In this document: positions 1 through 33,316 of the stretch, piece by piece
How the letters are laid out: each line of letters begins with the position of its first letter
Position numbering within the stretch: position 1 is the first letter of the stretch
Origin: Candidatus Altimarinota bacterium
GTDB lineage: Bacteria > Patescibacteriota > JACMRA01
DNA length: 33,316 bases
Direction: 5' to 3'
Assembly (NCBI GenBank): GCA_012031925.1
Contig: JAAUSE010000009.1
Location: forward strand, 1 to 33,316
Made by a program: the position numbers and the translations under genes
The notes under the pieces: model-generated
Database searches by the model: none
Told to the model about the DNA's origin: nothing
Seen by the model: the letters and a program-made list of their open reading frames with translations, nothing else

Positions 1-1
1 T

Positions 2-136
2 GACGGATACTTTGTCAATACAGTATCAAAATATGGTGGAGAAAATACTATAGCAAACTATGTAAAAAATCAAGGAAAAGAAGAAAACAAATACACTAAA
101 CTTCATGAACAACAACTTTCAGAAGAATTATTTTAA
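2..136 (+). mobile_element. tnpA: IS200/IS605-family Y1 transposase (TnpA), C-terminal fragment
   Basis: An open frame enters from the left edge and stops with TAA at 134-136, giving the last 44 residues of a protein. The visible part has a GYFVNTVS segment followed by ANYVKNQGK. In Y1 (HUH single-strand) transposases such as IS608 TnpA, the catalytic tyrosine is followed four residues later by a glutamine, and the Y-V-K-N-Q here fits that spacing (Tyr20 and Gln24 of the fragment). The HUH part lies outside the window. An end-like hairpin follows 28 bases downstream, as expected for the right end of such an element. A RAYT (REP-associated) transposase is the main alternative. The family call rests on a short tail. 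Confidence 0.7.
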
Positions 137-164
137 CCAATAAGCTACACTAAGCTGGCTTCAT

Positions 165-186
165 ACCTCGTTGCTTGCGGCGGGGT
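165..186 (+). mobile_element. Subterminal hairpin, probable right end of the IS200/IS605 element
   Basis: ACCTCGTTGC and GCGGCGGGGT around a TT centre form a ten-pair imperfect hairpin in which three pairs are T-G wobbles. It lies just downstream of the transposase stop. Y1 transposases recognise subterminal hairpins in single-stranded DNA. The GC-rich stem stands out sharply from the AT-rich surroundings. The exact cleavage site cannot be read without the left end. Confidence 0.55.
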
Positions 187-235
187 GGTTGATTATTAAA
201 AACTTTGAAGTTTGTTTACTTAATATACAGGATAC

Positions 236-331
236 ACATTAAACCTTTACATTACACGTCCGCGAAACCTGTCAACATAGGTAACTCTGTCGCCTATTTG
301 ATAGGTACAGAGCAGTGTAATGGTTTAATGT
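236..331. repeat. 96-nt imperfect inverted repeat with internal hairpins (IS-end/MITE-like remnant or structured RNA)
   Basis: Outer stem 236-245 pairs perfectly with 322-331 (10 bp). After a five-base bulge (246-250), 251-257 pairs perfectly with 315-321 (7 bp). Inside are a six-pair hairpin with a CAAC loop (267-282) and a six-pair stem (285-290 with 307-312) capped by a second hairpin CCTAT/ATAGG (293-305). The two halves also resemble each other in inverted orientation, each carrying a CCTAT-TTGA-AGGT core next to GTGTAATG and GTTTAATGT. That favours two opposed copies of a mobile-element end. I recognise no known RNA family on either strand, and there is no gene between 187 and 549. Confidence 0.5.
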
Positions 332-549
332 AGTTCGACTATATTAATGACATTGAATTTTATTTGGACAAAAATATACTGGAGAATTTCTTCTACAGTA
401 GTTGATTAGTTATTTTGATCGAATAACTCAAATACAAGACAAGTTGCTTCCATTTGTAAGACTGTATAATTAATTTTGTTTCCCTATAATAGCATTTCCG
501 CAGTTTCTCTTTTTGATTGTCTAGACCTGTAATTATTAGATATTTTTAC

Positions 550-575
550 AAAAAATACAACCTTGAAGGTTGTAT
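550..575 (-). terminator. Rho-independent terminator of the 585-1013 gene
   Basis: A perfect inverted repeat ATACAACC/GGTTGTAT (555-575) around TTGAA is followed on the minus strand by six T residues. It lies ten bases past the stop of the minus-strand gene. Confidence 0.75.
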
Positions 576-584
576 AAGATTTGC

Positions 585-1013
585 TCATTCTAACATATTT
601 TCTATCTGAGCATATTGATAAATTTGTTCGATAAGATCTGTGTTGCTGTCAGCTTTTTCTATAAGATTGGCGGTGAAAATAAAACTTTGGTAGTTTTCTT
701 CAATATCAATACCACTATCTAGAATAAATTGATATTGACCAATGCATTTTTTACCTAAGACTTCATTAATCTCAAGTACTTGCCTTATCCAAACGTTGCT
801 ACAGACAAAACTTATTTTGTTACTATCCAAAAGAGATTTGATATCTAGGAGAATAGATTCTAAAGTGAATACATTCTCAATAAATTCATACACGCTTGGG
901 CATTCGAGAATATCATTAATTATATCTTTTATAAACAAACTGTCTTTGTTTTCTATAGATTTTTCTAACTCATATAGATTGATCAAATCTTGAAAAGATT
1001 CGTAACTACTCAT
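585..1013 (-). CDS. Hypothetical protein, 142 aa, acidic and probably helical
   Basis: I do not recognise the family. The protein is rich in Ile, Leu, Glu and Asp, has no membrane segment or signal peptide, and looks like a small soluble helical protein. I chose the ATG at 1011-1013 (MSSYESFQDL) because a strong GGAGGGTT ribosome-binding site (1020-1030, minus) sits just upstream; the frame extends about 19 codons further, but that part contains this site and the promoter. Promoter (1042-1070) and terminator (550-575) flank it, so it is a single-gene unit. Such a Shine-Dalgarno sequence is exceptional in this window and is shared only with the unknown genes at 8321 and 10378. Confidence 0.7.
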   Translation of the reverse strand: MSSYESFQDLINLYELEKSIENKDSLFIKDIINDILECPSVYEFIENVFTLESILLDIKSLLDSNKISFVCSNVWIRQVLEINEVLGKKCIGQYQFILDSGIDIEENYQSFIFTANLIEKADSNTDLIEQIYQYAQIENMLE

Positions 1014-1041
1014 GATAGTAACCCTCCAGAATAATAGAAGA

Positions 1042-1070
1042 TTATTATCATAAAGTTTGACAATTGTCAA
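1042..1070 (-). promoter_or_regulatory. Promoter with palindromic -35 region, for the 585-1013 gene
   Basis: Minus strand: -35 TTGACA (1065-1070), 17-bp spacer, -10 TAATAA (1042-1047). The -35 is half of the perfect palindrome TTGACAATTGTCAA (1057-1070). The plus-strand half also reads TTGACA, with AATATT (1080-1085) 17 bp downstream, so the site could fire in both directions. Confidence 0.6.
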
Positions 1071-1397
1071 TGTCTTGCCAATATTAATTATTAAATCCGA
1101 GGTTATGTTAAAATTTTTACTGGCCCACTTCGATTGATTGATTGATGATTTTTGCTTAATAGTTATAGTTGTAAGGGGGTTTTGGAAACTTAGAAAAAAA
1201 CAAAATCTTCAGAATCAAAAAAGAGATTTGATAGATTAAAAATGAATTTTTAGTCAGATTTTTCTAGCTTTTGAGCTTTGAAATCAAATACAAATATACT
1301 AAAATCCAGCTGTAAGACAAATAATATCTTATAAAATAACTCCAATAAGGGGGTTTTATTCTTGACAGCATAAGGAAACAAATATAAATTCTGGGAT
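1071..1397. other. Intergenic region with short repeats, no gene seen
   Basis: No frame here looks coding. It holds a GATT tandem run (1132-1150) and two direct copies of TAAGGGGGTTTT (1172-1183 and 1346-1357), which are striking because G runs are rare in this window. A -35-like TTGACA (1372-1377) with TATAAA 15 bp downstream probably drives the 1398 gene. Confidence 0.4.
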
Positions 1398-1778
1398 ATG
1401 TTCAAAACAAAGTATTTTCTAGGTCTGATAAAGCCAGCTGTGTTGATTTGGTTGGTTCCATTTATTGTAAGTATTTTTTTCTTTAACCAAGAAGGTGAGT
1501 TAGCAATTAACTTCTGGTTGTTCAAAATAATTATGTTAGTTGTTGGATTTTCTACGGGATATTTTGTTCTCAAAAAGCATTACATTAAGAACAAGTATCC
1601 ATGGTTAGCTAGTTCCATAATTTTAGTCCTGTATAATGTATTGATTGATCTAGTTGTTATAGTTGGGTTCCTTGGAGAGGATATAGCCACTTATTTTGTT
1701 ACAATTGCTACTGTATATATTATATTTATACCACTTTCTAATTATTTGGTATTATCCAAACCTAACTCTAAGAGCTGA
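1398..1778 (+). CDS. Small multi-pass membrane protein, 126 aa
   Basis: Four hydrophobic segments at about residues 12-30, 40-58, 68-90 and 97-118 predict a four-helix integral membrane protein with short loops. The C-terminus (KPNSKS) is polar. I do not recognise a conserved motif that gives a function. The ATG at 1398 fits a TTGACA (1372) and TATAAA promoter placed so that the leader is very short. The overlapping minus-strand frame lacks protein-like composition. The next gene (1877-2242) is convergent. Confidence 0.6.
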   Translation: MFKTKYFLGLIKPAVLIWLVPFIVSIFFFNQEGELAINFWLFKIIMLVVGFSTGYFVLKKHYIKNKYPWLASSIILVLYNVLIDLVVIVGFLGEDIATYFVTIATVYIIFIPLSNYLVLSKPNSKS

Positions 1779-1836
1779 TAGCTTTTTAATTACTCAAAGT
1801 AAAAACCGATATTGATTTATCTAGTAAAGTCATGTC

Positions 1837-1860
1837 TATTGAGTTGATTGTAACTCAATA
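1837..1860. terminator. Hairpin between convergent genes, possible weak bidirectional terminator
   Basis: TATTGAGTT (1837-1845) pairs perfectly with AACTCAATA (1852-1860) around a six-base loop. It lies between the stops of two convergent genes. No clear T tract follows on either strand, so termination is inferred from position only. Confidence 0.35.
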
Positions 1861-1876
1861 CCTTCATTAAAGGTTG

Positions 1877-2242
1877 TTAATCTGTAGATTTTGTTGTTGT
1901 TTTTGGTTTTTTTGTAGTTTTTTTAAGTACTTTTTTTACTGTTGATTGAGCTTTGTTTGCAGTTGCTTTGGATGATTTGCTTGCTTTTTTGGCAACTTTT
2001 TTAACCTTTTTTACATCTTTGTTGAGTTCTTTCTCGATTTCTTTTTTGACTTTTTTAGCATTTTTCTTGGTCCAGTCAACTGCTTCTTCGCTTTTGTCCG
2101 CCACCATTTTTCTTGCTTCTTTACCTTTTAATGGAGTCAAAAAGAAGGTTGTAATTGCTGCTATAACTGCTGAAAGAAGTGAAAAAATAAAGATTTTATC
2201 ATTGTTGTTTTTTTCTGGTTTTGAGAATAAATTTTCAAACAT
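1877..2242 (-). CDS. YtxH-like membrane-anchored protein with Lys-rich tail, 121 aa
   Basis: A hydrophobic segment at about residues 19-37 is followed by TPLKGKEARKM, which resembles the helix start of YtxH/gas-vesicle-like proteins (TPxSGxExR). The C-terminal 70 residues are almost wholly Lys, Ala, Thr and Val in KKVKK and TKK patterns, similar in composition to histone H1-like tails. Seen: single membrane anchor and a highly basic tail. Inferred: a cytoplasmic tail binding nucleic acid or another polyanion. It lies 51 bases downstream of the DUF948-like gene on the same strand and is probably cotranscribed. Function unknown. Confidence 0.6.
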   Translation of the reverse strand: MFENLFSKPEKNNNDKIFIFSLLSAVIAAITTFFLTPLKGKEARKMVADKSEEAVDWTKKNAKKVKKEIEKELNKDVKKVKKVAKKASKSSKATANKAQSTVKKVLKKTTKKPKTTTKSTD

Positions 2243-2293
2243 AATATATTTTTTTATTTATAATTTGATTGTAGGTCTTTTATAATTTTTTGT

Positions 2294-2611
2294 CTACTTC
2301 AATATTAAACTAATAAGTTTTTTGGCGATTCCAAAAGTAGATACAGCTTTCTTTTTTGGTCTAAAAATACCATTAATAAAGCCTGCAGTAACGCTTGAGA
2401 CAACTTCTACAGCATTCTCGTCAATGTTTTTAACTTTGGATTTTATTGAATTAGTAATTTCGTTATAATCATTGTGAAATGTTTGTCTCATTTCATTGGC
2501 TTTTAAGGCAATTTTTATGCTAATAAGACCAACAATTGTCATTATCAAAAAAAACAAATTGAAAATTATTAGACTTGAGATTTTTAAAATTTCTATTATT
2601 TGTTCAGTCAT
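2294..2611 (-). CDS. DUF948-like small membrane protein, 105 aa
   Basis: The start ATG (2609-2611, MTEQIIEIL) is preferred to an upstream in-frame ATG because the -10 TATAAT ends only six bases before it. One long hydrophobic segment (about residues 11-33) is followed by a charged helix (KANEMRQTFHNDYNEI) and then a glycine and hydrophobic stretch ending in Lys-rich residues. This order is typical of DUF948-type proteins that often neighbour YtxH-like genes; the family match is by layout, not by a diagnostic motif. It is the first gene of a pair with 1877-2242. Confidence 0.55.
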   Translation of the reverse strand: MTEQIIEILKISSLIIFNLFFLIMTIVGLISIKIALKANEMRQTFHNDYNEITNSIKSKVKNIDENAVEVVSSVTAGFINGIFRPKKKAVSTFGIAKKLISLILK

Positions 2612-2617
2612 AATAAT

Positions 2618-2678
2618 ATTATAGCTTATATACAAACTTTTTGCAAGGATTGACTGCTTTTTGATAAGTTAATATTAA
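2618..2678. promoter_or_regulatory. Divergent promoter pair giving leaderless transcripts
   Basis: Minus strand: TTGCAA (2641-2646), 17 bp, TATAAT (2618-2623), six bases before the ATG at 2611. Plus strand: TTGACT (2650-2655), 17 bp, TATTAA (2673-2678), with ATGs at 2681 and 2687. Both transcripts would begin at or within a few bases of the start codon. Confidence 0.7.
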
Positions 2679-2680
2679 TT

Positions 2681-2980
2681 ATGATTATGAATAAGAAAAT
2701 TCAAAAAAAATACATTATAGTAAAAGGACGATATGTTAATGTTTTTGCAATTATATCTTCTGTTCCAGTAATTATTTTTTGGAGGGGAGTTTGGGGATTT
2801 TTAGATATTTTTTTGTTTCCTCAAAATAAACTGTATAGCGTTATTTCAAGCATAACAATTGGTTTTGTTTTGATGTTTTTCCTTGATTTGTGGTTTAATC
2901 ATTTAGGAGAATCTTTGAGGTTGGCTTCAGCTAACTTGTTTAGTGTGGAAAGAGAAATTGTTAAGAAAAAACAAAAATGA
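2681..2980 (+). CDS. Small two-span membrane protein, 99 aa
   Basis: Two hydrophobic segments (about residues 20-45 and 55-75) are separated by FLFPQNK. The WRGVWGFLDIFLFP segment resembles small conserved membrane proteins of unknown function in bacteria and archaea with an RGxWGLLDxYLFP pattern. N- and C-termini are Lys-rich, suggesting both face the cytoplasm. The start could be 2681 or, for a leaderless mRNA from the -10 at 2673-2678, the second ATG at 2687 (MNKKIQ). The gene ends in TGA and is followed by a strong terminator. Function not known. Confidence 0.6.
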   Translation: MIMNKKIQKKYIIVKGRYVNVFAIISSVPVIIFWRGVWGFLDIFLFPQNKLYSVISSITIGFVLMFFLDLWFNHLGESLRLASANLFSVEREIVKKKQK

Positions 2981-3018
2981 GAAAGGTTGAAAATCTTACC
3001 CATGATTTAAAAAATAAA

Positions 3019-3050
3019 CTACGCATAAATGATTATGCGTAGAGTTTTTT
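3019..3050. terminator. Strong terminator, probably bidirectional
   Basis: CTACGCATAA/TTATGCGTAG (10 bp) around ATGA, followed on the plus strand by AG and six T. On the minus strand it is followed by a T-rich stretch. It serves the convergent genes ending at 2980 (plus) and 3049 (minus). Confidence 0.85.
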
Positions 3051-3981
3051 AGATTGAACAGAACCCAAAAAAATAAAAAGAATCTTTTGTGTTGATTAGT
3101 TTTGAATATTCACTGTTTATTTGTAGGAGTCTTTTGTGACTAATCGAGTCACCATCTATGTTTGGACGGTTACTTGATATACAATTATAGTATGTCCACA
3201 TTAGTTCTAAAACCCACTCTAAAAAAGATATTTTTTGCCTTTTTTCGATTGGGACTGAGTAATATTTTTTACCCTTCCTTTTGACTACTTTGACAAGATC
3301 AAGAGGTTGAGAATAGTTATTGGTAAGAACTATTTCTTTGATCAGTTTTTTTCCTAGAAAAGCTGCTTTGACTAAGGATTCAATACTGTCTTCAGTTTGC
3401 TCAAGTACTTGATTAAGTATTTTGATAGGTTTTGAAACTTTTTTGCTTGAACAAAACTCTTTGATATCTTGATTAAGTCCTGATTTGGAAACAATGCAAT
3501 TCTTATATTTTGGGAATAACTGTTCAAAAGGAAGTTTTAGTTCTTTGGCAATAAACTTTTTTTGTTCTTTATTTAAGTTAAGCAAGGCTATAGTCGTATC
3601 AACTAATTGATACAGGGGTATGTCAATGTACTCACAGGGTAATAGCAATTTTGTTTCATTATCACTTAGAGAACTGTACAACATGGATAGTCTAAAAAAG
3701 TTTTCCATGTAATCTGAATATAGTTCTTCTTCGTGCGAAAATGGGGTTAATTTATATTTAGTATTGTTTGCACCTAAGCTTTCAAAATAGTCAAAAACAA
3801 TTCCTCTAACAATAGGATGAAATGGGTCATGAAACTCGTTGATTAAGGAATCAAAAGTAGTATGGCTACCATCTATGGAGATAATTGTTTTGCCAGTTTT
3901 GTAAGTAGGAGGCTTTTTACTAAACCCATTATATTTGTTAGAAACAGCTTGTGTCACCTGAACAAAAGTACTTTTAATCAC
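3049..3981 (-). CDS. Hypothetical protein, about 310 aa
   Basis: I do not recognise this protein. It is soluble in composition, basic, and mostly alpha-helical, with no signal peptide or membrane segment. A Lys/Arg-rich stretch lies at about residues 234-250. The frame opens with GTG at 3979-3981, immediately after an in-frame TAA; an ATG in another frame (MRIAK, near 3992) overlaps it, so the true start could lie there if the sequence has a single-base error. A well-formed promoter at 4012-4040, inside the end of the preceding aminotransferase gene, suggests it is transcribed on its own. Confidence 0.55.
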   Translation of the reverse strand: MIKSTFVQVTQAVSNKYNGFSKKPPTYKTGKTIISIDGSHTTFDSLINEFHDPFHPIVRGIVFDYFESLGANNTKYKLTPFSHEEELYSDYMENFFRLSMLYSSLSDNETKLLLPCEYIDIPLYQLVDTTIALLNLNKEQKKFIAKELKLPFEQLFPKYKNCIVSKSGLNQDIKEFCSSKKVSKPIKILNQVLEQTEDSIESLVKAAFLGKKLIKEIVLTNNYSQPLDLVKVVKRKGKKYYSVPIEKRQKISFLEWVLELMWTYYNCISSNRPNIDGDSISHKRLLQINSEYSKLINTKDSFYFFGFCSI

Positions 3982-4011
3982 TTAGCAATTCTCATATTTA
4001 AGAACGTTGTA

Positions 4012-4040
4012 ATGATAAAATTATTTGAATTGATTGTCAA
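4012..4040 (-). promoter_or_regulatory. Promoter for the 3049-3981 gene
   Basis: Minus strand: TTGACA (4035-4040), 17-bp spacer, TATCAT (4012-4017). The -35 overlaps the last codons of the upstream DegT-type gene. Confidence 0.6.
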
Positions 4041-5265
4041 TAAAGGAATTTAGTTTTTTGGATATGGTTTTAGCTTCTTTGGTACTGACATTAATTCCAT
4101 TGGGAAGATTGAGTGATTGTATGGCTAGTTTTTGTGCATTTGGACAAGAATTTAACTCATATTTAACAGATTTTAAATCTGTATCTTTTGGCATGATTAC
4201 GTTGTCAAACCATGTACCTAGTTGAATATTATGATCTAAAAAATGATTATAGATAGTTCTTGGATTAGGCACCAGAACTGTATATCTCAAAAAAATAGAT
4301 TCTGATAAAATAGAAGGACTAGGTGGGGAGACTTTTTTACTAAGATTTGTGTGATATATTTTGGCAAGTTTGATGCGATGATTGTTGTATTGATCTAGTT
4401 TTTGTAATTGAAGATTGGCAACTTTGTGTAATATTCCTGACAACTTATAGGTTTGGTTGGTTGGTTTTTTGCCAAATTTTTCAGATTCTTGAATTGGCTT
4501 TGATATTAGTTTGATTAGAAGTGCTGATCTTATAATTATTCTACCAATTTTCAAAAAATTGTATGTGGGTTTGACAATTGCTAAAATTATTGGATGAGCT
4601 AATTGCTGAAATGTCCAAAAATTTGGAGGACTTGGTAGCTCCTTATATAACTCTTTAACTTTTTTGAGTAATCTTTGATTATTGATTGTTAGAACCCCCC
4701 CAGAAGTTGAGGAAATAACTTTGTCTCTACCTAGACTAAAAATAGCAGCATCACCAAAACTTCCCGTATATTTGTTTTTGTATTTTGTTCCAAGAGAATG
4801 GGCACAATCTTCAATAACAATAAGATTATTTTTTTTAGCTATGTTTAATATTTTAGTTAATTTAGCAGGTTGTCCAAAGGTATGTTGGATGATTAATACT
4901 TTTGAGTTAGGATTGATTTTTTTTTGAAGATCTTTAATGCTAATGTTAAAATCATCTTCATCACAATCAACATACTTTGGCTGAGCCCCAACCCATAGTA
5001 TTGGATTAACAAGAGCGACACAAGTATAGGCTTGTAGAATAATCTCATCATTTTTAGAAAGATTTAAAGATTTTAACACGATATAAAGTCCACTTCTTGC
5101 TGAATCAAAAGTGAAACTGTTTTTTAGTTGGAGTTTTTGATTAAAATTATTAACAAATTTTTTTTGATATTTACTTGAATTCCATTTCCAAGGTTGTAAT
5201 ATAGACTTAATGGCTAAAAATAAGTCATTTTTTTGTGTATTAGGTGAAAGAGAGGTGAAGATCAT
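4021..5265 (-). CDS. DegT/DnrJ/EryC1/StrS-family PLP-dependent aminotransferase, 414 aa
   Basis: Fold-type I aminotransferase of the sugar aminotransferase family. Seen: an N-terminal SARSGLYIVLKSL segment (like the SGTxAL cofactor-phosphate region), QAYTCVALVNPILWVGA, IQHTFGQPA, VIEDCAHSLGT (about residue 155, the PLP-ring Asp), and FSLGRDKVISSTSGGVL (about residue 181, whose Lys is the expected Schiff-base residue). The length is normal. Members usually aminate a keto-sugar nucleotide, but some act in other pathways. It follows the transglutaminase-like gene by 14 bases on the same strand, so the two are probably cotranscribed. The substrate cannot be named. Confidence 0.85.
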   Translation of the reverse strand: MIFTSLSPNTQKNDLFLAIKSILQPWKWNSSKYQKKFVNNFNQKLQLKNSFTFDSARSGLYIVLKSLNLSKNDEIILQAYTCVALVNPILWVGAQPKYVDCDEDDFNISIKDLQKKINPNSKVLIIQHTFGQPAKLTKILNIAKKNNLIVIEDCAHSLGTKYKNKYTGSFGDAAIFSLGRDKVISSTSGGVLTINNQRLLKKVKELYKELPSPPNFWTFQQLAHPIILAIVKPTYNFLKIGRIIIRSALLIKLISKPIQESEKFGKKPTNQTYKLSGILHKVANLQLQKLDQYNNHRIKLAKIYHTNLSKKVSPPSPSILSESIFLRYTVLVPNPRTIYNHFLDHNIQLGTWFDNVIMPKDTDLKSVKYELNSCPNAQKLAIQSLNLPNGINVSTKEAKTISKKLNSFIDNQFK

Positions 5266-5279
5266 TTTTTATTTGGTTT

Positions 5280-6237
5280 TTATATTTGTAGATTGAAGTC
5301 TGTATTTGATCGTGATATGGTTTTTTTTGGTATACTAAACGGGGTTTGAAGTATGTTAATGGAAGTTTGATTATTTGTGTTTTCAAGAATTTCAAAATCA
5401 CACCCTATTGACATAGCTACTCTATCGCTACCCAAATAACCTATTTTGGCAGTTTTGTTTTCTCTATGTTTGTTTCTGAGCCACTCAATTGATAGATCTA
5501 CTGGAATCCAGGTTTTGTCTGGCAACATAAACTCTGCCCAGGCGTGCATTTCTTTTCCAGGTCTGTCTGCCCAATAACCAGCAACTAGTCTAGCAGGAAT
5601 GCCAATATTATGACACATTGATATAAAAAGAGTTGAAAAGCCACCACAATCTACCTTCTTTTTGTGGAGAGCCTCAAAATCTGTGTAAAGCCCAATGATT
5701 GGGTTGTTATATTCCAGATGCTCTTTGATAAATTCACAAATTTTAATAATTACTGTCAATAAATTGTTTTCTTTGCCAACTACTTCTCTTATTAGTTCTT
5801 TGATTTTGGTGTCATCTGAGTGAATGAATTTGTTTGGAGCAATCCATTTGAGATCCTTATGATTGATCGAATAGTCAGATAATAACAAATTAGGATCTAT
5901 AGTTAGCTTGGTTGGGAAAGTATGAATATCAAAATGATAAGAAAACTCTTTCATTTGTCCAGCTGATATTTTGGCCTCCCAACAAATATACTGATTGTTG
6001 TATTTTGGCTCATTTAGAATCTTTCCTGCAGTATTAATGATTAGTTTAACCAAAGTGTTGTTTTGGTATTTCTTGAGAGGAATAGGGCAAATTATATTGA
6101 TGTTCTCAGTTTTGTCTGAGTGATTAGTTACCCAAATAGACATTTGTGAGTCGTAAAACTGCTCAAATTTGTAATCTGCTAGACCAATTTTATTTTTGAT
6201 TTTGGCGGTGATTTTTTGGAACTAGTTTTCCAATCAT
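5280..6237 (-). CDS. Transglutaminase-like (papain-fold) protein, frameshift near its N-terminus
   Basis: The catalytic triad of the transglutaminase-like superfamily is visible: Cys in KKVDCGGFSTLF, His in GKEMHAWAEFML, Asp in WIPVDLSIEW; RLVAGYW between them is also typical. The uninterrupted frame starts at ATG 6143, but protein-like sequence continues upstream in the same frame (KIKNKIGLADYKFEQFYDS) to 6212-6217, a six-base A run on the coding strand. If that run had five bases, the frame would open at ATG 6235-6237 (MIGKLVPKIT), seven bases after a -10 box. I therefore start it at 6237. The N-terminal region looks like a beta-rich domain. It is probably cotranscribed with the downstream aminotransferase. 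No signal peptide is visible. Likely a peptidase or amidase; substrate unknown. Confidence 0.75.
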
Positions 6238-6244
6238 ATGTTTG

Positions 6245-6273
6245 AATATACTTACTCAAACACTTATAGTCAA
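6245..6273 (-). promoter_or_regulatory. Promoter for the transglutaminase-aminotransferase pair
   Basis: Minus strand: TTGACT (6268-6273), 17 bp, TATATT (6245-6250). The -10 ends seven bases before the ATG at 6237, supporting that start and a leaderless mRNA. Confidence 0.65.
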
Positions 6274-6276
6274 GTA

Positions 6277-6886
6277 TTATCTTGATGTTGGTTGAGCTCC
6301 GATGCCTTTTTGAGTGGTTTTTCTTTTGTAGTTATGAGAGTCTCTCAGCTTTTGATATTTTTGTTGTCGAGTCTCTTGTTTTGATAAATATTGAGCTTGC
6401 TTGGACATCGATAATGGTTTGTAAGGAGGTATTTGATAATTTCTAGGTTGAGTAGAAATATTATCTTTCAACTCTTTGTTTTCTTCAAAAAATTTTTGTT
6501 TGTTGTAGGTTTGGATAGTTTCTTTTTCTGTCTTTTGTTCAATATCTTGTTGACTATTTTGGATGTTTTTTATATATAATGTGATTAATTCAATTATTTT
6601 TTAAATTCTTTTTGGAGATCTTGATTGTGTTTTATTTTGTTAATACTTTTGGTTAGTGATTGGTATTTGCCAATAATATGGTTGTTTAGAGTATCAATTT
6701 GCTCTATACTGATAGATTTTTGAGCTTCAGTATTATTTAGAATAAAGTAAAAAAAACTTCCTCTGTTTATTTTTTCATTTTTTCTAAGCTATCTAAAACA
6801 TCAAGAACTTTTTTTGTTTTGATATATTCAACTGATTTTTGAAGATTTTCTTCTGAGCTAGAGTACTTTTTTTGTTCAAAAGACAT
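6277..6886 (-). CDS. Hypothetical Lys/Gln-rich protein, about 200 aa, broken by two frame changes
   Basis: Three consecutive minus-strand frames each look coding and join at A runs. MSFEQKKYSSSEE starts at 6884-6886; it stops at an A6 run (6770-6775), or the break is at the nearby run 6778-6783. The next frame (RGSFFYFILNNTEAQKS) stops at another A6 run (6597-6602), and the third (IELITLYIKNIQNSQQ) continues to the stop at 6277. Adding one A to each run gives one protein of about 200 residues: helical and charged at the N-terminus, with a very basic Gln/Lys/Arg-rich tail (YKRKTTQKGIGAQPTSR). Promoter at 6912-6940. Function unknown; the basic tail would suit nucleic-acid binding, which is inference. 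Easy to miss because the longest intact piece is only 64 codons. Confidence 0.6.
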
Positions 6887-6911
6887 TTTGTTTTTGTTTT
6901 GTATACAAATA

Positions 6912-6940
6912 ATTATATTATATTAATAATCTTTTGACAA
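6912..6940 (-). promoter_or_regulatory. Promoter for the 6277-6886 gene
   Basis: Minus strand: TTGTCA (6935-6940), 17 bp, TATAAT (6912-6917). It lies just after the stop of the helicase gene and about 25 bases before the ATG at 6886. Confidence 0.65.
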
Positions 6941-6948
6941 TTGGGTTC

Positions 6949-8229
6949 TTAATTCCATTTTGTTTTTTTCTCAAAATCGATTATGTGTGGGTCAGTTTTG
7001 ATGTCACTAACTTTGATTGGTTTACGAAGACTTAGACCTTCAAGAGATGTGCATCTAGAAAAAGCCACATAAGTTTGTCCAAAAACAAAAGAACCTACAC
7101 CCATATCAATTATACAACTGTCAAATGTCTGACCTTGAGATTTGTGAATAGTAACTGCCCAGGCTAGTTTGATAGGGAATTGAGTGAATGAGCCAATTAC
7201 AACTTTCTCTAGTTTTTGATTTTTTTCGTTGAACTCATATTTGTTAATTTCCCAAGCCTCTTCTGTTATTTTGATTTTTTTGCCATTGGGTAATTTGACT
7301 ACAATATAATCTTTGTATAAACTGTCAATTTTGCCTATAGTTCCGTTGACCCAATTCCGCTCTAAGTCATTTTTTATAAACATTATTTGAGCTTTTTCTT
7401 TGAGAACAAGGTATTTGTCTGTGGGGAAAGTTTCTTTTTTGAAATCACCTTCTATTATTGCTTTGTAGGATCTAACTTCACCACTTAGTGACTCTAGTTT
7501 GGTGTGATTGAATTTGGTCACATCAAGATTTCTTGTGGCTATGGTTACAGGGAGAGATTTATTTTTTATTGGTTTGTTAACTAGATTTGTATTTATCCAC
7601 TTAATTAAACTAGGATTTTGAATGCCGTAGCGAAGATATGAAAGTAATTTGATATACTGTGAATCTTCTTGTCGATATATTTGAGTGAGTTTAAAAAAAT
7701 TCAATTTGAGATCAAAAAAGACTTTGGCTGCGAAAAAATACTCACAATAGTATAACTTGCTGTATTCAGTTTTTTGATCTGCTCGAAGAATTGGCGGAAG
7801 CTGAAAATGATCTCCAATTAGTATTAACTGAAGCCCTCCAAAAGGTTTTTTATTACCTATGTTTATTTGAAAAAAAATATTCATTGCATCCAAAGTATCT
7901 GCTCGAACCATTGAAATTTCATCAATAATTATTGTATCTAGGGCCTTGAGCTTTTTTCGGGATTTGAGTCTGTGAATTTTATTGTCTTGGATTATTTTGA
8001 AACCAGGATCTAGACTGAACTTGCAAAAACTATGTATAGTCTCACCTCCAACATTAATTGCTGATAGACCAGTTGGAGCTAAAATAGCTGTATTTTTGGT
8101 AGTTTTGGAAATAAAATCGCGTAGTAAAGTAGATTTACCAGTTCCAGCTTCACCAGTCAGATAGATATTTTTGGAAGTTTTGTTCATCATCCTAAGAGCT
8201 TTGATTGCGACCTTGTTTTTCTTGAACAT
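6949..8229 (-). CDS. Pif1/RecD2-like superfamily 1B DNA helicase, 426 aa
   Basis: Helicase motifs appear in order: Walker A GEAGTGKST (about residues 27-35), APTGLSAINVGGETIHSF (motif Ia, typical of Pif1), DEISM (motif II, about 104), GDHFQLPP (motif III), QIYRQ (motif IV-like), VTIHKSQGQTFD (motif V) and YVAFSRCTSLEGL (motif VI). These are the hallmarks of 5'-3' SF1B helicases of the Pif1 group. The length is short for full RecD2 but normal for compact bacterial Pif1-like proteins. The frame is intact. Likely acts on forked or structured DNA during replication or repair, ATP-dependent, cytoplasmic. Start ATG at 8227-8229; a TAAAAT box lies shortly upstream. Confidence 0.9.
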   Translation of the reverse strand: MFKKNKVAIKALRMMNKTSKNIYLTGEAGTGKSTLLRDFISKTTKNTAILAPTGLSAINVGGETIHSFCKFSLDPGFKIIQDNKIHRLKSRKKLKALDTIIIDEISMVRADTLDAMNIFFQINIGNKKPFGGLQLILIGDHFQLPPILRADQKTEYSKLYYCEYFFAAKVFFDLKLNFFKLTQIYRQEDSQYIKLLSYLRYGIQNPSLIKWINTNLVNKPIKNKSLPVTIATRNLDVTKFNHTKLESLSGEVRSYKAIIEGDFKKETFPTDKYLVLKEKAQIMFIKNDLERNWVNGTIGKIDSLYKDYIVVKLPNGKKIKITEEAWEINKYEFNEKNQKLEKVVIGSFTQFPIKLAWAVTIHKSQGQTFDSCIIDMGVGSFVFGQTYVAFSRCTSLEGLSLRKPIKVSDIKTDPHIIDFEKKTKWN

Positions 8230-8268
8230 TGAGTTTATGATTTTATAATTTTGCTATTTTAGCAAGTC

Positions 8269-8317
8269 TTGACTAATTTAAAAAATTAGAATATTGATTG
8301 TTAGATTTTGGAGGGTT
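8269..8317 (+). promoter_or_regulatory. Promoter and strong ribosome-binding site of the 8321 gene
   Basis: TTGACT (8269-8274), 17 bp, TATTGA (8292-8297), then TTTTGGAGGGTT at 8306-8317 just before the ATG at 8321. The same 12-base string precedes the gene at 10378. Confidence 0.6.
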
Positions 8318-8320
8318 ATT

Positions 8321-9043
8321 ATGATAGTTGGAATTTGTTTCGTTGATCAAATTGATCTAAAAATAGATGATTGTTACGATCAAAAAAGAATGTTTATGTC
8401 TTTTGTAGTAAAGACAATTTTGGATGATTCTTCGCAAATAGATATGGATTATAAACAAGATGGATTTGAGAAATTTGTGATAGATTTTTCACTGAATCAC
8501 TCTGCATCTCAATATTTGCTTAGTGAAGATAGGTTGTTTGTGACTGGTGAAAAATCTAATGTAAATTATTCAAATAATCGTGATGATATTTTGATTGTGA
8601 TATTATCTATTTTTTTAGCTATGAATGTAGTGGCTATACAACTATTGAAAATGAAGAATTTCCAATAGTTACTCATGATAAGAGCTTTTTGGAACTGATC
8701 GACTGTGCAAATTCTAGGATTCAAAATAAAAGTATAAAATGGATAAAGGCTAAGAGGGTTTTAAGCACAATCTCTAAGTCTATCTCAGCTATGGCAAAAT
8801 CTATCAAAACTAATTTCTTTATATGGGTTGCATTAGTTTTTTGTTTGGCGATGGTGGTTGCAATTATTGGTTCTTTGAGTTTGTTTTTCTTTTGGCTAAT
8901 TAGTCTTATTTATGTAGATGTTTCTGTTATGTTCTTTATACCAACTACAATTATTTCAATAGTTTTGTTCCTTTTTTCTAATAGTTTGTTTTAAGGATTT
9001 GGATGAAGGACTAGAGGAGTTTCACTATGATTATTACGATTAA
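8321..9043 (+). CDS. Hypothetical C-terminally membrane-anchored protein, about 240 aa, two frame changes
   Basis: The first frame (MIVGICFVDQ) runs to 8668, but from the T7 run at 8610-8616 the protein-like sequence moves to another frame (SYECSGYTTIENEEFPIV), which continues to 8994. The change fits one missing T. Near the end, the T runs at 8972-8992 permit a second change after which FKDLDEGLEEFHYDYYD ends at 9041-9043. The joined protein has a soluble N-terminal part (about 150 residues), two strong hydrophobic segments (coded by about 8810-8990) and a short acidic tail. Start chosen by the GGAGGGTT site. I do not recognise the family. A hairpin terminator follows. Confidence 0.5.
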
Positions 9044-9058
9044 CAAATAAGAATTTTT

Positions 9059-9084
9059 AGTACTTTTTATTAAGTACTTTTTTT
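9059..9084 (+). terminator. Terminator of the 8321-9043 gene
   Basis: AGTACTT (9059-9065) pairs with AAGTACT (9072-9078) around six bases and is followed by six T (9079-9084), 16 bases after the proposed stop. Confidence 0.7.
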
Positions 9085-9120
9085 GTTGCTATAATTGGTG
9101 TTTTGTGTTTATATAAAAAT

Positions 9121-9921
9121 ATGAATGAACTAGTACCAGCCTCACAATGGATATTACAAAAATATTTTGAGCTTGAAAAAAAATTAGATAAACATTTGAA
9201 AGATTATGAAATTGCTCACAGTATTGATGCTTTGGAGAGTTTTTTGTGGGATGATTTTGCTAATTGGTATGTAGAGTATCTCAAAACTGATCAGACTCAG
9301 ATAAAGTTTGCAAAGGAATTGTACAAGCAATTTGTAATAACTATTAGTCCTTATATGCCTTTTGAAACTCAGGCTTTGTGGGAGGGGTTTTTTGGTGAAA
9401 AAACTCTATTGGCTAATTATAAAAAAGACTTAGGTTGGGGTAGAGAATATGTTATAGAGTATGTTGAAGAATTTGAATTGATAAAAAGTGTAGTCGAAAA
9501 GCTTAGATCTCTTCGAGGTTTGTTTGCTATTGACCCTGCGACGAGAATAACTGTTTATTCTGGTTCTCAGTTATTACAAAAATATTCACAATATCTTGGA
9601 TTTATTGCTAAGTGTGATGTGAAGAAATTTAATGATGGTAAATTGTATGAAGTAAAAATTAACCAAGCAAATAGCTTTGGAATAGATATTTTGAGTTATG
9701 TGATGGATAGGGTTGAAGAAATTAATAAAACCAATAAAGAAATTGCTTCCTTGGAAAAACAAATTGGTGGTCTAGAGAAAAAATTAAGCAACTTAAAATT
9801 TATCGAGCATGCTTCCGTTGAAACTGTAGAGGAATCCAAAGAAAATTTGAGTCAAAGAAAAATTGAATTAGAGAATCAACGAGAAAAACTGGAGGTTTTG
9901 AATGATAAGAATGAAGATTAA
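9121..9921 (+). CDS. Free-standing C-terminal half of valyl-tRNA synthetase (anticodon-binding domain plus coiled-coil arm), 267 aa
   Basis: Residues 1-115 match the class I synthetase anticodon-binding domain: ASQWILQKYFELEKKL, then LESFLWDDFANWYVEYLK and SPYMPFETQALWEGFF. The last 70 residues (MDRVEEINKTNKEIASLEK, KLSNLKF, then Glu/Lys heptads) match the ValRS C-terminal tRNA arm. The catalytic Rossmann domain, editing domain, HIGH and KMSKS are all absent, and nothing in the upstream 120 bases encodes them in any frame: a terminator lies there instead. The frame is intact and starts at ATG 9121; a TATAAT (9090-9095) and a TATATA near 9111 are candidate -10 boxes. It may be the second half of a split ValRS, a tRNA-binding paralogue, or a remnant. 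The genome's main valS is not in this window. Confidence 0.75.
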   Translation: MNELVPASQWILQKYFELEKKLDKHLKDYEIAHSIDALESFLWDDFANWYVEYLKTDQTQIKFAKELYKQFVITISPYMPFETQALWEGFFGEKTLLANYKKDLGWGREYVIEYVEEFELIKSVVEKLRSLRGLFAIDPATRITVYSGSQLLQKYSQYLGFIAKCDVKKFNDGKLYEVKINQANSFGIDILSYVMDRVEEINKTNKEIASLEKQIGGLEKKLSNLKFIEHASVETVEESKENLSQRKIELENQREKLEVLNDKNED

Positions 9922-9960
9922 TTCAAACTATGAATAATATTTGCTAATAATCAAATTAGT

Positions 9961-10284
9961 CTATTCTTGGAATATTTTAAATTCTTTGAGACTTGAGATA
10001 ATGGAGTTCATTCCTGAAGGGTTTTGGACAATGATTACGATTTGGCTAGATTTACTTTTTAAATCGTTTGCAAGTTGGCTGAGATCTGAAAATCCAAGAC
10101 TTCGTGGTTCTTTAATAAGTACAATTGCTTCAACATCATTTTGATTAACTTCTCTACACAGGTCTACTGTTTGACCATAGGTATTTTTTAGGGGTTTTTG
10201 GAAATATTCCTCGAATTCTCTTCTGTCTTTGTATTGATCAAGAACTTTTATTTTGTTTGGTGCAAAACTAACTTTTATTGACAT
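9961..10284 (-). CDS. Hypothetical protein, 107 aa
   Basis: Not recognised. The frame has protein-like composition: a basic and aromatic N-terminal half (QYKDRREFEEYFQKPL) and a second half with alternating hydrophobic strands and helices (AIVLIKEP, QIVIIVQNPSG) that could be a small alpha/beta domain. No signal peptide or membrane segment. It is convergent with the ValRS-like gene and divergent from the 10378 gene, sharing with the latter a region that holds the palindrome at 10315-10330. A plus-strand frame overlapping its first half looks like a shadow. Confidence 0.5.
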   Translation of the reverse strand: MSIKVSFAPNKIKVLDQYKDRREFEEYFQKPLKNTYGQTVDLCREVNQNDVEAIVLIKEPRSLGFSDLSQLANDLKSKSSQIVIIVQNPSGMNSIISSLKEFKIFQE

Positions 10285-10314
10285 ACACTATATGTTTTAT
10301 TAAAAAGCACATCT

Positions 10315-10372
10315 TTGTCAATATTGACAATACTTAAATAGGTTGTAATATTATTTAGAGTTTTGGAGGGTT
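10315..10372 (+). promoter_or_regulatory. Palindromic promoter and strong ribosome-binding site of the 10378 gene
   Basis: The perfect palindrome TTGTCAATATTGACAA (10315-10330) contains a plus-strand -35 TTGACA (10324-10329) and a TTGACA on the minus strand. The plus -10 TAATAT (10346-10351) is 16 bp downstream. TTTTGGAGGGTT (10361-10372) lies just before the ATG at 10378. Confidence 0.6.
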
Positions 10373-10377
10373 TGCTA

Positions 10378-10731
10378 ATGTTTTTTGAGCTAATTAATGT
10401 CAATCAAATTAAGAAAAGACTTTATTTGGGAAGAGAAATTGAATACACTAAAGCAATAAATATAAAATTTTGCACATCAAAAATTGAACATGTTATTAAT
10501 GACAGAATGTGCTTGGATGCTGGCGGAGAGTACCTTTATCTGGAACTCACACCAAGCTTGGAATCCTTACTTAATAGTGTGGATTGGGAAGAATTAGGAA
10601 CAATTAGGGTTTTTACAATTGAAGGTGTTTCAAGATTAGTAAAAAAATCTATACTTCTAGTTGAAGACTTTACTGAGCATGAAGATGATTGGGGTGGTTC
10701 TGACTATTTGGGCGAAGGTTGGAATTACTAA
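10378..10731 (+). CDS. Hypothetical protein, 117 aa, acidic C-terminus
   Basis: Start ATG at 10378 (MFFELINVNQ) is set by the GGAGGGTT site. The protein is soluble; the N-terminal half is mixed alpha/beta, and the last 20 residues are acidic and aromatic (FTEHEDDWGGSDYLGEGWNY). I do not recognise a family. It is one of three unknown genes here with the same GGAGGGTT leader. Terminator at 10841-10863. Confidence 0.6.
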   Translation: MFFELINVNQIKKRLYLGREIEYTKAINIKFCTSKIEHVINDRMCLDAGGEYLYLELTPSLESLLNSVDWEELGTIRVFTIEGVSRLVKKSILLVEDFTEHEDDWGGSDYLGEGWNY

Positions 10732-10840
10732 ATATATTTATTAGGAGAAGGGTCTATTCAGGAGTTGGATTTGTAAGTTTATGAACTTTTTGGTAATGAA
10801 TTTTAGTATAATTGGGTTATTCTCAAATACAAACTAATCA

Positions 10841-10863
10841 CCCGCTAATTTGGCGGGATTTTT
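10841..10863 (+). terminator. Rho-independent terminator
   Basis: CCCGC (10841-10845) and GCGGG (10853-10857) form a short GC stem followed by ATTTTT. It is 110 bases past the end of the 10378 gene and overlaps the stop of the convergent aldolase gene. A TATAAT at 10807-10812 lies between, so it might also end a very short separate transcript. Confidence 0.65.
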
Positions 10864-11509
10864 AATGAATTTTTGCATCTTTGAGGAATTTTTCTAAGCC
10901 AATATCTGTAAAAGGGTGTTTGATAAACGTATCTAATAATTCAGGCGAAACTGTGGCTATGTCGGAACCAATTCTAGCAATTTGAGCTATTTGTTTGTTA
11001 GATCGAAAACTAGCGGAGAGGATTTTGGTTTCAAAATCATAATTGTCAAAGATTTCTCGACATTGAGTAATTAGTTCAATCCCATCAAATAGAGCATCTT
11101 CAACTCTTCCTATGAAAGGGCTAACAATAGTTGCTCCCATTTTGGCTGCCATCATTGCTTGAAGTGGAGAAAAGACCAAAGTTATATTGGTTTTGATATT
11201 TTTGCCTGATAGTGTTTTGCAGGCTCTAAGTCCGCCTTCGGTGCAGGGTAGTTTAATAACTATATTTTTGGCAATCATAGAGTATTCTATGGCTTCTTGG
11301 AGCATGGGTTCGTAATTAGTAGCATACACCTCTATACTTACCAAACCTTTAACAATTTCACAAATTTTGCTGAGATGGTTTTTTAGGTTTTTAGGTTTTA
11401 TTCCCGCTTTGGCTATTAATGAAGGATTAGTAGTGACTCCGTCAATGAATCCATAGGATTGATACTTTGAGATTTCCTCGATGTTGGCTGAATCTATGTA
11501 GATTAACAT
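10862..11509 (-). CDS. fsa: Fructose-6-phosphate aldolase / TalC-type transaldolase, 215 aa
   Basis: The length and motifs fit the short transaldolase subfamily: MLIYIDSANIEEI at the start, DGVTTNPSLIAK, NIVIKLPCTEGGLRA (the Lys at about residue 86 is the Schiff-base residue), NITLVFSPLQAMMAAKMGA and SPFIGRVEDA. These enzymes use a dihydroxyacetone-type donor or catalyse the transaldolase step of the pentose phosphate pathway; sequence alone does not separate the two activities. Soluble and cytoplasmic, usually a decamer in this family. Promoter at 11518-11546 places the transcript start next to the ATG. Confidence 0.9.
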   Translation of the reverse strand: MLIYIDSANIEEISKYQSYGFIDGVTTNPSLIAKAGIKPKNLKNHLSKICEIVKGLVSIEVYATNYEPMLQEAIEYSMIAKNIVIKLPCTEGGLRACKTLSGKNIKTNITLVFSPLQAMMAAKMGATIVSPFIGRVEDALFDGIELITQCREIFDNYDFETKILSASFRSNKQIAQIARIGSDIATVSPELLDTFIKHPFTDIGLEKFLKDAKIH

Positions 11510-11517
11510 ATAGTAAT

Positions 11518-11546
11518 ATTGTACTTAACTAAACGTATGTGGTCAA
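11518..11546 (-). promoter_or_regulatory. Promoter of the transaldolase gene
   Basis: Minus strand: TTGACC (11541-11546), 17 bp, TACAAT (11518-11523), eight bases before the ATG at 11509, so the mRNA is probably leaderless. The rest of 11547-11757 is AT-rich, with an alternating TA stretch near 11725-11740, and holds no gene that I can see. Confidence 0.65.
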
Positions 11547-11757
11547 AAAATTGAAGCTTGTGATGTTATTTGTATCGTATTTGCCGTATTTGCTGAAAAA
11601 TTTCTGTTAGAGCTTTGTGGTTTGTTTTTAACTTCCATAATTTCAAAATAATATTTAAAATTAGTTCGCTTAACTAAAATTGTATGAAATAAAATTTACT
11701 AAAAAATCATCTTGCATATAAAATATATATATATAAAATAAAAAGCACTCCAAATCT

Positions 11758-11786
11758 TTGACATTTATCGAAAATTGTAATAAAAT
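11758..11786 (+). promoter_or_regulatory. Promoter of the VirD4/TraM-like ATPase gene
   Basis: TTGACA (11758-11763), 17 bp, TAAAAT (11781-11786), 17 bases before the ATG at 11804. No ribosome-binding site is visible. Confidence 0.65.
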
Positions 11787-11803
11787 TAATACAACAAAAG
11801 TTA

Positions 11804-13593
11804 ATGAATACAATAACCACAACCACTCCTAGCCCGTTTGCCAAAAATGATATTAATCTTCCTGTTCCGATTAGGCCTGATATTTGTTATATTGGCAGAG
11901 TTAGTGATAGGGGTGTGACTAAAGAATATGGGATTTTGCAAGATGATCGCCGCCGTCATATGTACATATTAGGAAAGTCTGGTATGGGTAAGTCTACTTT
12001 GCTTGAAAACATGATACTTCAGGATATATATAATGGTCATGGAGTATGTTTTATTGATCCTCACGGAGACTCCTCACATTATATTTTGGATCATATTCCT
12101 TCTTGGAGAACTAACGATGTGGTTTATTTTAATCCTGGAGATATGGAGTATCCTATTGGATTCAACATGCTTGAAGCTCAAAGAGGAGAGCAAGCTTTTT
12201 TGATAACTTCAGGTATGATGGCTATTTTTGGTCGTATTTGGGAAGGTGCTTGGTCTGCTCGTATGGAATATATTTTGAATAATACTTTACTGGCACTATT
12301 GGAAACATCAGGAAACACTTTGTTAGGGGTTGTTAGATTACTTACTGATAATGATTTTCGTGAAATAATTATTCGCAATATTCAGGATCCGATGGTACGT
12401 AATTTTTGGGTCAAAGAGTTTGCTTCATTTAACGACAAATATCGTACTGAAGCTATAGCCCCAATTCTTAATAAAATTGGTCAGTTTTTCTCTACCGATC
12501 TTATACGTAATATTTTGGGACAAACTCGCTCCACGATTGATTTTCGTCATATAATGGATGATAAAAAAATTTTGATAGTGAATTTATCTAAGGGTTCAAT
12601 TGGTGAGGATAATTCTAACCTACTTGGTTCTTTCTTGATCACTAAGCTGCAATTAGCTGCTATGAGTAGGGTTGATATGCCTGAGGCAGCTCGTAACGAC
12701 TTTTATCTCTATGTGGATGAGTTTCAAAACTTTACAACAGACTCTTTTGCAACAATTTTGTCGGAAGCAAGAAAATATAGACTTAATTTGGTTCTAGCTC
12801 ACCAATATATTGCACAACTTACTGAGAGTGGTAATGACAAAGTTCGTAATGCGATTTTTGGTAATGTCTCTACAATGATAAGCTTTCGAGTAGGTTCTGA
12901 TGATGGAGAAGTTTTGGAAAAAGAATATGAACCAATATTTGTTTCACCTCAATTATTAGCTCTTAACAAGTTTCAAATAGCTTTGAAGTTGTCGATTCAT
13001 GGTAAACCTTCTTTACCTTTTATGTCCAATACACTTCCGCCAATATTTAATGATTATGGTGGTTCTTATGATAAGGTTGTTCAGCAGTCGCGAGAAAGAA
13101 ACGCTGTGATAAAAAGTAAGGCTAAGAAAAAAATTGATGATTGGCTTAATAAAGATTACAGTCTGATCATAGAAGAAGAGAAAAAAAAGAAGCAAGAGAT
13201 TTATGAAAAGAAAAAGGCTGGTCGAGAGAAAAAAGGGCCACTTTCTGAAGAAGAAATTGAAGCTATTAGAGAACAGAGAAGAGTTGAACGTAAAGAAAAG
13301 AAAAAGCACAATCCTTTTTTACAAAAAACTCGCGATGATAGGGATCAACAATCTTTAAACAACTCTTCTAAATTTTCTAAAAAACAGCACGAGAAAAACA
13401 ATAGTACTGTTAAGTATTCAAAAAAATATCTAAAGATTTTGATAATAACTTTTCTAAGGGTTATTCCAAGAAAGATCCTCAGAAATCCCCTAACAAAGAA
13501 AATATTGATATTTCAACAAAACCAACTTCGGCTAATCAAAAGACAAAACAGCTACTTGATAAGTTAAGGTCTCTCAAAGGTGGTAGTAAATAA
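11804..13593 (+). CDS. VirD4/TraM-recognition-type conjugation or secretion ATPase, about 596 aa, C-terminal frame change
   Basis: P-loop ATPase of the HerA/VirD4/TraG superfamily. Seen: Walker A GKSGMGKST (about residues 57-65), FIDPHGDSSHYIL, FNPGDMEYPIGFNML, Walker B YLYVDEFQNF (about 303), and AHQYIAQL (TraM/TraG recognition region). The C-terminal 130 residues are a Lys/Glu-rich charged helix. The frame changes at the A7 run 13420-13426: with one more A the protein ends SKDFDNNFSKGY to DKLRSLKGGSK and stops at 13591-13593; without it a low-complexity tail ends at 13567. Such ATPases are common in CPR genomes and probably power DNA or protein transfer at the membrane. The membrane protein at 22525-23756 is a candidate partner. 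Confidence 0.8.
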
Positions 13594-13641
13594 GATAAGT
13601 TTTAGAATCTTCCTGAAATCTTTTACTGAGTGATTTTTTTA

Positions 13642-13670
13642 TTGACAAAATAGATTGGATTTGTTATATA
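13642..13670 (+). promoter_or_regulatory. Promoter of rpmB
   Basis: TTGACA (13642-13647), 17 bp, TATATA (13665-13670), about 20 bases before the ATG at 13692. Confidence 0.65.
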
Positions 13671-13691
13671 CAGAAGTATAAATCATAGATT

Positions 13692-13889
13692 ATGCCAGCT
13701 AAGTGTGCGATTACAGGTACTACATACAAGAAGGTCAAGAAAAGATCTAAGTCAATGCAGTCTACTATTACCAGAGTTAGATCAAATTTACAGAAGATCA
13801 AAATTGGTAACAAGCAAGTGAAGGTTTCTGTTAGAGCTCTTAGAACTTTAAAGAAAAAGTTAAAGACTCAAGTGAAGGTTGTTGTGTAA
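13692..13889 (+). CDS. rpmB: Large-subunit ribosomal protein bL28, 65 aa
   Basis: The sequence starts MPAKCAITGTTYKK and continues with RSKSMQSTITRVRSNLQKIKI and VKVSVRALRTLKKK. This follows the bL28 pattern: N-terminal C-x-x-[TC]-G, a Ser/His-rich loop, a basic NLQ segment, and the VxxRALR(T/S) helix. It is very basic and short, as expected. Only one Cys of the usual N-terminal zinc pair remains (CAIT instead of CxxC). Own promoter; the following inverted repeat (13914-13932) may terminate it. Confidence 0.85.
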   Translation: MPAKCAITGTTYKKVKKRSKSMQSTITRVRSNLQKIKIGNKQVKVSVRALRTLKKKLKTQVKVVV

Positions 13890-13907
13890 TTCTATTGTTT
13901 TTGATAT

Positions 13908-13936
13908 TTGTTAATCCATATTTTGTATGGATAATG
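13908..13936 (+). promoter_or_regulatory. Promoter of the 13944 gene with an inverted repeat in its spacer
   Basis: TTGTTA (13908-13913) and GATAAT (13930-13935) are spaced by 16 bp. The spacer contains ATCCATA-TTTTG-TATGGAT (13914-13932), a perfect seven-pair repeat that could be an operator or the rpmB terminator. The ATG at 13944 would be nearly leaderless. Confidence 0.45.
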
Positions 13937-13943
13937 TTTTTAT

Positions 13944-14333
13944 ATGAATAAGAATGAAGTTTTTAATTACTTAGGTTTATTTTTTGTTTTTTCAATTATA
14001 TTTGTTTCAGGATTTTATTTTGGTTACAAATCAAGCAATGCAAAAAATGATAAAATTGTGGCCTCTACTTCTGAAATTGAAGCTTTGGCTAACGAAGTTC
14101 GAAATGAATCAGCTGATAACTACAACACCTTGGATGTTGAGGGGGTTTTTTGGATACGTGTTGGTCAACAACCAACTTGCCCGCCAACCCATCCTATTGT
14201 TGGTAAATTTGATAAGAATATAAATATTTACTATTTACAAGATCATCAAAGTTATGATAGTGTTAAAGCACATATTTGTTTTGTTGATGAAGAAATGGCT
14301 AGAGATACTGCAGGCTTTGTACGTAAATATTAA
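13944..14333 (+). CDS. Membrane-anchored extracellular small-domain protein (sunset-like), 129 aa
   Basis: One N-terminal hydrophobic segment (about residues 8-27) is followed by a linker and a C-terminal domain with CPPTHPIVGKF, NINIYYLQDHQSYDSVKAH, ICFVDEEMARDTAGFVRKY. The order C-x-x-x-H-P-I-x-G, then a Y-rich strand, then CF-x-x-E-E-x-A-x-x-x-GF resembles the sunset/Ada-like small domains often found anchored or secreted in CPR bacteria. Likely type II membrane topology with the domain outside; the two Cys could be a disulfide or metal pair. Role unknown. No ribosome-binding site. Confidence 0.55.
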   Translation: MNKNEVFNYLGLFFVFSIIFVSGFYFGYKSSNAKNDKIVASTSEIEALANEVRNESADNYNTLDVEGVFWIRVGQQPTCPPTHPIVGKFDKNINIYYLQDHQSYDSVKAHICFVDEEMARDTAGFVRKY

Positions 14334-14509
14334 TCAAAATTAATCATATATTAGTTAGTGGGAAACTTGAATTATTATTTTGTTAGAACATACTCTTATG
14401 TATTGAGTAAATTCATGAATAGCTTATTCTTACAAAAAGTTAGAAAAATTTAGAGACAATATCTTTTTGGAAGAAAGCTTGTTGTTTAAAATTCCTTAAG
14501 GATAAACTT

Positions 14510-16096
14510 TTAATATCTGAACCTATACTTGTATAAGTTAAGTTTGTTAGAGAATTCTTTCTCTTCAACCAAAGCAAAATTATTATCCATATAAGACTTA
14601 ATCTTATCTTCATACCCTTGATCATAGCTTAAAATAATGTAAATATAATCGTATTTGTCAGAAAATTCAGTGATTTTATTTTCAAAAACACTTTCTTCAA
14701 AAGGTGGAATAGTACCTATTGTTTCAAGCTCCCATTCTGGAATAGTCACTAAATCTGCTTGGCTTTGATAGTAATATTGCACAGGGTATATTGTAAAAGG
14801 TGCAGAAAGGCTAACAATATCAGAAGAAGTTGCGTTCTTATTGAGATATTGAGAAACTTCTTTGTAGTTTTCTTTGACAGGTGTTGCAGGATTAAAGGTT
14901 TGAAGAAGCAAACCAATACCCATAAATAAAATGATAAAAACCCTAAAGAAATACCCAAGCCATCCTTTCAAACTATAGGCAAAGCTGATTAGTAAAACAT
15001 AAAAAGAAGGGACTACAATTATTAAGTATCTACTTAAAAACACTGGTCGATATAATACACTTACTATAAAAGCCATGAGAATTGGTAGCAGAGCAGAGAT
15101 TATGTAATATCTGATTGTACTGTTTGCAGCCCGTTTAAAATTAATTAGCAATATGCCAATTATTGTAATTATTGGCCAAGCTGATACTATAATTGTATTG
15201 ATGGAGTCAGATTGAAATCCAAAGAAAATATTAGTAAGAGTATTAAAAACATCAATGCTTGTTGGAGCTGAAAGCAATGGTTTTGTGTTGCTGGCTGATC
15301 CTTGAGAGATTACAAAGAATAACCATGGTGATAAGGCAATACCTAATAAAAAATAAGATTGAATTAATCTGGCAATTCCTTTGGCCTTGAATTTATTTTT
15401 GTAGATTAAAGCAAATATAAACTGTGACAATAGAACCAAGTTGAAGAAATAATGTGTATAAATCCCAACAAGAGCTACGAAAGTGTATCGAAACCAAGCC
15501 CCTATGTTACTTGTATTGGCTTTGAATTTGAAAAAAGTAATGTGCGACATTATGGTTATTAATAGTAGCAAAGAGTACATTCTAAGCTCATTGGCGTACC
15601 AAAAAAGCATTGGAGAGATTGCAATTAAAGTACTTCCAAAGATTGCCATTTCTTTTTTCTTGAAGATACTTTTACATAATTGATAAAAGGCAGGAATTGA
15701 GATTACTTGAAATATCAGTGAAAATACTCGATTTTGAACAACATCCAAAGGTGTAAGTTGAAATATAGATTGCCAACCTCTCAAAAGAATAAGGTATAAT
15801 GGGACATGGACATCTTCAGCAATGATGTTTAGAATTCTGATGGTTTCTTTTCCAGAAACATATAGACTTTGTGATTCATCTAATCGAAGACTTTGATTTC
15901 CAAGGTAAGTTACTGAAAAATATATTTGAAATATTATTAACAATAATAAAAGTAGTTTAATGTGATTATCAGTATTTAACCAAGATGTAAAACTGTTAAG
16001 TGAGTCTTGGATTTTAGAATATTTTCCAAAAAACCTATTTTTGAAGCTTTCAGTAAAAGTGATTGGTGAGTATGGTTTTTTACCCTTTGTAGTCAT
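14510..16096 (-). CDS. ArnT/PMT-like membrane glycosyltransferase (GT-C fold), 528 aa
   Basis: A multi-span protein with about ten or more hydrophobic segments. After the first span comes NQSLRLDESQSLYVSG (about residue 72), the loop with the Asp-Glu pair typical of GT39/GT83 enzymes, followed by VPLYLILLRGWQ, matching the usual HPPLYY-type loop. ANELRMYSLLLL and a second loop RPVFLSRYLIIVVPSF are also typical. The C-terminal 110 residues form a soluble domain. Such enzymes move a sugar from a polyprenyl-phosphate donor to lipid, protein or polysaccharide outside the membrane. It follows the GT2 gene by 30 bases on the same strand and is probably in the same operon. Acceptor unknown. Confidence 0.8.
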   Translation of the reverse strand: MTTKGKKPYSPITFTESFKNRFFGKYSKIQDSLNSFTSWLNTDNHIKLLLLLLIIFQIYFSVTYLGNQSLRLDESQSLYVSGKETIRILNIIAEDVHVPLYLILLRGWQSIFQLTPLDVVQNRVFSLIFQVISIPAFYQLCKSIFKKKEMAIFGSTLIAISPMLFWYANELRMYSLLLLITIMSHITFFKFKANTSNIGAWFRYTFVALVGIYTHYFFNLVLLSQFIFALIYKNKFKAKGIARLIQSYFLLGIALSPWLFFVISQGSASNTKPLLSAPTSIDVFNTLTNIFFGFQSDSINTIIVSAWPIITIIGILLINFKRAANSTIRYYIISALLPILMAFIVSVLYRPVFLSRYLIIVVPSFYVLLISFAYSLKGWLGYFFRVFIILFMGIGLLLQTFNPATPVKENYKEVSQYLNKNATSSDIVSLSAPFTIYPVQYYYQSQADLVTIPEWELETIGTIPPFEESVFENKITEFSDKYDYIYIILSYDQGYEDKIKSYMDNNFALVEEKEFSNKLNLYKYRFRY

Positions 16097-16126
16097 AGTT
16101 TCTAGTTATCTTTATATATTAATAAT

Positions 16127-17692
16127 TTAATCATTTACTGTTGCTTCTGCTGTGTTAGATTGGATTTGTATTTCTGTTGACTGCTCTTCTAGCTTTACTT
16201 TTTCTGGAAGTGCGGCTTTGATGAAAGGGATAAATAGGGTAATGTTAACAATTGACCAAGAAAGGTTAGTAACTAGATTTGCTGAAGCTCCTTCTCTTGT
16301 ATAAGCTACAATGAAGCCTAAGATGGACAAGAAAATAATAAAGAAATGAGTAGTAACTAAATGTGAATAGTTGCCAGCTTGTTTGGTTTTAGAGGTTACT
16401 TCGAACTTGGTTTTTTTGCCACTTATTACATCGATAAGTGCTTTGGTAAATAAGTCAAATGAACCAAATGAAAAAGTCAAAGCGTTGAATGTGTATTTGA
16501 AATTATTGCTTTGGTTGAGTATATAAATTGTAGTAAAAATATAAGGGACAAAGACGATTGCCAATTGCATGGTTGTAATGGTTTGAGCTACTTGTCCAGT
16601 ATAGAGAAAAATCAAAGGTAGTAAGATATTAATCCAAACAATTACTCCTGAAAGATAGTAAGTTGCAGAAGTAAGGTATTGAAATTTTTGTTTCCAGTTG
16701 AGACCTTTTCGAAAAAGAGGATTGTATTTGAATATGACTTCAAGTGATCCTCTAGCCCACCTAAATTGTTGTTTATAGTAGGACATAAAGTCTTCAGGAG
16801 CTAAACCTTCAGCTAAGATTTCTGGAACATAAATAGACTTCCAACCTTTTTCGTGGATAAATAGTGATGTAAGAAAGTCTTCTGCGATATTAGTCTCACA
16901 CATTCCCCCTGCTTCTAGAATTGCAGTTCTTCTGATAACCATGTTAGTACCACACATGAACGTGGAGTCCATTCCATCTTTTCCTTGGCAGATTGGATCA
17001 AAGAATAGTTCTTGTTGTTCCCAAGCTGTTTTGGTAATGAGATTTTCTTTATGGTTCTTGTAAAATTGAGGAGATTGCACAAACGCAACTTTACGATCGT
17101 AAAAATAACCTATTGTTTTTTTCAAAAAATTTGGTTTTGGTATGTGATCTGCATCAAATACTACAAACAAAGGTGCTTTGGTTTGGGATAGAGCGTTGTT
17201 GATATTACCAGCTTTAGCACCTCCTGGTTTGCTTCTTGTAATACAATTGATACCGATTTCATTTGCTAATTGCTCAGTTTTTTGCCACTCTTCAAACCCG
17301 GCAACTTTGCCGTCGTTGAGGATATAAACATTGTGATTTGGGTAGCTCATGTTTTTGGCAGCTAATGCAGTTTGCTTTACAATTTCTAGAGGCTCATTTA
17401 CAACGGTTATAAAAACATCCACCTCAGGAGTAAAAGATTTATTAAAGATTCTGTTAGGTGATTTGTGAATAATTGTGTAAAGATAAGAAAGTGTTTGCCA
17501 CAAATGAAACGCCTCAGCTATAATTAATAGGGTAAATAAAGTTATGTTTTCAACATTAATAAAAAATGCAAGAATACTGAAATAAGCGATTGTAAGAACG
17601 AGATTGAGAGCTAATATTGCTTTAGGCACGGGGTCTTTTATCTCTTTGAATATACTTAAAAATGGTCGATTGTCTGGGTTGAAGAATTTCAT
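16127..17692 (-). CDS. Cellulose-synthase-like processive glycosyltransferase (GT2), 521 aa
   Basis: Seen in order: two N-terminal membrane segments (about residues 26-75), VDVFITVVNEP, KPGGAKAGNINNAL, FDADH (the metal-binding DxD, about 180), STFMCGTNMVIRR (equivalent to the FFCGS motif of cellulose synthases), NIAEDFLTS (TED motif as AED, about 271), and QQFRWARGSLEV (the QxxRW motif of processive enzymes, about 309), followed by four or more membrane spans. This is BcsA-like architecture, but there is no C-terminal PilZ domain, so c-di-GMP control is not expected. The GH8 gene upstream and the GT-C gene downstream suggest export of a beta-linked glucan or similar polymer. Product identity is inferred. 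Confidence 0.85.
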   Translation of the reverse strand: MKFFNPDNRPFLSIFKEIKDPVPKAILALNLVLTIAYFSILAFFINVENITLFTLLIIAEAFHLWQTLSYLYTIIHKSPNRIFNKSFTPEVDVFITVVNEPLEIVKQTALAAKNMSYPNHNVYILNDGKVAGFEEWQKTEQLANEIGINCITRSKPGGAKAGNINNALSQTKAPLFVVFDADHIPKPNFLKKTIGYFYDRKVAFVQSPQFYKNHKENLITKTAWEQQELFFDPICQGKDGMDSTFMCGTNMVIRRTAILEAGGMCETNIAEDFLTSLFIHEKGWKSIYVPEILAEGLAPEDFMSYYKQQFRWARGSLEVIFKYNPLFRKGLNWKQKFQYLTSATYYLSGVIVWINILLPLIFLYTGQVAQTITTMQLAIVFVPYIFTTIYILNQSNNFKYTFNALTFSFGSFDLFTKALIDVISGKKTKFEVTSKTKQAGNYSHLVTTHFFIIFLSILGFIVAYTREGASANLVTNLSWSIVNITLFIPFIKAALPEKVKLEEQSTEIQIQSNTAEATVND

Positions 17693-17916
17693 AACTAGTT
17701 ATTAATTAAAAATGTTTTTAAATAGCCTTTTTGTTAAAAAAAATTTATATCTAAAGCTAATAGAATTTTTTCGCTTTAGACAAGGGAAATTTCAAAAAAA
17801 TTATTTTGATTGGGTGTTTTCTGGTTTGACTTATACCATATAATTGGTGTGTTGTCAAATGAAAAACTATAACACTATTTATATTCTATTGTATTTTTTT
17901 AGTTTGATCAAATAAA
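17693..17916 (-). promoter_or_regulatory. Promoter and long leader of the GT2 operon
   Basis: Minus strand: TTGACA (17853-17858), 17 bp, TATAAG (17830-17835). The leader is about 130 bases, unusually long here, and contains a perfect eight-pair hairpin TCTAAAGC/GCTTTAGA (17750-17780). No known riboswitch is recognised. Confidence 0.6.
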
Positions 17917-19127
17917 CTAATAAAGGTTTGGTGTTTTATTGAAGTAATAGGCTAATCCAAACCAAGAAATATTATCATCGTAATAACTTAATGTCTTATT
18001 CCATGTGTTGTTTGAGAAATTATAATCTTTGAGTATCACATCTTTTATAATTGTTTTGCAATCTTGGGTTGATGAATAGTAAAATAACTTAATGTTCCAC
18101 CGTACATAGCATGAGTTTCATAATCTACAATGTTGTTACCATACCTGCTGTACTCGGCAAATATTTTGGAGTGCTGGTTCCAGGATTGGTTGAGCTCTTC
18201 AAATAAACTTAAATAATCTTTGGCTTGTTTTTTGTGATGCCACTGCCAGTCTAAACCTATTCTAAAAGGTATTCTAAGTGCATCAAAACCAAAGTTTGTG
18301 TTAAGATTCTTATCTTCAGGTTCACTTATGGTTAGTTCTTTTTTGTTAAGTATAATCCAATTAGGTGGTAACTTGGGTTGGTCATTGTTAGAAATTTTGT
18401 GAGTATGAAATGCTTCAAGAAACTTATATGAATCATCTGCAAGTTTATTCCAGTGGTTGTTTGAATCGATTTTGGCAAAAATTCTGTAATGAGCTGGAGA
18501 AAAGTATGATGGATTTATTAAATAATAATCTTTTGATGCGGTTTTTTCTAGATCGTTTGGTAAAAGCAGATAATTACCATTGATTTTGACAACAGTTTTC
18601 TGCCAGATACTATTAATTATAGACTTAGCTTCTTCTAAATAATTTTTTTTGTTCCAAATTTTGGATGCAAATACTAAAGATAAGGAAATGTCAATATCAG
18701 CGTCTGTTGCTACATTTTGACCTCCAATATCATCTAAAATACCCCAAACTCCATCTTCTCTAAGACCCCATTTCCAGGAAAAAAGCTTATCATTTCTTTG
18801 AAGATTATTTTGAGTCCATTGCCAAGTTTTATCAAAAGTATCTTGATCATTCATCCAAACACTTCTTAGCATTGTATAGCTTTGTCCTTCTGACGTTGTG
18901 ATGCCATTGTTTTGTTTATCAATTGTGCGATGAAACTCTTTATCAAAGTAATTATTGAGATATTGATCATATTGACTTTGTAGTACTTCTTGTTTGTTGA
19001 TGAATTTTACTGGGTAAGAAGAGCTTACCCCTAAGAAGAGGTAGTTTTGATTAAAAGCTAGTGCAATTAGCGAAAATATTGACACAACAAGTGATAAGAT
19101 TATTAAAATCTTTGTTTGATTTAGCAT
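17917..19127 (-). CDS. Glycoside hydrolase family 8 glucanase, membrane-anchored, frame change near the C-terminus
   Basis: An N-terminal hydrophobic segment (residues 7-26) acts as signal or anchor. The GH8 core shows SEGQSYTMLRSVWMNDQ (its Glu, about residue 79, is the expected proton donor), FSWKWGL and NVATDADIDISLSLVFAS (Asp near 140). The first frame stops at 18045, but the expected end of the domain, SYYDDNISWFGLAYYF, lies in another frame ending at 17917; one extra base in the A4 run at 18054-18057 restores it to about 404 residues. GH8 enzymes in bcs operons (BcsZ) trim beta-1,4-glucan during synthesis, which fits the GT2 gene next to it. Promoter at 19149-19177. Confidence 0.85.
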
Positions 19128-19148
19128 ACTTGATTCAACTAAAGGTGC

Positions 19149-19177
19149 AGTATAAAATATTTATGCTGATTTGTCAA
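19149..19177 (-). promoter_or_regulatory. Promoter of the GH8 gene
   Basis: Minus strand: TTGACA (19172-19177), 17 bp, TATACT (19149-19154), about 21 bases before the ATG at 19127. Confidence 0.7.
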
Positions 19178-19299
19178 AACTCCTTGGATGTTTGCTTTGT
19201 TTTTGAACAATTCTTTTTCCTTTCATCTTTGTATCAAAAGACCTTAATAAAAAGACTAAACTAGAGTTGCATTAAAAAATATTTAGCCTATAGGTTGTG

Positions 19300-19514
19300 T
19301 AGAACCTATCTAGTTAATACACATAGACATTTATCACCTTTACTTATACATTCTAACATACTTGACTATTGATTTTGATTTTTAATTCAATGCTATGGCT
19401 ATGGTTAAAAATTAAAACGGTACACCAAAATAAATAGTTTTATTTTTTGTTTTGCAATATTCAAGCACACTATATGTATAATTAAAAATGATATTATTAA
19501 CTAGACAGGTTCTA
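19300..19514. repeat. 20-bp inverted repeat pair in the divergent intergenic region
   Basis: TATTAACTAGACAGGTTCTA at 19495-19514 (plus) and TATTAACTAGATAGGTTCTA at 19319-19300 (minus) differ at one base. They face the two divergent genes (19127 minus, 19570 plus). A shorter match, GACAGGTTCTA, occurs before recG near 32586. An additional hairpin ATAGGTT/AACCTAT (19290-19309) overlaps the left copy, and TTTTAATT/AATTAAAA (19380-19417) lies between. The 440-base region holds no visible gene. Confidence 0.5.
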
Positions 19515-19569
19515 ATTTAACTTTACAAGAATATAAAAAACCTTTTTACTATAACTAAGTTAATCAGAT

Positions 19570-21380
19570 ATGATAATTCATATTCACAAGGATACGAGAC
19601 AAAAGAGTTTGTTTGATGAGCTGGCGAAAGTGGCTGGTAAGGATGGCTATTTAGTAGTTGTTGTCAAATCTTTGCCAATTTATTTGAGTACAAAAATAGC
19701 TTTTAGTATACTTAGTTATCGCCTTAGAAACTACCCTAGAAGAATTTTATGGACCTCAGATGATAAAAAAATACTAGAACTTCTTTCTCTTAGTGAAGTT
19801 GAAGTTGATTATAAATTTTTTGATGTCAAACCGAAGCTTGTTTTCGGTGAAAGTGAATCCAAAAAAGAAATAAATTTGAAAAAAAATATTGAATCAGTAA
19901 CAACTGCTGTAGAGCTTGTGGATTCTAATGAAGTGTATGAGTCTACTGACAATTTTTTACATCAGTTTGCGAATGTAGAAATATCTGTTGATGATCTAAA
20001 AGACAGCTCAGATTTAATTGAGATATCTAAGATAGAAATTGATAAAGACGAAATAGAATCGCAAGAAGATTTGCCAAAATTTGCTCATACTGGTGGTTTT
20101 GATAGTAAGCTTGAACAAATAAACAGTTTTCAGAATCTTGACTCTTGGCTTGAAAGGATTGAAGCAACTAAAATGGCTCTTAACTATATGAAGAGAGAGG
20201 ATGTAGATAGAATTTTTGGAGTGAAAGAATTTTTTGATAAGAAAAAGTTTTCAGCAAATAGTACTATAAATAGGATTAACTCCAAAAAGTCAAAGAGTTT
20301 TAGATTTTTGTCAGCTTTTTTTGCTTGTGCTATTTTTTTGATTTTGCTTTTAGTGTCTTTTCCAACTAATGTTTTTACTTTGGAAGTTGTTCCTCAAGAG
20401 ATAGAAAAAACTATCAGCTTATCAATTCCCGTCTCTTCTTTTAGCAAAAAAACTGTTAAGATTTCTAAAGAATCAAGTAAAGATGCTAGTGGAGATACTA
20501 AAGATACTACAGAGAGAGCAACTGGAAAAGTTAGATTAGTCAATAATACTTTTGAAGATATTAGCCTTAGTGAAAATAATTTTTATCTAGAAAAAGGACA
20601 AAACAAATATTATTATTATGGGGATAGTACTTTGAGTGGAGAGTTTGTCTTGTTGGCTCAAAATCAAACCAACGATGAAAATGTTGAGATTGGAATTCAA
20701 GCTGAGAATACTGGTTCAGAATATAATATTATTCCAAATGAAAGAATGGAATTGTATAATCTACTGGGTCAAAAGCTATGTGATAATTGTTTTGGAATAA
20801 CAACTACTGATATAGTAGGTGATGTTATTACTGGTGGTAAAGTGGTAACTGAAGCGGATCAAGATCTTTTAAGAACTACAATTGAGGGTCTCTTAGCTGC
20901 CGAAAGGTTGCGTGAAGTTGATTCTTTGTCTGATGACGAAGTTTTTACTAATCCTTTTTGGTACAGGAATATGGATTCGGTTTTTATTTATAATAAATCT
21001 CTTGGAGATGTTGCCAAGAGTTTGAGTCTTCAAGTAGATGTCACTACTAGTGTTTATTATATGCCAAGAACTACTGTTGAAAACATCCTTGTAAATGAGA
21101 ATAGTGAGATAGATGTTCTTAAGGATGTAAAACTTAAAGAATCTGATGGCAATTTTGGTGAAGATGATAGTAACATTGATCTTGAGTTTTTGTATAGTTA
21201 TACCAAAAAAAGCGAGATAAATAAAAAAGAAATTACAAAACAATTAACAACCTCTGATGGTTATATCAATAAAATACACTCCGATTATCCCAATTTGAGA
21301 AGGATACAAAAAAAGAATTGGGTTTGCAGGTTCCTTTTATTCCAAGACGGGTAGATATAAATATTGTTGAAGCAGATTAA
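19570..21380 (+). CDS. Membrane-anchored baseplate-J-like protein, about 603 aa, C-terminal frame change
   Basis: The N-terminal 240 residues are cytoplasmic: they begin MIIHIHKDTRQKSLFDELA and include an acidic middle. A single membrane span follows (about 244-268), then an extracellular part with ATGKVRLVNNT, LAQNQTNDENVEIGIQAEN and TGSEYNIIPNE. The pattern resembles the J-like beta domains found in many CPR membrane proteins. The frame changes near the A7 run 21308-21314: with one more A the end reads KKELGLQVPFIPRRVDINI and stops at 21378-21380, one base before the prfB ATG; without it the frame runs to 21354 with an unlikely tail. Very tight spacing suggests coupling with prfB. Function unknown; possibly part of a surface apparatus. 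Confidence 0.55.
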
Positions 21381-21381
21381 T

Positions 21382-22460
21382 ATGAAAGAACAAAGTAGAA
21401 TAGATGATTTTGTAGAAAAAGTTAAAATATTAGAAAATTTGGCAGACTTGGAGAAAAAAAATCTAGAATTTTTGAAATTGATAAGCTTTTTGAAACTTCA
21501 AGGGAGATATGGGATGACTCACAAAAAGCAATTGAGCTTAACAAAGAAAAGGCTTTGTTGCAGAAAAAACTTGAAGATATTGAACAACTTAATTCATTAG
21601 TTGCAGATATGCAGGCAGCACACGATCTTGAGGATTGGGAAGATTTGGACGAAGTTGATGCTAAAGCTCATGTACTTTATGAAAAATTAGAAGATAGTAC
21701 TTTAATGAATGGTAGGTTTGATAATCATTCAGCTTTAGTTTCGATTCATGCAGGGGCAGGTGGAGTAGATGCTCAAGATTTTGCAGCTATGTTAATGTCT
21801 ATGTATCAGGCTTTTTGTAAGAATTACGACTTTGATTTTAAACTCTTGCACATTTCCAGCGGAGAAGAAGCTGGACTCAAATCTGCATCTTTTGAAATCA
21901 GTGGTGAAAATGCATATGGACATCTGAAAGAAGAGGCTGGTGTACACAGATTGATAAGACTTTCACCATTTAACAATAGCAATACAAGAGAAACTTCTTT
22001 TGCTTTGGTTGAAGTATTACCCACTAACCTTCATTCAAGTTTTGATTTTGAAGATATTAAAGAAGATGATCTTAAGTGGGATTTTTTTATGAGTTCTGGT
22101 AAAGGTGGTCAAAGTGTTAATACTACTTATTCTGCTGTTCGAGTCACTCATATACCAACTGGAATTAGTGTAAGCTGTCAAAATGAGAGAAACCAACTTC
22201 AAAATAAACAACAAGCTCTCAAATATTTGCACGACAAATTAGCGGCCTTAGAACTGAAGAAGCAAAAAGACATGGAGACTGAACTCAAAGGAGTCCATCA
22301 ATCTATAGAATGGGGTTCTCAAATTCGAAGCTACACTCTTCATCCTTATAAATTAGTAAAAGACCATCGAAGTGGTTGGGAAAGTAGTGAGCCGATGAGG
22401 GTTCTTGAAAATGGAGATATCCTTCCAATTATATGGAGCTTAAAAAGAATTAAAAAATAA
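21382..22460 (+). CDS. prfB: Peptide chain release factor 2, one frame change near the N-terminus
   Basis: RF2 recognises UGA and UAA and triggers peptide release. Seen: the GGQ motif in MSSGKGGQSVNTTYSAV (about residue 242), the RF2-type codon-reading tripeptide SPF in HRLIRLSPFNNS (about 193), and the domain 1 coiled coil before it. The first frame starts at ATG 21382 (MKEQSRIDDF); from an A8 run at 21454-21461 or the T5 run at 21469-21473, the coding sequence continues in the frame one base back (FEIDKLFETSREIWDD). This is not the usual autoregulatory +1 site: there is no CUU-UGA, and the shift is -1 in sense. Missing homopolymer base or real slippage are both possible. Total about 360 residues, normal for RF2. 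Confidence 0.85.
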
Positions 22461-22524
22461 AAAAGCTCTTTTACATAAATATTGTATAGCCCAGATAAAT
22501 TGAAATTATGCAAGTGATAAATTA

Positions 22525-23756
22525 CTAAATTGGAAGATCTCTAGGAGGTGTTCCTCCAGGTAGAGCTGCTGTATTGTCATTTTCGGAAGTGACTCGAGAA
22601 GCTAAGGATTGATCAATTAACTCAGTAGATGGGAAATGGAAAATAGATGCTAGTGATTCTACGTCTATATATTTAGGTTCAGATCCACTACTAAGAGATC
22701 TTTTTAATAAGGATTTGTAAACAAGTTGCTTGCGAATTTCTTGTTCTTTTTTCCAATAATAATTATCCCAAAATGGACCCCAGTCTTTGTTCTCACTCGA
22801 AGTTGAGGTTTTGGTATCTGAGTGTGGTTTGAGAAATTGGTATTGAGTGGAATATTGCTTAAAATAAGCCATTACTGGGCCAATCATTCTTGCAGGCCCT
22901 TTGGTAGCAGTGAGGGCAACCATACGGATTTTGAATTGATATGAGTCTTTGGCTATTTTGACTTCAACAGTATTGAGAATGTTTTGTTCGTTTTTAGTCA
23001 ATAATTGTATTCCGCCTTTTTCATCAATATCAACGTTGGCATTTTCTTTGAATTCTTTACGAAGGTCTTTGAGTTCTTTTTCCATTTTTTTTGAACATCA
23101 CTATCTGAACGTGGTCTGAGAACAAATTGCAAAACAATATAATCTTCTGGTTGAATATTTTCTAATCCAGTTAATAGTGTTGAAAACGGATCGGTGATAG
23201 GTGTGTTATCATCTCTTTGAAACTCAGTCCAGCTTTTGAGAGGGTGAAGATCGTCATCTTTTCCATAATTAATATCAGTTCCCCAAAGATCAGTGTAAGG
23301 TCCAACTTGACCTTTCCATTCTGTTGGCCAGCCTTCAAAAGGGTCGGAGGATTCAATAACTGATGCAGTTGGATAATGTGCTGCAAGAGAACCTCGAAAT
23401 AGAGGTAGGTGATTACGATTGAAGTGGCCGTAAAAGTTGATTTGGCCACCACGTGAGTGAACTTCAAATGTAAAAGCCTCATACCATTTTCCTTCTGTAT
23501 ATTGATCTTTTTTACTTTTTTTGGAATAGATTGCAGCTAAATTGATAAAAAAATTTTCCATTTCTGCCATTGATCTTTCATTGTTAGATGGTGGAATTAT
23601 TTGTACCACAACATTATCTTGTTTGCTCACCCAACCACCAATTTTGACATCTAAAAACCTGTCATCATACCATTCTAAATATCTTTTAACAACAACATAA
23701 AGACCACCTAGAGTAGCTACAACCACAAAACTAATTATCAGGTTGACTAAGAACAT
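22525..23756 (-). CDS. Conserved-type membrane protein, probable partner of the VirD4/TraM-like ATPase, about 411 aa, one frame change
   Basis: One N-terminal span (residues 4-24) is followed by a soluble domain: VVVQIIPPSNNERSMAEMEN, WYEAFTFEVHSRGGQINFYG, LFRGSLAAHYPTASVIES and YIVLQFVLRPRSD. This layout resembles the N-terminal domain that CPR genomes often fuse to, or place near, TraM/VirD4-like ATPases; the match is from memory of the pattern and is tentative. The frame breaks at a run of eight A (23085-23092); one more A joins QKKMEKELKDLRKEF. The C-terminal part includes KGPARMIGPVMAYF and ends in a Pro/Gly-rich tail. Promoter at 23766-23794, nine bases before the ATG. Confidence 0.55.
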
Positions 23757-23765
23757 GTTGATGCT

Positions 23766-23794
23766 ACAATAATTAATATTCTAAATACTGTCAA
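23766..23794 (-). promoter_or_regulatory. Promoter of the 22525-23756 gene
   Basis: Minus strand: TTGACA (23789-23794), 17 bp, TATTGT (23766-23771). The -35 lies in the palindrome GTCAA-T-TTGAC (23790-23800). Confidence 0.6.
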
Positions 23795-23872
23795 TTTGAC
23801 CAAGAAAATTTATTTTTGACAGATTTGATTAGTTGAGTTAGCTTTTGGAATGAATATTAAGATATAAATAAA

Positions 23873-24410
23873 ATGACTAATTATAGAAGAAGAAGGGCTA
23901 AGCCAAAACCAATCGGACCTAACTATCAAGTAAATCAGTATATACGAGCAGAAGAAGTACGATTATTAGACGAAGAAGGGTCTATGCTTGGTGTTTATAA
24001 AGTTTCTGAGGCATTAAGAATGGCTAATGAGAAGGAATTTGATCTTATTGAGATTAATCCCAAAGCTCAACCTCCAATTGTGAAAATGATGGATTACAAC
24101 AAATTTAAATACCAAATATCTAAATCTAGCCAAAATAAGAAAACAAGTAATGATATGAAGACTGTTAGGGTATCTGTTCGTGTTAGTCCTCATGATCTTG
24201 CAGTGAGAGCTAGGCAGATTGAAAAAGTTTTTGGAAAAAGGACTCAAAGTAAAAATGCAGGTTCAGATGCATGGTCGTGAGAAACAACACCCTGAAGTTG
24301 CTGATGAAGTTATGAAAAATTTTGTGCAAATGATAGAGATTCAATACGCCTATGAAAGTGAGCCAAATAGAATGGGTGATAGTGTTTTTACCACAATCAA
24401 ACCGAAGTAG
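23873..24410 (+). CDS. infC: Translation initiation factor IF-3, one frame change in the C-terminal domain
   Basis: IF3 binds the 30S subunit and checks start-codon pairing. Seen: an N-terminal domain with NQYIRAEEVRLLDEEGSMLG and KEFDLIEINPKAQPPIVKMM, then a linker and C-terminal domain with FLEKGLKVKMQVQMHGRE and HPEVADEVMKNF. The first frame ends at 24280; the correct C-terminal frame takes over at the A5-G-T5 stretch 24222-24232, fitting one extra base (GAAAAG for GAAAAAG gives EKFLEKG). The joined protein is about 179 residues, normal for IF3. The usual rpmI and rplT neighbours are absent. No ribosome-binding site; a TATAAA lies four bases before the ATG. An essential gene, so a true null is unlikely. 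Confidence 0.9.
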
Positions 24411-24498
24411 TTTGATAGAAGAATTCTTTTTCACTATGAAGTATGTAGAAATTTTTATATTGGATTTGAATTATTCACCATCAATCAAAACACAAAAA

Positions 24499-24526
24499 AC
24501 CCCATAAAATTATAGGGTAATTTTTT
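24499..24526. terminator. Bidirectional terminator between infC and the surface-protein gene
   Basis: ACCC (24499-24502) and GGGT (24515-24518) with an inner ATAA/TTAT stem, followed on the plus strand by AATTTTTT and on the minus strand by six T. It lies between convergent stops at 24410 and 24559. Confidence 0.75.
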
Positions 24527-24558
24527 ATATAGGGTACTTTTTTAAGGAATAATTCAGA

Positions 24559-27500
24559 TTATTTAACTTGAAGTAATTCTCCTGATATTTTGTTTTGAGC
24601 TTTAACTTGAGTACCATCATTCAATGTGTAAGTTATTTCTATAGGGTATTCTTTGAGTGGATTAAGTCCATTTTGTTCAATGGCTACTAGATTACCAAGT
24701 TCATTAGATTCAAATTTGTATTGGTTATCACCATCGTATAAAGTTGCAGATAAATCTTTAGTAGCACCTAAGATGTTGATATTGCAAGGGTATGAATTGC
24801 ACCATTGTATGGTTGGAATTTTATTATCAGTTATAGAGACTTTATATTCACCAGTTACAAAACCATTTTTTTCAAAGTTAAGCATGTATTGATCTTTTTG
24901 ACCAGAGATTTCAACATAACATATCCCAGCTTGATAATGTGATTTGGTTAGAATTGAACCAACAAGATTACTTTGTTGTAAAACATTACAATTATCAGTA
25001 GCAAATGCAAAAATGTTAACTTGATCTGAACTAACCAAGTTAGTTGCATTAATAACTTTAACTTGCCCACTCTGATTAGCAATGTTGTAGTTATCCATGA
25101 ATAGGCTAAGGTTATTATTAGAATTAATCGAAGTAACACTTGCTTTTGCACTAAGGTTTAGTTCCAAAAAGCTCTTGTCCAGATCTGTTCTAATATCTTG
25201 ATTATCAAGCTTATCTGCTGATAACTCTAAGCTTGCTTGTGAATTATTGATGTTTACTTCTTCAGCTTTACCATTGTATTCTATTCTAAGGGTTTTATCA
25301 TTAATGGTTTGACCTTGATTATCAACTATAGGGCTAGTGATTAGTTTGATTACTAGATCATCTTGCTCATTAAGTCTTACTTCAGGGTTAAGAGTAAAGC
25401 TATTTGAAGCTTCAGAAGCAGTATTATTTACTACTTGAGCAAAACTTTTTTGACCAGCTTGAAGAAGAAGTAGAGCTTGTTGATTATCTCTTAGAACTTC
25501 AAGTTCAAAATCAAATTCACAAGTGTAATTACTATTAACAGAAGTTTTATTCTCAATTAACTCATTTTTACTTCTTTGGTAAATGAGTTTGCACTCATTA
25601 GCTTCAGGATCTGCTTCGGTTACAAAATTAGCTACAATATTGTCATCAGAGTTTAGAGTAGTTGGTAAATTTGGTAAATTTAAAGGAGAGATGATCTCGT
25701 GTGCATTAATTGTTTTGACTAGTTCTTCATTACCCTCGTTGTCAAGCATTTTAACTGTCATTTCTTCAGAGTTGATTACTGATGATGGGATGGTAAGTTG
25801 AGCAAAACCGTCAAATATATCAACATTTTTTTGATATTGTAATCCTTCTTTACTTTCAATAATGATTTGATTCTTGAGTGAATCAGTTAGATTTCCATAT
25901 CCATCTGTAACAGGACCAATTATTAGAGTGTTAGCGTGGTTAATTCTTGCAGGTAAATATTCAAAATTAATATCACCTAAAGTTGTAGCATTTCCAGGTT
26001 TGATGATGAATTGTCTTGATTGATTTATATCATTGCTTATTGTTGATCCTTGGAAAGTAACTGTTATAGGTCCAGATTTAGTTATAGTACCTGCTGTTGC
26101 TTCTACACTACAATTACCATTTTTAATTTGACCACTAAGTAAGATAGGTGAGTTAAGAGGGTCTGTTGTGTAGATTTCTGCTTGGCAATCACCTAACTCT
26201 ATTATATTTCCATTACGATCCAAAATATTTTGAACAGTGAATGTAATGTTTTTGTCTACTTGAAGATTATCTAGGCTGTTAACAATTACACCAGATCCAG
26301 CAATTCCAGCTTTGTTATCGTTGAAATTTAAGTTAATAAAGTCTGTTTGTGATCCATCACTTAGTTTGGCAAAAACTTGATACAGACCTCCTTTTTCAAA
26401 ATATTCACCTGGAACTGTTGCTTTTATGGTACTATTTTCACTTATATAATCATCGGCTCCATTGTTGCTTACTTCTTTGTATTCTCCAGAATTAGTGTGA
26501 AGAATTCCAATAGATGCTTTGGTATCATTGTTGGCAATTTTGTTTATTTCTAACTCAATTGGCTTATTTTGCTTAAGTATTAGAGTTTTATCAGCTATTG
26601 GTAGCAGAGCTACAGGCTTATTGAGGATTGAAATATCTTGTGAGAGATTTGTCCCATCAAGTGTAATATTATAGATTCCTTCACCTGGTAGTTGACTCGC
26701 TAAAAGATTAGTTTGACAAGCTCTATTTGATTGAACTTGGGTTTTTAGTTGAAGTATTTCTTGACCTTCTTTGGAGATTTTAAAGTTACACATATCGCCA
26801 TTTTGAGGTGTTGAGTTGAGACCTACAAGGTTGGTTGCATATATTGGTACTGATCCGTTGATAGATACATTAGAGAATGGAAGGCTAAGACTGGACTCAG
26901 CAGAAGGAGTAAAGCTAGAGTTGTCACTACCTACCACTTGGAATTGAGAAATTGTACTTGGTTTTTGAGATTCATCTAAGAATAAGGCGGAATAACTTCC
27001 AGATTTTAGTTCGTTGGTTTTTGCTTCACATTTAGCATTTTCATCAAATGTACAATTAATTGAATCAACTACGTTTTGAGTAATTTGGTTACTGATATAA
27101 ATTTTTCCAGTATTAAATTCACCATCAATTGCAGAGTTATTTGGGTTGGTTATTTCAAAAACAACTTCTTCACTAGGATTATATGAGTTTTTGTCATTAC
27201 TTAGAGAATAAAGGTTATTTGAATCACTACTAGTGACATCATTACCTACAAAAAGTCTGTTAGATTCATTAACTTCGCGACCTCTTTGGTTATTGTAAGC
27301 AAGTTTGGTTAGGATACTGATTGAGTCAAAATTATGGTTTTGTACAGAGCCATTTATTTTGTAATCTGCTTTTTCTCCAGCTCCTAAGAAAGGAATAGTT
27401 GTTTGATTTTCTTCATTAACTTGGTAGGTTTGACCACTGGAAAGTTTGGTTTTGGAACTAACTTGGTTCCAGTTGATAACATTTTCGGTAGATAAAAGTG

Positions 27501-27816
27501 AAACATTTATATCGTTAATTGATTCATTTTGACTAGTGTTTTGTAGAGTTAAAGATAATTCTACTTGTTCGCCAATTTGGAGTTCTTGACCTTCTTCAAG
27601 ATTAATTACAGATGCAATGAATGCAGGTTGATTAGCTTGCGCTGGTTCTTGTATAGAATTGAAAAGCCCGATACCAATAACAGTAGCTAACATTACATAG
27701 ACTGAACTAATACTGATTATAAGTTGTCTTTTGTGTTTGTTTCGAAAAATTTTGTGGAAAACCCCACGACTTCTTTTTGGACTAGAAGTAATCTTATAAA
27801 TGGTTTTTTTTGCCAT
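24559..27816 (-). CDS. Large cell-surface protein with repeated beta-sandwich-like modules, 1085 aa
   Basis: A basic N-terminus (about 30 residues, KRSRGVFHKIFRNKHKR) precedes one membrane span (about 31-53), so most of the chain is probably outside. The rest is Ser/Asn/Thr/Gln-rich with alternating beta-strand patterns. Several modules carry a spaced Cys pair about 6-30 residues apart, then a GxY- or GxI-type strand, for example MCNFKISKEGQ with RACQTNLLAS, DCQAEIYTTD with NCSVEATAG, ECKLIYQRSK with TCEFDFELE, and NCNVLQQSNL with ICYVEISGQ; these suggest disulfide-bonded Ig-like domains. No sortase or S-layer motif is seen. It is one intact frame of 3.2 kb, unlike many neighbours. An S-layer-like, adhesin or host-contact role is inference only. 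Confidence 0.7.
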   Translation of the reverse strand: MAKKTIYKITSSPKRSRGVFHKIFRNKHKRQLIISISSVYVMLATVIGIGLFNSIQEPAQANQPAFIASVINLEEGQELQIGEQVELSLTLQNTSQNESINDINVSLLSTENVINWNQVSSKTKLSSGQTYQVNEENQTTIPFLGAGEKADYKINGSVQNHNFDSISILTKLAYNNQRGREVNESNRLFVGNDVTSSDSNNLYSLSNDKNSYNPSEEVVFEITNPNNSAIDGEFNTGKIYISNQITQNVVDSINCTFDENAKCEAKTNELKSGSYSALFLDESQKPSTISQFQVVGSDNSSFTPSAESSLSLPFSNVSINGSVPIYATNLVGLNSTPQNGDMCNFKISKEGQEILQLKTQVQSNRACQTNLLASQLPGEGIYNITLDGTNLSQDISILNKPVALLPIADKTLILKQNKPIELEINKIANNDTKASIGILHTNSGEYKEVSNNGADDYISENSTIKATVPGEYFEKGGLYQVFAKLSDGSQTDFINLNFNDNKAGIAGSGVIVNSLDNLQVDKNITFTVQNILDRNGNIIELGDCQAEIYTTDPLNSPILLSGQIKNGNCSVEATAGTITKSGPITVTFQGSTISNDINQSRQFIIKPGNATTLGDINFEYLPARINHANTLIIGPVTDGYGNLTDSLKNQIIIESKEGLQYQKNVDIFDGFAQLTIPSSVINSEEMTVKMLDNEGNEELVKTINAHEIISPLNLPNLPTTLNSDDNIVANFVTEADPEANECKLIYQRSKNELIENKTSVNSNYTCEFDFELEVLRDNQQALLLLQAGQKSFAQVVNNTASEASNSFTLNPEVRLNEQDDLVIKLITSPIVDNQGQTINDKTLRIEYNGKAEEVNINNSQASLELSADKLDNQDIRTDLDKSFLELNLSAKASVTSINSNNNLSLFMDNYNIANQSGQVKVINATNLVSSDQVNIFAFATDNCNVLQQSNLVGSILTKSHYQAGICYVEISGQKDQYMLNFEKNGFVTGEYKVSITDNKIPTIQWCNSYPCNINILGATKDLSATLYDGDNQYKFESNELGNLVAIEQNGLNPLKEYPIEITYTLNDGTQVKAQNKISGELLQVK

Positions 27817-27880
27817 ATTTATTTGAGTTTTTTTGTTTTAGTTGTTTCTTTTATCTACCAGATTTTGGTTTGATAATATT

Positions 27881-27909
27881 ATTATACCACATATTGGTTA
27901 TGTGTGCAA
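27881..27909 (-). promoter_or_regulatory. Promoter of the surface-protein gene with an inverted repeat in the spacer
   Basis: Minus strand: TTGCAC (27904-27909), 17 bp, TATAAT (27881-27886). The spacer holds CACATA-TTGGT-TATGTG (27888-27904), an operator-like repeat. The leader is about 65 bases. Confidence 0.65.
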
Positions 27910-28334
27910 ATTTTTGAGTCTTTAAGTGAATTGATAATTTGTTAACCTCTAAAAAACTTAAAGCTTAAATTCTATCTGACTCAAATGTTTCAAATATTAG
28001 TTCAACATATCCTTCGAATCTTTTTCTAGGTCAAATTTACTTTTTCTTTCATCTTCATTCGCATGCTTTTAGGTGACATTCAGAATTTACCTTGATATAT
28101 TAAACTTAGTTGGCCTTTGTTTTATGAATAAGATGAAACTTTCAATTCTATTTATAATAACTCCATATTTTTCTTTTAAACACAAATTCATTTTTTAATG
28201 TCTACTTTTCTTTGTAAAATAGGAAGGATTGTAATTTTTCTAAAATTTGGGATAAACTTCATTCTATATTAGAGAAATATTGGCAAGATTGAGATAGTTA
28301 TTGTTGAGATAAATAAAAAATTATTTTTGAAGGT
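27910..28334. other. Intergenic region, no supported gene
   Basis: About 425 bases between divergent genes. I see only a 24-codon plus-strand frame from 28124 and a short protein-like fragment (KIWDKLHSILEKYWQD near 28240-28292) without start or continuation. Neither is enough to call a gene. It may be a decayed gene or a regulatory spacer. Confidence 0.4.
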
Positions 28335-28363
28335 TTGTACAAACATTGATTGTATAGTATACT
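28335..28363 (+). promoter_or_regulatory. Promoter of rny, leaderless
   Basis: TTGTAC (28335-28340), 17 bp, TATACT (28358-28363), then six bases to the ATG at 28370. Confidence 0.7.
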
Positions 28364-28369
28364 TACTTT

Positions 28370-29781
28370 ATGGAAATCATCATCATAGCTGTTTTAACTG
28401 CGGGATTATTCACATTTTTGGGAGTTTTAGGGTTCATGTTTTTTCAAAAAGGCTCAACTAATTACCAAGAATATCCTCTTGAGCATTACAAAGATATTTA
28501 TGATGAAGATTTTCAAAGACCTGAAAGTATGACTATGGAAGGTAGGAATGATTTGCAGGAAAAAGAGAACAGCTTGAAAGACTACAAGAAGAATATGTTC
28601 AAAGATTAGCAAGTATTGCGGGAATGGATATTAACGAAGCTAGAGATGAATTTTTGGAAGAGATTAAGTCACAGATGGATAAAGAGATGAGTATTTGGCA
28701 GTCTAAGTTTGTTGAAAACACTAAGAACGAGGCAAATATTTTGGCCATGAATATTGTTGCTGATGCTATTCAAAGAACTGATTCTGAGGTAAGTAATGAG
28801 TTCACATTGAGTACTGTTCATCTTGCAAATGATTCTGTTAAAGGTAATATTATTGGCAAAGAGGGTCGTAATATTCAATTTTTTGAAAAAACTACGGGTT
28901 GTGAGTTGATTATTGATGAAACTCCGAATGTGGTTATAATTTCTGGTTACAATTCTATTCGTAGACATATAGCTCAAAAAACTTTAGAAAAACTACTTGC
29001 TCATAACAAAATTCATCCTGGAGCTATTCAAGAAGCTTATCAACTATCTCTAGTAGAAGTTGAAAATGAGATAATGAAAGTCGGTCAATCTGCTGTAGAT
29101 GAGCTAGGTATATATGAGTTTCCTGAAGGTTTGGTTAGATTGATAGGTAGGTTGGGTTTTAGGACTAGTTATGGTCAAAATGTTCTTAAACATAGCCTTG
29201 AAATGGCAAAGTTAGCCAGAATTATAGCTATGGATATGAATAAATATTTTGGAACTAGGACTAATTATGTGGATGTTGATATTTGTATTAAAGGTGCTTT
29301 GTTACATGATATTGGAAAAGCTGTGGATGAGATTACTATTCCAAGAAAAAACCATATTACTTTGGGTGAAAAAATTTGCAATGATTTTGCTCTAGACTAT
29401 AGGATCAAAAAATGTGTTACAGCTCAAAATATTTCTAGTAACTTTGGTGATAACTTGGTAATTGAAGCTGCTATTGTAGCTGTTGCTGATAAAATCAGTG
29501 CATCAAGAATTGGAGCACGCAAACAAGAGAGTGCTGAGTATTATCAAAGGTTGGCTAAGTTTGAGGAAATTACTGAAAGTGTATACGGAGTCAATAAAAG
29601 TTTTGTAGTTAAAGGTGGTAAAGAGCTGTGGGTCTTTTTTGATACTTCCAAGGTTAACCCTGCCAAACTAACTGAAGCAGTATCTATAATTGCTAATAGA
29701 CTTCGAGATGAGGCAAAAGTAGTTGGTCAGTTAAAAATCATAGGAAAATGGGAAGGAGAGGTAGTGGAGTATTTAGGTTAA
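28370..29781 (+). CDS. rny: Ribonuclease Y, short coiled coil, one frame change
   Basis: Membrane-anchored endoribonuclease that starts mRNA decay. Seen: an N-terminal span (residues 2-26), a short charged region, EYVQRLASIAGMDINEARDE, the KH domain GNIIGKEGRNIQFFEKTTG (about 160), RTSYGQNVLKHSLEMAKLA, and the HD pair in GALLHDIGKAVDE (about 311), with Asp in AVADKISASRIGAR. The first frame ends at 28609; from the A5 run 28560-28564 the coding frame shifts (REQLERLQEEY), fitting one missing A. The joined length is about 470, shorter than the usual 510-520, because the coiled coil is short. The usual AHHGD-like segment reads AQNISSN, an unusual change. Essential or near-essential in many bacteria. 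Confidence 0.85.
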
Positions 29782-31078
29782 GCTTTTGGTAAAATCAACT
29801 TTTCTTGAATATAAATCAATGAGAAGAAGTAGCAAACTAAGCATTATAAAAACGCTACTAAGTTGATTTAAAAATAGGTTGCTAAGTGGCTGAAGAATTT
29901 GTCCTATCCAAGCTGGTTGTATGTTTTTAGGATCTCCATTATAAGTTGTTATTTGGTTTATAAAGTATCCTAGATTGAGAAGAGCTATTGATGTAATATA
30001 TTTTGTGTTTTTAAAATAACTGGGAAAAATTAACAGGAAAAAACTACAAACTAATCCTATATGCAGGTATCTAGAATGCATTTTGGTGCCAAAATAAAAA
30101 TAGATTGTATTAAGAATTAGCGTTAGATTCAAAGTGCATTCTAAAGGAAGTGTGTATTTGTGAGTAAAATATTTATAGTATTTTTTTATAAACATTATAA
30201 TAGTAAATAGACCAAGGCAAATTAGGATTGTCTTAGAAAGATTATCAACACTTATTTTTGTTACATATAATTGATTCGCATTTCCTACCTTATCAATTAA
30301 CATCCAAAAATTGTTTGCTCCGTTTGTTGTATTATTATCTCTGTTAGCAACTGTTAAGATTACTTCTGTAAGCCTATTTTTGTTAGCTAAATAAAATGGG
30401 GTAATCATAAAAATTGTAGCAAATACCACACAGGTAAGATATAATAAAAAACTGGTTATTTTTTTTGAAAACCAATAATCGAAAATACAGCTGGCAAAGC
30501 TAAAATTGTTTGCTGCTTAATCCAAAAACCTAGAGTGATAAAAAAGCTAGAAAGAATAATTTGAGAGTAGATATGAAAATTTTTTAGATAAAATGTGGTA
30601 ATACCAAGAATTGCAAACAATGCTATCAAAGAATCATTTTGTCCCCAAATATTTGAAATAAAACTAATTGATGGGCTAGCAAAAAACATTGAACTAATGA
30701 GGATGCGATTATTTAGATCTATGGTTGGGGTATTTTTTATTAAATTGGGTAAAAAAATAATTAATAAACTAATCAATAAATCGATTATTAAATTGAAGAT
30801 TTTGAGAATGACATTAAATCCGAAATAAGGATCTTTAGTATTCTTAACAAGAGAGTAGATCCAACTTTCAAAAACTACACTTAATGGCATGTAGTCAAAG
30901 TAGCCTGAATAATTTTTCCAAAAATTAAGAATACCCATTTGATAGGCGTTTTTACCCCACTCTGCTTGGGTTGTTATTATATCAAAATAATGACCTAGTT
31001 GGTTGATATGAATAATACGAAGAATTAAACCAAAGCTAAAAAATAGAAATGCAAGGATAGTTGTTTTTTGTAATTCAT
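29773..31078 (-). CDS. Multi-span membrane glycosyltransferase (GT-C, mannosyltransferase-like), two frame changes
   Basis: Minus-strand frames join into one protein of about 435 residues. The start ATG is at 31076-31078 (MNYKK); a missing A in the A6 run 31064-31069 is needed to enter TTILAFLFFSFGLILRIIH. It continues through HYFDIITTQAEWGKNAYQMG, YFDYMPLSVVFESW and NIWGQNDSLIALFAI; WGQxDS and DYxPL loops are typical of polyprenyl-phosphate-sugar GT-C enzymes (GT39/GT87-like). A second missing A in the A8 run 30459-30466 leads to TSFLLYLTCVVFATI and the remaining spans. About ten spans in total. It overlaps the end of rny by nine bases, tail to tail. Likely adds a sugar on the outer membrane face; acceptor unknown. 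Confidence 0.65.
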
Positions 31079-31098
31079 TGTATTTTTAGATTTACTTT

Positions 31099-31148
31099 AA
31101 TTTATTTTGATATTATGATGTTGTCAATTATTGGTATGTCATTAAACT
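31099..31148. promoter_or_regulatory. Divergent promoters sharing one -35 region (GT-C gene and pgk)
   Basis: TTGTCAA at 31121-31127 reads TTGTCA on the plus strand and TTGACA on the minus strand. Plus -10 TAAACT (31143-31148) is 16 bp away and eight bases before the pgk ATG; minus -10 TAAATT (31099-31104) is 17 bp away. Confidence 0.55.
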
Positions 31149-31156
31149 TACTAAAT

Positions 31157-32248
31157 ATGGATATTAAAAACTTAAAGAATTCTAGAGTTTTAGTTAGAGT
31201 TAATTATGATATTCCTACTCTTGAGAGTATTGATAGAATTTTTGATTCGAAAAAGACAATTAACATTCTACTGAAGAATAATAATTGCGTAATTTTATTG
31301 TCACATTGGGGTAGGCCAGATGGTAATAATATTGAATTGAGTTTGCAAAAGCTAGTTCCAGTGATTGAGAGTATTTTGAACAAAAATATTATTTTTTATA
31401 ATCAATATAATAATGGGTTTGGAAGTTTGAAAAATAAAATTGAACGAGATAATTCAGAAATATATTTGCTTGAGAATACAAGATTTGAAGAAGGTGAGAA
31501 GAGTATAGAACCTAGTGTTAGAAAGAAAATAGCTTCAAGGTATGCTCAATTGGCTGACTATTTTGTGGATGAGGCCTTTGCTGTTAGTCATAGAAATGAA
31601 GCTACAAATACTGAGATTAAAGATATTCTTGATTGGGATTATGGTTTGTCTTATAAAGAAGAAATTGTAAACCTTGATCGATTCAAAAATAGTAATAAAC
31701 CAATTAGTGTGATTATGGGGGGTGCAAAATTGGAAACAAAATTGGATTTTGTTGAAAAAATATTACATCAATGTGATCAGCTTTTTTTAGGTGGTCAGCT
31801 TTGTTTTCCTTTTGTTGAGGCGATGAGTTATATAGATAAATCAACTCCAAAGATTCATAATTCTAAATATGATATGAACTTTGTTCATAAAGCAAAAAAA
31901 ATATTACAAATATATTCCAATAGAATTGTATTACCAGTTGACTTTGTTTATATGAAAGATTTTAATCAAATATTAGCGGTAGATCTTGGGCCTGCAACAA
32001 TTGAGAAATATAAAAACAAACTAGTTGGTTCAAAAGCAGTTTTTTGGAATGGTCCTGTTGGTTATTACGAAAAAAAACCGTATGATTTTGGTACTCAAGA
32101 AATTGCCAGAATTATTACTAGTTTGCAAAATTGTTATAAAGTTAATGGTGGAGGTGATACTGTTAGCTCAATAGATAAAAATATTTTAGGAAAATTTGAT
32201 TGGGTTTCAATGGGCGGAGGCGCAACACTAGATTATTTGGTTAAGTAA
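31157..32248 (+). CDS. pgk: Phosphoglycerate kinase, 363 aa, diverged
   Basis: Glycolytic enzyme moving phosphate from 1,3-bisphosphoglycerate to ADP. Seen: RVLVRVNYDIP, LLSHWGRPDG, YLLENTRFEEGE, YFVDEAFAVSHRNEAT, VIMGGAKLETK, FWNGPVGYYE, VNGGGDTVSS and SMGGGATLDYL, all in family order. The start at ATG 31157 (MDIKNLKNSRVLVRV) matches the family N-terminus and the -10 at 31143-31148; upstream in-frame ATGs lie in the promoter. It is some 30 residues shorter than usual. In the substrate-binding RVDFNVP motif the Asp and Asn have exchanged places (RVNYDIP). Frame intact. Confidence 0.9.
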   Translation: MDIKNLKNSRVLVRVNYDIPTLESIDRIFDSKKTINILLKNNNCVILLSHWGRPDGNNIELSLQKLVPVIESILNKNIIFYNQYNNGFGSLKNKIERDNSEIYLLENTRFEEGEKSIEPSVRKKIASRYAQLADYFVDEAFAVSHRNEATNTEIKDILDWDYGLSYKEEIVNLDRFKNSNKPISVIMGGAKLETKLDFVEKILHQCDQLFLGGQLCFPFVEAMSYIDKSTPKIHNSKYDMNFVHKAKKILQIYSNRIVLPVDFVYMKDFNQILAVDLGPATIEKYKNKLVGSKAVFWNGPVGYYEKKPYDFGTQEIARIITSLQNCYKVNGGGDTVSSIDKNILGKFDWVSMGGGATLDYLVK

Positions 32249-32461
32249 AATTACTAAATGTGTTTTGAATTATCTTGTAATTTGACACTTTGTATTGTTA
32301 AGTTTATGGGTACCTCAACATTGTGACAAAACCTAGAAGTTTTGAAACATTCGTAAATTAACACAAAAATATATTCCTGACGGGATGTAAGGAAATACCT
32401 TAACGTAAAATTATAAATTTTACTAATATTTCAGTATATTGATATGTTAGTATCAATATAA
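32249..32461. other. Intergenic region with hairpins after pgk and tRNA-Glu
   Basis: Two perfect hairpins: GTAAAATT/AATTTTAC (32405-32423) and TATATTGATA/TATCAATATA (32435-32460). The second lies one base beyond the tRNA 3' end on the minus strand and may help end or process its transcript. No gene seen. Confidence 0.5.
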
Positions 32462-32536
32462 TGGCAGCGCTACGGGGAATTGAACCCCGATTGCAGGAAT
32501 GAAAATCCTGTGTCCTAACCATTAGACGATAGCGCC
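32462..32536 (-). tRNA. tRNA-Glu (anticodon TTC), CCA encoded
   Basis: Minus strand: acceptor GGCGCTA pairs with TAGCGCT (first pair G-T wobble), anticodon stem CAGGA/TCCTG around TTTTCAT gives anticodon TTC, T arm CGGGG-TTCAATT-CCCCG, discriminator G and genomic CCA. 75 nt including CCA. Promoter on the minus strand: TTGACA (32573-32578), 17 bp, GAATAT (32550-32555), about seven bases from the predicted transcript start to the tRNA 5' end. Confidence 0.97.
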
Positions 32537-32549
32537 GTGCTTGTGAGCA

Positions 32550-32578
32550 ATATTCAGCTAATTTTGTAAAATTGTCAA
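32550..32578 (-). promoter_or_regulatory. Promoter of tRNA-Glu
   Basis: TTGACA (32573-32578), 17 bp, GAATAT (32550-32555), just upstream of the tRNA on the minus strand. Confidence 0.6.
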
Positions 32579-32603
32579 GAATTTGGACAGGTTCTATATT
32601 GTC

Positions 32604-32632
32604 TTGACTTTATTCAAATTAACTTGCATTAA
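32604..32632 (+). promoter_or_regulatory. Promoter of the recG-like gene
   Basis: TTGACT (32604-32609), 17 bp, CATTAA (32627-32632), eight bases before the ATG at 32641. Confidence 0.5.
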
Positions 32633-32640
32633 TTCATTTT

Positions 32641-33312
32641 ATGTCTGAGTTATCTAGATTTCTTACCTCTGCTCAAACAAAAAAACTTCAAGAATCAGGG
32701 TTTTTTAGCCTGTATGACTTTATAACCTACTTTCCATTTCGAATTCAAAAAATTGTTCCTTTTGGAATAGAGAGTTTGGATTCTCAAGAGATTTTTTTAT
32801 GGACAGCAAAGTTGAAAAGGATAAGTTATAAAAAGAATAAAAACCAGTTTCTGGTGTTGGATTTTCAGGATGGAAGAAGATCTATTCAACTTTATCTTTT
32901 CTCAGTTGCTAATTTTACTTTGAAAATTTTAAAGGTTGAAAAAACTTTTCAGTTGTTGCTTAAAAAAAAAGACAATTTTTGGAGTTTGTTACGTTATAGT
33001 GAATATAGACCAGAAGACTTATGTGATAGATTTATTTTGGGTAGAGCAGAAAATAAGATATACTTACAGCCGGTTTACAAAAAATTAAAAAAACTTAAGT
33101 CCTTGGATTTTTTAAGTGTTCATAACAAACTGCCGGATTATATTTATAAAATTAATCTTGAAGGTTTGATTCCAAAAAACCGTATTTTATCTCAATCAAT
33201 TAATCTCAAACCTATTCACAAGCCAAGCTCTTTGTATGAGAATAAAAGTTCTATAAAGAATTGGATTACTTTGCAGACCTATTTAAAAATTATCAACTAT
33301 AAATTATATTAA
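32641..33312 (+). CDS. recG: ATP-dependent DNA helicase RecG, N-terminal part
   Basis: The first 223 codons match the RecG N-terminus: LTSAQTKKLQESGFFSLYDFITYFPFRIQ resembles the helix-hairpin and YFPRRY segment, and AKLKRISYKKNKNQFLVLDF with LYLFSVANF resembles the OB-fold wedge domain that binds branched DNA. The helicase motor domains lie beyond the window. A TAA at 33310-33312 stops the frame before the motor; given the other single-base breaks in this window, it may be another frame change rather than a true end. RecG remodels stalled forks and Holliday junctions. Confidence 0.65.
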   Translation: MSELSRFLTSAQTKKLQESGFFSLYDFITYFPFRIQKIVPFGIESLDSQEIFLWTAKLKRISYKKNKNQFLVLDFQDGRRSIQLYLFSVANFTLKILKVEKTFQLLLKKKDNFWSLLRYSEYRPEDLCDRFILGRAENKIYLQPVYKKLKKLKSLDFLSVHNKLPDYIYKINLEGLIPKNRILSQSINLKPIHKPSSLYENKSSIKNWITLQTYLKIINYKLY

Positions 33313-33316
33313 TTAT

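What the first reader, a model, noticed from the sequence alone, without database searches (positions are those of the whole stretch)
9121..9921. A free-standing ValRS anticodon-binding domain and tRNA arm
An intact gene encodes only the C-terminal half of valyl-tRNA synthetase, with no catalytic part nearby and a terminator directly upstream. A split ValRS, with the catalytic half elsewhere, or a stand-alone tRNA-binding protein would both be unusual.
Basis: partly seen in the sequence, partly recalled or inferred. Interest (0 to 1): 0.65.

Follow-up and report, generated by a model that had tools for sequence, protein, structure and literature searches.

The report
Valyl-tRNA synthetase split between two genes
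In two genera of tiny uncultured Patescibacteria, the essential enzyme that loads valine onto its tRNA is encoded as two separate genes, a catalytic part and a tRNA-gripping part, so the cell must join them after translation; split tRNA synthetases are rare and I found no published case for valine.

Summary
Window 9121-9921(+) is an intact 266-aa gene for the anticodon-binding domain plus tRNA-binding arm of valyl-tRNA synthetase (ValRS positions 592-859 of 860) and nothing else. It is one half of a split ValRS, not a decayed fragment. The host (1.07-Mb Patescibacteria MAG, about 80% complete) has no complete valS; the only other piece found is the valS N-terminus, running off the end of contig C9. 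The nearest relative, from another genus (G004), has the same split resolved on one contig: a 712-aa catalytic/editing gene with its own stop (ValRS 2-577) and, 3 kb away past three unrelated ORFs, a 262-aa C-terminal gene (591-859) starting at the same residue. The two split lineages form a clade in ValRS-N, ValRS-C and rpoB trees, with an unsplit relative (G003) as sister: one fission, then retention in both lineages although the proteins are now 52-60% identical, with no speed-up of the stand-alone part. In 287 phylum genomes, none of the other listed matches stands alone away from a contig edge. Most likely the halves reassemble non-covalently into a working ValRS (inferred, untested). Precedents exist for LeuRS, AlaRS and PheRS-beta; none found for ValRS. 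Not seen: the 3' end of this genome's own catalytic gene.

The parts
9121..9921 (+). valS-C: stand-alone ValRS anticodon-binding domain + C-terminal tRNA arm (266 aa), ATG start homologous to the ATG of the split gene in G004
9145..9555 (+). Anticodon_1 (PF08264) domain, residues 9-145
9715..9900 (+). Val_tRNA-synt_C (PF10458) coiled-coil tRNA-binding arm, residues 199-260
   Evidence: helices 197-223 and 233-261 in the AF2 model, mostly with pLDDT above 90
9059..9085 (+). terminator-like hairpin (AGTACTT/AAGTACT) + T run directly upstream, separating valS-C from upstream ORFs
   Evidence: -6.3 kcal/mol, z -2.15; not called by the consensus scan
9090..9095 (+). TATAAT, possible -10 element 25 nt before the ATG (short-leader transcript); no good -35 found
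   Evidence: read from sequence; consensus scan found no promoter here; inference
9058..9060 (+). in-frame TAG stop upstream: the open frame starts at 9061, so valS-C is not the tail of a longer ORF

Best explanation
Window 9121-9921 is the C-terminal half of a naturally split valyl-tRNA synthetase. valS was broken once, in the common ancestor of two Patescibacteria genera, in the variable linker between the last helix of the catalytic part (NFGNK-WNVARFL) and the first helix of the anticodon-binding bundle (ASQWILQ). The catalytic/editing gene (HIGH and KMSKS motifs, CP1 editing domain) makes Val-AMP, charges tRNA-Val and proofreads. The product of 9121-9921 binds the anticodon and the tRNA body through the coiled-coil arm. 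The two chains are made from separate transcripts and assemble without a covalent link, through the native domain interface and/or around tRNA-Val, because neither half carries a docking extension, an intein or intron-like sequence. Shown: the gene, its domains, the absence of another valS copy among the sequence held, the same split resolved on one contig in G004, a single origin, and retention. Inferred: assembly into one enzyme, separate promoters, essentiality. Not seen: the 3' end of the catalytic gene in this genome.
For: (1) Complementary halves in G004: 712 aa = ValRS profile 2-577 and 262 aa = 591-859 of 860, both with own start and stop on one contig, three unrelated ORFs between, two of them on the other strand. 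The C gene starts MTELAPASQWILQ, matching MNELVPASQWILQ here. (2) G000: valS N-part on C9, 62% identical to the G004 catalytic gene; no other valS. (3) G000+G004 are one clade in rpoB (91/92), N (100/99), C (97/92), N+C (100/99), with unsplit G003 as sister in rpoB, N and N+C; alternatives rejected, p-AU 0.0015 and 0.0023; C with outgroups 96/97. (4) Columns invariant in fused relatives are kept at 0.78-0.86 in the split pair against 0.72-0.83 in fused members; branch lengths are not inflated. (5) 287-genome survey: the other listed matches are in long ORFs, at contig edges, or (G005) interrupted by one TAG. (6) Hairpin before valS-C in both genomes; hairpin after valS-N and TTGACG-18-TATAGT before it in G004. 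(7) No ValRS catalytic sequence upstream of 9121 in any frame.
Against: The G000 catalytic gene runs off its contig, so its own stop at the split point is not seen; the middle (about ValRS 290-590) is missing from the assembly. That fragment has a 1-nt frameshift about 120 bases from the contig end. ileS and probably leuS in this MAG also have frameshifts, which I read as assembly errors. Both genomes are incomplete MAGs (about 80% and 68%), so an extra full-length valS cannot be strictly excluded. No biochemical evidence of assembly. The G000 promoter was not found by the consensus scan. The table is cut off, so weak matches were not all seen.
Confidence: 0.87

Rival explanations
1. Stand-alone tRNA-binding paralogue: the genome has a full-length valS (cut at the end of C9) and the window gene is an extra copy of the C-terminal region with an auxiliary or regulatory role (like Arc1p or Trbp111).
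For: The C9 copy is cut by the contig end, so a full-length gene in G000 is formally possible.
Against: In G004 the catalytic gene ends at the split point with its own stop, and only one C-terminal gene is found. Only one ValRS C-terminal region was found in each of the six genomes of the class. Both halves group G000 with G004, and the stand-alone gene evolves no faster than the domain inside fused ValRS.
Confidence: 0.06
2. Degenerate or dispensable remnant, or an assembly chimera that cut a normal valS in two.
For: G000 is a fragmented MAG with several frameshifts.
Against: Intact 266-aa ORF with its start at the homologous residue of an independent assembly from another genus. Conserved columns retained. 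The window copy is about 9 kb from its contig end and the G004 copies are also interior. No N-part sequence upstream.
Confidence: 0.03
3. The two halves are joined at RNA or protein level (trans-splicing intron or split intein) so that a single normal ValRS chain is made.
For: Not excluded by sequence alone in incomplete genomes; trans-splicing of tRNA halves is known in Nanoarchaeum (PMC3491384).
Against: In G004 the catalytic half ends WNVARFLKD-stop and the C half begins with an ATG at the domain start; no intein-like extension lies at either junction, and Rfam finds only a tRNA in the window.
Confidence: 0.03

Closest known systems
Split PheRS beta subunit (pheT) of Altiarchaeales (PMC4975002)
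   Same: Conserved fission of a synthetase gene between domains, at a length-variable spot, halves at non-adjacent loci, known from MAGs, monophyletic
   Different: PheRS (class II), archaea; here ValRS (class Ia), Patescibacteria, cut before the anticodon-binding domain; in G004 both halves are placed on one contig
Aquifex aeolicus two-subunit LeuRS (Ma et al. 2006 and Xu et al. 2002, as cited in PMC4975002 and PMC9976931)
   Same: A class Ia synthetase naturally made as two chains
   Different: Different enzyme and, as I recall, cut inside or next to the CP1 insertion; G001's separate valS fission, in CP1, resembles that site more
Split AlaRS of Nanoarchaeum equitans (PMC3491384, citing the genome paper)
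   Same: Split synthetase genes in a reduced, host-dependent genome
   Different: Class II enzyme, archaeon
Thermus thermophilus ValRS (PDB 1gax) C-terminal half
   Same: Same domains in the same order; best match by sequence and by fold
   Different: Part of a single 862-aa chain
Engineered split PheT of Mycoplasma pneumoniae (PMC12494982)
   Same: Shows that a bacterial synthetase chain made as two fragments can support life
   Different: Artificial, another enzyme

Membership tests
Valyl-tRNA synthetase (as the C-terminal half) | Anticodon_1 domain followed by ValRS-specific C-terminal arm | tested here: met
   PF08264 and PF10458 above gathering cut-offs; ValRS model 592-859/860
Valyl-tRNA synthetase (as the C-terminal half) | HIGH/KMSKS catalytic domain in the same chain | tested here: not met
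   None in the ORF or the window
Naturally split aminoacyl-tRNA synthetase | Two ORFs that together cover the whole enzyme without large overlap | tested here: met
   G004: profile 2-577 + 591-859 of 860. In G000 only the N-terminal part (about 1-289) and 592-859 were seen
Naturally split aminoacyl-tRNA synthetase | No undivided copy in the genome | tested here: inconclusive
   None found in G000 or G004, but both MAGs are incomplete
Naturally split aminoacyl-tRNA synthetase | Split conserved across species with retained conserved residues | tested here: met
   Two genera, one origin, residues kept
Naturally split aminoacyl-tRNA synthetase | Subunits associate and aminoacylate tRNA-Val | not testable with these tools
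   Needs expression and assay
Stand-alone tRNA-binding paralogue (Arc1p/Trbp111-like) | Complete synthetase present in addition to the stand-alone domain | tested here: not met
   No complete valS in G000 or G004; caveat of MAG completeness

The most novel reading that the evidence does not exclude
First naturally two-chain ValRS, in a Patescibacteria class whose class Ia synthetases are unusually breakable. The same family shows a second, independent valS fission in the editing domain (G001). Its ValRS and LeuRS genes carry nested HAD, GNAT, NUDIX, Ham1 and serine-hydrolase domains at recurring sites. This suggests relaxed covalent constraint, or selection for modular or regulated synthetases.
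Probability: 0.5. Interest if true: 0.75.

Novelty: new variant of a known kind. Interest (0 to 1): 0.62.

Why it matters
ValRS is essential and is one chain in the bacteria where it has been studied. A natural, old fission just before the anticodon-binding domain gives a direct test of how far the catalytic and anticodon-reading modules of a class Ia synthetase can be uncoupled, a long-standing question about how synthetases were put together. It also offers a natural template for orthogonal split synthetases, and the fission is a clean marker for a clade within an uncultured class. It also warns that annotation pipelines may score valS as fragmentary in such genomes: in G004 the catalytic gene scores below the NCBIfam cut-off.

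Tried and rejected
Searched the window for the missing catalytic part (tblastn): none. Phage and plasmid records gave only weak matches (27% identity or less). IMG/VR gave no relative. G018, G007, G093, G224 and G187 looked like short ValRS C-terminal ORFs but all lie at contig edges. G005 looked split but is one gene interrupted by a single in-frame TAG, so it is not counted. The apparent two-part LeuRS of G000 (C10/C33) is probably an assembly break inside a nested-domain LeuRS. A first outgroup tree (end) translated minus-strand loci on the wrong strand and was discarded; one search replaces it. The neighbourhood gave no functional clue: no synteny between the window and G004 contig C5 around valS-C. 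A structure job for the G004 catalytic half did not finish in time. Literature searches for split ValRS found none, but the library excludes most subscription journals and preprints.

Full report
WHAT IS THERE. The ORF at 9121-9921(+) is intact, begins with ATG and encodes 266 aa. It matches only the last third of ValRS: Anticodon_1 (residues 9-145, E 1.2e-20) and the ValRS-specific tRNA arm (199-260, E 2.1e-8) in Pfam, and positions 592-859 of the 860-position NCBIfam ValRS model. T. thermophilus ValRS (1gax) is the best solved relative by sequence and by fold search of an AF2 model of moderate quality (mean pLDDT 71). A stop codon lies in frame about 60 nt upstream, and no ValRS catalytic sequence occurs in any frame of the window. 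A weak A+T-rich hairpin with a T run lies between it and the upstream ORFs, with a TATAAT 25 nt before the ATG; the consensus scan called neither.

WHERE IS THE REST? The window is contig 28 of a 1.07-Mb, 51-contig Patescibacteria MAG (80.6% complete). Whole-genome search finds one other valS piece: the N-terminal part (model 1-289) on contig 9, running off its left end, with a single frameshift about 120 bases from that end. It is 62% identical to the catalytic gene of G004. The middle (about 290-590) is not in the assembly. No complete valS was found.

THE SAME SPLIT, COMPLETE, IN ANOTHER GENUS. The class of this organism holds six genomes in one family. In G004 (contig CALITC010000005.1) both halves lie on one 66-kb contig: a 712-aa gene ending WNVARFLKD-stop (ValRS 2-577) and a 262-aa gene starting MTELAPASQWILQ (591-859), with three unrelated ORFs between, two on the other strand. 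The start is homologous to the start here. In G004, hairpins follow valS-N and precede valS-C, and a TTGACG-18-TATAGT promoter-like site precedes valS-N. Both halves therefore look like independent transcription units (inference). G003 and G002 have undivided valS (985 and 1297 aa). The junction is a length-variable linker: short in G003, much longer in G001 and G002.

ONE EVENT, THEN RETENTION. G000 and G004 form a clade in rpoB (91/92), ValRS-N (100/99), ValRS-C (97/92) and both ValRS parts together (100/99), with fused G003 as sister in rpoB, N and N+C. Trees that join either split lineage to G003 are rejected (p-AU 0.0015 and 0.0023). With outgroups the C tree keeps the clade (96/97). The two lineages have diverged to 79% identity in rpoB and 52-60% in ValRS, yet the stand-alone part keeps 0.78-0.86 of the positions invariant in fused relatives, as the fused ones do (0.72-0.83), and its branches are not longer. 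That points to long-term purifying selection, not decay. In G003, undivided valS lies next to eno-recX. In G000 the N part is still 1.6 kb from recX-eno, while the C part lies on another contig. So the C part is probably the piece that moved (inference).

HOW RARE? In 287 Patescibacteria genomes, 270 match the C-terminal profile. Among the listed matches (the table is cut off at weak scores) only G000 and G004 have it in a stand-alone ORF away from contig edges. G005 is interrupted by one in-frame TAG and not counted.

HOW IT WORKS. The most likely mechanism is non-covalent reassembly. The catalytic half forms valyl-adenylate, charges and edits. The window protein reads the anticodon and grips the tRNA body. 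Neither half has a docking extension or an intein, so the native interface and tRNA-Val itself must hold them together. Domain roles rest on established knowledge of the ValRS family; assembly is inference. Split synthetases with precedent are PheRS-beta in Altiarchaeales, LeuRS in Aquifex, AlaRS in Nanoarchaeum (PMC4975002; PMC3491384), and an engineered split PheT that supports growth of M. pneumoniae (PMC12494982).

NOVELTY. I found no report of a split ValRS, within an open-access library only. It is a new variant of a known kind. The setting may be the larger story. In the same family G001 has an independent valS fission in the editing region (387 + 1187 aa, both interior to contigs). ValRS and LeuRS carry nested enzyme domains: HAD and NUDIX in G001 ValRS, GNAT in G002 ValRS, NUDIX+Ham1 in G000 and G003 LeuRS, serine hydrolase+NUDIX in G001 LeuRS. 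A GNAT-bearing IleRS is already a named NCBIfam model (ileS_w_GNAT), so such insertions are not without precedent.

LIMITS. Incomplete MAGs, scattered frameshifts in G000, an unseen 3' end of its catalytic gene, and no biochemistry.

Noticed in passing
L072:3878-5038(-) and L073:3365-6925(-) (G001): Second, independent valS fission in the same family, in the CP1/editing region: a 387-aa N gene and a 1187-aa C gene, both interior to different contigs.
   Followed up: partly
L073:3365-6925(-) (G001) and L074:4422-8312(-) (G002): ValRS with nested enzyme domains: HAD_2 and NUDIX plus an alpha/beta-hydrolase-like stretch in G001; a GNAT domain in G002 at the same site as the HAD.
   Followed up: partly
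L003:1-1875(-) (G000), L137 (G003), L143 (G001), L136/L142 (G002): LeuRS genes of the same family also carry nested domains near CP1: NUDIX + Ham1 in G000 and G003, serine hydrolase + NUDIX in G001, an extra unidentified stretch in G002.
   Followed up: partly
L076 near 4809-4811 (G005): Single in-frame TAG in valS (ERSKTPI*PLISEE, where relatives have E): real nonsense mutation, read-through or assembly error not resolved.
   Followed up: no
L069 about 7811-7928, L069 about 110-125, L003 about 1063-1142: Frameshifts in ileS, valS-N and apparently leuS of the window's own MAG, probably assembly errors.
   Followed up: partly
window 6949-8229 (-) and 11804-13567 (+): A RecD/PIF1-like helicase and a VirD4/TraD-like ATPase with a charged tail near the fragment; no sign that they are linked to it.
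   Followed up: no
window 24559-27816 (-): 1085-aa protein with an N-terminal hydrophobic stretch and no Pfam match.
   Followed up: no
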